In this document: positions 1 to 64,000 of the stretch, piece after piece
Layout: the number at the start of each line of letters is the position of its first letter
How positions within the stretch are numbered: the stretch's first letter is position 1
Assembly (NCBI RefSeq): GCF_032164335.1
Contig: NZ_CP134152.1
Span: 4,402,001-4,466,000, forward strand
Reading direction: 5' to 3'
DNA length: 64,000 nt
From: Winslowiella toletana
Lineage (GTDB): Bacteria; Pseudomonadota; Gammaproteobacteria; Enterobacterales; Enterobacteriaceae
The notes under the pieces: model-generated
Seen by the model: only the letters and a program-made list of their open reading frames with translations
Told to the model about the DNA's origin: nothing
Database searches by the model: none
Made by a program: the position numbers and the translations under genes

Positions 1-775
1 CGATGCGAATTGCGTTACGGCTGCCATCCGGCAGCAGACGCGGCATAAAGAAGCAGCCAGGCCCGCCTGACGTCTGCGCCAGCACCAGATGCGCATCGCT
101 TTGCGGCACCGAAAAAAACCATTTATGGCCGGTGAGATAATAGATTTCGCCATTACCACGCGAGGCCTGCGGCTGCGCGATGGTGGTGTTGCTCAGTACA
201 TCGGTTCCGCCCTGTTTCTCGGTCATTCCCATGCCAATCAACAGACCGCGTTTTTGATCGCCAGGTTGCGCATGCGCATCGTAACGATCCGACAACAGCC
301 CCGGCAGCCAGCTGTGAAACGCGGCTGGCAGGCTCTGTTGCAATAATGGAATCGCGCCAAAGGTCATGGTTATTGGGCACAGGGTGCCAGCTTCAACCTG
401 GGCATGCTGGATAAAGCGAGCTGCACGGGCAACAAATGCTCCCGGTCGCGCATCCGCCTGCCAGCACAGGTTGTGTACCCGATTGGCACACAGCCCCTGC
501 ATCAGCAAATGCCACGACGGGTGAAAGCGCAGTTCATCAATTCGCTCACCGCAGGGGTCGTAGCGCAGTAGCTCGGGTGGCCAGGCGTTCGCCAGACGCC
601 CCAACTCCAGCGACTCAGCACTACCCAACTGTTGTCCAACCGATGCCTGTAATTCGCCGTCCCATTCCGCGCCTTCGCGTATCAGAGCCTCGCGCAGCGG
701 CGTATCAGACAGAAACAGATTACTGTTGCTGAGTGGGCGTGGTTGATTAAAAACGGTGTGCGTGTTCCACGTCAT
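1..775 (-). CDS. aidB: AidB, acyl-CoA dehydrogenase-like alkylation-response protein (partial, C-terminus cut by window edge)
   Basis: The frame starts at the ATG at 775 and stays open to the window edge, giving about 258 residues of a family usually near 540. It begins MTWNTHTVFNQPRPLS and continues with GMGMTEKQGGTDV and GHKWFFSVPQSDAHLVLAQT, which are AidB/acyl-CoA dehydrogenase signatures around the FAD and substrate pocket. AidB is a flavoprotein of the Ada adaptive response that binds DNA and is thought to protect against alkylating agents; its true substrate is unsettled. It lies downstream of rlmB on the same strand, close to the E. coli order rnr-rlmB-...-aidB, but the small yjf genes found between them in E. 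coli are absent here. Regulation by Ada is family knowledge; I did not identify an Ada site upstream. Confidence 0.93.
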   Translation of the reverse strand, partial: MTWNTHTVFNQPRPLSNSNLFLSDTPLREALIREGAEWDGELQASVGQQLGSAESLELGRLANAWPPELLRYDPCGERIDELRFHPSWHLLMQGLCANRVHNLCWQADARPGAFVARAARFIQHAQVEAGTLCPITMTFGAIPLLQQSLPAAFHSWLPGLLSDRYDAHAQPGDQKRGLLIGMGMTEKQGGTDVLSNTTIAQPQASRGNGEIYYLTGHKWFFSVPQSDAHLVLAQTSGGPGCFFMPRLLPDGSRNAIRI

Positions 776-854
776 TTTTTCTCCCTCATGATCCCTGGCG
801 GATACCGTAGTATGAAACCTGAGAGAAAAAATGCCCGAAAGCGGGAAGAGATTC

Positions 855-873
855 GGGGCGTAGGTCACGCCCC
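855..873. terminator. hairpin between rlmB and aidB
   Basis: A 7-bp GC-rich stem (855-861 with 867-873, 5-nt loop) lies just past the rlmB stop. No clear U-tract follows on the minus strand, so it may be a weak terminator or a stabilising hairpin. Confidence 0.4.
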
Positions 874-880
874 CGAGGGA

Positions 881-1618
881 TTACTTACTGGTACGTTGAC
901 GCACGGCTTCAAACAGACAGATACCGGTGGCAACGGAAACGTTAAGCGAAGAGACGCTGCCCGCCATTGGAATGCTGATTAACTCATCACAATGTTCACG
1001 CGTCAGACGGCGCATGCCTTCGCCTTCCGCGCCCATCACCAGCGCCATTGGGCCAGTCATTTTGCTCTGGAACACGGTGTGATCTGCTTCACCAGCGGTA
1101 CCGACGATCCAGACATTCGCTTCCTGCAACACCCGCATCGTGCGCGCGAGGTTGGTGACGCGAATCAGCGGCACATTTTCTGCCGCGCCGCTGGCGACTT
1201 TTTTCGCCGTCGCGTTCAGCTGAGCGGAACGGTCTTTCGGCACGATCACCGCATGCACACCGGCAGCGTCGGCGCTGCGCAGGCAGGCACCAAGATTATG
1301 CGGGTCAGTCACACCGTCGAGAATCAACAGAAACGGCTGATCAAGACCGGCAATCAGGTCTGGCAGGTCGCCTTCCTGATACTGGCGGCCCGGCTTAACG
1401 CGGGCGACAATCCCCTGATGAACCGCACCTTCGACTTTGCTATCCAGCCACTGACGGTTTGCCACCTGGATCACGATACCCTGAGCTTCCAGCGCCTTAA
1501 TCAACGGTTGTAAGCGGCGGTCATCGCGCCCTTTCAGAATAAAAACTTCCTGAAAACGCTGTGGATCGCTATCAAGCAGCGCCTGTACGGCGTGGATACC
1601 AAAAACAATTTCACTCAT
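881..1618 (-). CDS. rlmB: 23S rRNA (guanosine(2251)-2'-O)-methyltransferase RlmB
   Basis: SPOUT (TrmH) family SAM-dependent 2'-O-methyltransferase that modifies G2251 in the ribosomal P-loop. It is 245 residues, against 243 in E. coli. The N-terminal substrate-binding domain (about 1-75) begins [15 protein letters not shown]. The knotted catalytic domain shows the three SPOUT motifs: [20 protein letters not shown] near 100-120, [11 protein letters not shown] near 195-205, and [20 protein letters not shown] near 216-235. It lies 76 bp downstream of rnr on the same strand, as in E. coli, where both belong to the nsrR-rnr-rlmB transcription unit. Nothing is unusual apart from the two-residue difference in length. 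Confidence 0.97.
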
Positions 1619-1643
1619 GTGTTTAACTCGATAATCAATTTGC

Positions 1644-1663
1644 GGGCGGCGAAACCGCCGCCC
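1644..1663. repeat. GC-rich palindromic hairpin, copy 1 of a dispersed family
   Basis: Perfect 8-bp stem GGGCGGCG/CGCCGCCC with an AAAC loop in the rnr-rlmB gap. Closely similar hairpins sit at 20795-20815, 26876-26897, 30744-30769 and, degenerate, 51901-51926, all in gaps at gene ends, which suggests a REP-like element. Confidence 0.6.
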
Positions 1664-1694
1664 CTACAGGGTGCCGAACTATCCGGACCGCGTG

Positions 1695-4157
1695 TTATGC
1701 GCTGGTGTCACTTTTGTTTTTTGCTGCGCGTTTGGCTTTTGTCGCGGCGGCGATTTTACGGGTTTTATCCGACGGAGTTTTGGCTTTTTTCTCTTTTTTC
1801 GCCTTACTGCCGCTTTTGGCTTTGCTCTCGTCCGCTTTAGCCGGGCGGAACGCGCTGTCAGCTTCGAAATTCGCCCCTTTACGCACTTCCCGACGGCGCT
1901 TGCCCCCGTTCTTCGCCGTGCCTTTTTTGGCACGATCGCGTTCGGTTTTGCCTTCGCCGCGTGGCTTACGCTGGCTTGAGATCAGCGCAAAATCAATCTT
2001 ACGCTCATCCATATGCACCGCTTCAACCCGCACTTCAACGGTATCGCCCAGACGGTAAGTCTGGCCGCCAGACTCACCAATCAGGCGCTGGCCTACCGCG
2101 TCAAAGCGATAGTAGTCATTGTCGAGCGTCGACACGTGCACCAGACCGTCAATAAACAGATCGATCAGGCGCACAAAGAAGCCGAATCCGGTGACGCTGG
2201 CGATCACGCCGGTAAAGGTCTGCCCGACCTGATCCTGCATGAAGTCACATTTCAGCCAGTCGGCAACATCACGCGTGGCTTCGTCGGCACGACGTTCCGC
2301 CATCGAGCAGTGCTGACCCAGCTGCAACATCTGTTGCAGATCGTAATGGTAACCGCCGGTTGGCGTGGTATTACCCTGCAGCGTACCCTGCTCACGCGCC
2401 AGCAGATACTTGATCGCCCGGTGCAGCAGCAGGTCGGGATAGCGACGGATTGGCGAGGTAAAGTGCGCATAAGAGGAGAGCGCCAGGCCGAAGTGCCCAC
2501 GGTTTTCCGGATCGTATACCGCCTGCTTCATCGAGCGCAGCAGCATAGTTTGCAGCATTTCATGATCGGGACGATCGGCAATCTGCGTCAGCAGTTCCGC
2601 ATAGTCGACAGGCTGCGGTTTAGCGCCGCCGCTTAGCGACAGGCCCAGCTCACTCAGTACGGTACGGAAACTTTTGATATTGTCGTCACTTGGACGATCG
2701 TGATCGCGGAACAGTGCCGGTTCGTTATGCTTTTCAACAAAACGTGCCGAAGCAATGTTCGCCAGAATCATGCACTCTTCGATCAGTTTATGCGCATCAT
2801 TACGCACCGTGTGTTCAATGCGTTCAATGCGACGTTCAGCGTTAAAGATAAACTTCGCTTCTTCTGAATCGAACGAGATACCACCGCGTTGGGAACGTGC
2901 CACTTCCAGCACTTTATACATGCTGTACAGCTCTTCCAGGTGCTTAACCTGCGAATGATACTGATCGCGCAGCGCTTGTTCGCCATCAAGAATATGCCAG
3001 ACCTTGGTGTAGGTCAGGCGGGCATGTGAACGCATTACCGCTTCGTAGTGCTTGTAGCCGGTCAGCTTACCCTGCGCGGAAATCGTCATCTCGCACACCA
3101 TACACAGGCGATCGACCTGCGGATTCAGTGAGCACAGACCGTTGGACAGCACTTCCGGCAGCATCGGTACTACCTGCGACGGGAAGTAAACTGAGGTGCC
3201 ACGGTTAACCGCTTCGGCATCCAGTGCGGTGCCAGGACGCACATAGTAACTGACGTCAGCAATCGCAACCCACAAGCGCCAGCCGCCACCGCGTTTCTTC
3301 TCGCAGTAAACCGCATCATCGAAGTCACGGGCATCTTCACCATCAATGGTAACCAGCGGCAAGTCGCGCAGATCGACGCGGCCTTTTTTCGCTTCTTCCG
3401 GCACTTCTTCGCTTAATTTTGCAATTTCAGCTTCAACCTGCTCAGGCCAGCCACTCGGAATTTCATGAGTGCGCAGCGCCATATCGACCGCCAGGCTGGT
3501 GCCCATATTGTCGCCCAGCACTTCGACGATCTGACCAATGGCTTTGGTACGGCGCGTTGGGCGCTGTGCCAGTTCCACCACCACCACCGAGCCCATGCGT
3601 GCGCCCATAATTGATTCAGGCGGAATCAAAATATCGAAGCTCAGACGGCTGTCATCCGGCACGACAAATCCGGCACCGGCGTCGGTAAAGTAGCGGCCAA
3701 CAATCTGATTGTTACGCGGCTCAAGCACCCGCACCATCCGCGCTTCGCGGCGGCCTTTACGGTCTGCACCCATCGCCTGAGCGAGGATCACATCACCGTG
3801 CATACAGACTTTCATCTGCTCAGCAGAGAGGTACAGGTCATCTTTCTGGCCTTCAATGCGCAGGAAGCCATAGCCATCGCGATGGCCAATCACTTTACCG
3901 CGCAGTAAGTCCAGTCGCTCTGGCAGCGCATAGCACTGGCGACGGGTAAACACTAATTGCCCGTCGCGCTCCATCGCGCGCAGGCGACGACGCAGTGCTT
4001 CAAGTTGTTCTTCTCCCACCATTCCCAGTTCATTTGCCAGCTCTTCGCGGCTGGCCGGTTTCTCACGTTTGTCTAAGTGAGACAGGATAAATTCACGGCT
4101 GGGAATAGGGTTTTCGTATTTTTCAGCTTCTCTTTCCTGAAAAGGATCTTGTGACAT
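1695..4157 (-). CDS. rnr: Ribonuclease R
   Basis: Processive 3'-to-5' exoribonuclease of the RNase II/RNB family that degrades structured RNA, mRNA, rRNA fragments and tmRNA-tagged messages. The start at 4157 ([17 protein letters not shown]) is preceded by a strong GGAGGAAC site, giving 820 residues; upstream in-frame ATGs fall inside nsrR. Visible in order: N-terminal helix-turn-helix region (about 25-85), two cold-shock domains (about 90-250), the RNB catalytic domain with [16 protein letters not shown] around 270-290 (the Asp cluster that binds Mg2+), [16 protein letters not shown] near 590, an S1 domain (about 645-730), and a long Lys/Arg-rich tail rich in K, R, A and S repeats. It lies 16 bp downstream of nsrR. 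The basic tail is typical of enterobacterial RNase R and is the site of acetylation-linked turnover in E. coli. Confidence 0.97.
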
Positions 4158-4173
4158 ATCGGTTCCTCCGTTG

Positions 4174-4620
4174 TCATCTGCCACTGATTGAAGGTCGTTC
4201 AACCAGCAGTAATTTGTAGAGCGGGTGGTTGTCTTCCACGAGGTCGGCGAGGGTATATTTGTCCAGCTCCTGCAAGAAACACTGTACCGCATCGTACAGC
4301 GCTTTTTTTAGCCTGCAGGCCGACGTGATATGACAGAACTCACTGCTGCAGTTAACCAGTTGCAGAGGCTCCATCTCACGGACGACTTCACCAATAATAA
4401 TCTGCGCGGCGGGTCTGCCCAACCGTATGCCGCCGTTTTTACCGCGCACCGCAGTAACATAACCTGAACGGCTCAGTTGATTAATGATTTTGACCATGTG
4501 ATTACGTGACACATTGTACGTCTCGCTCACCTCAGTAATGCTGGTCATCTGGTCAGCAGGCAGTGACGCAAGAAATATCAGCGCGCGCAGGCCGTAATCT
4601 GTAAAACTTGTTAGCTGCAA
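4174..4620 (-). CDS. nsrR: Nitric oxide-sensing Rrf2-family repressor NsrR
   Basis: Rrf2-type winged-helix repressor that carries an NO-sensitive iron-sulfur cluster and controls nitric-oxide detoxification genes. It is 148 residues, slightly longer than E. coli NsrR (141). The DNA-binding domain occupies about 1-75 ([18 protein letters not shown]; helix-turn-helix near 27-55 with [19 protein letters not shown]). The three cluster cysteines are C91, C96 and C102 in [20 protein letters not shown], with the spacing typical of the family. It is the first gene of nsrR-rnr-rlmB. The upstream region 4621-4846 carries no other gene that I can support. Its targets, such as hmp, are not in the window. 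Confidence 0.96.
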
Positions 4621-4846
4621 ATTTACCTCAGTGAATCACCGGCGTGGCATCTTCCGCTCTGATGCATTTTCTCTAAATGATGATAAACCAGCCCATCAAA
4701 TTCAGGGCATTTTTTTAAGCAACTCTCCCCATCATATTTCAATCCGCAGGCATATTGACTGCGAATCAGCTGCTTTTGGGGTTGTCGGTTGAAGTGAAAG
4801 TGGCAGGAATTGCTGGCAGAAGGGAGCATGAAGCCGAATGAACAAA

Positions 4847-4865
4847 GGCCGGACAGTGTCCGGCC
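4847..4865 (-). terminator. purA terminator
   Basis: The 19-bp palindrome GGCCGGACAGTGTCCGGCC sits 10 bp past the purA stop and is followed on the minus strand by TTTGTT, a short U-rich run. A rho-independent terminator is likely though not strong. Confidence 0.65.
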
Positions 4866-4875
4866 GGTGCTGAGA

Positions 4876-6177
<1,302 letters not shown>

Positions 6178-6281
6178 TCAAAATCACCGATTGCTTAAAA
6201 ATGGATTCTACCATCGTAATTTTCGTCTTTCAGCACTTTTAGCATACGATTGCGGAGTTTTTTTTCACCAGAGAGCTGGCG

Positions 6282-6488
6282 TTAAGAAACCCCCTGGATA
6301 TGGGTGCTGATCAGGTAATAGATCACTACACCTGCCACTACCAACCCACCACCAAAACGTCGCAGCAGCTGATCCGGCAGTTGGGTCATTGACTGAATCA
6401 TGCTACGCCACGCCCGCGGAAATAGCATTGGGCCCAATCCTTCCAGTACCAGCACTAAAGCCAGCGCCAGCCATATCGTCGAGTTCAT
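6282..6488 (-). CDS. yjeT: YjeT, small inner-membrane DUF2065 protein
   Basis: Sixty-eight residues with two hydrophobic helices (about 4-24 and 46-62) joined by a polar loop containing FPRAWRSMIQSMTQLPDQLLRRFGG, the DUF2065 pattern. Its function is not established. It lies between hflC and purA on the same strand, the same place as E. coli yjeT, and the hflKC terminator separates it from hflC, so it may have its own promoter or depend on readthrough. Confidence 0.9.
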   Translation of the reverse strand: MNSTIWLALALVLVLEGLGPMLFPRAWRSMIQSMTQLPDQLLRRFGGGLVVAGVVIYYLISTHIQGVS

Positions 6489-6500
6489 GTTGCTTCCAAT

Positions 6501-6529
6501 AAAAAAAGGGCCGGAATAATTTCCGGCCC
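6501..6529 (-). terminator. rho-independent terminator after hflC
   Basis: A 9-bp stem GGGCCGGAA/TTCCGGCCC (6508-6516 with 6521-6529, loop TAAT) is followed on the minus strand by seven T residues (6501-6507). It marks the end of the transcript that contains hflK-hflC. Confidence 0.88.
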
Positions 6530-6550
6530 ACAGAGTTGTTGCAGTGACGA

Positions 6551-7555
6551 TTAACGCGTTGCGTTAGACGGTGACTTCATAAAGCGGAAGAAATCACTTT
6601 CCGGGCTCAGCACCATCACGTCCTGGTTGCTGTTAAAGCTGCTGTCGTAAGCACGCAGGCTACGAATAAAGGCGTAGAAGTCTGGATCCTGACTGAATGC
6701 ATTAGCAAACAGTTTGGCCGCTTCTGCATCGCCTTCACCGCGGGTAATCAGTGCCTGACGCTGCGCTTCTGCCAGCGTACGGGTCACTTCATAATCCGAG
6801 GTCGCACGCAGTTTTTCTGCCTCTTCCTGGCCTTGTGAACGCTGACTACGCGCTACCGCTTCACGTTCTGCACGCATACGGTTGTAAATCGCGTCAGAGA
6901 CTTCAGTTGGCAGGTTGATCTGCTTAATACGCACATCCACCACCTGAATACCCAGCGCTGCCATACTGTTCGGGTTAATCGCTGGCTCTTTGCTGTTGGT
7001 TTCGATCTCAACGCGTGCTGCTGCTGATGCAATCGCATCATCTGCGGCCGGCGTCGCGACTTCATCATCGCTACCCGCACTACCGGTATTCAGCGCATCA
7101 CGCACGTCGGTGGTCAGACGGCCACGCGAGTCGGTGACGATATCTTTCACATCCAGACGGCCCATCTCAGAACGCAGACGATCACTAAACTTACGTTTTA
7201 ACAGCACTTCCGCCTGAGAAACGTCACCACCACCGGTTGCCAGGTAGTAGCGGCTGAAATCACTGATGCGCCATTTGATATAAGAATCAACGATCAGATC
7301 TTTCTTCTCTTTGGTAACAAAGCGGTCTGCCTGGTTATCCATGGTCTGGGTACGCGCATCGAGCGTCTTCACCGATTCGATAAATGGAATCTTAAAGTGC
7401 AGACCCGGCGACACCACCAGTGGTTTGTTCTCATCGTCGCGCAGAACTTTACCAAAGCGCATGACAATGCCACGCTGGCCTTCCTGCACGATATACAGTG
7501 ACGCGTACAGCACCACCAGCACAACAATCAATAATACGATTAATGGCTTACGCAT
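6551..7555 (-). CDS. hflC: HflC, SPFH-family modulator of FtsH protease
   Basis: Periplasm-facing inner-membrane protein that forms the large HflK-HflC cage around FtsH and modulates degradation of membrane proteins and of lambda cII. It is 334 residues, as in E. coli. One N-terminal signal anchor lies at about 5-25 (LIVLLIVVLVVLYASLYIV), followed by the SPFH/band-7 domain beginning VQEGQRGIVMRFGKV, and a coiled-coil with ARSQRSQGQEEAEKLRATSDYEVTRTLAEAQRQAL split over about 240-275. It starts 3 bp after hflK and is surely co-translated with it. Confidence 0.97.
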   Translation of the reverse strand: MRKPLIVLLIVVLVVLYASLYIVQEGQRGIVMRFGKVLRDDENKPLVVSPGLHFKIPFIESVKTLDARTQTMDNQADRFVTKEKKDLIVDSYIKWRISDFSRYYLATGGGDVSQAEVLLKRKFSDRLRSEMGRLDVKDIVTDSRGRLTTDVRDALNTGSAGSDDEVATPAADDAIASAAARVEIETNSKEPAINPNSMAALGIQVVDVRIKQINLPTEVSDAIYNRMRAEREAVARSQRSQGQEEAEKLRATSDYEVTRTLAEAQRQALITRGEGDAEAAKLFANAFSQDPDFYAFIRSLRAYDSSFNSNQDVMVLSPESDFFRFMKSPSNATR

Positions 7556-7558
7556 CGA

Positions 7559-8830
7559 TTAGTCTCTCCCTACGCGCTGGTTATCGTTGCGCTGAGCATT
7601 CGCCCGGCGCTGATCCATGATGTTTTCTGGACTGAACGACGAACTGCTACTTGCGCGCTCGTTACTGTTGTTCGAGGCCGGCGGCAGGCGCAACAGGCTG
7701 TTACTGCTGCTGTCCTGGGTATTCACGCCCTGTGAACTGGACTGGCCGCCACGCATCAGTTGGTCGAGAGGTAACACCATCAGGTTATTACCTTTGTCGT
7801 TTACCAACACTTTACGGGTCTGACTCAGCACGCGTTCCATGGTTTCGATATACAGACGTTCACGGGTAATCTCAGGTGCCGCTTTATATTCCGGCAGCAG
7901 TTTCGCAAAGCGAGCCACTTCACCCTGAGCTTCCAGTACGGTACGGGCTTTATAAGCACGTGCCTCTTCGAGAATACGCTGCGCCTGACCGTTAGCACGT
8001 GGCTGAACTTCGTTGGCGTAGGCTTCTGCTTCACGAACATACTGTTCACGGTTTTCACGTGCCGCGATAGCATCATCAAATGCCGCTTTAACTTCTTCAG
8101 GTGGACGCGCCGCCTGGAAGTTGACGTCCAGCAGAGTGATACCCATATCGTACGGACGAATGGTCTCTTCCAGCTCACGCTGCGTCTCGCTACGCACGAC
8201 GGTACGCCCTTCCGTCAGAATACGATCCATAGTGGAACGACCAATCACGCCACGCAGTGCGCTGTCGGTAGCCTGACGCAGGCTGTCGTCAGCGTTGACG
8301 ACGGCAAACAGGTAACGCTCTGGATCGGTAACGCGATACTGAACGTTCATCTCAACGCGTACCACGTTCTCGTCTGAAGTCAGCATCACACCGGATGCCG
8401 CCAGCTCACGTACCGCTTCAACGTTAACCGCACGTACCTGATCGATAAAGGTCGGTTTCCAGTTCAGACCGGGCCCAACCAGGTGATCAAATTTGCCGAA
8501 GCGGGTAACAGCACCGCGCTCAGCTTCTTTGATGGTATAGAAACCACTTGCCGCCCAGACGACGACAGCCGCAACAACAACGATTCCGACCAGTCGACGC
8601 CCACCGCGTCCTGACGAGCGTTGACCGCCACTGTTGTCGTTATTGTTATTGTTATTTTTGCCACCGCCCAGTCCACCGAGCTTCTTACTCAGTTTACGGA
8701 AGATATCATCAAGATCAGGAGGCCCCTTATCGCGCCCTCCCTTATTTCCCCCAGAGTTGCCGCCTTGATTATTGCTGCTTCCCCACGGGTCGCGGTCCTG
8801 TCCGTTATTCCCGGGCTGATTCCACGCCAT
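7559..8830 (-). CDS. hflK: HflK, SPFH-family modulator of FtsH protease
   Basis: Partner of HflC in the membrane cage around FtsH. It is 423 residues. A Gly/Asn-rich cytoplasmic N-terminus (MAWNQPGNNGQDRDPWGSS, then an asparagine run near 58-66) precedes the transmembrane helix at about 80-100 (LVGIVVVAAVVVWAASGFYT). The SPFH domain follows (TIKEAERGAVTRFGKF), then a coiled coil and a Ser/Asn-rich C-terminal tail. The gene lies 68 bp downstream of hflX and is coupled to hflC. The asparagine run at 58-66 is encoded by a simple-sequence stretch, a possible site of slippage. Confidence 0.97.
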   Translation of the reverse strand: MAWNQPGNNGQDRDPWGSSNNQGGNSGGNKGGRDKGPPDLDDIFRKLSKKLGGLGGGKNNNNNNDNSGGQRSSGRGGRRLVGIVVVAAVVVWAASGFYTIKEAERGAVTRFGKFDHLVGPGLNWKPTFIDQVRAVNVEAVRELAASGVMLTSDENVVRVEMNVQYRVTDPERYLFAVVNADDSLRQATDSALRGVIGRSTMDRILTEGRTVVRSETQRELEETIRPYDMGITLLDVNFQAARPPEEVKAAFDDAIAARENREQYVREAEAYANEVQPRANGQAQRILEEARAYKARTVLEAQGEVARFAKLLPEYKAAPEITRERLYIETMERVLSQTRKVLVNDKGNNLMVLPLDQLMRGGQSSSQGVNTQDSSSNSLLRLPPASNNSNERASSSSSFSPENIMDQRRANAQRNDNQRVGRD

Positions 8831-8898
8831 GTTTATACTCCATTAATTGTGTGTGCGGTGGTATCCCAGGCCGGGATACGCGTTTCAGGCAAAATCAG

Positions 8899-10179
8899 TC
8901 AAACAATGTAATCCACCAGTGCCGGTTCCTGCTTACAGAGCCGACGCCAGTCAATAATCGGCATGCGTATATGCAAACCTACGCTACCATCTTCTTCATT
9001 CCACTCTTTTTCTATCGCCTGTAGCTGGTAGAAACGGCTGCGTAACCGCCCCGCTTCTGGCGGCAGACGTAAATCAAACTGCGCGATCTCGCCAGCCAGA
9101 CGTTCGGTCAGTGCCTGGAACAGTAACGGCACGCCGACGCCAGTTTGTGCCGATAACCAGACCCGAACCGGCATATTTTCGTCGTTGCGATCGATACGTG
9201 GCTCAAAATCCTCCAGCATATCAATTTTATTCATCACTAAGAGCTGAGGGATTTCGTCCGCTTCAATCTCTTCGAGTACCACATCGACAGCTTCAATATT
9301 CTCATCAACGCGCTGATCGGCGGCATCAATAATATGCAGCAGCAAAGATGCCTGACGCGTCTCCTGCAATGTCGCCTTAAACGCCGCCACCAAATCATGT
9401 GGCAGGTGGCGAATAAAGCCGACGGTATCCGCCAGTACCACTTCACCAACATCCGCCACATCCACGCGGCGTAGGGTCGGATCCAGTGTGGCAAATAGCT
9501 GATCGGCCGCGTAAACATCGGCCGCGGTGATACAGTTAAACAGCGTCGATTTACCGGCGTTGGTATAGCCTACCAATGACACGGTGGGTACATCCGCTTT
9601 AGCACGAGCTTGTCTGCCCTGATCGCGCTGCTTCTCTACGCGCGCCAGACGAGAAAGAATCAGAGTAATGCGATTACGCAGTAAGCGTCGGTCAGTTTCC
9701 AGCTGAGTTTCACCCGGACCGCGCAGACCAATGCCGCCTTTCTGGCGCTCAAGGTGCGTCCAGCCGCGAACCAGACGAGTAGCCAGATGACGAAGCTGGG
9801 CCAGCTCAACCTGCAATTTCCCTTCGTGGGTACGGGCGCGCTGGGCAAAAATATCAAGGATTAAACCGGTGCGATCAATCACGCGACACTCGCACAGACG
9901 CTCAAGATTTCGCTCCTGAGCCGGGGTTAAGGCGTGATCAAATAACACCACCGATGCACCGCTGGATTTTACCGCATCGGCAATTTCGACTGCCTTTCCT
10001 TCACCGACAAAATATTTGGGATGAGGTGCTTTACGGCTGCCTGTAACCACACGCAGCGCTTCGACACCTGCGGAAGAGACCAGAGTTTCAAACTCCATCA
10101 GGTCTTCCATATCTTTGTCTTGCGAGAAATAGATGTGAACCAGGACAGCCTGTTCACCGGCATCGTAACGGTCAAACAA
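8899..10179 (-). CDS. hflX: Ribosome-splitting GTPase HflX
   Basis: OBG-family GTPase that binds 50S subunits and splits stalled 70S ribosomes after heat or antibiotic stress. It is 426 residues, as in E. coli. The N-terminal glycine-rich region and coiled coil (about 1-190) include [18 protein letters not shown], the HflX signature. The GTPase domain (about 198-365) shows G1 [10 protein letters not shown] near 204-213, the G3 region [13 protein letters not shown], and G4 NKID. It lies in the hfq-hflX-hflK-hflC series, 86 bp downstream of hfq. Confidence 0.97.
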
Positions 10180-10265
10180 GCGTAGGACCTCTCATTATCA
10201 ATAGAACCGAGACGGGGACCTCAGTCAAAAATGAACTCCCCGTCCAGGCAGTACGGCAAACGCGC

Positions 10266-10577
10266 TTACTCAGCGTTCTCACCGTCTTGTTGTGGCTGCG
10301 AAGGTGCCGCCGTATTACTACCGCCGTGATGATAGTTGCTGCTTCCGCCACCCGCATTGTTACTGTGGTGGGAGACCGGACGGGACGGAACAACGGTAGA
10401 GATAGCGTGCTTATACACCATCTGGCTGACCGTGTTTTTTAACAAAATGACAAACTGATCGAAAGACTCAATCTGACCTTGCAGTTTGATACCATTCACC
10501 AAATAAATCGAAACCGGAACACGTTCGCGACGCAGTGCGTTCAAGAACGGATCTTGCAATGATTGCCCCTTAGCCAT
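10266..10577 (-). CDS. hfq: RNA chaperone Hfq
   Basis: Sm-like hexameric RNA chaperone that pairs small RNAs with mRNAs. It is 103 residues. The Sm1 and Sm2 motifs are intact: [20 protein letters not shown] at the start with Gln8 on the proximal face, [20 protein letters not shown], and [15 protein letters not shown] with the KH pair. The C-terminal tail (about 70-103) is rich in Gly, Ser, Asn and His (residues near 73-88) and acidic at the very end (DGENAE), as in enterobacterial Hfq. It lies 102 bp downstream of miaA. Confidence 0.98.
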
Positions 10578-10679
10578 TCTATCTTTTCCTTATATGCTTG
10601 TTGTTTGTTACTTAAGAACCCTGCGGTCCTGAAATACTACGTAAAAATTTGCGCACGTTAACGCACCAATTGTACACAA

Positions 10680-11630
10680 TCACCCATGCTTCGCACTAAG
10701 AACCTGTAATACCGTATCACGGGCCAATTCAGGCTGTTCGCTATCAAGCCAGTGAACATTCTGCCAGCCACGTAACCAGGTAATCTGACGCTTAGCCAAC
10801 TGCCGGGTCGCGCAAATCCCCCGATAAACCATATCGTCATAGTCGATTTCACCCGCCAGATATGACCACATCTGGCGGTAGCCGACACAACGAATGGAAG
10901 GCATGTCCGTATGCAAATCTCCTCGTGCAAACAGTGCCCGAGCCTCCGCTTCAAAACCTGACGCTAACATCTGCTTAAAACGCACTTCGATACGTTGGTG
11001 CAACAACTCGCGATTCGCGGGGGCGATGGCGAACTGGCTCACCTCATAAGGTAATGCTTCGCCCGATATTTTTGTCAGCTCCGTTAAAGTTTTACCCGAA
11101 ATAAAAAAAACTTCCAGTGCTCGCGAGAGTCTCTGGGGATCATTCGGATGAATACGACTACCAGCAACGGGATCAATTTCACATAATTGGCGGTGTAAGG
11201 CATCCCAACCCTGCTCACTCGCCATCTGCTCAATACGCTGGCGTACCTCCGGGTCAGCCGAGGGCAACGGCGACAACCCTTCAAGTAACGCCTTGTAATA
11301 GAGCATGGTACCACCAACAAGCAGCGGAATTCGGCCTTCACGGCTAATATCCGCCATTTCTGCTAATGCATCGCGTCGAAACTCCGCTGCCGACCAGGCT
11401 TGCGAAGGATCGAGAATATCCATCAGGCGATGAGGCGCCTGCGCTAACTCTTCCGCAGAGGGCTTGGCTGTGCCAATATCCATTCCGCGATAAATCAGTG
11501 CTGAGTCAACGCTGATCAACTCAACCGGCAGATGCTTACGTAGCTCAATGGCTAACGCGGTCTTACCGGAAGCCGTTGGCCCCATCAAAAAAATTGCCTT
11601 AGGCCGGCCAGCCATTGTTCTGTCACTCAT
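10680..11630 (-). CDS. miaA: tRNA dimethylallyltransferase MiaA
   Basis: Transfers dimethylallyl to A37 of tRNAs reading UNN codons, the first step to ms2i6A. It is 316 residues, as in E. coli. The P-loop [14 protein letters not shown] lies at about 17-30, the DSA motif in [19 protein letters not shown] near 40-58, and the conserved [15 protein letters not shown] near 250. Its start overlaps the mutL stop by 8 bp, indicating translational coupling. In E. coli several hfq promoters, some heat-shock, lie inside miaA; I did not resolve them here. Confidence 0.97.
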
Positions 11631-13473
11631 GCTTCAGGGCGGTCAACGCCATATCAATATCGATCGGTTGCACTAATCCAGAAGGTGGCGATTTAATCAG
11701 TGCCGGACAGAGTCTTTCGACTTCCGCCAACAGCGCAATCGCCTGCGAGTGATTCCAGTGCGGATGCTCTGCCATTGCCTGGCGTGCCAGCCATTGTGCA
11801 ACTGAGGCTGGCGAGGCATCCTGCTGCCGGGCGAGATAGCCTAACAGTTCTGGAATCAAGTTTTGTAAATTTTGTTGGCGCAATGGTAAAGGGACAGCGC
11901 GTAGCGTCACATGCTGTGCGTCCAGCTGCACATCAATGCCCATCCGGGTCAGTAACTCAGCAAAACGGCCAATCGCCTCACGCTCCGGCTTATCAACTTT
12001 TAATCTTACCGGGATTAACAGCGGCTGCGGTTTTAACCCTTCGTCAGCCGGATCGAGCTGCGCCTGTTTCAGCCAGCGTTCGGCCACCGGCAAGGCAATC
12101 AGCGCCAGGCTGCTGCCGCGTTCAACCAGCGCATAATGCTCGCGCATAACCGTCAGCACGCGGCCAAAACTTTGACTGTGCGCATGCAAGGGTTCTGCGG
12201 TTTTCTGTGCTGGCGTGACCTCAGGGGCCGCTTCACGCGCGCGTGGAGGTTCAGGCGTTTTCAGCAGTTGCTGATACGCTTTACCTTCGCGCGGCTGATA
12301 GCCTGGCTCCTGACGCTGCCAGTTACTGTTTCCGGCTCCGCCTGAAGCCGCTTTCGGCGCTGAAGAAGGCGCTGCGGGCGTAGCAAAGTGGTTAGCTCCG
12401 GCCGCCTGGCGATTTTCCGGCTGCCAGCGTTCGGCTGGGGCTTCCGGCGTCGCAAGTTCGGCTAAGGTTTCTGCGCCCGTTTCCTGCAGCGCACTCAGCA
12501 CGCCCTGATAGATAAAATCATGTACCAGCCGCGACTGATGAAAACGCACTTCATGCTTGGCAGGATGCACATTCACATCTACCTGGTGCGGATCGATTTG
12601 CAGATAAAGCACGTAGGCAGGCTGATGGTTATCTCCCAGCTTGTCCTGATAGGCCTGGCGGATCGCATGGTTAATCAGACGATCGCGCATCATGCGGCCA
12701 TTGACGTAGCAGTATTGCAGCTCAGTCACCTGGCGTGAACCGGCCGGATCGGCGACCCAACCATGCAAACTCAGATCGCCATGCTGCCACTCAATCGCCA
12801 GCGCATGAGTCATAAAGGCGCTGCCGCAAATCGCCGCCAGTCGGCGCTCCTGCTGGCTGCTTTCACTCACGCCGCGGTACTGCCGCACCAGTTTACCGTT
12901 GTGGGTTAATGCAATCGCCACATCAAAGCGCGCCAGCGCAATGCGGCGTATCACCTCATCAATATGGGTAAACTCAGTTTTTTCGGTGCGCATAAATTTG
13001 CGACGCGCTGGTGTGTTATAAAACAGATCGAGCACTTCCAGCGTGGTGCCTTGCGGATGCGCGGCAGGTTTGACGGTTACCGCCATATCACGCCCTTCAG
13101 CATAGGCTTGCCAGGCTTCACTTTGCGCTTCGGTGCGCGAGGTTAACGTCAGACGAGAAACCGAACTGATACTGGCCAGCGCTTCGCCGCGAAAACCGAG
13201 GCTGACAATCGCTTCCAGATCGTCAAGGGTGGTGATTTTACTGGTAGCATGACGCGCAAGGGCCATCGCCAGTTCATCTTTACTGATGCCACAGCCATTG
13301 TCACGAATGCGGATCAGCTTGGCGCCGCCTTTTTCGATATCAATATCAATACGCGTCGCGCCTGCATCCAGACTGTTCTCCACCAGCTCCTTGACCACCG
13401 ACGCTGGTCGTTCAACCACTTCACCCGCCGCGATTTGGTTAGCCAGTTGGGGTGGTAACACCTGAATGGGCAT
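11623..13473 (-). CDS. mutL: DNA mismatch repair protein MutL
   Basis: GHKL ATPase that links MutS mismatch recognition to MutH incision and UvrD unwinding. It is 616 residues (615 in E. coli). The N-terminal ATPase has motif [21 protein letters not shown] (about 27-46), motif [17 protein letters not shown], and motif [22 protein letters not shown] near 92-110. A Pro/Ala/Gln-rich linker (about 345-430) joins the C-terminal dimerisation domain (about 435-616). No DQHA endonuclease motif is present, as expected in organisms that rely on MutH. It lies 16 bp downstream of amiB and overlaps miaA. Confidence 0.97.
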
Positions 13474-13489
13474 GCTTTATCCTTGTATG

Positions 13490-15175
13490 TCAGGATGCGG
13501 GAATAGAAAGTGTTTGTCCCAACATCACATTGGTACTTTTCATATTGTTGGCCTGCATAATGGCTTTCGAACTGACGCCATAATGAACGGCAATCGCCGT
13601 CAGAGAATCACCCCGCACCACTTTATGCTTCTTCGGCTTACTGCTGACTTTAGTGGTAGTGGTGGCGCCAGCCGGAACTTTCAAGCGCTGCCCGACCCAG
13701 ACGCCATCTTTTTTCAGATTGTTGAGCGAGCGCAAGGTGGCCATGCTGACACCATTATGTGCCGCGATGCCCGACAGCGTTTCACCGCGCTGCACGACGT
13801 GGCGCTTTGTCGCGCCAGTGTAGTGCGTTGCCGTCGATGAACTGTTAGCTCTTACGTTAACCGCCGCTGCTGACTCCAGCGGACGGTTTTCCTGCTTTGG
13901 GCCGGATTGTAGCGGATGCGTCAGGAAGTAGTTGCGCAGTCCTTTGTAAATCGACTGGGCAATCTTCTCCTGGTACGCGCTACTGCCTAGCAGTCGCTCC
14001 TCCGCAGGGTTACTGATAAAACCGGTTTCCACCAACAGTGACGGAATATCCGGCGAACGCAATACGCCAAGGCTGGCATGTTCCGGGCGGCGCTTATGCA
14101 GCGAACCCACACGCTGCAGCTCAGCGAGAACTTTCTCCGCCACGTCATAGCCGACGCGCTGCGAGTGACCAAACTGTAAATCCAGTACCGCTTGACTCAG
14201 ATAGGGATCGGCCTGACTGTTTGCCAGCAAATCACCTGCACCGCCCAGCAGTTCCGACTGTTTCTCGTGCTGCTCCAGCCAGTTAGCCATTTCACTGTTG
14301 GCGCGACGGTTAGAGAGCACCCAGACCGAGGCACCTGATGCGCTACGATTTGGCGCCGCATCGGCGTGGATAGAGATCAGCACATTGGCATTTTGCTTAC
14401 GCGCCACGTCAGATCGCCCCATTACCGAAATAAAATAGTCACCATCGCGGGTCAGCACGCCTTTAAACATCGGGTCGGCATTAAGCAATGCTTTTAGCTT
14501 GCGCGCGATGGCAATGGTCACGTTCTTCTCTTTCAGGCCATCACGACCAATCGCCCCGGGATCCTGACCGCCGTGTCCGGCATCGATAGCCACCACGATA
14601 GTATCATTGGCGCTGGAGCTGGTGCGTCCCGGTGCCACGCGCGTATTGCCGCTGGTCACCGCCGTCACTTTGTTACCGTCGAACGGATTACGCTCCGGTT
14701 TGGCTGGCGCAGTTTTGGTTACCGGATTGCTGCGCGTGGCGCTGCTCACTGCTGCCGGACGCGGACTGCTGCTAGCGGTTTGCGTGCCGGTAATAGTGAA
14801 CACCACGTCATAATTATTGCCGTTGCGTTTGGTTACCGCGCGGGTACGCCCGGCCTGCGTCAGTTCAAATACCAGCCGGATGCTCTGGCTGTCTTTTGGC
14901 TGGCTGGAACGAATGCGTTTGACGATGTTGTCACCGCTAAACGTCAGCGGCAACCCCTGAATCACACCACTCTGGCGAATATCCAGCACCACCCGCTCTG
15001 GGCCATGCAGCGGAAAAAAACCGTACACCGGCTGACCGTTAAAGCTCAGAGTAATGGTGGCTTTACTGTTGCCATTGGAGACTTTTATATCGGAAAGATT
15101 CGCCGCCAGTGAGGAGAATGAAGCCAGACAGCATGCCAACATCAACGCTAATCTAACGCGAAACATCATGGGCAA
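13490..15175 (-). CDS. amiB: N-acetylmuramoyl-L-alanine amidase AmiB
   Basis: Periplasmic zinc amidase that cleaves septal peptidoglycan for daughter-cell separation and is activated by EnvC. It is 561 residues, well above E. coli AmiB (445). A signal peptide covers about 1-24. The AMIN domain (about 27-128) begins [18 protein letters not shown]. The Amidase_3 domain (about 193-415) shows the zinc and catalytic residues in [34 protein letters not shown] and [10 protein letters not shown]. Two LysM repeats follow, near 459-502 ([20 protein letters not shown]) and 517-560 ([20 protein letters not shown]). The second LysM accounts for part of the extra length. The start overlaps the end of tsaE by 10 bp; MFRV, three codons later, is an alternative start. 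Confidence 0.95.
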
Positions 15176-15642
15176 TCCTTGTTCGCGGTGAACTGCTGCA
15201 ACATACGTTCTCCTGCAGTAGAAAGTGCGGTGATTTCAGCCAGACGCCCCTGCGCCTGATAGTGCAAATGCAGGGCTAAATCGGGTGGCGGCAATACGCC
15301 TTCGCCCTGCTGCGGCCACTCCACCAGACAAAGGGTATCGTCAGCAAAATAGTCACGAATCCCCATAAACTCCAGCTCTTCAGGATCGGCCAGGCGATAG
15401 AGATCAAAATGATAAACCGTGCGTCCGGGCAGCGTATAGGGTTCAACCAGCGTATAAGTCGGGCTTTTCACATTGCCCTGGTGGCCCAGCGCCTGTAAAA
15501 ATCCGCGACTAAAGGTGGTTTTGCCTGCGCCTAAATCGCCATAAAGATGGATGACCGCCGCGCTGTCGCAAGCGCGGGCCACACTGGCACCCAGTTCTAG
15601 GGTTGCTGCCTCATCGGGCAATGCGATAACACTGGTATTCAT
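15166..15642 (-). CDS. tsaE: tRNA t6A biosynthesis ATPase TsaE
   Basis: P-loop ATPase of the TsaBDE complex that makes N6-threonylcarbamoyladenosine at A37 of ANN-reading tRNAs. It is 158 residues (153 in E. coli). The Walker [20 protein letters not shown] lies at about 36-54, followed by [12 protein letters not shown] and the [21 protein letters not shown] block, then LVEWPQQGE. Its start overlaps the nnr stop by 4 bp and its end overlaps amiB, so nnr-tsaE-amiB-mutL-miaA reads as one coupled operon. Confidence 0.97.
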
Positions 15643-17162
15643 GCTTTAGTATTCGAAATCTCTGGATTGACAAACAGATACAGCTCGGAAAACAGATCGG
15701 TTGCTAACATACCGCGTGTACCATAGCGTGCCGCCAGGGAGTCTGCGGCCGCGCCATGCACCACACAGCCGGCACAGGCAGCATCATACAATGAGAGTTT
15801 TTGCCCTGTCAGTCCGCCGATAATACCGGAAAGCACATCGCCCATACCGCCCGAGGCCATGCCAGCATTACCGACATCGGCAAACGCCAGTTCGCCCTGC
15901 TGACTGGCGATAACAGTTCCTGCGCCTTTCAGTACTACCACACCGCCATAGCGTTTTACCAGGCGCTGCGCCGCATGTAAGCGGTCACTCTCAATTTCAG
16001 CCGTTTTAACATTCAGCAACCGTGCTGCTTCACCAGGATGCGGCGTAATAATTCGATTCTGACGTTTCTCAGGGCTGATTGCCAGCAGGTTAAGCGCATC
16101 TGCGTCCCAAAGCATCGGTTTCTGACTGTTTTCAACCTTTTTCAGCGCCTTCTTACCCCAGTCTCCCTGGCCGAGGCCGGGGCCAATGACAATCACATCG
16201 GCCCATTCCAGCCCGTCATCCAGTGCTTCTGCGGTTAATTCCTGCACCATCAGCTCCGGACGGGCGGTCAGCAGTGAGGCAATATTCTGTTTGTGAGTAA
16301 GTACTCGCACTAATCCTGCACCACTGCGCAGTGCCGCTTCGCTGGTCATGCGAATCGCGCCGGCGGTGCCGTGATCGCCACCAATAATCAATAAACGCCC
16401 GTGATCGCCTTTATGGGACGTTGCCCGGCGCGGTCGCAGCCACTGCGCTAAATCACTGGCATCATAACGCGTCATCGGCGCTTGCTGGCCCGCAAGCCAG
16501 CACTCCAGACCCAGCGCGTGATAGCTCAGTTTGCCAACGTAATCGCGGGCTTTCCCGGTCAGTAATCCTGGTTTCAGTGCGATAAACGTCAGAGTTCCGG
16601 CCGCCTCGATCGCCTCACCAGCAGCAGCACCGTTAGTCGCCTGTAGGCCGGAAGGAATATCGACGGCAAATTTCGGCGCAGGGTGCTGATTAGCTTTGGC
16701 GATTAATTCATCATACGGTGCTTTTGGTGGACGATTTAATCCGGTACCCAGCAAAGCATCCACGATTACTTCGACTTTTTCCGGCCAGGGCGCATCGGCA
16801 GCATGGATCAAACCGCCCGCCGCCAGCCAGCTATCGCGCGCAGCCTGCGCTTCATCCGGCAGCGGCTTACTGCCTTCACAAGCCAGCAGCGTTACCTCAA
16901 TTCCGGCCGCCTGCGCCAGTCGTGCCACAACATAACCGTCACCACCGTTGTTACCGTGTCCGCATAAAATTAACCAGTGATGCGCATCCGGCCAGCGCCG
17001 GATGATATGTTCATATACGGCTCCACCCGCGCGCTGCATCAGTTCAAACAGCGTAATTCCGAGGGTGTCTGCGGCTGAGGTTTCCAGATGGCTCATCGCC
17101 TCTGCAGGCCATACAGAGTGTGGTAAACTGGCGGTGTTTTCTCTTTCTCTATGGTCAGTCAT
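15639..17162 (-). CDS. nnr: Bifunctional NAD(P)H-hydrate epimerase/dehydratase Nnr
   Basis: Repairs damaged NAD(P)HX: the N-terminal YjeF domain epimerises R-NAD(P)HX and the C-terminal ribokinase-like domain dehydrates S-NAD(P)HX with ADP. It is 507 residues (515 in E. coli). The N-terminal domain (about 20-220) shows [17 protein letters not shown] and DIPSGL. The C-terminal domain (about 230-500) shows [44 protein letters not shown] and [21 protein letters not shown] with the catalytic Asp. The ATG at 17162 overlaps the divergent queG start, so the promoters of each gene must lie inside the other. Confidence 0.96.
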
Positions 17163-18300
17163 GTCGCACCCTCTCGATCTTCATCAGCTTGCCCAGGATA
17201 TTAAACAGTGGGGACTGTCGCTCGGTTTTCAGCAGGTCGGTATTTGCGATACCGACTTAACGCCGGAAGAACCGCGGCTGCAGGCATGGCTGGACAAACA
17301 GTATCATGGCGAAATGGACTGGATGGCGCGTCATGGCATGATGCGCGCCCGCCCGCATGAATTGTTGCCCGGTACGCTGCGCGTAATCAGCGTACGGATG
17401 AACTATCTTCCTGCCAAAGCAGCTTTTGCCAGCACGCTGAAAAATCCCCGCCTTGGTTATGTTAGTCGTTATGCGCTGGGACGTGATTACCACAAAGTAT
17501 TACGCAATCGCTTGAAAAAGCTTGGCGATATGATCCGCGAGCGCTGTGGCGACAGTCAGTACCGCCCCTTTGTCGACTCAGCCCCGTTGCTTGAGCGCCC
17601 GCTGGCGGTCAAAGCCGGGCTGGGCTGGACCGGTAAACACTCTTTGATTCTGAATCGCGAAGCAGGTTCATGGTTTTTCCTCGGTGAATTGTTAATTGAT
17701 ATTCCATTACCGGTGGATCAACCGCAGGAAGAGAACTGCGGGCGCTGCGTGGCCTGTATCACCACCTGCCCAACCGGTGCCATTGTTGAACCCTACGTGG
17801 TTGATGCCCGCCGCTGCATTTCCTATCTCACTATTGAGCTGGAGGGAGTGATTCCGGAGGAATTTCGCCCACTGATTGGTAACCGGATTTACGGTTGCGA
17901 CGACTGCCAGCTAATTTGTCCATGGAACCGTTACGGCCAACTTACCGACGAAGATGATTTTAGTCCACGGGCGGTGTTGCACGCTCCGCCGCTGAGTGAA
18001 CTTTTTGCCTGGGATGAGGCAAAGTTTTTACGCATTACGGAAGGCTCGGCAATTCGCCGCATTGGTCATCTGCGCTGGTTGCGCAATATTGCGGTGGCAA
18101 TGGGCAATGCGCCCTGGGATACAGAGATCGTGGCGGCGCTGGGCGCGCGAGTGGGCGAAAATGCAATGTTGGATGAACATATCCACTGGGCATTGGCGCA
18201 ACAGCAGATTAAACGCAGCGAACAGGTGATTGAGGTTCAACGACCGCAGCAAAAACGCCTGGTGCGGGCTATCGAGAAGGGATTACCACGTGATGCATAA
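17161..18300 (+). CDS. queG: Epoxyqueuosine reductase QueG
   Basis: Cobalamin- and iron-sulfur-dependent enzyme that reduces epoxyqueuosine to queuosine in tRNA, the last step of Q34 synthesis. The start at 17161 ([19 protein letters not shown]) gives 379 residues, as in E. coli. The proposed catalytic Asp is D139 in VDSAPLLERPLAVKAGLGWTG. Two 4Fe-4S clusters are visible: C193, C196, C199, C203 (CGRCVACITTCPTGAI) with C219, and C246, C249, C253 (GCDDCQLICPWNR). The divergent ATG codons of queG and nnr share two bases (17161-17162). An in-frame upstream extension exists but would lie wholly inside nnr. Confidence 0.97.
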   Translation: MSHPLDLHQLAQDIKQWGLSLGFQQVGICDTDLTPEEPRLQAWLDKQYHGEMDWMARHGMMRARPHELLPGTLRVISVRMNYLPAKAAFASTLKNPRLGYVSRYALGRDYHKVLRNRLKKLGDMIRERCGDSQYRPFVDSAPLLERPLAVKAGLGWTGKHSLILNREAGSWFFLGELLIDIPLPVDQPQEENCGRCVACITTCPTGAIVEPYVVDARRCISYLTIELEGVIPEEFRPLIGNRIYGCDDCQLICPWNRYGQLTDEDDFSPRAVLHAPPLSELFAWDEAKFLRITEGSAIRRIGHLRWLRNIAVAMGNAPWDTEIVAALGARVGENAMLDEHIHWALAQQQIKRSEQVIEVQRPQQKRLVRAIEKGLPRDA

Positions 18301-18335
18301 GCGTACGATTGAATGGCGGGCGACTCACTTCAGGT

Positions 18336-18583
18336 TTTCCACACGCTGTGAATAAAAATAAAAAAGCGTTGTCATTCAACTGTCACAGCCGCAAAACGCG
18401 ATTGGAACGAAAAACCATAAAGTTATTTTTTACTTTTAAATCATATTGTTATATTTCACATGGAATTATCGACTGCAAAAATACCTGAGCAGCAGCAACA
18501 ACTAACCTGTGGATAACTCTGTTTAAAAGATTTTGACTATTGGGGAATGCAGCAAAGAGCAGTCGACTTATCGCTGTGGATAA
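18336..18583. other. datA: datA-like DnaA-titration locus: cluster of DnaA boxes with candidate IHF site
   Basis: The 311-bp gap between queG and the first tRNA-Gly holds three same-orientation DnaA boxes: TGTGAATAA at 18347-18355 (matches TTATNCACA) and TGTGGATAA at 18508-18516 and 18575-18583 (both perfect TTATCCACA on the minus strand). An opposite, one-mismatch TTTTCCACA lies at 18336-18344. Between the boxes, 18439-18451 (AATCATATTGTTA) matches the IHF consensus WATCAANNNNTTR at 12 of 13 positions. In E. coli, datA lies beside the glyVXY tRNA genes and promotes DnaA-ATP hydrolysis with IHF. The same setting here makes this a likely orthologous locus; function is inferred. Confidence 0.7.
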
Positions 18584-18611
18584 TTCATCTGAAAAAGGAA
18601 GTTTAAAAATT

Positions 18612-18687
<76 letters not shown>

Positions 18688-18725
18688 ATAAGAACTGGTG
18701 TGCTGTAAACAGCAAAATCAAATTT

Positions 18726-18801
<76 letters not shown>

Positions 18802-18841
18802 TTTGGAACTGGTGTACTGCAATACTGCAAAATCAAATTTT

Positions 18842-18917
<76 letters not shown>

Positions 18918-19042
18918 TTTGGAACCGGTGCGCTTTATCAGCGACAACTTACTCTATTTTCTAACCGTAAATGGCCTTTAAATCGCTAACCTACTGATTA
19001 AAAGAACTTTTACGCATCCCCTTGTCAGGGAAGGTCGCCATT

Positions 19043-19169
19043 ATGGACCTGTTCGAAAATGATGGCAAGCCCTTTGTTCACAAAGACGGTTTGAATGCCT
19101 GGAAGTTCGTCACCCGGAAAACTATGCTGCCGTACGTTATTGATGCCGCACAGCAGCATAATCAAACTG
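19043..19169 (+). pseudogene. N-terminal remnant of an unrecognised gene
   Basis: Forty-two plausible codons beginning MDLFENDGKPFVHKDGLNAW run up to the stop codon of the minus-strand gene at 19170, after which the frame is only antisense to that gene. The composition looks like real protein, but I do not recognise the family. It may be the front end of a gene interrupted by the substrate-binding protein gene. Confidence 0.35.
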
Positions 19170-20222
19170 TTACATGTTTGCTTGTTGATAGAACGACAGA
19201 TCGAGATACGGTTCAGGATCGCTTAACGTCCTGGCAGGAATACCATATTTGGAACGAAGTGCCAGAACCAGCTTCATCCCCTCGGGATGGAGAGCGGAAT
19301 CGCGAAAGAATCCGGTTTCTGGCGTCAGCATAATATCCAACGTACCTTTCGCCAGTGCAGGCGTCATTGAGGCCCCTGCGTTAGCCACCAGAATAGCCTC
19401 TGCCACCTGACGATTTTGCGGATTATACAGCCAGTCAATGGCTTTCCTGTAGGCGCGGATAAAACCCACGACAGACTGACGATTCTGTTGCGCCCAACTC
19501 CGGCTAACCGCAGCGGTCATTCCCTGATACGGCCCCAATTCATCTGATACCCTGGCCAGCGTGCGTAATCCAGCGGCCTGCCCCAGCAGGTCGAATGGCG
19601 TCATCTGGATGGTGGCTGCGTGACTTTTATCTGTCAGCATATCGCGATAGCGACTGGCAACCCCACCCGCACGTTCGAATTTGACAGAACTCTCCTCAAC
19701 GCCATTTCGCGCCAGCATCTCCCGCATCACGAAGGCAAAACCGGTGGTCATGGCATCAACAGTAATCGTCCGCCCCTTTAACGCTGCGATACTTTCAACA
19801 TCAGGCTGCGCCGATATTGAAAGAAATCCGTTGTCGGAAGCCAAAACTGACACCACGTCGATCTTCTGTCCCGGCGGAATCCACGCTTCCCCCTGCCCCT
19901 CACGATAAGCGATAACATTGTCAAACGTCGTCATGGCAACATCGTAGTTCCCGGCGATTAAATTCGACATCTGATAGGTAGAGCCGGGAGTGAAATCCAG
20001 ACTCACTTTCAACCCCTCATCAGCAAAAAAGCCCTGTCGCTCGGCTACCCATATGGGCAAGTTGAAACCACCGGCAAATCCAATCACCCGAATATCTTTG
20101 GCGGTATCGGTCGGCGGCCTTAGCTCCGGGAACACCCGTTCGCTTTGCGCTACAGCACTATGCGTCATTGAGAAAAAGGCAGTTGCCGTCAGTATCATTT
20201 TGAGTATTGCGGTCCATTTCAT
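19170..20222 (-). CDS. Orphan ABC-type substrate-binding protein (NMT1/SsuA-like)
   Basis: Secreted solute-binding protein of 350 residues in the NMT1/SsuA/TauA periplasmic-binding class II fold. A signal peptide covers about 1-25 (ending THSAVAQ). The mature protein shows IRVIGFAGGFNLPIWVAERQG (the first 20 residues of this stretch form the opening strand and helix), GFFADEGLKVSLDFTPG, and LIAGNYDVAMTTFDNVIAY, the pattern that begins most members of this class. Ligands in the family are sulfonates, taurine, thiamine precursors or nitriles; the ligand here is unknown. No permease or ATPase gene is nearby, so it would have to use a transporter encoded elsewhere. It lies within the tRNA-Gly array on the same strand as the tRNAs, flanked by coding remnants, which marks it as an insertion. 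Confidence 0.85.
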   Translation of the reverse strand: MKWTAILKMILTATAFFSMTHSAVAQSERVFPELRPPTDTAKDIRVIGFAGGFNLPIWVAERQGFFADEGLKVSLDFTPGSTYQMSNLIAGNYDVAMTTFDNVIAYREGQGEAWIPPGQKIDVVSVLASDNGFLSISAQPDVESIAALKGRTITVDAMTTGFAFVMREMLARNGVEESSVKFERAGGVASRYRDMLTDKSHAATIQMTPFDLLGQAAGLRTLARVSDELGPYQGMTAAVSRSWAQQNRQSVVGFIRAYRKAIDWLYNPQNRQVAEAILVANAGASMTPALAKGTLDIMLTPETGFFRDSALHPEGMKLVLALRSKYGIPARTLSDPEPYLDLSFYQQANM

Positions 20223-20311
20223 CTATAGATTTCCTATCCAGACTCGGTTGAAGACGCAGCGGTATCCGATATATCAGCGATCCTGCTGAGACGGTTCACA
20301 TCGACTATTAA

Positions 20312-20461
20312 CAACGGTCAGTTAACAGCAATAAATTAGATGAGACGCCAGTTAAAAAGTTCAGGGCTGAGTTATTCGAAGGGACATTGAAGGACGGCGA
20401 ATGTTTATGTTTCCGGGCGAGGCTCATCGGACAACCAGAAAGAAGTCGCGTAATAATCTGA
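20312..20461 (+). pseudogene. C-terminal remnant of an unrecognised gene
   Basis: An open stretch of 49 codons without a good start, ending KKFRAELFEGTLKDGECLC then FRARLIGQPERSRVII and a TGA at 20459-20461. It lies on the plus strand on the far side of the substrate-binding protein gene from the remnant at 19043-19169. The two could be the two ends of one disrupted gene; this is inference only. Confidence 0.3.
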
Positions 20462-20575
20462 AGAGGGAGTGTTATTCACTGCATCAGTGAAAAATATTCG
20501 CTGGCAGCAATCTGCAACTGGAAAAAATTAAGGCTTGTGTCAGGAAGTGTATAACTGGGAGGTTTGAAAAAAATT

Positions 20576-20651
<76 letters not shown>

Positions 20652-20684
20652 TCTGCGTACCAATAAAATTCTTCACCGGTACGG

Positions 20685-20720
20685 GGTGCGCATTATACGA
20701 AAAATTACCTCCCCTGCAAC
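20685..20720 (-). promoter_or_regulatory. stable-RNA promoter for tRNA-Gly
   Basis: On the minus strand TTGCAG (20720-20715), a 17-bp spacer and a perfect TATAAT (20697-20692) are followed by the GC-rich discriminator GCGCACCCC, the form seen at stringently controlled tRNA and rRNA promoters. Confidence 0.8.
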
Positions 20721-20794
20721 TCCCGGAAAGTAATTATTTTCGCTTTCGCAGCAATTGCTGTTTTATTAGCCCATCGCTGTACAAATTATTAGCG

Positions 20795-20815
20795 CGGGCG
20801 GCAAAACGCCGCCCG
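20795..20815. repeat. GC-rich palindromic hairpin, copy 2 of a dispersed family
   Basis: An 8-bp stem CGGGCGGC/GCCGCCCG with an AAAAC loop, 7 bp past the orn stop codon. It may also end orn transcription, although no U-tract follows. Confidence 0.6.
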
Positions 20816-20821
20816 TGAGGT

Positions 20822-21367
20822 TCAGGGCTGAATAAAATGTTCGCGGTAATAAGCCAGTTCAGCGACTGATTCACGAATATCATCCAATGCCTGATGCGTA
20901 CCCTGCTTTTTAAAACCTGGCAGAATTTCTGGTTTCCAGCGGCGAGCCAGCTCTTTTAAGGTGCTGACATCAAGATAACGATAGTGGAAATAGGCTTCCA
21001 GCTCCGGCATATATTTAAACAGGAAACGACGATCCTGACCGACGCTGTTGCCACAAATCGGTGACTTATTTGCCGGTGCCCACTGTTGCAGAAACTCGAT
21101 GGTCGCCCGCTCAGCAGCGCGATCGTCAAACTGGCTGGCTTTAACCCGCTCGACCAGCCCGCTGCCGGTATGGGTGCGCACATTCCAGTCATCCATTAAC
21201 GCCAGCTGTTCGTCGCTCTGATGAACTGCAATCACCGGGCCTTCCGCCAGGATATTCAGATTGGCATCCGTCACCAGCGTCGCAATCTCAATAATGCGAT
21301 CGCGCTCGGGATCGAGGCCGGTCATTTCAAGGTCGATCCAAATCAGGTTATTTTCATTTCCGCTCAT
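20822..21367 (-). CDS. orn: Oligoribonuclease
   Basis: Essential DEDDh 3'-to-5' exonuclease that degrades RNA di- and short oligonucleotides, including pGpG from c-di-GMP turnover. The start at 21367 ([20 protein letters not shown]) gives 181 residues, the family length; an in-frame ATG ten codons upstream is less likely. Catalytic residues are visible in [10 protein letters not shown] (Asp and Glu near 12-14), then [12 protein letters not shown] near 110 and [14 protein letters not shown] near 158-171. It diverges from rsgA, as in E. coli, with the tRNA-Gly genes downstream. Confidence 0.97.
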
Positions 21368-21469
21368 GTTTAATCCCGCAGTTGCCAAAGTCGTCATTAC
21401 AACGAATAAGGGTGTATCATAGACGTTTTGCCCGGTATGGGCGAACCGCCGTCAGTTCTGTGAGGTAGA

Positions 21470-22522
21470 GTGAGCAAAAATAAACTGTCCAAAGGTCAAC
21501 AACGTCGCGTCAGCGCCAACCACGATCGCCGCCTGAAACAGCGTGAAGGCAAACCTGAGCCTGACGACAGCCTGTTTGGTGAAGCGCGCGATGGTATTGT
21601 GATCAGTCGTTTTGGCATGCACGCCGACGTCGAGGATGCTGATGGAACGGTGCATCGCTGCAACATTCGTCGCACTATTCGCTCGCTGGTCACCGGCGAT
21701 CGCGTTGTCTGGCGTCCGGGTCAGGAAGGCGGCGCAACGGTAAAAGGCATTGTTGAAGCGGTGCATGAACGCACCTCGGTACTGACACGTCCGGATTTCT
21801 ATGACGGCGTTAAACCGATTGCCGCTAATATCAATCAAATCGTCATCGTCTCGGCGATTTTGCCCGAGCTTTCACTGAATATCATCGACCGCTACCTGGT
21901 TGCCAGCGAAACGCTGGATGTCGAACCACTGCTGGTGCTGAATAAAACCGATCTGCTGGATGACAAAGGCCGTGCCTTTGTGGATGAGCAGATGGATATT
22001 TATCGCCATATTGGCTACCGCGTATTGATGGTTTCCAGCCATGAAAAACAGGGCCTGAAAGAGCTGGAAGAGGCACTGACTGGCCGCATCAGCATCTTTG
22101 CCGGACAGTCCGGCGTCGGTAAATCCAGCCTGCTGAACGCTCTGCTCGGCCTCGATCTGGGTCGCGATGAGATTCTGACTAACGACGTTTCTGATGTTTC
22201 CGGCCTCGGTCAGCACACCACTACCGCCGCCCGTCTTTATCACTTCCCTCACGGCGGGGATGTGATTGACTCACCTGGGGTACGTGAATTTGGTCTCTGG
22301 CACCTCGAACCGGAACAAATCACCCGTGGATTTGTCGAATTCCGTGAGTTTCTTGGTGATTGTAAATTCCGCGACTGCAAACACGATACCGATCCAGGCT
22401 GCGCCATTCGCGAAGCGGTGGATAACGGCACCATCAATGAGTCGCGCTTCTTTAACTACCACCGCATTCTCGAAAGCATGTCACAGGTAAAGACACGTAA
22501 AAACTTCGCCAGTGATGACTAA
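21470..22522 (+). CDS. rsgA: Small ribosomal subunit biogenesis GTPase RsgA
   Basis: Circularly permuted GTPase that acts late in 30S maturation. It is 350 residues, the E. coli length, with a GTG start after a GAGGTAGA site. Order: basic N-terminal tail ([20 protein letters not shown]), OB-fold (about 35-105), then the permuted G domain with G4 LNKTDLL near 162, G1 [16 protein letters not shown] near 220-235, and G3 [10 protein letters not shown] near 262-271. The C-terminal zinc domain shows the Cys/His set in [18 protein letters not shown] near 298-315. Confidence 0.97.
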
Positions 22523-22631
22523 TCTGTACACCAACAGGCAATGATGTCTGGTACATAGCCTAAAGAAACGGGCGCTGCTACAATTCGCCCCCTTTTTCTC
22601 TCAACGTCGTGTATTAAGCCAGGAGGCTAAC

Positions 22632-23531
22632 GTGTTGGATCGTATTAAACTCGGCCTGAATTATTTGCTGCCAAAGAAGTGGTTAACTGAATTAGCCGGA
22701 TGGGGCGCCAGCAAGCGCGCAGGATGGCTGACCAAAGCAGTTATCGACAGCTTTGTCTGGTTCTATAAGGTCGATATGTCCGAAGCTCAGAAAGCGGATA
22801 CTGCGACCTATCGCACCTTCAATGACTTTTTTGTCCGCCCACTGCGTGACGACGTGCGCCCAATTGATACCGACCCGAATCTGCTGGTGCTGCCTGCCGA
22901 TGGCGCAATCAGCCAGCTCGGTCATATTGATGGCGACAATATTTTCCAGGCCAAAGGGCATAACTACTCGCTGGAAGCGCTGCTGGCCGGTAACTATCAA
23001 ATGGCCGACCAGTTCCGTGACGGCGAGTTTGTGACCACTTACCTTGCGCCTCGTGATTATCACCGCGTACATATGCCGTGTAACGGTATCCTGCGCGAAA
23101 TGATCTATGTACCCGGCGACCTGTTCTCGGTTAACCCGCTGACCGCGCAAAACGTACCGAATCTGTTCGCGCGTAATGAACGCGTCATCTGTTACTTCGA
23201 TACTGAATTTGGCCCAATGGTGCAAATTCTGGTCGGTGCGACCATTGTCGGCAGCATCGAAACCGCCTGGTCAGGCACGGTAACGCCGCCGCGTACCGGC
23301 GTAATTAAACGCTGGACCTGGCCGGGTGCTGAAGAAGAAGGTTCCGTGGTATTGCTGAAGGGCCAGGAAATGGGCCGCTTTAAACTTGGCTCAACGGTAA
23401 TCAACCTGTTTGCGCCAGGCAAAGTAAAACTGGCAGAAAGCCTGACGCCGGAAACCAAAACCCGTCTCGGTCAACCGCTGGCAATTGCCTTGCAGAAAAC
23501 CGATGCCGAAACCGTGTTACATCACCAATAG
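22632..23531 (+). CDS. psd: Phosphatidylserine decarboxylase proenzyme
   Basis: Inner-membrane pyruvoyl enzyme that converts phosphatidylserine to phosphatidylethanolamine. It starts at GTG 22632 after AGGAGGCTAAC. It is 299 residues, shorter than E. coli Psd (322) because the acidic C-terminal extension is reduced. The self-cleavage site LGST is at 252-255; Ser254 becomes the pyruvoyl group, at the same number as in E. coli. The catalytic-triad region is present in [11 protein letters not shown] (Asp90) and [10 protein letters not shown] (His147). The gene lies 11 bp upstream of mscM, as in the E. coli psd-mscM operon. Confidence 0.97.
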
Positions 23532-23542
23532 CAGAACCTAAC

Positions 23543-26500
23543 GTGCGCCTGATTCTTACTATTTTACTGGGCTGTTGTTTAAGTTGGCCCGTGTTAGCTG
23601 CCAGTCTTCCCGATGACGGTCTGCTTAAGCAAGAGCTTGAGCAGGCTAAGTCTGGCAAAAATACGCCGAATCAGGCGGAACTGGTTCAGACGCTGGAAAC
23701 CGCGCTGAACTGGCTGAATGAGCGTAAAGCCTCGCTTGAACTGACCGATCAATACCAACAGGTTATCGACGACTTTCCGAAACTGTCCCGCGAACTGCGC
23801 CAGCAAATCACCAGTCTGACTGACAGCACCAAGTCGGTACGCAGCACTATGACCAGCGCTGAACTGGACCAGGAGATCCTGCAAATCAGCAGCCAGCTGC
23901 TGGAAGAGGGTCGTCAGGCTCAGCAGGAGCAGGATCGCGCACGCGAAATCAGTGATTCAATGTCGCAGCTGCCTCAGCAGCAGACCGAAGCACGTCGTGC
24001 ATTGAGTGAAGTTGAGCGCCGGTTGCAGTCACAACCCAGCGCCACCACGCCAATGGCGCAGGCACAAATCTACGTGCGTCAGGCTGAGTCAGCCGCCCAG
24101 AAGGCACGCGTTGACGAGCTGGAGCTGGCGCAGCTGTCGGCGAATAACCGTCAGGAACTGGCGCGCATGCGCGCTGAAGTCCACCAGAAAAAAGCCGCCC
24201 AGTTGGACAACTATCTGCAGGCGTTGCGCAATCAGCTGAACAGCTTGCGTCAGCGTGAAGCTGAGCTGGCACTGGAGCGTACCGAACAGCTGGCGGAAAA
24301 TAGCGGCGATCTGCCGCCGGGCATTACTGAGCAGTTTCGCGTTAACCGCGAGCTGTCTGGCGAGCTGAATCAGCAGGCGCAACGTATGGATTTGGTGGCC
24401 TCACAGCAACGACAAGCCACCAATCAGACCATTCAGGTACGTCAGGCGCTGAGCACCATTCGTGAACAATCTCAGTGGTTGGGTGCCTCCAATCTGTTAG
24501 GCGAAGCCCTGCGCGCCCAGGTCGCTCGTCTGCCAGAAATGCCGAAATCTCAGCAGCTTGACAGTGACATGGGCCAGTTGCGCGTGCAGCGCCTGTATTA
24601 CGAAGATCTGTTAAATCGTCAGCAACAGCTGAGACAGCAGAAGCAGGAGAATGGCGAGGAGCTGACTAATGAACAGAAACGCATTCTTGATGCCCAGCTG
24701 CGTACCCAGCGGGAACTGCTTACCTCGCTGATTTCAGGTTGTGACACCTTAATTCTCGAAGTCACCAAGCTGAAAGTAGCCAACAGCCAGTTACAGGATG
24801 CGCTAACAGAAATTAACGAGGCCGCGCACCGTTACCTGTTCTGGACCGCTGATGTCAGTCCGATTGGCCTGAAATATCCAATCGATGTGGCACACGCGCT
24901 GAACCGTCTGTTATCTCTGGATACTTTAGGCCAGCTCGGCGGCGCATTTGTGATGATGCTTACCAGTCGCGAAACGGTGCTGCCGATTATCGCGGCGCTG
25001 CTGTTAGTCGGCATCAGCATCAGTTCTCGTCGTCACTATCATGCATTCCTCGAACGAGCGACCAGCCGCGTCGGTAAAGTAACGCAGGATCAATTCAGCC
25101 TGACGATGCGTACCGTGTTCTGGTCAATTGTGGTGGCCTTACCCCTGCCGGTATTGTGGGCAGCGCTTGGCTATGGTTTGCAACACGCCTGGCCCTACCC
25201 CATCGCCGTGGCGATTGGCGACGGCGTAACGGCGACGCTGCCGGTGCTGTGGGCATTTATGATCAGTGCCGCTTTTGCCCGGCCACAAGGCCTGTTTGTG
25301 GTGCATTTCCGCTGGCCGAAACAGCGCGTGGCGCGCGCCATGCGCTACTATTCACTGTCGATCGGCTTTATCGTGCCGCTGATCATGCTGTTGATCGCTT
25401 TTGATAATCTGGAAGAGCGACAGTTTTCCGCCACGCTTGGTCGCCTGTGCTTTGTGCTGATTTGCGGTGCATTAAGCCTGGTAACCGTCAGCCTGAAGCG
25501 CGCCGGCCTGCCGTTGTATCTCGATAAAGAGGGGAACGGCGAAAACGTTATTAATAAGATCCTGTGGAATCTGATGATCTGCATTCCGCTGGTCGCCGCG
25601 CTGGCCTCCTGCATTGGCTATCTGGCTACCGCACAAGCGCTGCTGGCCAGGCTGGAAACCTCAGTTGCTATCTGGTTCCTGCTGCTGATTATTTACCATA
25701 TCATCCGCCGATGGATGCTGATTCAGCGTCGCCGCATTGCCTTTGATCGCGCACGTCAACGTCGTGCCGATATGCTGGCGAATCGCGCACGCGGCGAAGA
25801 AGAAGCGCAGCAAACCAGCGACAGTGTCGACCTGGATGAGCCGGTAATCGACCTCGATGCCATCAGTGCCCAGTCACTGCGGCTGGTGCGCTCAATTCTG
25901 ACGCTGATCGCGCTGGTTTCGGTGATTGTGTTGTGGTCTGAGATTCATTCCGCGTTTGGCTTCCTGGAAAACATTAAGCTGTGGGACGCCAGCACCACGG
26001 TACAGGGTGTGGAAAGTATTGAGCCAATTACCCTCGGTTCAATACTCATCGCCATACTGGTATTGATTATTACCACCCAGCTGGTGCGCAATATGCCCGC
26101 GCTGCTGGAACTGGCGCTGTTACAGCATCTTAGCTTAACTCCCGGCACCGGCTATGCGATTACCACCCTGACCAAGTATGTGCTGCTGTTGGTGGGTGGG
26201 CTGGTCGGTTTTTCGATGATTGGTATTGAGTGGTCGAAACTGCAATGGCTGGTTGCCGCACTCGGTGTCGGACTGGGTTTTGGTTTACAGGAGATCTTCG
26301 CCAACTTTATCTCTGGCCTGATCATTCTGTTTGAGAAACCGATCCGTATAGGCGATACCGTGACCATTCGCGATCTTACCGGGAGTATTACCCGCATCAA
26401 TACTCGCGCCACCACCATTACTGACTGGGACCGCAAAGAGATCATTGTGCCGAATAAGGCCTTTATTACCGAACAGTTCGTCAACTGGTCTCTCTCTGAC

Positions 26501-26866
26501 TCCGTTACGCGCGTGGTACTGACTATACCGGCACCGGCCACCGCTAACAGTGAGGAGATCAATACCATCCTGCTGCAGGCCTCAGAGCGCTGTAGCTGGG
26601 TGCTGGATACGCCGCAGCCTGAAGCCTTCCTGGTAGATTTACAACAGGGGATTCAGCTGTTTGAGCTGCGTATTTATGCCGCCGAGATGGGTCATCGCAT
26701 GCCGTTGCGTAATGAGCTGCATCAGCTGATTCTGCACGGTTTCCGTGAGCACGGTATTGAGATGCCGTTCCCGCCATTCCAGGTACGTATGGAAACGCTG
26801 GGGCAAAAAACCCCCGCCAGCAACGGCGCGCCGGCAGCGAGAACCTATAAATCGGGTGGGTTGTAA
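23543..26866 (+). CDS. mscM: Miniconductance mechanosensitive channel MscM (YjeP)
   Basis: MscS-superfamily channel that opens just below lysis pressure on osmotic downshock. It is 1107 residues, the E. coli length, with a GTG start. A signal peptide (about 1-18) precedes a long periplasmic coiled-coil domain rich in Gln, Glu and Arg (about 20-470). Multiple transmembrane helices lie between about 475 and 900, with the pore helix and beta domain near 905-1000 (WLVAALGVGLGFGLQEIFAN then FISGLIILFEKPIRIGDTVT). The C-terminal alpha/beta domain runs to 1107. It is co-transcribed with psd. Confidence 0.96.
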   Translation: MRLILTILLGCCLSWPVLAASLPDDGLLKQELEQAKSGKNTPNQAELVQTLETALNWLNERKASLELTDQYQQVIDDFPKLSRELRQQITSLTDSTKSVRSTMTSAELDQEILQISSQLLEEGRQAQQEQDRAREISDSMSQLPQQQTEARRALSEVERRLQSQPSATTPMAQAQIYVRQAESAAQKARVDELELAQLSANNRQELARMRAEVHQKKAAQLDNYLQALRNQLNSLRQREAELALERTEQLAENSGDLPPGITEQFRVNRELSGELNQQAQRMDLVASQQRQATNQTIQVRQALSTIREQSQWLGASNLLGEALRAQVARLPEMPKSQQLDSDMGQLRVQRLYYEDLLNRQQQLRQQKQENGEELTNEQKRILDAQLRTQRELLTSLISGCDTLILEVTKLKVANSQLQDALTEINEAAHRYLFWTADVSPIGLKYPIDVAHALNRLLSLDTLGQLGGAFVMMLTSRETVLPIIAALLLVGISISSRRHYHAFLERATSRVGKVTQDQFSLTMRTVFWSIVVALPLPVLWAALGYGLQHAWPYPIAVAIGDGVTATLPVLWAFMISAAFARPQGLFVVHFRWPKQRVARAMRYYSLSIGFIVPLIMLLIAFDNLEERQFSATLGRLCFVLICGALSLVTVSLKRAGLPLYLDKEGNGENVINKILWNLMICIPLVAALASCIGYLATAQALLARLETSVAIWFLLLIIYHIIRRWMLIQRRRIAFDRARQRRADMLANRARGEEEAQQTSDSVDLDEPVIDLDAISAQSLRLVRSILTLIALVSVIVLWSEIHSAFGFLENIKLWDASTTVQGVESIEPITLGSILIAILVLIITTQLVRNMPALLELALLQHLSLTPGTGYAITTLTKYVLLLVGGLVGFSMIGIEWSKLQWLVAALGVGLGFGLQEIFANFISGLIILFEKPIRIGDTVTIRDLTGSITRINTRATTITDWDRKEIIVPNKAFITEQFVNWSLSDSVTRVVLTIPAPATANSEEINTILLQASERCSWVLDTPQPEAFLVDLQQGIQLFELRIYAAEMGHRMPLRNELHQLILHGFREHGIEMPFPPFQVRMETLGQKTPASNGAPAARTYKSGGL

Positions 26867-26875
26867 ATCATCGAT

Positions 26876-26897
26876 ACGGGCGGCGCTTGCCGCCCGT
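26876..26897. terminator. bidirectional terminator between mscM and epmA; GC-rich hairpin copy 3
   Basis: Perfect 9-bp stem ACGGGCGGC/GCCGCCCGT with a GCTT loop, between the convergent mscM and epmA genes, followed by TTGATTT on the plus side. It belongs to the dispersed hairpin family also seen at 1644, 20795 and 30744. Confidence 0.7.
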
Positions 26898-26901
26898 TGA
26901 T

Positions 26902-27879
26902 TTAGCAGCGATCGACCGGGAAGGCGATCACATCACTTAAACGCTCGGCTTTTAAGGCCAGCATCACCAGACGATCGACACCCAGCGCCACACCCGAGCT
27001 CTCAGGCATACCCTGTGCCAGCGCATCCAGCAGGTTGGTATCAATCGGCTGTTTTGGCAAGCCGCGTGCCGCGCGACGACGATTATCCTGCTCAAAGCGC
27101 TGACGCTGTTCACGACTATCGGTCAGTTCACGGAAGCCATTCGCCAGCTCAATGCCTTTGTAATAAACCTCAAAACGTTCAGCTACGCGGTGATCCTCAG
27201 TGCTGATCTCGGCCAGTGCCGCCTGCGACGCCGGGAAGTGATAAACAAAAGCGGGTTTATCCTGTCCAATCCTGGGTTCCACTCCCAGCATAAACAGCAG
27301 TTGCAGCAGCGTATCGCGATCTTCTTCCGCATTAGCCAGATCGCCAACGCCAAGTTTAGCCGCCGCTTCACGCAGCTGCGTTTTATCAGCCGACAGCGGA
27401 TCCAGTTCCAGATGGCGGATAAACGCCTGCTGATAAGAGAGGGTCTCTGCGCTGTCACACTCCAGCACCTGCTGCAGCAAATCATCCACTTCGTTCATCA
27501 GACGATACATATCGTAATGCGGGCGATACCACTCCAGCATCGTGAATTCAGGATTGTGGTGACGCCCGGCTTCTTCATTACGGAAACTGCGACCCAGCTG
27601 ATAAATCGGACCGCTACCTGCTGCCAGCAGGCGTTTCATATGGTATTCCGGGCTGGTCATCAGGTAGAGATCCAGCCCTGCGGCTGCCCCCGGGCCGACA
27701 AAGCGCGTCTTAAACGGGAACAGGTGAACATCAGTGACAGTTGCCTGACTCATTGCCGGAGTTTCTACCTCCAGCACGCCACGATCGGCAAAGAAACGTC
27801 GTATTTCAGCTAAAATCGCTGCACGTTTCAACAAATTGGCAATGGGTGCGCTCGGCTGCCAGCTTGCCGTATCGCTCAT
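26902..27879 (-). CDS. epmA: EF-P lysine-34 lysyltransferase EpmA
   Basis: Truncated lysyl-tRNA synthetase paralogue that ligates (R)-beta-lysine to Lys34 of EF-P. The start at 27879 ([20 protein letters not shown]) gives 325 residues, the E. coli length; longer in-frame starts upstream are unlikely. Class II synthetase motifs are visible: motif 2 [20 protein letters not shown] near 100-119 and motif 3 [14 protein letters not shown] near 295-308. No anticodon-binding domain is present, as expected. EpmB and EF-P are encoded 1-3 kb away, so the pathway is complete except for EpmC, which is not in the window. Confidence 0.97.
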
Positions 27880-28092
27880 GGTAGTTACTCCGAAGTCAAA
27901 CAGGGGGGTGAAGTCTACCCGTATCGCAGTGAGCAAACAAACTTCTGAGCAAATTCTCATCCAAATAGCCGCAAACCTCAAAATTACTCATTCAGACTTA
28001 TTCGCAGCAACAATCTCAATTTATCGAGTAGTTATCCGCTGCCTGACAAATATCACCTATAATTAAGCGACTCATCTATAAAGGAATAGCTT

Positions 28093-28617
28093 ATGCAACT
28101 GTGGAAAATGCTGGTAGCCGTTACTGGCGCACTGCTTTCTGTCGCCTGTAGTACCACCCCACCCAAAAATGTCACCGTGGTTGAAGGTTTTCAGGCAGAT
28201 CGCTACCTCGGAACCTGGTATGAGATCGCACGTCTCGATCATCCCTTCGAGCGCGGACTCGATCACGTCACTGCAACTTACAGTCAACGCGATGACGGTG
28301 GCCTGAAGGTGGTAAACCGTGGCTTTAACGCCAAAAAGCAGAAATGGCAGGAGAGCGTCGGTAAAGCCTACTTTACCGGTGACAGCCAGCGCGCGGCGCT
28401 GAAAGTATCATTCTTTGGGCCGTTTTACGGCGGCTATAACGTGATTGCGCTGGATGATAACTATCAACATGCGCTGGTGTGTGGGCCTAATCGGGATTAT
28501 CTGTGGATTTTATCGCGTACGCCAACGCTGGATGAGTCAGTGAAACAGCAGCTGGTTGAGAAAGCACGCCAGAACGGTTTCCCGGTCGAGAAGTTAATCT
28601 GGGTAAATCAGAGCTAA
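28093..28617 (+). CDS. blc: Outer-membrane lipoprotein Blc (bacterial lipocalin)
   Basis: Lipid-binding lipocalin anchored in the outer membrane, thought to handle lysophospholipids and expressed in stationary phase. It is 174 residues (177 in E. coli). The lipoprotein signal ends LLSVAC with Cys19; Ser at -3 is a less usual lipobox residue (E. coli has Val). The lipocalin motif YLGTWYEIARLDHPFERGL lies at about 37-55, then KVSFFGPFYGGYNVIALD and HALVCGPNRDYLWILSR. It converges on ecnB. The E. coli neighbour sugE is absent. Confidence 0.95.
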   Translation: MQLWKMLVAVTGALLSVACSTTPPKNVTVVEGFQADRYLGTWYEIARLDHPFERGLDHVTATYSQRDDGGLKVVNRGFNAKKQKWQESVGKAYFTGDSQRAALKVSFFGPFYGGYNVIALDDNYQHALVCGPNRDYLWILSRTPTLDESVKQQLVEKARQNGFPVEKLIWVNQS

Positions 28618-28625
28618 GGAAGGGG

Positions 28626-28651
28626 CCGGTACGGCAGAAAGCCCGTACCGG
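28626..28651. terminator. hairpin between convergent blc and ecnB
   Basis: A 9-bp stem CCGGTACGG/CCGTACCGG (28626-28634 with 28643-28651) lies between the two convergent stop codons. It has no long U-tract on either side; a bidirectional terminator is the simplest reading. Confidence 0.6.
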
Positions 28652-28659
28652 TTAACAGA

Positions 28660-28794
28660 TTACTGAGTGCTCTTCTGGATCGCCTGACCACCCGCTTCAA
28701 CATCTTCACCAACACCACGCGTGGTATTACAGGCAGACAGCAGGGAAGAAAGAATCAGTACGGAAAAAATAGTAGCAATACTCTTCTTAAACAT
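28660..28794 (-). CDS. ecnB: Entericidin B lipoprotein
   Basis: A 44-residue lipoprotein: [20 protein letters not shown] then lipobox LSAC with Cys22, followed by [20 protein letters not shown]. It matches the entericidin B pattern (short signal, Cys, [10 protein letters not shown]). Entericidin B is the bacteriolytic partner of the EcnA/EcnB pair, described as antidote and toxin and induced in stationary phase in enterics. It lies 114 bp downstream of ecnA. Confidence 0.93.
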
Positions 28795-28908
28795 AGCAAT
28801 TTCCTTTTAACAGAAGTTATTAGTACAGCGCTATAAGCATAGGCGGTGAATCGACACTCTGCTTATTGCACGCGGGTTAAAAGGAAATATTTTCAGAAGA
28901 AAAGAGAA

Positions 28909-29040
28909 TCAGCTCGCAGCGCGAGAAATGGCCCCGCCAAGATGGCGTACATCTTCGCCAAAACCATGGAAAGTATTACAGGCGCTGAGGGCACCCGTCA
29001 TCAACAACGCGATGGCGACCAATTTAGCAAGCTTAATCAT
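28909..29040 (-). CDS. ecnA: Entericidin A lipoprotein
   Basis: A 43-residue lipoprotein: MIKLAKLVAIALLMTGALSA then Cys21, followed by NTFHGFGEDVRHLGGAISRA. It is the entericidin A partner, located between efp and ecnB as in the E. coli order efp-ecnA-ecnB. The two peptides share the mature core N-T-x-x-G-x-G-E-D-V. Confidence 0.92.
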   Translation of the reverse strand: MIKLAKLVAIALLMTGALSACNTFHGFGEDVRHLGGAISRAAS

Positions 29041-29062
29041 TCGGTTCTCACATTGAGTTGAG

Positions 29063-29083
29063 AGGCGTACCAGAAGTACGCCT
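29063..29083 (-). terminator. hairpin after efp
   Basis: An 8-bp stem AGGCGTAC/GTACGCCT with a CAGAA loop, 9 bp past the efp stop. No U-tract follows, so it may only attenuate or stabilise the efp message ahead of ecnA. Confidence 0.5.
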
Positions 29084-29092
29084 TCGACACAC

Positions 29093-29659
29093 TTATTTTA
29101 CGCGTGACACGTATTCGCCAGAGCGAGTATCAACTTTGATCACTTCGCCGATCTGAACAAACAATGGCACTTTAACGGTTGCGCCAGTAGACAGCTTAGC
29201 TGGCTTGCCGCCGGTACCTGCGGTGTCACCCTTCAGGCCTGGATCGGTATCAACGATCTCCAGTTCAACGAAGTTTGGTGGTAATACCTGGATCGGACGG
29301 CCGTTCCACAGCGTCACGATACATTCTGCATTATCCAGCAGCCATTTCGCTGCATCACCGACTGCTTTCTCTTCAACCTGATGCTGTTCGAAAGTTTCCG
29401 GGTGCATGAAGTGGTAGAACTCACCGTCGTTGTACAGATAGTTCAGGTTAGTATCTACAACGTCTGCGCCTTCAGCGGAGTCGGTAGATTTGAAGGTTTT
29501 CTCAACGCGGCTTCCGGTCAGCAGGCGGCGCATTTTAACGCGTGCGAAGGCCTGGCCTTTACCTGGTTTAACGAACTCGCTGGATTCGATAGCGTAAGGT
29601 TCGCCTTCGAACATGATTTTGAGACCGGGACGGAAATCGTTGCTAGAATAAGTCGCCAT
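29093..29659 (-). CDS. efp: Translation elongation factor P
   Basis: Three-domain beta-barrel factor that rescues ribosomes stalled at polyproline. It is 188 residues. The modified residue is Lys34 in [19 protein letters not shown], the class that is beta-lysylated by EpmA and EpmB. The remaining OB domains are intact, ending [11 protein letters not shown]. It diverges from epmB with a 40-bp gap, as in E. coli. Confidence 0.98.
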
Positions 29660-29699
29660 AAAGGCCCTCTAATATTAATACTGGTACTTAGCCAAAAAA

Positions 29700-30728
29700 A
29701 TGGCACACATTGTAACCCTAAATAGCCCTTCCAGAGAAGATTGGTTGCAGCAACTTGCTGATGTAATCACTGAACCAAATGAATTACTGCAACTTTTAGC
29801 TCTCGATTCGCATCCCGAGCTGGTTGCAGGACGTGACGCGCGCCGACTTTTTGCCCTGCGCGTGCCGCGTGCCTTCGTCTGGAGGATGAAGAAAGGCGAT
29901 CCGCAAGATCCGCTGCTGCTGCAAGTTTTGACCGCTCAGCAGGAATTTGTCGATGCACCAGGTTATAGCACTGACCCGCTCGATGAGCAAAGCAGCGTGG
30001 TGCCTGGTTTACTGCATAAATACAAAAATCGTGCGTTGCTGCTGGTAAAAGGCGGTTGTGCGGTCAACTGTCGCTACTGTTTCCGCCGCCATTTCCCTTA
30101 TCAGGATAACCAGGGCAACAAACGCAACTGGCAAAACGCTCTCGATTATATTCGTCAGCACCCGGAACTGGATGAAATTATTTTTTCCGGTGGCGATCCA
30201 CTGATGGCAAAAGACCATGAGCTGGACTGGCTGATCGGCGAGCTGGAAGCGATTCCGCACCTGAAACGCCTGCGTATTCACAGCCGCCTGCCGGTGGTGA
30301 TTCCGGCGCGTATCACCGAGAGTCTGTGTCAGCGCCTGGCGCAATCGCGTCTTCAGGTACTGCTGGTGACTCATATTAACCACGCGCAGGAAATTGATGA
30401 TGCGCTACGTCACGCTATGCTGATGTTGAAGCGTGCCGGCGTAACGTTGCTCAATCAGAGCGTGCTGCTGCGCGGTATCAATGATAATGCCACCACGCTG
30501 GCGGCGCTGAGCAATGCGCTGTTTGACGCCGGAGTGCTGCCCTATTATCTGCACGTGCTGGATAAAGTGCAGGGCGCCGCGCACTTCTTTGTGCCGGATG
30601 ATAAAGCTCGCGCTATCGTGCGGGAATTGCTGTCGATGGTATCAGGTTATATGGTGCCGAAGCTGGCGCGTGAAATTGGCGGTGAGCCAAGTAAAACGCA
30701 GCTGGATTTGCAGCTGCGCCAGGAATAA
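29700..30728 (+). CDS. epmB: EF-P (R)-beta-lysine synthase EpmB (lysine 2,3-aminomutase family)
   Basis: Radical-SAM, PLP-dependent aminomutase that converts L-alpha-lysine to (R)-beta-lysine for EF-P modification. It is 342 residues, as in E. coli. The radical-SAM cluster motif is in GGCAVNCRYCFRRHFPYQDN (near 118-137; CxxxCxxC with the three Cys). EIIFSGGDPLMAKDHELDW follows, and the PLP lysine region lies near the C-terminus (SGYMVPKLAREIGGEPSKTQ). It diverges from efp. Confidence 0.97.
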   Translation: MAHIVTLNSPSREDWLQQLADVITEPNELLQLLALDSHPELVAGRDARRLFALRVPRAFVWRMKKGDPQDPLLLQVLTAQQEFVDAPGYSTDPLDEQSSVVPGLLHKYKNRALLLVKGGCAVNCRYCFRRHFPYQDNQGNKRNWQNALDYIRQHPELDEIIFSGGDPLMAKDHELDWLIGELEAIPHLKRLRIHSRLPVVIPARITESLCQRLAQSRLQVLLVTHINHAQEIDDALRHAMLMLKRAGVTLLNQSVLLRGINDNATTLAALSNALFDAGVLPYYLHVLDKVQGAAHFFVPDDKARAIVRELLSMVSGYMVPKLAREIGGEPSKTQLDLQLRQE

Positions 30729-30743
30729 TGCCCTTCAGTATCA

Positions 30744-30769
30744 CAGGGGCGGCGAAAACGCCGCTCCTG
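30744..30769. repeat. GC-rich palindromic hairpin, copy 4 of a dispersed family
   Basis: An 11-bp near-perfect stem CAGGGGCGGCG/CGCCGCTCCTG with an AAAA loop lies between convergent epmB and yjeI. An outer TTCAGT (30734-30739) and ACTGAA (30772-30777) pair extends the fold. It probably terminates both genes. Confidence 0.6.
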
Positions 30770-30783
30770 CAACTGAATATCCC

Positions 30784-31131
30784 TTACGGGCATTTATAAA
30801 CCTGGCCGCTCATCTTACTGTCCAGCGGTGCAAAGCTGGACCAGATGTTCTGCGTCGGACTGGTCGCGCCGTAAATCACGTTGCCGCCCATTTCGGCCGC
30901 ACGATTACGCAGATCGTTCGCTGCGCCACGCAGTGAACTCCCCTCGCCGCCGGAACCGTTCAGCCAGTTGCTTTGCGAGCCGGTGACATTGCCCAGCAAC
31001 TGGCATTCAGCTGCCGGTTGTTGATCGGTAAAAGTCACGCGTTGACCGGCTGAGTCCAGTTCTTTCGTGGTGCTACAGCCTGTCAGCAGCATCGCCGCGA
31101 CAGAGAGTCCCAGCAAGACGTTAATCCGCAT
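30784..31131 (-). CDS. yjeI: YjeI, DUF4156 lipoprotein
   Basis: Predicted lipoprotein of 115 residues with no established function. I chose the ATG at 31131 (MRINVLLGLSVAAMLLTGC) because GGGGA lies at proper distance, whereas the ATG at 31143 has no ribosome-binding site. The lipobox is LTGC, followed by STTKELDSAGQRVTF, AAECQLLGNVTGSQSNWL and LRGAANDLRNRAAEMGGNVI, the DUF4156 pattern. It lies between epmB and groEL, as in E. coli. Confidence 0.9.
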   Translation of the reverse strand: MRINVLLGLSVAAMLLTGCSTTKELDSAGQRVTFTDQQPAAECQLLGNVTGSQSNWLNGSGGEGSSLRGAANDLRNRAAEMGGNVIYGATSPTQNIWSSFAPLDSKMSGQVYKCP

Positions 31132-31262
31132 TTTAATCCCCATTTATTATCATCAGAGTCAGGCAGAAGCGTACCAGAAAACCGTGGGTTTTCTTAACCA
31201 TCCGTTGCCACTTAATCTGTTCATTATTAAACACGCGCCACTACTTATACTATTTTCCCCCA

Positions 31263-31300
31263 CAAAAGAAAAACCCCCTGCCATTACTGACAGAGGGTTT
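31263..31300 (-). terminator. groESL terminator
   Basis: A 10-bp stem AAACCCTCTG/CAGGGGGTTT on the minus strand (one G-U pair; 31271-31280 with 31291-31300) is followed by TTCTTTTG. It is a good rho-independent terminator 21 bp past groEL. Confidence 0.85.
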
Positions 31301-31321
31301 CGCTTTACGACCAGAGGGGGA

Positions 31322-32980
<1,659 letters not shown>

Positions 32981-33013
32981 TCAATTGGTTACGTTCAGTG
33001 AGGTACGCGTAAA

Positions 33014-33307
33014 TTACGCTTCAACAATTGCCAGAATGTCGCTTTCAGAGATGATCAACACGTCTTCATTGTCGATTTTTTCAGTTTTAGCGCCGTAGCC
33101 TTCATTGAAAATGACAACATCACCTACTTTCACGTCTAACGACTTAACATCACCGTTTTCCAGGATGCGGCCATTGCCTACCGCGAGAACTTCACCACGG
33201 GTAGATTTCGCCGCAGCAGAGCCGGTCAGAACGATGCCGCCAGCAGATTTGGATTCAACTTCTTTACGCTTAACGATTACACGATCGTGCAATGGACGAA
33301 TTTTCAT
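33014..33307 (-). CDS. groES: Co-chaperonin GroES
   Basis: Ten-kDa lid of the GroEL chamber. The start at 33307 ([20 protein letters not shown]) after AAAGGAGAGC gives 97 residues, the family length; a nine-codon upstream in-frame extension is unlikely. The mobile loop [15 protein letters not shown] is at about 20-34. First gene of the groESL operon. Confidence 0.99.
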
Positions 33308-33386
33308 GTGATAGCTCTCCTTTGAGAAGTCCAATCAATTTTGGGATGAAAGCCGGTCATATTGGCTGCCGGCCTCGTGACGGAAG

Positions 33387-33415
33387 AGATAGGGCCAGGG
33401 TGGGTTGCTTTCAAG
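33387..33415 (-). promoter_or_regulatory. sigma-32 (RpoH) promoter of groESL
   Basis: On the minus strand CTTGAAA (33415-33409), a 14-bp spacer and CCCTATCT (33394-33387) match the heat-shock consensus CTTGAAA-N13-15-CCCCATNT. It lies about 80 bp upstream of groES, as in E. coli. Confidence 0.85.
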
Positions 33416-33478
33416 GGCAAAAAATTAATTTTTTTTACTTGCCAATGATTAGCCTTAAGTTTCCGTCATCAGGCTGAT

Positions 33479-33510
33479 AAAAAAAATGGGTGAAGCTGGC
33501 TTCACCCATT
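33479..33510 (-). terminator. fxsA terminator
   Basis: A perfect 11-bp stem AATGGGTGAAG/CTTCACCCATT (33485-33495 with 33500-33510) and a run of T on the minus strand, 17 bp past the fxsA stop. Confidence 0.88.
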
Positions 33511-33526
33511 AGTGATAACAGTTGTT

Positions 33527-33985
33527 TTAGCGATCTTTATGATCGTCGTGCTCAATACGCTCAATATCTTTGCGTTCGTACTCACCGTCGAACGTCTGAC
33601 CGCGATCGGGCCCGGCTGCTGTGCCACGCCATACTTTCAGATGCGGCATCAGTTTCAATGTCAGGTGCTTCTGTACCGGCGGCAGTAACAGCAACAAACC
33701 GATAAAATCGGTGAAGAAACCTGGCAGTAACAGCAAGAAACCCGCGAGGATCAGTGAAACGCTTTTCACCATCTCGACCGCCGGACTTTCGCCCGCCGCC
33801 AGCTTCTGCTGCATCAGCATAAAGTTTTTAATACCCTGGTTTTTCACCAGCGACACGCCGATGCAGGAGGTGAAAATCACCAGCAGCATGGTCATCAGCA
33901 CGCCTATCACGTGCGCAACCTGAATAAAGATGGAAATTTCTATCCAGGCCAGCAGAAAAAACACTAAAAACGGTAACCAGCGCAC
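33527..33985 (-). CDS. fxsA: FxsA membrane protein
   Basis: Inner-membrane protein of 152 residues (158 in E. coli) whose overproduction suppresses F-plasmid exclusion of phage T7. Hydrophobic helices are at about 3-20, 24-45, 76-97 and, less clearly, 98-103. The C-terminus is highly charged (DGEYERKDIERIEHDDHKDR). It lies upstream of groES on the same strand and diverges from aspA, as in E. coli. Its native role is unknown. Confidence 0.95.
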   Translation of the reverse strand: MRWLPFLVFFLLAWIEISIFIQVAHVIGVLMTMLLVIFTSCIGVSLVKNQGIKNFMLMQQKLAAGESPAVEMVKSVSLILAGFLLLLPGFFTDFIGLLLLLPPVQKHLTLKLMPHLKVWRGTAAGPDRGQTFDGEYERKDIERIEHDDHKDR

Positions 33986-34327
33986 CGCATACTCCTATGT
34001 AGAGGCCACCCCGCAAAAGGCACGGCGGCAAAAAATGGCGATTATCACAATCGTAGTTACTGAGATGGGAACGGTCAGACACTTTTTCAACCTGAAAGGT
34101 CGAAATTACTTCACAGGGTTAATTTTGGGACTACGATCACATATTGTTAACACCGTTTCGTTAGTAAATTGTCGTTAAGTGATCTGTGTTGCGGCATTTC
34201 TGACATAACAGCATATGATCGTGCTCGCCTGGTCGATAACGGATAAAATATCGGCGCTGGCATTCCACGACGAAATAATCACACGATTTGTGATGACTTA
34301 ACCGGTAGCAATAACAAGAAGGTTCCC
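33986..34327. other. divergent promoter region fxsA/aspA
   Basis: A 342-bp gap without a gene. It must hold the divergent promoters of fxsA and aspA. TAAGTGATCTGTGTTGCGGC near 34174-34193 and TTTGTGATGACTT near 34289-34301 each contain one CRP-like half-site, but neither has a good second half. I see no convincing complete operator. Confidence 0.5.
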
Positions 34328-35764
34328 ATGGTAAATAACATTCGTATCGAAGAAGACCTGTTAGGTATGCGGGAAGTTCCGGCAGATGCCTACTACGGTG
34401 TTCATACTTTGCGTGCGATTGAAAATTTCTATATCAGTAACAACAAAATCAGTGACATCCCTGAGTTTGTTCGCGGCATGGTAATGGTGAAAAAAGCAGC
34501 AGCAATGGCGAATAAGGAACTTCAGACCATTCCTCGCAACGTCGCCAACGCCATTATTCAGGCTTGTGATGAAGTGCTGAATAACGGCAAATGCATGGAC
34601 CAGTTCCCGGTTGATGTTTATCAGGGCGGTGCCGGCACCTCGGTTAACATGAATACCAATGAAGTGCTGGCTAACATCGGCCTTGAGCTGATGGGCCATC
34701 AAAAAGGTGAGTATCAGTTCCTTAATCCCAACGATCACGTCAATAAATGCCAGTCGACCAACGATGCCTACCCTACCGGTTTCCGCATCGCGGTTTACAG
34801 TTCGATTCTCAAACTGCTTGATGCAATTGGGCAATTAGGTGAAGGCTTCCAGCGCAAGGCCGTCGAATTCGAATCTGTGATCAAAATGGGCCGTACTCAG
34901 TTGCAGGATGCGGTACCGATGACCTTAGGTCAGGAATTCCACGCCTTCAGCGTGCTGCTGAATGAAGAGATCAAAAGCATTCTGCGCACCGGTGAACTGC
35001 TGCTCGAGGTAAACCTCGGTGCTACCGCTATCGGTACTCGCCTGAACACGCCGGAAGGCTATCAGCAGCTGGCGGTTCAGAAACTGGCGGAAGTCAGTAA
35101 TCTGCCTTGCGTACCGGCAGAAGATTTGATCGAAGCGACGTCTGACTGCGGCGCTTACGTGATGGTTCACTCCTCGCTAAAACGCCTGGCGGTGAAAATG
35201 TCCAAGATCTGTAACGATCTGCGTCTGCTCTCCTCCGGACCGCGCGCCGGTCTGAATGAGATCAACCTGCCAGAACTGCAGGCCGGTTCCTCCATCATGC
35301 CAGCTAAAGTTAACCCGGTGGTGCCAGAAGTGGTAAACCAGGTCTGCTTTAAAGTTATCGGTAACGACACCACGGTAACGATGGCTTCAGAAGCCGGTCA
35401 GCTGCAGCTGAACGTAATGGAACCAGTTATTGGTCAGGCGCTGTTTGAATCTATCCATATTTTGACCAATGCCTGTTATAATCTGCTGGAAAAATGCGTC
35501 AATGGCATTACCGCTAACAAAGCAGTCTGTGAAGCTTACGTATTTAACTCAATTGGTATCGTCACTTATCTCAACCCGTACATTGGTCACCACAATGGTG
35601 ATATCGTCGGTAAGATCTGTGCGGAAACCGGTAAGAGCGTGCGTGAAGTGGTGCTGGAGCGAGGCCTGTTGACCGAGGCAGAACTGGATGACATCTTCTC
35701 AATACAGAATCTGATGCATCCGGCATATAAGGCAAAACGCTATACCGATGAAAACGAACAATAA
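34328..35764 (+). CDS. aspA: Aspartate ammonia-lyase AspA
   Basis: Deaminates L-aspartate to fumarate and ammonia, feeding fumarate respiration. It is 478 residues, as in E. coli. The fumarase/aspartase signature [10 protein letters not shown] lies near 318-327 with the catalytic Ser, and [18 protein letters not shown] near 98-115 and [13 protein letters not shown] near 140-152 are conserved. The dicarboxylate exchanger dcuA follows after a terminator, the standard pairing for aspartate import and succinate export under low oxygen. Confidence 0.98.
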
Positions 35765-35788
35765 AATTCAGACCGGTTAAACTTTTTT

Positions 35789-35824
35789 AAGGCACGTCAG
35801 TTCTCAGAACGACGTGCCTTTTTC
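35789..35824 (+). terminator. aspA terminator
   Basis: A 10-bp stem AAGGCACGTC/GACGTGCCTT (35789-35798 with 35811-35820) followed by a T run. Some readthrough to dcuA is probable, since dcuA begins only 60 bp further on. Confidence 0.88.
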
Positions 35825-35884
35825 ATGTCTGCAGCAAACAAATTATTAACGGTTAATTTTCATTTACTTATCAAGGAGCACAGT

Positions 35885-37186
35885 ATGATCACAGTTGAGC
35901 TGATCATCGTCCTGTTGGCCATCTATTTAGGTGCGCGACTGGGCGGGATTGGCATTGGGTTCGCCGGTGGACTGGGCGTGCTGGTATTGACGCTGGGCTG
36001 CCAGATAAAGCCCGGTGCCATTCCCTTCGACGTGATTGAAATCATTATGGCGGTGATTGCAGCCATTGCCGCCATGCAGGTGGCGGGCGGGATGGATTAC
36101 CTGGTCAGCCTTGCCGAGCGCCTGCTGCGCAAGCATCCGCGCCACATAACCTTCCTTGCACCACTGGTGACTTATCTGATGACGCTACTGGCTGGTACTG
36201 GCCATACGGCGTTCTCCACCCTGCCGGTAATTGCCGAGGTGGCGAAAGAGCAAGGCGTGCGCCCTTCGCGTCCACTGTCGATTGCCGTGGTGGCCTCGCA
36301 GATTGCCATTACCGCTTCACCGATCTCCGCAGCCGTGGTGTTCTTCGCCGGTATTCTTGAGCCACAAGGCATTAGCTACCTTGAACTGCTGGCGGTGGCG
36401 ATCCCTTCAACCATGGTAGCGATATTTATTGCCGCGCTGATTACCAATTTCCTCGGCAAAGAGCTGAAAGACGATCCGGTCTACCAGTCGAAGCTGGAAA
36501 AAGGCGAGGTCACGCTGCGCGGTGCCAGCGTATTTGAAGAAAAACCTGGCGCGAAACGCTCAGTGCTGCTGTTCCTGTTGGGCATCGTGGCAGTGGTGTT
36601 TTATGCTACCGCCATCAGCGATACCGTCGGCCTGATCAGCAACCCGGTGCTGCCGCGCAATGAAGCCATCGTGGTGTTTATGTTGACGATTGCCACGCTA
36701 ATCTGCGTCAGTTGTAAAGTGGATACCAGCGAAATCCTCTCTGCCAGCACCTTTAAATCGGGAATGAGCGCCTGTATCTGTGTGCTCGGCGTCGCGTGGC
36801 TGGGCGATACTTTTGTCAGAGCCCATATCGATGATATCCAGGCCGTGGCTGGCGATCTGCTGCAAAGCTATCCGTGGATGCTGGCAATCGTGCTGTTCTT
36901 CGCCTCAACCCTGCTGTACTCACAGGCCGCCACCACCAAAGCGCTGATGCCTGCGGCGTTAGTACTCGGCGTTTCGCCAATCACCGCAGTGGCTTCCTTT
37001 GCTGCGGTATCGGCACTGTTTGTACTGCCGACTTACCCGACCCTGCTGGCGGCGGTGGAAATGGATGATACCGGCTCGACGCGTATTGGTAAGTTCGTCT
37101 TTAACCACTCGTTCCTGATTCCCGGCGTGATAGCGATTGTGCTGTCAGTGCTGGCTGGCTTTGTCTTTGGCCAGTTGATTTTATAA
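35885..37186 (+). CDS. dcuA: C4-dicarboxylate transporter DcuA
   Basis: Inner-membrane antiporter for aspartate, fumarate, malate and succinate. The start at 35885 (MITVELIIVLLAIYLGARLGG) after AAGGAGCACAGT gives 433 residues, the E. coli DcuA length; an in-frame start 20 codons earlier lacks a site. About ten to twelve hydrophobic helices span the protein. IGFAGGLGVLVLTLG near 24-38, TASPISAAVVFFAGI near 141-155 and LYSQAATTKALMPAALVLG near 345-363 fit DcuA better than DcuB. It is downstream of aspA. Confidence 0.96.
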   Translation: MITVELIIVLLAIYLGARLGGIGIGFAGGLGVLVLTLGCQIKPGAIPFDVIEIIMAVIAAIAAMQVAGGMDYLVSLAERLLRKHPRHITFLAPLVTYLMTLLAGTGHTAFSTLPVIAEVAKEQGVRPSRPLSIAVVASQIAITASPISAAVVFFAGILEPQGISYLELLAVAIPSTMVAIFIAALITNFLGKELKDDPVYQSKLEKGEVTLRGASVFEEKPGAKRSVLLFLLGIVAVVFYATAISDTVGLISNPVLPRNEAIVVFMLTIATLICVSCKVDTSEILSASTFKSGMSACICVLGVAWLGDTFVRAHIDDIQAVAGDLLQSYPWMLAIVLFFASTLLYSQAATTKALMPAALVLGVSPITAVASFAAVSALFVLPTYPTLLAAVEMDDTGSTRIGKFVFNHSFLIPGVIAIVLSVLAGFVFGQLIL

Positions 37187-37196
37187 TCTGCCTTCT

Positions 37197-37219
37197 CCCT
37201 CCCCATCCCGTGGGGAGGG
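37197..37219. terminator. hairpin after dcuA
   Basis: A 9-bp stem CCCTCCCCA/TGGGGAGGG with a TCCCG loop, 11 bp past the dcuA stop, followed by TTGC only. It is a probable weak terminator; GC-rich stems of this type are also common intergenic repeats in enterics. Confidence 0.55.
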
Positions 37220-37310
37220 TTGCACTGTTCGCCACTGTTGCTTACATCCTGTCAAAGCCGGCACTACAGCCGCGTGATATAATTTGCGCTTTCCACCAAA
37301 GGAGTGCTCG

Positions 37311-37634
37311 ATGAGCCAGTCCACCGCTATTGTGCTGCTGTGCACCGCACCTGACGAAGACAGTGCCGAAGAGCTGGCGGCTCAGGCGCTGGCAGCAAGG
37401 CTTGCCGCCTGCGTTACCATGCTGCCGGGTGCCACCTCCTGGTACTATTGGGAAGGAAAACTTGAGCAGGCAACTGAAGTTCAGCTGCTGCTGAAAAGTG
37501 ACGTCGCCCATCAGCAACAGCTTATCGAGCTGTTGAAAGCCGCACATCCTTACCAGACACCGGAACTTCTGGTCCTGCCCGTACAACATGGAGAGAGTGA
37601 ATACCTGTCATGGCTCAGCGCATCTTTAAGCTAG
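37311..37634 (+). CDS. cutA: CutA1 divalent-cation tolerance protein
   Basis: Small trimeric PII-like protein implicated in copper and divalent-metal tolerance. The start at 37311 ([20 protein letters not shown]) after AAAGGAGTG gives 107 residues. CutA1 motifs: [20 protein letters not shown] near 31-50 with [16 protein letters not shown], and the C-terminal [13 protein letters not shown]. Its last 25 bp overlap dsbD, so the two are translationally coupled. Confidence 0.96.
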
Positions 37635-39334
37635 TTTTTATTCTGCTAATCGGCCTGTTCAGCATTCAGGCCAATGCCTCGCTGTTCGGGCAACAAAGTA
37701 CCCGCCAGTTTGTGCCGGTGAATCAGGCTTTTGCTTTCGATTTTGATCAGAAAGATAACCAGCTCACCCTCAGTTGGCAGGTAAAGCCGGGCTACTATCT
37801 TTATCGTCAGCAGATCACTATCGAACCGCACGCAGCCCGGCTGGCGCAATTTAGCCTGCCGCCAGGTCAGCCGCATGAAGATGAATTTTATGGCAAAACC
37901 GAGATCTATCCTGACGATCTGAAGTTGCCGCTGACGATACTGCAGGCTGATGGCGATGCGACGGTACGCGTGACGTATCAGGGTTGTGCCAGCGCGGGTT
38001 TCTGTTATCCGCCGGAAACCCGCGATATTCCGTTAAGCAAAGTCGCCGCCAACGCAGCGCCTGAAACAGCGAACAGCGCCAGTCGTGAGCAGCAATCAGC
38101 GGCTACAGAGAGCAATCTGCCGTTCTCGCCACTCTGGGCGCTACTGATTGGCATCGGCGTGGCTTTCACCCCTTGCGTGTTGCCGATGTACCCGTTGATT
38201 TCCGGTATTATTCTCGGCGGCAGTAAACGCCTGTCGTTTGGACGCCTGCTGGCACTGGCGCTGGTGTATGTGCAGGGAATGGCGTTGACCTACACTCTGA
38301 TGGGCATCGTGGTCGCCGCCGCTGGCCTGCGCTTTCAGGCCGCGCTGCAACACCCTTATGTCCTGATTGGCCTGTCGGCGCTGTTCGTGCTACTGGCTCT
38401 GTCAATGTTTGGCCTGTTCTCACTGCAATTGCCTTCTGCGCTGCAAACCCGGCTGACGCTGTGGAGTAATCGCCAGCAAGGTGGCTCGCTGTTCGGCGTG
38501 TTCCTGATGGGGGCGCTGGCCGGATTAATTTGTTCTCCCTGCACCACCGCCCCGCTCAGTGCGATTCTGCTGTATATCGCCCAGAGCGGAAATATGCTGG
38601 CAGGCGCAGGAACACTGTATCTGTATGCACTTGGCATGGGGCTGCCGCTGATTGCCATCACCCTGTTCGGCAATAAGCTGCTGCCAAAAAGCGGGCCATG
38701 GATGCAGACGGTGAAAGAGGGCTTTGGTTTTGTCATCCTCGCCTTACCGGTATTCCTGCTGGAGCGCGTGATTGGCGAGCAGTGGGGTCTGCGTCTCTGG
38801 AGCCTGCTGGGCGTCGCCTTCTTTGGCTGGGCGTTTATTACCAGCCTTGGCAATAACAAAGGCAAAGGCTGGCTGCGGGTAGTCCAGCTGATTCTGTTGC
38901 TGGCCGCGCTAATCAGCGTACGCCCGTTGCAGGACTGGGCATTTGCAACGCCGCCAGCCGCCACCGCGGGGGCCCATCTGGATTTTAACCGCATCACCAG
39001 CAGTGACGAGCTGACTCAGGCGCTAAAAAATAATCAGGGTAGAATCAGCATGCTTGATCTGTATGCCGACTGGTGTGTAGCCTGCAAAGAGTTTGAAAAA
39101 TACACCTTCAGTGATGCACAGGTGCAAGCCTCTCTGGCGGATGTGCAACTGTTGCAGGCTGACGTCACGGCTAACAGCGCCACTGACAGCGCGCTGTTAC
39201 AGCGCTTACAGGTGCTGGGGCTGCCGACCATTCTGTTTTTTGACGCCAGCGGTAAAGAGATTCCCGGATCGCGCATTACCGGCTTTATGAAAGCGGCCGC
39301 TTTTAAGGCGCATTTGCAGAAAGTCATCCAGTAA
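37610..39334 (+). CDS. dsbD: Thiol:disulfide interchange protein DsbD
   Basis: Carries electrons from cytosolic thioredoxin across the inner membrane to periplasmic DsbC, DsbG and CcmG. It is 574 residues. A signal peptide (about 1-23, ending FSIQANA) is followed by the N-terminal domain with the Cys pair in [14 protein letters not shown] near 126-139. The eight-helix membrane domain (about 175-440) contains [11 protein letters not shown] near 187 and [13 protein letters not shown] near 306. The C-terminal thioredoxin-like domain has [18 protein letters not shown] near 483-500. It is coupled to cutA. Confidence 0.97.
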
Positions 39335-39413
39335 ACGACACTTGTTTCCAGAAATCGTCACCGTGAATCCCGGCCTGACGCCGGATGAGGAATGCATACA
39401 AGAGGAGTTTCAC

Positions 39414-39992
39414 TTGCAACGTGAACAAATACTCGAGCATGCGCTAAACGTGCTCGAGCAGAACGGCCTGGCCGCCACCACATCTTTATCGATGCTGGCT
39501 GGCAATGTCGATATCCCGCAGGAACAGCTGCAGCGCTTCTGGCCCGATCGCGACGCCCTGCTCTATGACGCATTACGCTTTCATGGTCAGCAGATTGATA
39601 ACTGGCGACACCAGCTGCTGCTGGATGAGACGCTTAACGCCGAAGAGAAACTGCTGGCACGCTACAAAGTGCTGGAAGAGTCTGTCGGTAATGGGCGCTT
39701 TCCCGGCTGCCTGTTTATCGCCGCCTGCAGTTTTTACCCGCAGACCGACCATCCGATTCACCAGCTTGCCGAGCAGCAAAAACGCGCCTCCTGGCAATAT
39801 ACCCATCAGTTGCTGACTGAGCTGGAGACCGATAACCCAACGCTGGTTGCCGAGCAGATGGAGCTGATTCTGGAAGGCTGCCTGAGTAAGCTGCTGGTCA
39901 AGCGCAATGTACAGGATGTCGCAACCGCTTACCGGCTGGCGGAAGATGTGCTGCGATTTGCACTGTGTCGTAAAAACGGCGCATTGACCTGA
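39414..39992 (+). CDS. yjdC: TetR-family regulator YjdC
   Basis: TetR-type DNA-binding protein of unknown target. I chose the TTG at 39414 ([21 protein letters not shown]), which follows AGAGGAG at good spacing and gives 192 residues, close to E. coli YjdC (191). A longer in-frame ATG at 39342 would add 24 residues unlike the family. The helix-turn-helix lies at about 7-52, with [21 protein letters not shown] in place of the usual recognition sequence. The ligand domain includes [14 protein letters not shown]. It lies 79 bp past dsbD, as in E. coli. Confidence 0.92.
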
Positions 39993-40091
39993 GCATTATT
40001 CATCCCGAATGACTGAAAATCAGCCAGTCAGCGTGTTTTTCGCAGAAAGCCGTTGACGCCACACGACCTTTACGGTTTAATGCGCCCCGTT

Positions 40092-40167
40092 GCCCGAATA
40101 GCTCAGTCGGTAGAGCAGGGGATTGAAAATCCCCGTGTCCTTGGTTCGATTCCGAGTTCGGGCACCA
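40092..40167 (+). tRNA. tRNA-Phe(GAA)
   Basis: A 76-nt cloverleaf GCCCGAATAGCTCAGTCGG..., anticodon GAA in GATTGAAAATC, TTCGATT T-loop, and encoded CCA. It corresponds to E. coli pheU, a frequent integration site for genomic islands; conserved gene order ends here. Confidence 0.98.
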
Positions 40168-40177
40168 TATTTAAAGA

Positions 40178-40201
40178 AACCCGCCTCTGGCGGGTTTTTT
40201 G
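40178..40201 (+). terminator. tRNA-Phe terminator
   Basis: An 8-bp stem AACCCGCC/GGCGGGTT with a TCT loop and a T run, 11 bp past the encoded CCA. Confidence 0.9.
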
Positions 40202-40445
40202 CTTTATAGCGCTCAACGGGATCGCTCCTCTTTGATGCCCCCCAGCCATTCTGTTCACTTTACCTGTTTAAAACCGCCAATAAACACGACTCTCATCGCC
40301 CTGAATACCTTGTAGATTGATCACCACCAGGCTGCATATGAAGTCGCAGATTAGATTGATTTTACGGAACCCGCAGCTACCCTATGTACTTATCGGAAAC
40401 CCAGCCTGCATACATTCAGAAATTACCTCAAGACAGATAATCACT

Positions 40446-40802
40446 ATGAAAAGAGAAACGCTGTTTAAATATGCCCGTGAACACTATAAGTCCGAGCCAG
40501 AATTTTTATGGCGCAATCTCCCTGGCTATGCAGTTCTGCGCCACCATAATGGTGGAAAGTGGTTCGGGCTGGTAATGAATGTGCCTGGCTCCAGACTGGG
40601 TCTCAAGACCGATGAGGTAGTCGATGTTCTTGAGGTTAAGGTCAGGCCAGAACACAGTGGGTCTTTGCGCAAAAAGGACGGGATTTTACCGGCTTACCAT
40701 ATGAATAAAGAGCACTGGATAAGCATAGTGCTTTCAGGTCCGTTATCGCAGAAAGAGATCCACGATCTGCTGGCTGAAAGTCATGAACTGACCTCGGGTT
40801 GA
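40446..40802 (+). CDS. MmcQ/YjbR family protein
   Basis: Small cytosolic protein of 118 residues in the MmcQ/YjbR (CyaY-like fold) family, predicted to bind nucleic acid but without a defined role. The start at 40446 (MKRETLFKYAREHYKSEPEF) gives the family length; the longer in-frame start lacks similarity. Family features: PEFLWRNLPGYAVLRHHNGGKWFGLVM in two blocks near 18-45, and YHMNKEHWISIVLSG near 83-97, typical of the YjbR C-terminal half. First gene of the accessory region; no operon partner. Confidence 0.88.
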   Translation: MKRETLFKYAREHYKSEPEFLWRNLPGYAVLRHHNGGKWFGLVMNVPGSRLGLKTDEVVDVLEVKVRPEHSGSLRKKDGILPAYHMNKEHWISIVLSGPLSQKEIHDLLAESHELTSG

Positions 40803-40819
40803 ATGCCGACCTGCCCCTT

Positions 40820-40847
40820 CAGCCATCAGCCATCAGCCATCAGCCAC
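40820..40847. repeat. heptanucleotide tandem repeat (CAGCCAT)4
   Basis: Three exact copies and one near-copy (last base C for T) of CAGCCAT run head to tail directly after the YjbR-type gene. It is outside any reading frame that I support. Confidence 0.85.
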
Positions 40848-41294
40848 CAATAATTTCCAGAATATGAGAATTGGGACGGCCAGGTCCCAATTCCATAAAC
40901 AAACAGACTTTCCATACTTCCTCCAGTAACCAGAATTGAAAAACGCTATTTTATTATTCTTTAAATAAGTCTTAATGATTAATATTGAGGGGTGAGCGCC
41001 TGCTGTTGTCGTAGCTTGCATCCGCCTTGACTTTAGCAGCCGTACAGCCATCTGAATGTTTAAGCGGTTAAAATAAAAAACATAAACCTTGCTAAAATAA
41101 TATCTCTATGTCTTAATAACGCCATCGGTTTGGAATACAGACCTTATGAAAGCAGTTTTAGTAAAGCAGTCCTCAGTTCAGGTGTTATCCACAGATACCC
41201 TTCTTCGTGAGCCTCCTCCTAAGTGCCAAATAAGTAACTCTAAATACAGGCCATCATCGCCGCTCTTAGTGGCTCATTAATTAAGGAAGTATCT
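40848..41294 (+). promoter_or_regulatory. AT-rich leader region of the cold shock gene
   Basis: A 447-bp gap without a supported gene. Enterobacterial cspA-type genes carry a 5' leader of about 150 nt that folds into a temperature-sensitive structure. The last part of this gap (about 41130-41294) is in the right place and ends with TTAAGGAAGTATCT before the ATG, but I could not place a canonical cold box with confidence. Confidence 0.4.
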
Positions 41295-41507
41295 ATGTCT
41301 AATAAAATGACTGGTTTAGTAAAATGGTTTAATTCTGATAAAGGTTTTGGCTTTATCACTCCGAACGACGGCAGTAAGGACGTATTTGTCCATTTCTCTG
41401 CTATCCAGAGTGACAACTACAAAACACTTGATGAAGGTCAGCAGGTCTCCTTCACCATTGAAAATGGCGCTAAAGGCCCTGCGGCTGGAAACGTCACAGC
41501 GCTGTAA
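41295..41507 (+). CDS. CspA-family cold shock protein
   Basis: A 70-residue single cold-shock domain that binds single-stranded RNA and DNA and acts as an RNA chaperone. It begins [23 protein letters not shown]1 is KGFGFI (about 16-21) and RNP2 is VFVHF (about 30-34). It is very close to E. coli CspA and CspG in length and sequence. Which paralogue it corresponds to cannot be decided here. A terminator follows 77 bp later. Confidence 0.96.
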
Positions 41508-41584
41508 GACGCGCTAATTATCAGTGACGCTTACAATAGCGATGAAGACAATAGTCTGAGCAGTTAAGCGCTGATAATAAAATG

Positions 41585-41607
41585 AACCCGCCTGGTGCGG
41601 GTTTTTT
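41585..41607 (+). terminator. terminator of the cold shock gene
   Basis: A 7-bp stem AACCCGC/GCGGGTT with a five-base loop and a T run (41602-41607). Confidence 0.88.
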
Positions 41608-41669
41608 ATTACCCTGATTTCACCGTTAAGGATTCACTTTATTGCCGCGATGGCCGTTATCGCTCAGTC

Positions 41670-41737
41670 CGGTTAAGGGTCTGGGGTAGTAGGCGATCGA
41701 TCCGATCGCTCAACCCAGACAGCGTTCTGTTTAACCG
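41670..41737. repeat. nested three-stem palindrome
   Basis: Three concentric inverted repeats: CGGTTAA (41670-41676) with TTAACCG (41731-41737); GTCTGGG (41679-41685) with CCCAGAC (41714-41720); and GCGATCG (41693-41699) with CGATCGC (41703-41709) around ATC. It lies between the cold shock gene and mesD (convergent), without a U-tract after it. Confidence 0.8.
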
Positions 41738-41755
41738 CTCGTATATCCAGCGACG

Positions 41756-42787
41756 TTATTTAGCCAGCAGCTCTTTTCTGACGATTTCAGCACCTGCGCT
41801 TAAGGCATCCAGCTTGCCTCTTGCGACTCCACGAGGTAAAGGAATCATGCCGCAGTTGGTGCAAGGATAAAGCTTGTCGGCGTCGACAAACTGCAGGGCT
41901 TTTCGCAGCGTAGCCGCGACTTCCTCTGGCGTCTCAACGGTATTGGTTGCCACGTCAATAGCGCCAACCATCACCTTTTTACCCCGGATCAGCTCCATCA
42001 GTTCCATCGGAACATGGGAGTTTTGACATTCCAGTGAAATGATATCGATATTAGATTTTTGCAGTTTTGGAAAAATCTCTTCATATTGGCGCCACTCTGT
42101 ACCCAGCGTTTTTTTCCAGTCGGTATTGGCTTTGATGCCATAGCCGTAGCAAATATGCACAGCGGTTTCACATTTAAGCCCTTCAATAGCTCTTTCTAAC
42201 GTGGCAATTCCCCAGTCATTTACCTCATCAAAGAACACATTAAATGCTGGCTCATCAAACTGGATAATATCGACGCCGACGGCCTCTAATTCTTTGGCTT
42301 CTTCATTGAGAATTTTAGCGAATTCCCAGGCGAGTTTTTCGCGACTTTTATAGTGATTATCATAAAGCGTATCGATCATCGTCATCGGCCCAGGCAGAGC
42401 CCATTTAATAGGTTGGCTGGTTTGCTGACGTAAAAATTTGGCATCTTCAACAAAAACAGACTTTTGACGGCTCACAGGGCCAACCACTGTCGGCACGCTC
42501 GCTTCGTAACGATTACGAATTTTAACCGTCTCACGCTTTTCGAAATCCACTCCGCTGAGGTGCTCAATAAACGTCGTGACAAAATGTTGACGCGTTTGCT
42601 CGCCATCACTGACAATATCAATACCAGCTTGTTGCTGATCTTCCAGGCACAGACGCAGAGCATCTTGTCTGCCGTCAATTAATTCCTGACCTTCTAATTT
42701 CCACGGTGACCAAAGTGTCTCAGGTTGTGCGAGCCATGAGGGCTTCGGTAAACTGCCAGCGGTTGAAGTGGGTAATAATTTTTTCAT
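41756..42787 (-). CDS. mesD: MesD, core-only folate-independent methionine synthase
   Basis: MetE-like catalytic barrel of 343 residues without the MetE N-terminal half. Zinc ligands expected from MetE are present: His211 and Cys213 (VHICYG), Glu253 (SLECQNSH) and Cys312 (NCGM). DIVSDGEQTR near 58-66 and FDEPAF near 177-182 are family signatures. It follows a DUF1852 gene (MesX) with a 27-bp gap. That pairing defines the MesD class described by Price and colleagues, in which methionine is made from homocysteine without a folate methyl donor and with need for oxygen and MesX. The methyl donor remains unclear. It should be read as a backup or parallel to MetE/MetH, which are not in the window. 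Confidence 0.88.
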   Translation of the reverse strand: MKKLLPTSTAGSLPKPSWLAQPETLWSPWKLEGQELIDGRQDALRLCLEDQQQAGIDIVSDGEQTRQHFVTTFIEHLSGVDFEKRETVKIRNRYEASVPTVVGPVSRQKSVFVEDAKFLRQQTSQPIKWALPGPMTMIDTLYDNHYKSREKLAWEFAKILNEEAKELEAVGVDIIQFDEPAFNVFFDEVNDWGIATLERAIEGLKCETAVHICYGYGIKANTDWKKTLGTEWRQYEEIFPKLQKSNIDIISLECQNSHVPMELMELIRGKKVMVGAIDVATNTVETPEEVAATLRKALQFVDADKLYPCTNCGMIPLPRGVARGKLDALSAGAEIVRKELLAK

Positions 42788-42814
42788 AATAGATGACCTT
42801 GTATTTTTGACTAA

Positions 42815-43798
42815 TCAAAGAACGGAATGAGCAGACCATTGTTCAAGAACCGTTTGGTAGGGTTTGATGAAGTGTTCTTCAGTAAACTTCCCCTGCTCAA
42901 CCGCCAACTGGCTACGTTCTTCTCTGTCATAAACAATTCGGGTTAAAGAATAATCCTGGAAATTCAGACTAGGCTGATACTGTTTTCCTGCTGCGGAATT
43001 AGCATTATAAATTTCAGGCCGATAAATTTTTTGGAACGTCTCCATCGTGCTGATGGTACTGATAAGCTCAAGATCGGTGTAATCAGTAAGTAAATCGCCA
43101 GTAAAATAAAAAGCCAATGGCGCAACACTGTTTTCAGGCATGAAATAGCGAGCCCGCAATCCCATTTTTGCGAAATACTCATCAGTCAAAGAAGGTACAT
43201 CCTGCTGATATTCGACGCCTAATACAGGATGTTGATTACCCGTACGGTAATAGACATTCTTACTAGAAACACTCAGGCATATAACCGGATTTTTTTTAAA
43301 GTTCGCTTTATAAACATCTGAGTTAATGAAGCATTTAAAAATATTGCCATGTAATTCACCAAAGTTATCCGGCAGACTAAACTTGGGTTGATTATTATTG
43401 TGTTCTGGCAGTAAAACGCTAAAATCATAATCTCGCACGTATGAGGAAAAATTATTTCCTACAATGCCTTCAATGCGTTGGTTGGTTTTTTTATCAACGA
43501 TATTCGTTTTTAATATTTCAATCACCGGGAAGGTATCGTCCCTGCCTTCGACATTAACATTCAGCTGGGCAGTAATGATTTCAAGCTCGACAGAATAGCG
43601 ATCTCCCTTGGGGTTATCCCAATGTGCCAATGAGTTGAAACGATTGTCAATCATCACCAGGGTGTTGCGTAAGTTATCCTGGCGTTTCTCACCCCTTGCC
43701 AAATTAGCAAAGTTGGTAGTGATGCGCGTGTTTTTCGAGGGATTATAATTTTCGTCGAAACGAATGCTCTTAATAGCAAATGTGAATTCTTTTTTCAT
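42815..43798 (-). CDS. mesX: MesX (DUF1852), partner of MesD
   Basis: Cytosolic DUF1852 protein of 327 residues beginning MKKEFTFAIKSIRFDENYNP. No signal or membrane helix is seen. Typical stretches are NTRITTNFANLARGEKRQDN near 19-38 and EDNLR...MIDNRFNSLAHWDNPKGDRY near 40-66. MesX is required together with MesD for folate-independent methionine synthesis; its chemistry is not known. First gene of the mesX-mesD pair, which has lower GC than the core genes around it, in keeping with acquisition. Confidence 0.85.
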   Translation of the reverse strand: MKKEFTFAIKSIRFDENYNPSKNTRITTNFANLARGEKRQDNLRNTLVMIDNRFNSLAHWDNPKGDRYSVELEIITAQLNVNVEGRDDTFPVIEILKTNIVDKKTNQRIEGIVGNNFSSYVRDYDFSVLLPEHNNNQPKFSLPDNFGELHGNIFKCFINSDVYKANFKKNPVICLSVSSKNVYYRTGNQHPVLGVEYQQDVPSLTDEYFAKMGLRARYFMPENSVAPLAFYFTGDLLTDYTDLELISTISTMETFQKIYRPEIYNANSAAGKQYQPSLNFQDYSLTRIVYDREERSQLAVEQGKFTEEHFIKPYQTVLEQWSAHSVL

Positions 43799-44437
43799 TG
43801 TAATCTGACACCCTGACTTCTGATTTAAAACCTGATCTTATTGCTTGCTTTTCAGGGCTTGCGGGTTTCTTTCAGTCGTCTTCATATAGCTATAGTGAAT
43901 AACAGTGTCTCTTTTATGCCTGAGTCATTGATTGAGGAAAAGTGATTTAATTTCACTGAACATGAGCTATCTTCATGATCAGGTGTACGGTCAGGGATGT
44001 GGCAAAGCAAATGTTCAGATTCAGCCACTGAAACACCTGTCGTAACACGTTAAATATGAAGATTAATCATCCTGGGTGTATCGATGATGGCCCGGCGACA
44101 TACTGCACTGTGGATCGTCATCCTCAATGATTTTCACACGCTCTGAGCAGCATGCCGCAGTTTAAATCTCCTGTCAGACAGAACTTCATGTATAAAACTT
44201 CCACCCACCGCACACTCCACAAAACTCACCCGTCTCTTTTACTCAATTTGTGCGTCACCGCAAAGCCCGTTGTAACTATCTCCAGATATCCGAATGAAAT
44301 ACGCCAATAATTTCACCATTCGCACAATGACCAATCATTAACATGCTAACTATATTTCGTTAACAAAAGGAACGTATGCGGTATTCCTGACGATGACCAG
44401 TCCATAAGCCCTGCCTGCAATTTAAGGAGTCCGCGTT
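43799..44437. other. divergent intergenic region mesX/MFS transporter
   Basis: A 639-bp gap with no gene that I can support. It must hold the divergent promoters of mesX and the MFS gene. A single MetJ-like octamer AGTCGTCT (43874-43881; 7 of 8 match to AGACGTCT) lacks a tandem neighbour. AGTGA (43941-43945) and TCACT (43953-43957) form an inverted repeat of unknown meaning. Confidence 0.5.
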
Positions 44438-45832
44438 ATGTTGACCAATCAGTTAGCAAGAAAAAACAGCTATGTCAGGATCTGGATATTAATGCTGATT
44501 CTGCTGCTCTCCGCCGTGGCCTATGCCGATCGCTCAATCCTTTCCATGTCCGGCTCGGCGATGAAAGATGAGTTTGGGCTATCGGCTATACAGCTGGGGT
44601 TTGTATTGTCTGCCTTTAGCTGGGCCTATGTGATCGGTCAGATCCCCGGAGGATTGTTTCTTGATCGTTTTGGCACCAAAAAGGTCTATGGCATCACGCT
44701 GGGCCTGTGGTCGCTGGCGACTCTGGCGATGGGATTTATCGGCGAGTTTGCCAGCGGGCTAAGTGGCGCGCTGATGCTGATGTTCGGCCTGCGATTTGCC
44801 CTTGGCCTGATTGAAGCGCCAAGCTTTCCGGCCAATGCCCGCGTCACTATTATGTGGTTTCCCAGCGCCGAACGTGGCCGGGCCTCATCGCTGTTCAGTT
44901 CAGCGCAGTATTTTGCCGTCGCCATTTTCTCGCCGCTGTCGGGCTGGCTGGTTTCCCGCTATGGCTGGGAATGGCCGTTCTTTGTGCTGGGAGCCATCGG
45001 GCTTATCGCCCTGCTGTTCTGGCTCGGATATATGAATGAACCACGTAAACATCCTGGCGTTTCTGCACGGGAACTGCGCCATATCGTCGACGGTGGCGGC
45101 CTGGTGGAGATCGATTCACTGCAGGAGCGAAAAGCCAAACCCCGCGTCTCACGTCAGCTGGTGAAAAAACTGTTAACCAACCGCATGCTGTGGTGCGCTT
45201 ATATTGGCCAGTACTGCGTTATTGCACTGAGTTATTTCTTTATCACCTGGTTCCCGATTTATCTGGTGCAGGCACGCGGCATGAATATTCTTGATGCCGG
45301 CTTTGCTACCGTCGCTCCGGCATTATTTGGCTTCCTCGGCTCGATATCCGGCGGCTTTATTTCTGACCGGCTAATACAGCGCGGCTGGAGCCTGTCGTGG
45401 GCGCGTAAAACCCCTTATATCGTCGGTATGCTGATGGCGGCCTCGCTGATTATTGCCGCCGGGCTTAACAGCAATTTCTGGATTATTGCGGTGATGTCTT
45501 TTGCCTTTTACGGCAAGGGTGTGGCAGCCGGTGCCGGCACCTGGGCGATTATCGCTGATACCGCACCAAAAGAAGCCGTCGGGCTGGCTGGCGCATTCTT
45601 TAACGGCTTCGGCAATATTGCCGGTTTTACTACTCCCATCCTGTTCGGCGTGATTGTCGCGCTAACCGGCAGTTATGGCATCGGGCTGATTTTTGTCGGC
45701 GCGCACTGTGTGGTTGCCGCGCTGCTGTTCCTGTTTGTAATGGGCCCGATTGAACGTGTCGGCGAAGAGCAACCGTCGGCAGAGTCTGCGTATCAGCAAC
45801 AAGGAAACCAACATGGCATTAAAACAGTTTAA
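44438..45832 (+). CDS. MFS transporter, anion:cation symporter family
   Basis: Major facilitator of 464 residues with 12 predicted helices, in the ACS family (relatives GudP, GarP, ExuT, DgoT) that imports sugar acids with protons. ACS hallmarks are ADRSILSMSGSAMKDEFGLS near 30-49, the loop 2-3 motif GGLFLDRFGTKKVYG near 72-86, and FPANARVTIMWFPSAERGRA near 125-144. The substrate is not decided by sequence; the coupled 2-hydroxyacid dehydrogenase suggests an aldonate, keto-aldonate or related hydroxy acid. Its last 20 bp overlap the dehydrogenase gene. A good AAGGAG site precedes the ATG. Confidence 0.9.
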   Translation: MLTNQLARKNSYVRIWILMLILLLSAVAYADRSILSMSGSAMKDEFGLSAIQLGFVLSAFSWAYVIGQIPGGLFLDRFGTKKVYGITLGLWSLATLAMGFIGEFASGLSGALMLMFGLRFALGLIEAPSFPANARVTIMWFPSAERGRASSLFSSAQYFAVAIFSPLSGWLVSRYGWEWPFFVLGAIGLIALLFWLGYMNEPRKHPGVSARELRHIVDGGGLVEIDSLQERKAKPRVSRQLVKKLLTNRMLWCAYIGQYCVIALSYFFITWFPIYLVQARGMNILDAGFATVAPALFGFLGSISGGFISDRLIQRGWSLSWARKTPYIVGMLMAASLIIAAGLNSNFWIIAVMSFAFYGKGVAAGAGTWAIIADTAPKEAVGLAGAFFNGFGNIAGFTTPILFGVIVALTGSYGIGLIFVGAHCVVAALLFLFVMGPIERVGEEQPSAESAYQQQGNQHGIKTV

Positions 45833-46772
45833 GGTACTGATTAAAGGTCCACACCTGCCACAGCGTCTGCTCAACAATGTGGATCAGCAGTTCACCACTT
45901 ATCGCTTATGGGAAGCGGCCGATCCCGAGGCGCTGCTGCGAGAGGTTGGTCCGGATATCGACGCCATTCTAACCAGCGGCAATCCGCAAATGGGGGCATC
46001 CGCCGGGCTAATCGCACGCTTGCCCAATCTGAAAGTGATTTGCAGCAATGGCGTTGGTTACGATGCTATCGATATCGCTGCGGCGCAGGCCAGAGGGATT
46101 GTGGTGACCAATACGCCCACGGTGCTTAACTCCTGCGTTGCCGACCTTGGCATGGCGCTGCTGCTGAATATTGCCCGCCGCATCAACGAAGCCGACCGCT
46201 ATACCCGCGCCGGTAACTGGCAGTCACAGGGGCGCTTTGCGCCCGCCACCAAACCAGGTGGAAAGGTGTGTGGTATCCTCGGGCTTGGCAGTATTGGTCG
46301 TGAGCTGGCGCGTCGCGCCGAAGCCTTTGATATGGATATTCACTACTACAATCCCCGCTCGCGCCCGCAGGTGCCGTGGACGCGTCACGACTCACTGCTG
46401 TCTCTGGCGCAGCAATCCGACTTTCTGGTGCTGACGCTGCCCGGCGGCGCGGAGACACACCATTTGGTTAATGCGGAGGTGTTGCAGGCGCTGGGCGCTA
46501 AAGGCTATCTGATAAATATTGCACGCGGTAGCGTGGTGGATGAACAGGCGCTGATTGCCGCGCTGGATAGTGGCACCATTGCCGGAGCCGCGCTGGACGT
46601 ATTTGAACATGAACCGTCAGTACCGGCGGCGCTGTTGCAGCGCGATAATGTGGTGGTGACGCCACATATTGCCAGCAGCACTGATGAAACCATGCAGGCG
46701 ATGGCCGATCTGGTATTTGAAAACCTGCTGGCTTTCTCGCAAGGGGAGAAGGTGCTGACCAGGGTCTGTTAA
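45813..46772 (+). CDS. D-isomer-specific 2-hydroxyacid dehydrogenase
   Basis: NAD(P)-dependent dehydrogenase or reductase of 319 residues, of the glyoxylate/hydroxypyruvate/2-ketogluconate reductase group. The start at 45813 (MALKQFKVLIKGPHLPQRLL) follows AAGGAAACCAAC inside the transporter gene. The Rossmann motif GLGSIG is at 157-162, and the catalytic Arg238 (NIARGS), Glu267 (VFEHEP) and His285 (TPHIAS) are all present. Translational coupling to the sugar-acid transporter implies that the imported compound, or a product of it, is the substrate. Confidence 0.92.
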   Translation: MALKQFKVLIKGPHLPQRLLNNVDQQFTTYRLWEAADPEALLREVGPDIDAILTSGNPQMGASAGLIARLPNLKVICSNGVGYDAIDIAAAQARGIVVTNTPTVLNSCVADLGMALLLNIARRINEADRYTRAGNWQSQGRFAPATKPGGKVCGILGLGSIGRELARRAEAFDMDIHYYNPRSRPQVPWTRHDSLLSLAQQSDFLVLTLPGGAETHHLVNAEVLQALGAKGYLINIARGSVVDEQALIAALDSGTIAGAALDVFEHEPSVPAALLQRDNVVVTPHIASSTDETMQAMADLVFENLLAFSQGEKVLTRVC

Positions 46773-46775
46773 CCT

Positions 46776-46813
46776 GAAATGGCGGAGCGCCGGAGTAAGC
46801 ACTCCGCCATTTC
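46776..46813. terminator. bidirectional terminator between dehydrogenase and lactonase genes
   Basis: Perfect 12-bp stem GAAATGGCGGAG/CTCCGCCATTTC (46776-46787 with 46802-46813) right after the dehydrogenase stop and downstream of the convergent lactonase gene. There is no U-tract. Confidence 0.65.
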
Positions 46814-46883
46814 AACAGATTAGGATGATCGTGGCTCTGACAGTTGCGATCCACTACCGACTGCTGCGGATCGTCGCCTGACG

Positions 46884-48029
46884 TTACTGCTCAACCAGCG
46901 AGATCCAGTTTGCCCCTTTGCCGGTGGGATAGCGGCCAACCAGCGTCAGTGCACCAGTCGAGTCGTTAATGGTGTAGAGGGAAAGCCGATCGGATTTCTG
47001 CCCGGACTCGACCAAAAAGCGACCACTGTTATCAATAGCAAAACCACGCGGCTGCTGTTCGGTTTTGATACTGGCAAGTCGTGTCAGATGGCCATCACTG
47101 GTATCGACAGAAAACGAGGTCAACGTGCTGCTGGTGCGCTCGGTAGAATACAGAAAGCGACCATTCGGAGTGATATGAATATCGGCCTGCCAGATACGCG
47201 GCTTGTTTGACGGCGGCAGCTTATCACCGTTCAGCGGCTGTGCTTCGCCGCGCTGCATATCTTCGTCAGGTGAGACCGAACTGACCGCTTCTGCTTCAGT
47301 GGCGGTGCCGTCTTTATTCAGCGTCAGGCGAGTAATATTGCCGGCCATCTCGGTCAGAACATACATATTGCGTTTGCCCTGCCGATCCGGCTGCGGAGCC
47401 ATCACGAAATGTCGCGGGCCGGTGGCGGCTTCATCCTGAATATTGATAAACGGTGGATCGTTCGGCGTCACTTTGCCGGTTACCGCATCAAAATGGTATT
47501 GCAGCAGCTGATCGGCCCCAAGCAGCGTGACATAAAGATAATGATTAGTGGGATCAACCTGGATCGCGTGGGCGCGCTTGCCGGTATGAACAACCTGTAC
47601 CGGTTTTTCCTCCACCAGCCCATTGCTGCCGATACGGTTGATACTGAACAGATCACCACCGTAGGAGGCGCTCAGTAGAAATTTCCCCTGCTTATCGAGA
47701 GAGAGATAAGCCATGCTCTCCGGCAGCGTTGTCTGCCCGGCCTTCTCCAGCTTGCCATCCGGCTGAATATGATACGCCACCACGTGATAAGGCTTGCTGC
47801 GTACCGAGACGTAGAGCATTTTGTTATCCGGCGACACCACCGAAGACATCGCGTTATCTCCGGCCGGGAACGTGCCGATCGGGATCAGTGTTTTATTCGC
47901 TTTGTCCAGCTGATAGCCAGTCACCGTGCCGCTTTCAGCGTTAGAAACATATACCAGACTCTGCGCCTGAGCCGCAGCGGCCAGCGTCATTATTGACAGT
48001 AATGCACCCGCATAAAGTCGTTTTTTCAT
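46884..48029 (-). CDS. Secreted lactonase-family beta-propeller (6-phosphogluconolactonase-like)
   Basis: Protein of 381 residues in the seven-bladed lactonase (YbhE/cycloisomerase 2) family. Unlike cytosolic Pgl it has a clear signal peptide (about 1-22, MKKRLYAGALLSIMTLAAAA then QAQ), so it acts in the periplasm. Blade repeats are seen as VVSPDNKMLYVSVRS, VDPTNHYLYVTLLG, ITPNGRFLYSTERTSSTLT and FAIDNSGRFLVESGQKSDRL. RHFVMAPQPDRQGKRNMYVL carries the conserved Arg-His pair. A periplasmic sugar lactone hydrolase would produce the acid for the convergent MFS transporter; that link is inferred. Confidence 0.85.
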   Translation of the reverse strand: MKKRLYAGALLSIMTLAAAAQAQSLVYVSNAESGTVTGYQLDKANKTLIPIGTFPAGDNAMSSVVSPDNKMLYVSVRSKPYHVVAYHIQPDGKLEKAGQTTLPESMAYLSLDKQGKFLLSASYGGDLFSINRIGSNGLVEEKPVQVVHTGKRAHAIQVDPTNHYLYVTLLGADQLLQYHFDAVTGKVTPNDPPFINIQDEAATGPRHFVMAPQPDRQGKRNMYVLTEMAGNITRLTLNKDGTATEAEAVSSVSPDEDMQRGEAQPLNGDKLPPSNKPRIWQADIHITPNGRFLYSTERTSSTLTSFSVDTSDGHLTRLASIKTEQQPRGFAIDNSGRFLVESGQKSDRLSLYTINDSTGALTLVGRYPTGKGANWISLVEQ

Positions 48030-48364
48030 TGTTTTGTCCTTTTGCCATTCTGTAGGGGGAGGTAAGCAGGATTAACAGTGGGTGGAAACACTTTATATAG
48101 CTCAGCGGCATTGTCATCGCTAAGTGACTGAGATTTTTACTGCCCTGCATCAACAGCCTGGCTGTTTCTTCCCGTTCTTCCAGGGAAAACATGCGTTTGA
48201 GACCGAATTGCCCCAGATAGCCGGGCCAGGCCACTCCAGCAGGGAGAATCACCGCCGGTTAGTCGTCGGCGGCAGATGATTAGGTTGTATAGCCATGCAG
48301 CAGTTGAATAAAGAGAAGTAAAATCAGGATCGGATGCCTTATCCTTAAGGCACCCGATTTAACA
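48030..48364. other. intergenic region between lactonase and fhuE genes
   Basis: A 335-bp gap. On the minus strand about 45 codons from 48252 (MILPAGVAWPGYLGQFGLKR then MFSLEEREETARLLMQGS) read like protein, but no family is recognised, the frame runs into the lactonase gene and no ribosome site is seen. It may be a decayed gene fragment. Otherwise the gap should contain the lactonase promoter. Confidence 0.4.
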
Positions 48365-50581
48365 TCAGAAGCTGTAGTTGGCCGTTACCGACAGATTACG
48401 TGGCGCGCCGTAAATCACTGAACGGCTTACCGAAGTATCGTAAGTTTTGTCGAACAGGTTGTTGACGTTGGCCTGCACCGACAGCTGTTTCGTCACCTGA
48501 TAGCGGCTGAACAGGCTAACCAGTGCATAGCTACCCTGCTCGGCATACAAGGTGCCGTTGCCATCCGGGCCTTCAACATGATCCCATACGTGGGTCTGCC
48601 AGTTGACCCCGCCGCCAACGGTAAGATCCTGCAGCATTGGCAAACGATAGCTGGTAAACAGTTTCAGCGTGGTACGCGGCAGCGTTGGATTAACCGCTTC
48701 TCCCTGGTTATCTTCAGCAACATAGCGCGTGGCGCCGAACGTCATTTGCAGATTATCAGTCACCGCGCCGTTGATTTCGAATTCAATGCCTTTGCTGACG
48801 GTACCCTGAGCACCATAGTAAGCCGTGTCGTTGGTGCCCGGAATAATCGATCCGGTGCTTTGCGCCACGTTATCCTGCTCAATACGGAACACCGCCAGCG
48901 AGGTGGTCAGACGACTGTTCAGCCAGTCCGCTTTCACACCGGTCTCGTAGTTTTTGCCGGTAACCGGAGAGAGATAGCTGCCGTTGATGTCACGATACGA
49001 CTGCGGGTTGAAGATTGAGGTGTAGCTGGCATAAGCGGACCAGGTATCATTGATGTCGTAAATCAGGCCGGTATAAGGAGAGATATTATTTTTCTCCATA
49101 TCCACCGTCATAGTGCTGGTGCTCCACCTGGTGTAGCGCGCGCCGACAATCAGATGCAACGGGTCCGCCAGCGAGACGCGGGTAGCAATATAAGCGGATT
49201 TTTGATGGATCGTATCATCCTGTGCAACGTTCTGCTCGCCCCACGCGGTCTCAGGATAATGGCTGTTCCAGTTATTGAAATCACCCACATCTTCCGGGCT
49301 AAGGTTGGCCCAAGAGTTAACGTAGCGGTTCTTCTGCTGGCTGTAGCTGACACCCGCCATCAGTTCATGCTGACGCCCCAGCAGTTCATAAGGACCAGAG
49401 GCAAAAGCATCAACTGCATTAACCTTACGCTTACCGGAGTTCCAGCCGGTTCCACCGACCACCGGATAATTAGCATACGGGCTAACGCCAATACCGGTAG
49501 TTTTATCGAAGTAGCCGTCGATATAGAGCATTTTACTGTCGAAATCGACTTCGGTGTGGGCACCGTTAACCGTGAACTGCCAACCATTATCAAAACTTTG
49601 TTTCAGGCTGGCGAAGACTTTTTTCGACGTTTTATCACTGAATGCCCAGTCAGGCGCGGTACTAAAGCTGCGGTCATAATGGGTTTTGCTGCCGTCACTA
49701 TACCAGCGTGGCATGCCGCCCCAGGTTGGGTTATTAACGTTAGTTTCCTGATAGTCATAGCCCAGCGACAGGGTGGTCGAATCCGTCAGGTCAGCATCAA
49801 TGATGCCATAAAGGAATTTCTTCTTACTGTTATAACGGTCGATCCAGCTGTCATTATCCTGATACCCGGCAACCACACGTCCACGCACATCACCTGATTC
49901 GCTCAAAGGTGCGGACAGATCGGCAACATAACGCTGTTTATCCCAGCTACCGTAACTGGCGGAAACATTCCCGACAAATTCACGGCTGTTGGCATGCTTA
50001 CGCACCATGTTTACCGAAGCCGACGGATTACCAGCGCCGGTCATCAGGCCGGTGGCACCGCGCACCACTTCAATACGTTCATAAATGGCAGTATCGGAAA
50101 GCGCGTCACCTAAATTCCAGCGTTCTTCAAACTGGGTCGGAATGCCATCGACCATATAATTATCAATTAAAAAACCACGGGAATAGAACGTGCTGCGGTC
50201 AGAGTCCGCCACTTTTTCCGTCACGCCGGTGGTATTTTTCAGCACTTCACCCAGCGTCTGCAGTTGCTGATCTTCCATGCGCTGCTGGCTGATAATACTG
50301 ACCGACTGTGGCGTATCGCGCGCGGTCAGCAACATTTTTGTTCCGGCACGAGTGAGCGGCGGATTGTAATCGCTATTCTCGGGGCTGGCTTCATCGGCAG
50401 TGACGGCATCCACCGTTAAGGTTTCTTCTTTTTTTGGCGTGGTTTCCGCTGCCGTGGCATAAGGTAGCGGTAAAGCAGTGGCGACAAGCACTGCAAGTAG
50501 CGAAAGGGATGGCGGGTTGACGTTGACCAACGCGCAAGCGCTGACGAGATTTATCCTGTTACTGCCTGAAGCAAAAAACAT
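48365..50581 (-). CDS. fhuE: TonB-dependent ferric coprogen/rhodotorulate receptor FhuE
   Basis: Outer-membrane siderophore receptor of 738 residues (729 in E. coli). A long N-terminal signal region ends near 45 (LPLPYATAAE), then a likely TonB box ETLTVDA near 53-59. The plug domain (about 80-200) has AGTKMLLTARDTPQSVSIIS, QQRMEDQQLQTLGEVLKNTT, FLIDNYMVDGIPTQFEERWN and ERIEVVRGATGLMTGAGNPS, all closely matching FhuE. The 22-strand barrel ends with SVTANYSF and a terminal Phe. It needs TonB and a hydroxamate ABC importer encoded elsewhere. Fur control is expected; a palindrome upstream is discussed separately. Confidence 0.93.
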   Translation of the reverse strand: MFFASGSNRINLVSACALVNVNPPSLSLLAVLVATALPLPYATAAETTPKKEETLTVDAVTADEASPENSDYNPPLTRAGTKMLLTARDTPQSVSIISQQRMEDQQLQTLGEVLKNTTGVTEKVADSDRSTFYSRGFLIDNYMVDGIPTQFEERWNLGDALSDTAIYERIEVVRGATGLMTGAGNPSASVNMVRKHANSREFVGNVSASYGSWDKQRYVADLSAPLSESGDVRGRVVAGYQDNDSWIDRYNSKKKFLYGIIDADLTDSTTLSLGYDYQETNVNNPTWGGMPRWYSDGSKTHYDRSFSTAPDWAFSDKTSKKVFASLKQSFDNGWQFTVNGAHTEVDFDSKMLYIDGYFDKTTGIGVSPYANYPVVGGTGWNSGKRKVNAVDAFASGPYELLGRQHELMAGVSYSQQKNRYVNSWANLSPEDVGDFNNWNSHYPETAWGEQNVAQDDTIHQKSAYIATRVSLADPLHLIVGARYTRWSTSTMTVDMEKNNISPYTGLIYDINDTWSAYASYTSIFNPQSYRDINGSYLSPVTGKNYETGVKADWLNSRLTTSLAVFRIEQDNVAQSTGSIIPGTNDTAYYGAQGTVSKGIEFEINGAVTDNLQMTFGATRYVAEDNQGEAVNPTLPRTTLKLFTSYRLPMLQDLTVGGGVNWQTHVWDHVEGPDGNGTLYAEQGSYALVSLFSRYQVTKQLSVQANVNNLFDKTYDTSVSRSVIYGAPRNLSVTANYSF

Positions 50582-50808
50582 TATTCACCCTTAAAACACT
50601 TTATTATTTTTAATTATCTGGACGACCGCTGCCGCCGTTTCTGGCTACAGAAACGTCACGCATTCGGTCAGGTTTTCCCTGTGGCAGTAACGATTTCTGC
50701 CATAACAGCGCTGCGCATCTCAGCGTATTTCCCTGTAGCTATCACCACTGCTTACTGGTGTTTTTTGGAATCTTTTGGAGTGAATGACCAGTAAAGCGAA
50801 TGAGAAGT

Positions 50809-50825
50809 ATAATCATTTTGATTAT
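50809..50825. promoter_or_regulatory. AT-rich 7-3-7 palindrome in the fhuE/yghU gap (possible Fur-type operator)
   Basis: ATAATCA-TTT-TGATTAT is a perfect inverted repeat lying 228 bp upstream of fhuE and 179 bp upstream of yghU. It resembles, but does not match well, the Fur box GATAATGATAATCATTATC. The rest of the 422-bp divergent gap (50582-51003) shows no gene. Confidence 0.4.
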
Positions 50826-51003
50826 TCATGTAAAAGGATGTGACAGCGTCGGCGAGGTTAAATTTTTTCATCTTTAAGCACTGTCCTGCGACCCTACCAC
50901 TACCGCTACTGCCAATCCCTCATGCGGTTAAATCTGCTGATGCCAGAGTGCTACACTCAAACACGGAAAAACACTCAACTCTCAGCAAAGGCAGGTCATT
51001 ATC

Positions 51004-51870
51004 ATGGCGGAAAATAACTATCAGCCTCCTAAAGTCTGGAGCTGGAACCAACAGGACGGCGGCAACTGGTCCAGTATCAATCGTCCGATTGCCGGACCGA
51101 CGCATGAGTCCGCACTACCCTCAGGTAAACATCCGCTACAGCTCTATTCGCTGGGCACGCCTAACGGTCAGAAAGTGACGATTCTGCTGGAAGAGCTGCT
51201 GGCGCTGAATGTCAGTGGCGCAGAATATGATGCGCATCTGATTCGCATCGGCGAAGGCGACCAGTTCTCCAGCGGCTTTGTTGATGTGAACCCGAACTCC
51301 AAAATCCCGGCACTGCTTGACTGCTCGACCAATCCGCCAACGCGCGTTTTCGAATCTGGTGCCATCCTGCTGTATCTGGCAGAGAAGTTCGGGCACTTTG
51401 TCCCGAAAAACCCGGCAGCGCGTACTGAAGTGCTCAACTGGCTGTTCTGGCTGCAAGGCTCTGCACCTTATCTGGGCGGTGGTTTCGGCCATTTCTATCA
51501 CTACGCGCCAGAGAAGATCGAATACGCGGTTAATCGCTTTACGATGGAAGCCAAGCGCCAGCTGGATGTGCTGAATCGTCAGCTGGCTGAGCATCGTTAT
51601 ATTGCGGGAGAAGATTATTCGATCGCTGATATCGCAATCTGGCCGTGGTATGGCAACCTGGTATTGGGCGGGCTGTATGAAGCCGCCGAATTTATTGATG
51701 CGGCGTCGTATACCCACCTGCAACGCTGGGCAAAAGAAATTGAACAACGCCCGGCGGTACAGCGTGGTCGCATCGTCAACCGCACCACCGGCGAGCTCTC
51801 GCAACAGCTGCACGAACGCCACGATGCCAGCGATTTCGAGCTGCGCACTGAAGATAAGCGTCAGTCATAA
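51004..51870 (+). CDS. yghU: YghU, nu-class glutathione transferase / disulfide oxidoreductase
   Basis: Glutathione-S-transferase-fold enzyme of 288 residues, the same length as E. coli YghU. YghU binds two glutathione molecules and reduces disulfides and organic hydroperoxides. The characteristic N-terminal extension YQPPKVWSWNQQDGGNWSSI is at about 5-24. The thioredoxin domain begins QLYSLGTPNGQKVTILLEEL near 46-65 (Thr/Asn at the active site, no Cys). NPNSKIPALLD and RVFESGAILLYLAEKFG bind glutathione; the helical domain (about 140-260) has GGGFGHFYHYAP. It is followed on the same strand by an OhrR-type regulator. Confidence 0.95.
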   Translation: MAENNYQPPKVWSWNQQDGGNWSSINRPIAGPTHESALPSGKHPLQLYSLGTPNGQKVTILLEELLALNVSGAEYDAHLIRIGEGDQFSSGFVDVNPNSKIPALLDCSTNPPTRVFESGAILLYLAEKFGHFVPKNPAARTEVLNWLFWLQGSAPYLGGGFGHFYHYAPEKIEYAVNRFTMEAKRQLDVLNRQLAEHRYIAGEDYSIADIAIWPWYGNLVLGGLYEAAEFIDAASYTHLQRWAKEIEQRPAVQRGRIVNRTTGELSQQLHERHDASDFELRTEDKRQS

Positions 51871-51900
51871 TTTTCGGGCTGCGAAGCCTCTTATCTGCAC

Positions 51901-51926
51901 AAGGGGCGGCGTTATTGTCGCTCCTT
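51901..51926. repeat. GC-rich palindromic hairpin, degenerate copy 5
   Basis: A 10-bp stem AAGGGGCGGC with GTCGCTCCTT (two G-U positions), 30 bp past the yghU stop. It is an imperfect member of the hairpin family seen at 1644, 20795, 26876 and 30744 and could end yghU transcription. Confidence 0.45.
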
Positions 51927-51969
51927 ATCTCCCCGCAGCAGCCAGCCAGCGCACAACGAGGAAATTCGC

Positions 51970-51998
51970 TTGCAATCAGGTAGTGCCCTACCTATATT
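51970..51998 (+). promoter_or_regulatory. sigma-70 promoter with internal operator for the OhrR-type regulator
   Basis: TTGCAA (51970-51975), a 17-bp spacer and TATATT (51993-51998). The spacer contains the inverted repeat GGTAG-TGCC-CTACC (51979-51992), a good place for autorepression. Transcription would start within a few bases of the ATG at 52006. Confidence 0.55.
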
Positions 51999-52005
51999 TT
52001 CAGCT

Positions 52006-52464
52006 ATGACAACACCTACAAATAATTCAAACCCGGATGAAGCCCCGCTGCTGTTGGATCAACAGCTCTGCTTTGCCCTCTATTCCGCCAATCTGGCGCT
52101 GCACAAACTTTACCGGCAGCTACTGGCAAAACTTGAACTGACCTATCCGCAATATCTGGTGATGATGGTGCTGTGGGAGAAGGATGATGTGACGGTTTCA
52201 GAGATCGGTGAACGTCTGTTTCTTGATTCCGCTACGCTGACGCCGCTGCTGAAGCGCCTTGAAGCGGCTGGCATGCTCCACCGCCAGCGCTCAAGACAGG
52301 ACGAACGCCAGGTGGTGGTAACATTAAGTGAGCAGGGTCGCCAGTTGCGCCAGCAAGCCACGACGATTCCGGAATCGATACATTGTGCGGCGGCCTGTGA
52401 TGCCGGGACCCTGCAAGAGTTGAAACAACAACTGGAAACGCTGCGCGATAACCTCAACGGCTAA
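52006..52464 (+). CDS. OhrR-type MarR-family regulator
   Basis: Winged-helix repressor of 152 residues from ATG 52006. The sequence [20 protein letters not shown] carries the single reactive Cys22 of OhrR and, with Tyr27 and Tyr36, the peroxide-sensing pocket. [20 protein letters not shown] and [20 protein letters not shown] form the DNA-binding domain, and DERQVVVTL the wing. No ohr gene adjoins; the upstream neighbour is yghU, whose product reduces organic hydroperoxides, so yghU may be its target. A TTG at 51970 with GAGGAAA before it is an alternative start, but it coincides with the -35 element. Confidence 0.85.
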
Positions 52465-52477
52465 GCGCATTCACTGA

Positions 52478-53140
52478 TTACAGCGCCAGAGTACCAAACG
52501 CCGCTGACCAGTCGTGGTCGAAACGTTTCAGGGCATCATCGACTGCCGGATCCAGTAAAAACATCTCTGCTACCTGCGGGTCAACGGTAATCGCCTGACA
52601 ACCTGCCAGCATGCAGTCAAGCACCTGACGCGGAGTACGGAAACTGGCTGCCAGCACTTTGCTGTCAGGGCAATGCAGGCCGATCAGTTTCTGTAGCTCG
52701 GTGACCAGCCCAATGCCATCACCGCCCTGGCTGTCAATGCGATTCACATAAGGCGCGATATAACTGGCTCCGGCCAGCGCAGCAAAGAAACCCTGCCCCG
52801 CACCGTAGACCGCCGTGCCCAAAGTCGGAATATTGAGCTGAGTCAGTTGCTTAATGGCGTTAAGCCCGTTGTGCGTTACCGGCACTTTTACTACCAGCTC
52901 AGGAATCACCTCCCGCAGTTTTAGCGCCTCTTCCACCATCGCTGCCGGTTCTCTGGCAATGACCTGGGCAAACAGCGTGCTGTCAGCCGGCAGCAACGAT
53001 GCCAGTTCCTCGAGTACACTAGTAATGTCGCGCTTACCGCGCGCGACAATGCTGGGATTGGTAGTGACACCTTTAATCGGTAACACCGCCGCCAGGCGTT
53101 TCACCTCAGCGACATCTGCCGTATCTAAATAAAATTCCAT
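52478..53140 (-). CDS. fsa: Fructose-6-phosphate aldolase (Fsa)
   Basis: Class I aldolase of 220 residues, the length of E. coli FsaA and FsaB. It cleaves fructose 6-phosphate to dihydroxyacetone and glyceraldehyde 3-phosphate, or related sugar phosphates. The Schiff-base residue is Lys85 in [19 protein letters not shown] near 25-35, [20 protein letters not shown] near 109-128 and [20 protein letters not shown] are conserved. It is the last gene of a four-gene operon with PTS components (18-bp gap to EIIC), which implies that it acts on the sugar phosphate formed by this PTS. Confidence 0.93.
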
Positions 53141-53157
53141 CGTTTATCTCCGATAGC

Positions 53158-54417
53158 TTAGCGGACAATCAGTCCGAGCAGGATCCCGATAACACCAAAA
53201 TCTGAGTCACTGAAGGTCGTATTCGCCAGACCAATACTGCCCAGAACCGGCAACAGGAACACCGGCAGGAAAGTGATCAGCAAGCCATTGGCAAATGAAC
53301 CCAGAATCGCACCGCGTCTGCCGCCAGTGGCGTTGCCGAATACCCCAGCCGCCGCGCCGACAAAGAAGTGCGGCACCACGCCCGGAATAATCACCGTCAT
53401 ATTCAACGCGTACAGCAGAAACATACCGAGCACGCCGGCCGCAAAGCTGCTGAGGAAGCCGACCAGTACGGCATTCGGTGCATAGGGAAACACTACCGGA
53501 CAATCGAGCGCCGGCTTGGCGTTCGGTACCAGTTTGTCAGAGATACCTTTAAATGCCGGAACAATCTCAGCAATCACCATTCTTACGCCCTGCAGCACGA
53601 TATAGACACCTGCAGCAAAGGTAATGGATTGCATCAGAGAAAACATAAACCAGTTCTTACCACCGGCGTTCATCTCTTTTACCGCCGACGGACCGGCCAC
53701 CAGACAAGTAACAATAAAGATAAAGAACATGGTGAAGGCAATGGCAACCGGCGTATCGCGCAGAAACAGCAGGCTTTTCGGAACATCCATATCTTCCGTG
53801 GATTTCTCTTTATTGCCGAACTTGCTGCCAATAAATGCCGAAAGAAGTTGAGAAATTGCCGAAAAATGGCCGAAAGCGACATCATCCGAACCGGTAACTT
53901 TTTTCATATAAGGATGAATAATCGCCGGTGAGATCACCATTGCAAGCCCCACCACAATCGATCCAACGGCAATCAGCGTGGCGCCTTGCAAGCCGGCAGT
54001 CGCCAGAATAACCGCCACCATCATCGACATAAAGAGCGTGTGGTGCCCGGTCAGGAAGATAAATTTCAGTGGCGTAAAGCGCGCAATTGCAATGTTTATC
54101 ACCATAGCGAAGAACATAATCATCGCCATCTCGGTGCCGAAACTCTTCTGCGCAACGGCAACAATCGCTTCGTTATTTGGCACCACTCCGGCAATGCCGA
54201 ACGCGTGATGGAATATCACCGCAAAGTCGCCCAGAGAAGAGACGATTAATCCAGCACCGGCGCCGAGAATAACAAAACCCATGACGGTTTTAACCGTGCC
54301 TTTAATACATTCTGTCACTGGCTTTTTTTGCGCAATCAGACCAATAAGCGCAATCAGACCGACTAATATCGAGGGCTCAGCCAGTACATCACTCATCAAA
54401 AAACGGAAAAATTCCAT
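53158..54417 (-). CDS. PTS system EIIC component, ascorbate (UlaA/SgaT) family
   Basis: Inner-membrane permease of 419 residues with about ten to eleven hydrophobic segments, in the UlaA/SgaT superfamily of PTS transporters. It opens MEFFRFLMSDVLAEPSILVG; family stretches are IFHHAFGIAGVVPNNEAIVA, MFFAMVINIAIARFTPLKFI and FLTGHHTLFMSMMVAVILA. E. coli UlaA is somewhat longer (465). The substrate is not known: the ulaD/E/F and ulaG enzymes of ascorbate use are absent, and an aldolase gene is present in their place. Confidence 0.9.
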   Translation of the reverse strand: MEFFRFLMSDVLAEPSILVGLIALIGLIAQKKPVTECIKGTVKTVMGFVILGAGAGLIVSSLGDFAVIFHHAFGIAGVVPNNEAIVAVAQKSFGTEMAMIMFFAMVINIAIARFTPLKFIFLTGHHTLFMSMMVAVILATAGLQGATLIAVGSIVVGLAMVISPAIIHPYMKKVTGSDDVAFGHFSAISQLLSAFIGSKFGNKEKSTEDMDVPKSLLFLRDTPVAIAFTMFFIFIVTCLVAGPSAVKEMNAGGKNWFMFSLMQSITFAAGVYIVLQGVRMVIAEIVPAFKGISDKLVPNAKPALDCPVVFPYAPNAVLVGFLSSFAAGVLGMFLLYALNMTVIIPGVVPHFFVGAAAGVFGNATGGRRGAILGSFANGLLITFLPVFLLPVLGSIGLANTTFSDSDFGVIGILLGLIVR

Positions 54418-54438
54418 TTTGACCTCCAGCAGTTATTT

Positions 54439-54726
54439 TTATAACGCGCCAAGTTCAGTCAGTGCGACAGATAAACGTTCTTTCATCGCCACTTTATCCA
54501 CCATGTTATTCAACGAGACGATTTTTCCCGCCACGTTCTGCGCCACCAGCTGATCAGCAATATCTTTAGTTCCGACAAAAATATCACTCGGTGTGCCCTT
54601 GGCTGAGCCTAGATCCACGTGGTCCACTTCTGCCGCCACGCCTAAATCTTTTACGATAGATTTAATACTCATTTCCATCATTAAGCTGGTGCCGAGACCG
54701 TTACCGCATACGACTGTGATTTTCAT
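54439..54726 (-). CDS. PTS system EIIB component, ascorbate family
   Basis: Cytosolic phosphocarrier of 95 residues that passes phosphate from EIIA to the sugar during transport. The active residue is Cys7 in MKITVVCGNGLGTSLMMEMS, the UlaB/lactose-type EIIB P-loop. It is 21 bp upstream of EIIC and 23 bp downstream of EIIA, in one operon. Confidence 0.92.
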   Translation of the reverse strand: MKITVVCGNGLGTSLMMEMSIKSIVKDLGVAAEVDHVDLGSAKGTPSDIFVGTKDIADQLVAQNVAGKIVSLNNMVDKVAMKERLSVALTELGAL

Positions 54727-54749
54727 GATTTTTTTTCCCGTAGTAATGA

Positions 54750-55193
54750 TTAATAGTTGGCAAGGATGGATAAAATTTGTTCTTTATTGGTAGCCGCCAT
54801 AATGGCTTGTACATGCTGGTCATTATCAAAAAGCTGCGCCAGACTGGAAATAATCTCGATATGACTGTTACTGTCAGTTGCAGCCAGTACAATCAACAAC
54901 TTAACCGGATCATTTCCTTCTGAATTAAATGTCACCCCGTCTTTTATCAGCGTTAAACAAAGCGACAAGCGATTAACGCCCTCTTCAGGCCGCGCGTGCG
55001 GCATGGCAATGCCCGGCCCCACCACGTAATAAGGGCCAATCGCTTCATGTGAACGATAAATCGCATCAATATAAGATGGCTCAATGGCCTTGCTGAGCAG
55101 CAGAGGCTGACAAGATTTGGCGACTGCATCACGCCAGTCCTGGCAACTTTCAAGGATTTGTACGGTTTCTGATGTGAGTAATTGATTCAACAT
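54750..55193 (-). CDS. PTS system EIIA component, ascorbate/mannitol type
   Basis: Phosphocarrier of 147 residues, first gene of the operon. The phosphorylated residue is His66 in GPGIAMPHARPEEGVNRLSL, the EIIA(Mtl/Fru/Ula) signature. LLIVLAATDSNSHIEIISSL follows. It resembles E. coli UlaC (154 residues). A candidate CRP site lies upstream, and the LacI-type regulator gene diverges from it. Confidence 0.92.
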   Translation of the reverse strand: MLNQLLTSETVQILESCQDWRDAVAKSCQPLLLSKAIEPSYIDAIYRSHEAIGPYYVVGPGIAMPHARPEEGVNRLSLCLTLIKDGVTFNSEGNDPVKLLIVLAATDSNSHIEIISSLAQLFDNDQHVQAIMAATNKEQILSILANY

Positions 55194-55250
55194 TGGCCGA
55201 TACCTGTTTTTTATTAATCTGCCAGCAGACTAAAGTAACAGGCGGCGCAA

Positions 55251-55272
55251 AAATGTGATGGTTGTCAAAATT
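55251..55272. promoter_or_regulatory. candidate CRP site upstream of the PTS operon
   Basis: AAATGTGA-TGGTTG-TCAAAATT matches AAATGTGA-N6-TCACATTT with a perfect left half and 6 of 8 in the right. It lies about 58 bp upstream of the EIIA start, fitting class I-type activation of the PTS operon. Confidence 0.65.
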
Positions 55273-55369
55273 GGTATCGCTAACAGTTATAATTATCATC
55301 AATTGTGATCTGTCTATCGTTTGACTGTAAACCTGTTGTTGCCCTGGGTACAATTGATGCAAACTTATC

Positions 55370-55388
55370 GATGCTAAGGAATAGCATC
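55370..55388. promoter_or_regulatory. perfect 7-5-7 inverted repeat upstream of the LacI-type gene
   Basis: GATGCTA-AGGAA-TAGCATC, 89-107 bp upstream of the regulator ATG. A further GATGC lies at 55356-55360. It is a candidate operator for the adjacent double-HTH regulator. Confidence 0.5.
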
Positions 55389-55476
55389 AGTTGATATAAA
55401 AATAATACATTTTCATGGCGTTATATACCCATCAGTTTAGCTTCGCGGGAATTAGCCGTCATTGCAGGAGATTGAC

Positions 55477-56664
55477 ATGAGCAAGCGTCGCAGCAGTGGT
55501 CGGGTAACACTCCAGGATATCGCTAACTATGTTGGTGTAGGAACCATGACGGTTTCCCGGGTAATGCGTAATCCCGACCAGGTGTCTGAAAAGCTGCGCG
55601 TTAAAGTGGAACAAGCCGCTGTCACGCTGGGTTATCAGCCTAATACTGATGCCAGCGAACTGGTAGGCGGTAAGGCCAAAGTCACGCTTCAGGACGTGGC
55701 ACAGCATGCCGGTGTTGGCCCAATGACCGTGTCGCGCGCGCTGCGCGATCCGACGCAGGTTTCCGAAGAGTCGCTGAAAAAGATTCTCGCGGCGGTTGAT
55801 GAGTTGGGTTACGTTTCGCAACAGCATGCCTCAGCGCTCGCTACCTTTCAGAATAGCGTGGCGGTGCTCTATCCGTTCTTTAATGATAAACCCAGCATTG
55901 CCTTCCTCGGCGCACTGCAGGATACCCTGAGCAAACGTCAATTTCAGCTAATCCAGGCCTGCCATGAATATAATCAGCATAGCGAAAGCAAAGTGGTGGA
56001 GAAACTGTTGCAGCATCGCCCGGCGGCACTGATCCTGTTTGGCGCGCAACTCTCATCACAGACCCAGGCACTTATCCAGAACAGTGGCGTTCTGACGATC
56101 AATATTTGTAGCGCCGAACCGTTCGCTGCCGACTTGACGTTTAATTTCGCCATGTCAGAAGCTGGCGAAAAACTAACCTGTCATCTACTGGAAAAGGGTT
56201 ACAAAAACATCGCTTTTATTGGTGCCCATACTGTTAATCGCCTGCAGAAACAGCAAATCAATGGCTGGAGTAAAGCGTTACTTTCGCACTACCACCATGC
56301 TGATATGAAAATCACCGTGCCGGAAGCGCCGGATTTTAAACTGGGCCGCTATGCGATCGGTGAGCTGCTGCAGACTTATCCGGATATTGATGCGGTTATT
56401 TGCAGCCATGACGAAATTGCTTATGGCGTACTGTATGAATGTCAGCGACGGATGCTTAAAGTGCCCTATGATTTGGCCGTCGCCTGCCTTGAAGGTTCAG
56501 AAAATTGTGAACACAGCTATCCCGCCCTTACCGCTATGCAGATCAACTATCAGAAGCTTGGCGTACAGATAGGAAACGCCATCAGCACCATGATCGCCTC
56601 CCCTGCCGACGAAAACGCGGTGCAGAATCTCAGTTATAAACTGGAGATTCGCTCAAGTACCTGA
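55477..56664 (+). CDS. LacI-family regulator with two tandem HTH domains
   Basis: Transcription regulator of 395 residues from ATG 55477, preceded by GCAGGAG. Most LacI-family proteins are 330-345 residues. Here a complete LacI-type DNA-binding domain occurs twice: about 10-56 (VTLQDIANYVGVGTMTVSRV, ending LGYQPN) and about 69-115 (VTLQDVAQHAGVGPMTVSRA, ending LGYVSQ). By eye, 25 of 47 aligned positions are identical. A short linker joins them. The periplasmic-binding-like effector domain (about 125-390) follows, with VAVLYPFFNDKPSIAFLGAL at its start and IDAVICSHDEIAYGVLYE near 305. It diverges from the PTS/aldolase operon, which it probably controls in response to a sugar phosphate. Confidence 0.93.
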   Translation: MSKRRSSGRVTLQDIANYVGVGTMTVSRVMRNPDQVSEKLRVKVEQAAVTLGYQPNTDASELVGGKAKVTLQDVAQHAGVGPMTVSRALRDPTQVSEESLKKILAAVDELGYVSQQHASALATFQNSVAVLYPFFNDKPSIAFLGALQDTLSKRQFQLIQACHEYNQHSESKVVEKLLQHRPAALILFGAQLSSQTQALIQNSGVLTINICSAEPFAADLTFNFAMSEAGEKLTCHLLEKGYKNIAFIGAHTVNRLQKQQINGWSKALLSHYHHADMKITVPEAPDFKLGRYAIGELLQTYPDIDAVICSHDEIAYGVLYECQRRMLKVPYDLAVACLEGSENCEHSYPALTAMQINYQKLGVQIGNAISTMIASPADENAVQNLSYKLEIRSST

Positions 56665-56682
56665 TGCTCTCACTGACAATCT

Positions 56683-56718
56683 AAAAAAAAGAGCCGCTCA
56701 ACAGAGCGACTCTTTTTT
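56683..56718. terminator. bidirectional terminator between LacI-type and SnoaL-like genes
   Basis: A stem of AAAAAGAG-C-CGCTC with GAGCG-A-CTCTTTTT (one internal mismatch), with A and T runs on the two sides. It suits both the plus-strand regulator gene and the convergent minus-strand gene. Confidence 0.88.
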
Positions 56719-56753
56719 ATTTGCTAAGGACAATTAACTTCCCTGTTAATCAA

Positions 56754-57209
56754 TTATTTCGTTTCCGGCATTGCAGAGGAATGGTGAGTTGAGATCAGCC
56801 ATTGTTTGCCATCAAACGCATAAGTAAAGGTATAGCGGGCAGAGACGCTGGTATTATCTTTAAAGGTGAAAGTATACGTTCCTGCGTCAATTGCTTTATT
56901 ACAGCCGATGCGAATGGTACGGGTATCAATTTTACCGAACGGTTTCTTCTGCAGGAAATGTTCGAAATAATCCTTACGTTCTGCGTCAGTCAAGCGCACG
57001 TGGTTTGAAACGGTTGGCAACAGAACGGCGTCGGAAAGATAGTTATCCGCCACTGTCTGTGCGTTACCGGTTTGCAATGATTCATTCCAGCGATCAAACA
57101 GTGCTTCGATTTGTTTCTGGTCAACTGCCTGACACTCTTTTACATCTTTCGCTAATGCGGAGCCAGATACAGATGCGGCAAGAATAAGAAGTGCGATTTT
57201 AGTTTTCAT
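56754..57209 (-). CDS. Secreted SgcJ/EcaC (DUF4440/SnoaL-like) family protein
   Basis: A 151-residue protein with a signal peptide (about 1-20, MKTKIALLILAASVSGSALA) and a compact cystatin-like NTF2-type domain. Family marks are QIEALFDRWNESLQTGNAQT near 33-52, VADNYLSDAVLLPTVSNHVR near 53-72, and the closing WLISTHHSSAMPETK. Two cysteines (26 and 102) could form a disulfide. The biochemical role is unknown. It lies alone between two convergent or same-strand neighbours, and the 215-bp AT-rich region upstream (57210-57424) holds no gene that I can support. Confidence 0.85.
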   Translation of the reverse strand: MKTKIALLILAASVSGSALAKDVKECQAVDQKQIEALFDRWNESLQTGNAQTVADNYLSDAVLLPTVSNHVRLTDAERKDYFEHFLQKKPFGKIDTRTIRIGCNKAIDAGTYTFTFKDNTSVSARYTFTYAFDGKQWLISTHHSSAMPETK

Positions 57210-57424
57210 TTGAAGAATTTCCCTGGTTAATTAATGCAGGGAATTTAATTTCTTCCAGATAGTTAAGCAACAGAATTTACGCTTACTTATAATTAGCGAA
57301 TAAAAGAATACAAAAAAAAGATTAAAAACCATTTAAGAAAAAGTTTCTGCAATGTATCCCTATGATTTATTACTTGTTATTTTAAGAACTATTTAATTAT
57401 CAGGCTAATTATATTGGTTATTTT

Positions 57425-58057
57425 TTAATCCAGATTATGTCGCCGGGCAAACACCATCATTTCAAACTGATTTTTTACGCCAATTTTATCGGCCAGCCGT
57501 CGTTTGTAGGTACTGACCGTCTTATTGCTGATACTCATTTCTTGACCAATCTGAATATTACTCATGCCGCGAGATAAATAGCCCAGCACTTTCATCTCCT
57601 GATTAGAGAGACTTTCGATCAGTTTAACCTCATACCGGGTGTCGAATATCTCCGGGGAAGTGGCAGCAGCGCCAGAGCGCCGGGGATAGTAGCCATAGCC
57701 GCGTAGCACTGCTCGTGCAGCATCGGTAAATTCGCTGAGGTTATTTTTCTTGCTGACAAAACCATCGGCACCGGCGTTCATACAGCGGGTGACATAGTGT
57801 GGCTCACTTTTACTGGTCAGCACCAGAATGCTGACTTCGCATCCCGCTAAACGCAGTCGCTCAATAACATCCAGCCCGTTTAGTGCCGGGATATCGATAT
57901 CCAGCACAATTAAATCCGGAGGATGACTGGCCGCCAGGCGAACCGCATCCAGCCCATTGTCCGTTTCAGCAATCACTTCATGGCCTTCGTTTTCCAGTAA
58001 CATACGCACGGCCAGGCGCGCAACGGGATGATCATCAACCAACAGCACTGTGCTCAT
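57425..58057 (-). CDS. EvgA/BvgA-type response regulator (NarL/FixJ family)
   Basis: Response regulator of 210 residues. The receiver domain (about 1-120) has the acidic pair Asp8-Asp9, phospho-acceptor Asp53 (LIVLDIDIPALNG), Thr81 and the switch Lys103 (GFVSKKN). The LuxR-type HTH is at about 148-205 (LSNQEMKVLGYLSRGMSNIQ, then ISNKTVSTYKRRLADKIGV). The 'LDIDIPALNG' and 'GADGFVSKKNNL' stretches match EvgA and BvgA best. The likely kinase is the EvgS-type protein encoded 1.1 kb upstream on the same strand, with an opposite-strand regulator gene between them. Confidence 0.88.
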   Translation of the reverse strand: MSTVLLVDDHPVARLAVRMLLENEGHEVIAETDNGLDAVRLAASHPPDLIVLDIDIPALNGLDVIERLRLAGCEVSILVLTSKSEPHYVTRCMNAGADGFVSKKNNLSEFTDAARAVLRGYGYYPRRSGAAATSPEIFDTRYEVKLIESLSNQEMKVLGYLSRGMSNIQIGQEMSISNKTVSTYKRRLADKIGVKNQFEMMVFARRHNLD

Positions 58058-58503
58058 TATTTTTCCCTTAAAATCTGCTGTTACCGGGCGCTATCCTGCC
58101 CCCTCACAGCTTTTCGACAGGATACAGATAACTATCAGGGCTGTATCTTTATATCGCGAAGCTGTTAATTAATAGTTTATCAGTAGTCTGTTACTGACAC
58201 ATCTGCTTTTCTGAAATATAAATATCCGCAACGCGTTTAATTATTTAAACATCACCATGTAGGAAGTGGACTACATGAGTGTCAGACCAGGATGGCATAA
58301 CTTTACGACTGACCTGCTATTAAATCATGAAATCAGAATGCATTATTGCCTATGTCACTCTGACAACGACCGCAGGCAAACAATATCTTCTTAAGTATAT
58401 TAGCTTCGCCATCATTGCCATACTGAGTTTTATTAATGCCGCAAAGCTTATTAATATCCAGGAAAGCCGCCACTGTGTTACGCCAGCATTAGGAAATAAG
58501 TTT
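58058..58503. other. AT-rich divergent region between the EvgA-type and RcsA-like genes
   Basis: A 446-bp gap that must contain both promoters. It is clearly more AT-rich than the flanking core genes. An in-frame upstream ATG (58327) would extend the plus-strand regulator by 59 residues, including a hydrophobic stretch YISFAIIAILSFINAAKLI, but it lacks a good ribosome site. Confidence 0.5.
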
Positions 58504-59142
58504 ATGGAAAGCGACTACAATATCCTGCTGATTGATGAGTGTTACCTCTCACGCCTCGGCTTAACGTTATTATTAAAAGAGTCAGGCTATCATCATCTCC
58601 GTTTTCATCATGCCGCCTCGCTGGATAATGCCCGATGCTTAATGACATCAGGAAAAATTAACGCCATCATTATCGACTGTGATAACGACGTTTCTCTGTC
58701 CAGCACCAAAGTTTTTCTGCGTGAAACGCGCTTAAAAGCGCCAGAAATAAAACTTATCGTCTACACGCGTAACTTCTCTCGCTCGATATTAAGAATGTAC
58801 CAGACCTTTATCATTCACGGTTTTTTATCGCGCCGGGACCCCACCGACAGCGTGACGGAACTGCTGCACAGTATCTTCTTTATGGGAAAAAATGCGTTAA
58901 GTCCGGGCTTTTTTCAGCAGGCTGAAAAAATTAATCTGAATGCCGCCAGTCTGACCCCGGCAGAAAGCCGCACCCTGCGTTTCTTACTGGATGGTAAAAC
59001 CCCGGCCCAAATTGGTCGTCTGACTCAGCGCAGCGTGAAAACCATCAGCAGCCAAAAACGTAGCGTGATGCGCAAGCTGGGCATCACCAAAACCAGTCAG
59101 TTAATAATGATGCGCGCAGGATTGTACCAGACGTTTTACTGA
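58504..59142 (+). CDS. RcsA/EvgA-like LuxR-family regulator with atypical receiver
   Basis: A 212-residue protein from ATG 58504, which follows AGGAAATAAG. The receiver-like domain (about 1-125) keeps Asp11-Glu12, Asp58 (AIIIDCDNDVS) and Thr88 (IVYTRN), but the switch lysine is replaced by Arg110 (GFLSRRDP). Spacing around Asp58 is unlike a normal 'LDxxMP' motif. The LuxR-type HTH is at about 149-206 (LTPAESRTLRFLLDGKTPAQ, then VKTISSQKRSVMRKLGITK), with the 'SSQK' form seen in RcsA-type proteins. The gene converges on evgS with a 23-bp gap and diverges from the EvgA-type gene. If the longer start at 58327 is used, the protein would gain an N-terminal membrane helix. Confidence 0.8.
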   Translation: MESDYNILLIDECYLSRLGLTLLLKESGYHHLRFHHAASLDNARCLMTSGKINAIIIDCDNDVSLSSTKVFLRETRLKAPEIKLIVYTRNFSRSILRMYQTFIIHGFLSRRDPTDSVTELLHSIFFMGKNALSPGFFQQAEKINLNAASLTPAESRTLRFLLDGKTPAQIGRLTQRSVKTISSQKRSVMRKLGITKTSQLIMMRAGLYQTFY

Positions 59143-59165
59143 CAGCAGCAGCCTGAACGCCGAAA

Positions 59166-62100
59166 TCACAGGTTCTGCTGTTGCTTAATATACTGCTCAA
59201 TCGCCTGATTGAGCTGAATAACCCTGTTCAGTGTGCCGTTAATCTCTGCGGTAATGGCGAGTACATCGCGCTGCTCACAACGGCTCTCCAGGCTGCGGCA
59301 ATCGCTTTCAGCCTGACTGGCACCAATTATCTGTGCAACACCCGCCAGACGATGCAGGCAGTGGGCCAACCCCTCCCAGTCCTGCTGCTTAAAGAAATTA
59401 TCTGCCTGTCGGACATCATCCTCATTTTCATCTTTAGTGGTTTGCAGCAAGGTCATCATTAATTGGCTATCATGCTGCGTCAGGCTGCGCAGTGCAGCAA
59501 TATCCACCAGTTGTTCAAGTGAACAGGCCTGCTGTCGGATGGTGATATTGTGGAATATCGAGCGTAACAGCCTGTCCAGCTGTGTGAGCCGCAGGGGTTT
59601 AAACAAGCAGTAATCCATACCTGCGGCCAGGCAGCGTTCCCGCTCTTCCGGCTGGGCATTCGCCGTCAGACCAAGAATAATTACCGGATGCTGTTGTTCA
59701 CCCCGGATGTTTTTTGTCAGCGTCAGGCCATCCATCACCGGCATACTGCAATCAGTAATGATTAAATCAAAACAGTCGCGACGCCATGCCTGCAACGCCT
59801 GCTCACCCTCTTTAGCTTCCGTCACCTGATGCCCGAGTCGGGCCAGCTGATGTTTGAGTAACAACCGATTAGCCGGATGATCATCCACGATAAGAATTTT
59901 CAGCATCCGCAGCGTATCGCCGATTTCCTGCGTTTCAGTGACGCGACTAATCTGCGCATTCCGACAGCTAACCGGCAGGCTAACCTTAACACTGGTGCCC
60001 CATCCAGACCGACTGTGCAAAGCAATCGTCCCCCCCATCATGGTGATTAACTGATGGCAAATTGCCAGCCCCAACCCGCTACCACGCTGTTTTTTGCCGC
60101 TTTCGCTTTGTTCAAATGGGGTAAACAGCCGCTTCTGCTCCTCCAGAGTGATCCCCATCCCCGAGTCGGTTACCATCAGTTCCAGCATTGCATCCTGTTT
60201 TTCACCGCGCACACAGCTCAGTCTCACCTTAACCGTTCCACTGTCGGTAAATTTTATCGCATTGCCGATCAGATTAGAGAGCACCTGGCGAAAGCGCATC
60301 GGATCAAGGTAAATATCATCGGCAGATGACTCTTCGGATTCACAGCTCAGCATCAGGTTTTTCTGGCGCGCCAGGCCAGCAAATACCCGAGCCACCGGGG
60401 CAAGAATCTGATCAAAACGTACCCATTCCGGTGCCAGTTCCAGTTTGCCGGACTCAATTTTGGCCATATCCAGAATATCGCCAATTAAACCCAGTAATGA
60501 CTGTGCTGATTCATAAGCGACATGCACCGGCTGATTATCGTCACTGAGCGCGCGATTCAGCACCTCCAGCTCCAGCAGGCCAATAATCGCGCTGACAGGC
60601 GTACGGATCTCATGGCTGATAGTGGCAAGAAAAATACTTTTTGCCCGATTAGCCTGCTCGGCACGTTCGCGCGCCACGGAAAGCGCAGCCAGCAGATCAT
60701 CATGATCGGTAATATCCTGCCAGCTGCAAATCAGCCCGGCGATCTGATGAGCATGATCATAAAAAGGCACCGCCTGATGAATGATGATCCTTTTTTCAAC
60801 CCCGTTATATACTGTGTAGCGTCGCGCATCGCCGCTACCGGCATTCTGGGCCAGAGCCTGGCAGAGCTGTGGATAAACCGCCGCTAGCGGATGTAACGGC
60901 CATTTCAGTGATGACTGAATCAGACGAACATCTGCCTGCCGGAAGAAATCGCACCACGCCTGGTTGTGGTCAATAATTTCTCTGTGACGATTGACCACAT
61001 ACACGGGTACTGGCGTACCGTTAAACAGCGTTTCATGAAAGGTGGCCTGTTCCTGCAACTTAAGCTGCATTTTCAGTCGGCCACGAATTTCGCGCCGCAG
61101 ATAATAAATCCACACCAGCGAAGTGATCACTACCATGGCAAATATTCCAGCCAGCCAGTAGAACTGCATTCGATACAGAGTCCAGGTTTGCAGTTTTACA
61201 TTAGGCGTTGCCTGCCATTTGTTTACCAGCAACGAAATATCACGGGGAGGAATATCTGCCAGTACTTTATTGATAATACTGTGCAATTCTGGCAAATCCC
61301 GCCTGACGCCAAAGGTAATACGCGAAGGTGTCTCGCCCAGCTGGGCCGCAATCTTTAACTGGTCGCGGAAATAGTGATCAATCATGTAGCGGGCGCCCAT
61401 CAGATCATGCACTGCGCCATCGGCTTTCCCCTCATTAACCATCTGCAAAGCCACATTGGCATTCGCCGCCTCAATCAGCGTAATCTCCGGGTAGCGCTCT
61501 GCCAGCCACGCCATCTGGCTGTGATCGGCGGTAACCGCCAGCCGCTTGATATTGGAAAAATGAACATCAGAATTAAACCGCTCGCGCACCACCAGCACAA
61601 AAGGCTGGAACAGATAAGGCCGGGTGAACAGCAGCGGCTTCTCCTGTAGCGGGCTGGTGTTCATTACCGTCATTAAATCGCCCTTCGCTTCCAGCACCTC
61701 ATTCAGCATGGTGGCTTCAGATCCGGCCTTTACCGGCACAAAATTCAGGCCGGTACGCAGGCTGATAAAGCGTAAAACGTCAGCAGAGATACCGTGAAAT
61801 TGTCCTTTCTCATCGAACATGGTAAAGGGTGGATTAACCGCATCGACGACAATTCGCAGCTGACGCTGCTCACTGATCCAGCGCGTTTCACGTGGCGTCA
61901 GATTCAGTGGCGAATTCAGCTGCCAGAGATCCAGCCCATGGCTCCATTGGTTGAAAATCGCTTTATGTTGAAGTGGCGGAATGGCATTCAGCGCGGCATT
62001 AACCGCGTTTTTCAACGTAACATTGTCGCTACGCAGCAACATACGCGGACCGGTATCCTGCGGTGGTAATAATTTAATGATGGCCAGCACATTATTATAG

Positions 62101-62756
62101 TGGCGCTCAATCAAAAAACTGACGCTGGTCAGATTGCCAATCGCATAGTCGTTTTCACCAAACGCGACGGAAGCCAGCGCACTTTCCAGGGAAGCGTAAC
62201 GATTAACTTTTGCCAGCGGATAGTGGCGATTAATCCACGCATTATCATGATACTCACCGACCAGTGCCAGGCGGATGGGTGCAGTTTGCGGTGCGTCGGG
62301 TTTAAACCGCGTAGTGGCTGAAACCAGCGTTGGGCGATCGGGCATAAATGATTGCGTGCTGATTATTGACTGATTATGCGCCAGCGGCTCGCCGCTGTCG
62401 TCCAGCACCAGGTCAACATCTTGCTGATGAAGTGCCGTCAGCGCAGCATCGCGATCGCGATAACGCAACACCTTAAGCGACAATCCCAGATAGCGCGAGA
62501 TAAGCAGGCTGTAGTCGGCAGATATCCCTTCGAAAAGGTCCGGATCGGCAACCCTGTCAAACGGCGGATTATCTGGCGTAAAGGTGGCAATTCGCATTTC
62601 CCGCTTAATTCCCAGCCATCGCCACTGCGCATCACTGAGCGCCAGTTTTGGCGGCGGCAGCGTCTCGCGATGCAATAATTGCATCGACTGCGGTGCAGCC
62701 GCAGCCAGACTGAAGGGCAGCAACAACAATAATCCGCTTAAAATAACGTAGCGCAT
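59166..62756 (-). CDS. EvgS/BvgS-type hybrid sensor kinase
   Basis: A 1196-residue phosphorelay kinase (E. coli EvgS is 1197). In order: signal peptide (about 1-20); two periplasmic Venus-flytrap SBP_bac_3 domains (about 52-275 and 298-515, each opening with a strand such as MRIATFTPDNPPFDRVADPD or LRIVVDAVNPPFTMFDEKGQ); transmembrane helix (about 531-553); PAS-like domain (about 570-680); HisKA with His715 (ATISHEIRTP); HATPase with N-box NLIGNAIKF near 828-836 and GSGLGLAIC near 892-900; receiver with Asp1002 (IITDCSMPVMDG); and Hpt with His1135 (LHRLAGVAQIIGA). The last residue spacing H-x-L-A-G-x-A-x-x-I-G-A fits an Hpt. The signal is unknown; E. coli EvgS responds to mild acid and alkali metals. 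Confidence 0.93.
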   Translation of the reverse strand: MRYVILSGLLLLLPFSLAAAAPQSMQLLHRETLPPPKLALSDAQWRWLGIKREMRIATFTPDNPPFDRVADPDLFEGISADYSLLISRYLGLSLKVLRYRDRDAALTALHQQDVDLVLDDSGEPLAHNQSIISTQSFMPDRPTLVSATTRFKPDAPQTAPIRLALVGEYHDNAWINRHYPLAKVNRYASLESALASVAFGENDYAIGNLTSVSFLIERHYNNVLAIIKLLPPQDTGPRMLLRSDNVTLKNAVNAALNAIPPLQHKAIFNQWSHGLDLWQLNSPLNLTPRETRWISEQRQLRIVVDAVNPPFTMFDEKGQFHGISADVLRFISLRTGLNFVPVKAGSEATMLNEVLEAKGDLMTVMNTSPLQEKPLLFTRPYLFQPFVLVVRERFNSDVHFSNIKRLAVTADHSQMAWLAERYPEITLIEAANANVALQMVNEGKADGAVHDLMGARYMIDHYFRDQLKIAAQLGETPSRITFGVRRDLPELHSIINKVLADIPPRDISLLVNKWQATPNVKLQTWTLYRMQFYWLAGIFAMVVITSLVWIYYLRREIRGRLKMQLKLQEQATFHETLFNGTPVPVYVVNRHREIIDHNQAWCDFFRQADVRLIQSSLKWPLHPLAAVYPQLCQALAQNAGSGDARRYTVYNGVEKRIIIHQAVPFYDHAHQIAGLICSWQDITDHDDLLAALSVARERAEQANRAKSIFLATISHEIRTPVSAIIGLLELEVLNRALSDDNQPVHVAYESAQSLLGLIGDILDMAKIESGKLELAPEWVRFDQILAPVARVFAGLARQKNLMLSCESEESSADDIYLDPMRFRQVLSNLIGNAIKFTDSGTVKVRLSCVRGEKQDAMLELMVTDSGMGITLEEQKRLFTPFEQSESGKKQRGSGLGLAICHQLITMMGGTIALHSRSGWGTSVKVSLPVSCRNAQISRVTETQEIGDTLRMLKILIVDDHPANRLLLKHQLARLGHQVTEAKEGEQALQAWRRDCFDLIITDCSMPVMDGLTLTKNIRGEQQHPVIILGLTANAQPEERERCLAAGMDYCLFKPLRLTQLDRLLRSIFHNITIRQQACSLEQLVDIAALRSLTQHDSQLMMTLLQTTKDENEDDVRQADNFFKQQDWEGLAHCLHRLAGVAQIIGASQAESDCRSLESRCEQRDVLAITAEINGTLNRVIQLNQAIEQYIKQQQNL

Positions 62757-63488
62757 AAGGATACCAATCTGTTTTTTCCGCTGGCTTATGTTGTAAATTT
62801 CAACATCTCATCTTCAATATTAATAACAGTAAAGTCCTGAAGCTTAAAACGGTACATTTCTCTAAATTATTAAGAATTCTGTTGAAAACTCATTGTAATA
62901 GTTACTGATACTGAAATCGCTTATCTGTTTATTATTGCATGTTAACTCAGTTAAATTGACGGTAAAAGACGGTTACTACTCATCATCCAGCACGCTGCTT
63001 TAACCTGTGCGTAGGGGTCAGAAAAAAAAGTGTTCTCACGGTTAGTGCTTTTTAGCAGCAGAAAACTGTGCGTTATAATCATTTCAAGTGAAACTGTTAA
63101 CTATAAAATTCTAGTAACATCTATATAAGTGTCGATAATCAACCCGTTTCGCCCGTTATCTTACCGCTTCCCCCCATAGTCACTGAGCAGAATCATCGGC
63201 TTGCCACCTAACTTTTCGTGTCAGATCGCGTAACTTAACCTCATCTTACTGGATTTCCTTGTACAAAAACGTATCATCTGCATTTATAAAAACTAAAATA
63301 TTTAGCCATATCTGATATTAAAAAATTATTTTTAGTTGTACTTTTAATTATTATCAGCCGTTAAATTTGATACCGGCAATGAATAGTAGGTTGAGAAGTA
63401 TTATTATCGCCACGAGAAAACTTGTTGACCAAAACATTGATTTTGTTTAATCATCCTCAACATGATCTTCTGTATAAGGAAATAAATT
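62757..63488. other. AT-rich intergenic region
   Basis: A 732-bp gap between the divergent evgS-type and DUF1835 genes. I found no reading frame, tRNA, or clear palindrome in it. It is AT-rich, which suggests H-NS-type silencing and horizontal origin, but this is only a composition argument. Confidence 0.5.
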
Positions 63489-64000
63489 TTGTCTGCCAGT
63501 CAACATTGCCATATCGCAGCATTAGGCTCTGCGGCAGGAAATATCAGAATTGCGTTTCCTGATGATGACGTACTGGTTTTTGCCGATGATTTATCCTTTG
63601 GCCCGCTATATCCTATCGCAGATGCCACGGCTTTTTCTGCACGATTGTCATGGCTGGAAAATTTATGGCAGATCGTCTGCGCACCTGAATGCTCTGACAT
63701 CATACTGCGCCGTCAGCTGACTACCCTGCTGCTGAGCCGCCTTCACCGCTGCAAAAGCGTCACCATCTGGGTCGGCAATAACAGCCGCGAGCAGCTGATG
63801 CTGAGTGCATTGCTGGAGCAACTGCAACAGAGCGAAGTCTTTATTATTAATGTCACTACCATCGGTGGAGTCAGTTCAGTCGCAAATGTTCCACCCGAAA
63901 AGCTGGCCTTGTGGTGGCAGGAGCGGACGCGGCTGTCAGCGACAGAAATCGAACATTCCCAGTCTGTCTGGCATCAGTTACTGGCTTCCCCTTCTGAGCT
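63489..64000 (+). CDS. DUF1835 domain protein (partial, C-terminus cut by window edge)
   Basis: The open frame starts at TTG 63489 (SASQHCHIAALGSAAGNIRI after the initiator), with AAGGAAATAAAT at good spacing, and runs to the window edge (about 170 residues). The opening 'HIAALGSAAGNIRIAFPDDD' followed by VLVFADDLSFGPLYPI is the DUF1835 pattern, an N-terminal domain often found with DUF3658. No function is established. TTG is the best start because no ATG lies near the domain boundary. Confidence 0.7.
   Translation, partial: MSASQHCHIAALGSAAGNIRIAFPDDDVLVFADDLSFGPLYPIADATAFSARLSWLENLWQIVCAPECSDIILRRQLTTLLLSRLHRCKSVTIWVGNNSREQLMLSALLEQLQQSEVFIINVTTIGGVSSVANVPPEKLALWWQERTRLSATEIEHSQSVWHQLLASPSE

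Follow-up and report, generated by a model that had tools for sequence, protein, structure and literature searches.

The window, a 64,000-nucleotide stretch of Winslowiella toletana DNA, contains a gene for a LacI-family regulator that carries two helix-turn-helix (HTH) domains in tandem. An AGGAG ribosome-binding-type sequence lies immediately 5' of its ATG, and the gene is divergent from genes for a PTS IIA-IIB-IIC system and a fructose-6-phosphate aldolase (FSA), which probably form an operon (Table 1). The intergenic region contains three operator positions (OpA, OpB and OpC) and two CRP-like boxes separated by 50 bp centre-to-centre; visual inspection places the left box near −40 of a putative PTS promoter. 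An inverted repeat (GATGCTAAGGAATAGCATC, window positions 55372-55390) in the stretch from the operators to the start of the regulator is degraded in a relative that is 90% identical (L061). REP-like palindromic repeats (TAGGGGCGAGGCATGCCTCGCCC, GGGTCAGGCATGCCTGACCC) have been inserted several times between OpC and the regulator start at L062, L064 and L080, lengthening this gap in the regulator leader to 307-703 bp. Elsewhere in the window, at 57425-62756, a BvgS-like hybrid sensor kinase of 1196 aa that has two solute-binding-type domains adjoins two LuxR-type response regulators.

Table 1. Positions of genes, operators and protein segments at the tandem-HTH locus (window coordinates)
Feature	Position	Strand	Evidence or remark
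FSA	52478..53140	-	end of likely operon
PTS IIC, ascorbate/UlaA type	53158..54417	-	locus comparison
PTS IIB	54439..54726	-	locus comparison
PTS IIA, mannitol/ascorbate-type	54750..55193	-	first gene of putative divergent target operon
CRP-like box 1, TGTGATGGTTGTCAAA	55254..55269	.	8-9/10 consensus positions; same place in 20/20 tandem loci
OpA, GGTATCGCTAAC	55273..55284	.	central CG kept in 20/20 tandem loci, partly by construction
OpB, GTTATAATTATC	55286..55297	.	arms G.TA and TATC kept in 20/20; centre degenerate, CG in 1/20
CRP-like box 2, TGTGATCTGTCTATCG	55304..55319	.	7-8/10 consensus positions; same place in all tandem loci
OpC, TGATCTGTCTATCG	55306..55319	.	altered third operator position; overlaps CRP-like box 2
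Tandem-HTH LacI-family regulator	55477..56664	+	ATG 55477, stop ending 56664; 395 aa
HTH1 (residues 10-56)	55504..55644	+	Pfam, conservation, AlphaFold2; dN/dS 0.076 across tandem orthologues
Hinge 1 remnant / linker (residues 57-68)	55645..55680	+	mean identity 39%; dN/dS 0.33
HTH2 (residues 69-115)	55681..55821	+	Pfam, conservation, AlphaFold2; dN/dS 0.086
Hinge helix 2 (residues 116-125)	55822..55851	+	A118, L121, A122 invariant; AlphaFold2
Effector-binding / dimerisation core, Peripla_BP_3 fold	55852..56661	+	Pfam; structure comparison

The first-pass annotation had proposed that two complete LacI-type HTH domains precede a single effector core, and a Pfam search bore this out. The LacI model (PF00356) matched two stretches of the regulator (E 1.1e-35 in all, 121.6 bits; cutoff 27), and Peripla_BP_3 (PF13377) matched C-terminal to both HTHs with 84.2 bits. 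The count of 25 identical residues among the 47 aligned between HTH1 and HTH2 was also confirmed exactly. An AlphaFold2 monomer model built from a 39-row alignment (mean pLDDT 84) contained the three-helix HTH twice, each copy followed by a short hinge helix, and then the single core, for which the closest solved structure was 3d8u (TM 0.90 of target). Both modelled hinge helices (residues 57-63 and 115-122) were of low confidence, and residues 58-65 had pLDDT values below 50. The stretch between the two HTHs, about 15-17 residues in most tandem proteins, varied in length and was longest in L073. A basic N-terminal arm (KRRSSGR) precedes HTH1, and such an arm has been kept in HTH1 only.

LacI-family regulators are textbook one-HTH dimers. 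The hinge between HTH and core that typifies the LacI/GalR family, with its conserved Leu, is present in this protein, whereas the usual single HTH per chain is replaced by two here and in 19 orthologues. As one HTH per chain is usual rather than family-defining, the tandem protein is a variant within the LacI/GalR family, and it belongs to the GntR-like branch. The NCBIfam model for Pseudomonas GntR was the best match; its score of 285.7 lay under the cutoff of 400, so the regulator is not GntR itself. Scores for IdnR (203.4, cutoff 500) and PRK14987 (170.7, cutoff 433) were likewise below threshold, and the CytR model PRK11041 (124.8, cutoff 436) did not indicate CytR orthology.

Tandem-HTH orthologues were found in 20 genomes, every one divergent from a PTS IIA-IIB-IIC operon; FSA follows the PTS genes in several of these loci, not all. 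A protein search placed the form in 15 of 37 genomes of the source genus, and a 392-genome draw from the family added five from other genera (G278, G189, G357, G144 and G256). Winslowiella iniecta B120 carries a relative that is 90% identical. A duplication introduced by local misassembly, which the first-pass annotation had named as grounds for dismissing the tandem form, was rejected because 20 genomes assembled independently of one another encode both HTHs. Genomes were sampled rather than surveyed exhaustively. Within a 296-genome draw from the order, tandem forms occurred solely in members of the same family; none was detected in 369 genomes of the class and 399 of the phylum. HTHs that had diverged too far could escape detection in these draws. 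Viral contigs yielded no relative of the regulator, and the best plasmid matches began at query residue 47 or later and are therefore single-HTH forms.

In about 27 further genomes a single-HTH orthologue of 340-348 aa (e.g. at L082, L083, L087 and L074) adjoins the same type of divergent operon, with the same operator and CRP-like box positions. These proteins are 42-50% identical to the tandem protein over HTH2 and the core, and the adjacent IIC proteins are 82-87% identical. They differ in having one HTH, and each of their operators is a perfect palindrome of the TGATAGCGCTATCA type centred on CG. The presence of single-HTH homologues at this locus had also been put forward as evidence against the tandem form; they exist, but as they represent the ancestral state they do not mark it as an artefact. 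A more distant single-HTH set (regulator 33-37% identical, IIC about 58%) is a paralogous system, because genome G007 carries both systems. Paralogous PTS loci with their own single-HTH regulator (L075, L107-L111) have two perfect operators each, with a separation of about 34 bp except at one locus. At L107 a gene resembling the C-terminal half of transketolase follows IIC. Genes for pta-ackA and nudix-hydrolase-like genes are found close to L074 (orthologous type) as well as to L110 (paralogous type). Genus g131 holds both states, tandem at L073 (G256) and single-HTH at L074 (G153) and L101 (G327), a hint that the locus was transferred as a whole.

A maximum-likelihood tree of the cores alone placed the 20 tandem proteins in one clade (support 100/100) inside the single-HTH proteins. 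Their neighbours were the single-HTH proteins of loci with three operators, and the joint group had support of 97/96. A tree of IIC and IIA gave the same split between tandem and single-HTH loci (99/100); as it agreed with the regulator-core tree, the locus has evolved as a unit. When the HTH domains were analysed in isolation, all HTH1 sequences formed one clade and all HTH2 sequences another (100/99 each), and both lay among single-HTH domains. In the full alignment, single-HTH proteins aligned with the beginning of HTH1 and with the last part of HTH2, as an in-register tandem duplication would predict. An origin of HTH1 in another paralogue was rejected, since both HTHs group among those of the single-HTH orthologues, to which they are similarly close (mean identity 30.7/47 for HTH1 and 30.6/47 for HTH2); gene conversion between the copies had left no sign in the two clean clades. 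As the HTH1 and HTH2 clades are separate and the tandem proteins form a single clade, we conclude from these comparisons that one intragenic event duplicated the HTH and hinge in frame, once and in one ancestor, and that the copies have diverged since without mixing.

dN/dS was summed over 13 close pairs, with saturated or zero-dS pairs left out, and was lowest in the core (0.048), low in both HTHs and highest in the linker (Table 1). By this measure both HTHs are under strong purifying selection. LacI positions G16, M18, T19, S21 and R22 did not vary in either head or in any single-HTH protein, and V20 was invariant in HTH1 and present in 17 of 20 HTH2 sequences. The selection and the invariant recognition residues suggest that both copies remain functional DNA-binding heads, and the earlier idea that one HTH serves only for dimerisation is disfavoured by the same residues. 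The copies might prefer different half-sites, as had also been suggested; position 17 differs between them, but it also varies among single-HTH proteins whose palindrome is unchanged. The hinges are unequal. The hydrophobic residue at LacI position 48 is lost from the HTH1 hinge (E, Q or T in 20/20) and P49 is often lost, whereas the HTH2 hinge starts normally. HTH2 thus resembles the canonical head joined to the core, and HTH1 resembles an extra head that is intact but only loosely tethered.

The operators changed as well. Thirteen single-HTH loci have three near-perfect palindromes (halves of the type TGATAGC/GCTATCA) with a central CG, with centres 13 bp apart for OpA-OpB and OpC a further 21 bp away (22 in L090). 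At three single-HTH loci, L098, L099 and L113, the palindromes are spaced by 22 and 22 bp rather than 13 and 21, and the more distant single-HTH loci lack OpB, with OpA and OpC mostly 34 bp apart. All 20 tandem loci retain the three positions and their spacing, including the 13-bp step, with less perfect palindromes. The central CG was found at OpA, OpB and OpC in 20, 1 and 0 of the 20 tandem loci versus 13, 13 and 13 of the 13 three-operator single-HTH loci, the value for OpA being partly by construction because this site was located via its own CGCTAAC core. For OpB the difference gave a Fisher p of 2e-8 with shared ancestry ignored. Compared with an even palindrome with a central CG, OpA has the CG but imperfect symmetry, its right half GCTAAC being invariant, and OpB and OpC are without the CG, OpC having changed to TGAYCGGCTTATCA. 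Among nine dereplicated loci the four central bases of OpB carried 0.55-1.08 bits against a background of about 0.7, and most arm positions 2.0. These alignments establish that the operator design changed along with the HTH duplication; since the tandem HTH and the changed operator map to one branch, the link between protein and operator rests on a single event. The comparison supports the earlier suggestion of a longer or composite operator, as units spaced by 13 bp occur in 20/20 tandem loci and the second differs from that of the single-HTH ancestor. The genome contained no further composite site at fewer than three mismatches, control counts matching the rest, and the ancestral palindrome was found only once, with one mismatch. 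The CRP-like boxes (7-9/10 consensus positions) occupy fixed flanking places in tandem and three-operator single-HTH loci alike.

Parts of this arrangement recur in known systems. The gluconate and idonate repressors GntR and IdnR share the LacI family and the M18/T19/S21/R22 recognition residues with the tandem protein, and the 13-bp spacing is a recorded arrangement for GntR-type sites, as in the overlapping operator pairs at gntKU (PMC4052901); they differ in having one HTH and in controlling gluconate rather than PTS genes. At nucleoside-gene promoters CytR binds between two CRP sites (PMC3454398), much as the operators here lie between CRP-like boxes, but CytR has one HTH and a variable half-site spacing, whereas here the spacing is fixed and each chain has two HTHs. 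AraC/MarA-type regulators also have two HTH motifs per chain and asymmetric or repeated sites, but are of unrelated fold and family, without a LacI-type hinge or core. Searches of open-access full texts revealed no LacI-family protein with two HTHs.

In LacI-family structures such as PurR and LacI, the hinge helices insert at the central CG. As only OpA still offers a CG and only HTH2 has a normal hinge, HTH2 is best matched to OpA, and with HTH2 so placed HTH1 fits the hinge-free arms of OpB. We therefore favour a model, at a probability of about 0.5, in which a dimer with four heads places HTH2 at OpA and HTH1 at the OpB arms and blocks CRP-dependent PTS activation until sugar binds; its head placement, stoichiometry, CRP interplay and effector are inferred. 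The regulator would repress the divergent PTS IIA-IIB-IIC-FSA operon as a dimer. HTH2, joined to the core through its normal hinge helix, would read OpA, the CG step of which would take the hinge helices, and HTH1 on its flexible linker would make additional contacts, without hinge insertion, with the arms of OpB, which abuts OpA at 13-bp spacing. Seated on OpA and OpB between the CRP-like boxes, the dimer would block activation by CRP. By analogy with the family, a sugar or sugar phosphate of the PTS-FSA pathway would bind the core and lift repression. Simultaneous reading of two abutting operators by a naturally four-headed LacI-family dimer, one operator with inserted hinges and the other by hinge-free contacts only, is a tentative proposal that we hold at somewhat short of an even chance.

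Other assignments of the heads were weighed against this model. HTH1 might be a non-operator module that provides non-specific DNA affinity, contact with CRP or an aid to dimerisation, leaving HTH2 alone to read OpA; the flexible and poorly conserved linker, the basic arm peculiar to HTH1 and the flanking CRP-like boxes would suit such a role, but the recognition residues are equally invariant in HTH1 and HTH2, and the OpB arms are conserved in 20/20 loci, so that we consider it unlikely. The OpB arms could, for their part, have been kept for another protein. Quite improbable, in our judgement, is a chain-wise arrangement in which HTH1 and HTH2 of one chain occupy the halves of OpA and those of the other chain the halves of OpB, on a 25-bp composite palindrome GATA-N4-TAAC-N-GTTA-N4-TATC. 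L079 has this palindrome in perfect form (GATAACGCTAACTGTTAGCGTTATC), and in the source genus GATA predominates at the outer half-sites and GTTA at the inner ones. However, OpA and OpB are inequivalent, with an invariant and a degenerate centre, respectively; mean mirror identity was 4.3 and 3.85 of 6, no better than the symmetry within OpA (4.6); and the third half-site is GATA, not GTTA, in five loci. A mirror-symmetric 25-bp operator, attractive from L079, was thus rejected as the main model given the unequal centres.

Given the short linker, two dimers may bind in place of one dimer that spans all four half-sites, or one head may stay unbound. In one such version, two tandem-HTH dimers on OpA and on OpB/OpC would use their extra heads to bridge dimers or DNA segments in a loop or higher-order complex. 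The persistence of three operator positions is in keeping with this, as is the view that LacI-family sites spaced by 21-22 bp are cooperative (PMC4052901), but OpB and OpC are without the CG step used in hinge insertion, which makes the arrangement very improbable. The less perfect palindromes of tandem loci might instead reflect relaxed selection, with one HTH redundant and the operators drifting in a weakly used system; with dN/dS below 0.09 for both HTHs and arms that are invariant at 57% protein identity, this explanation is hardly credible.

In this lineage the 13-bp site pair came first, as single-HTH relatives have it; duplication of the head followed, and the second site lost its hinge step and kept its arms. 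Ravcheev et al. listed 110 operons in which LacI-family sites lie about 13 bp from each other, and described the use of such sites as hard to explain structurally (PMC4052901). In one lineage, the tandem protein could be nature's solution to this overlapping arrangement. If so, it would show joint reading of 13-bp-spaced sites, which two ordinary dimers are considered unable to share. With natural proteins and sites from before and after the duplication, the 13-bp question can be tested directly, and the tandem regulator offers a natural design for LacI-type switches that read longer operators.
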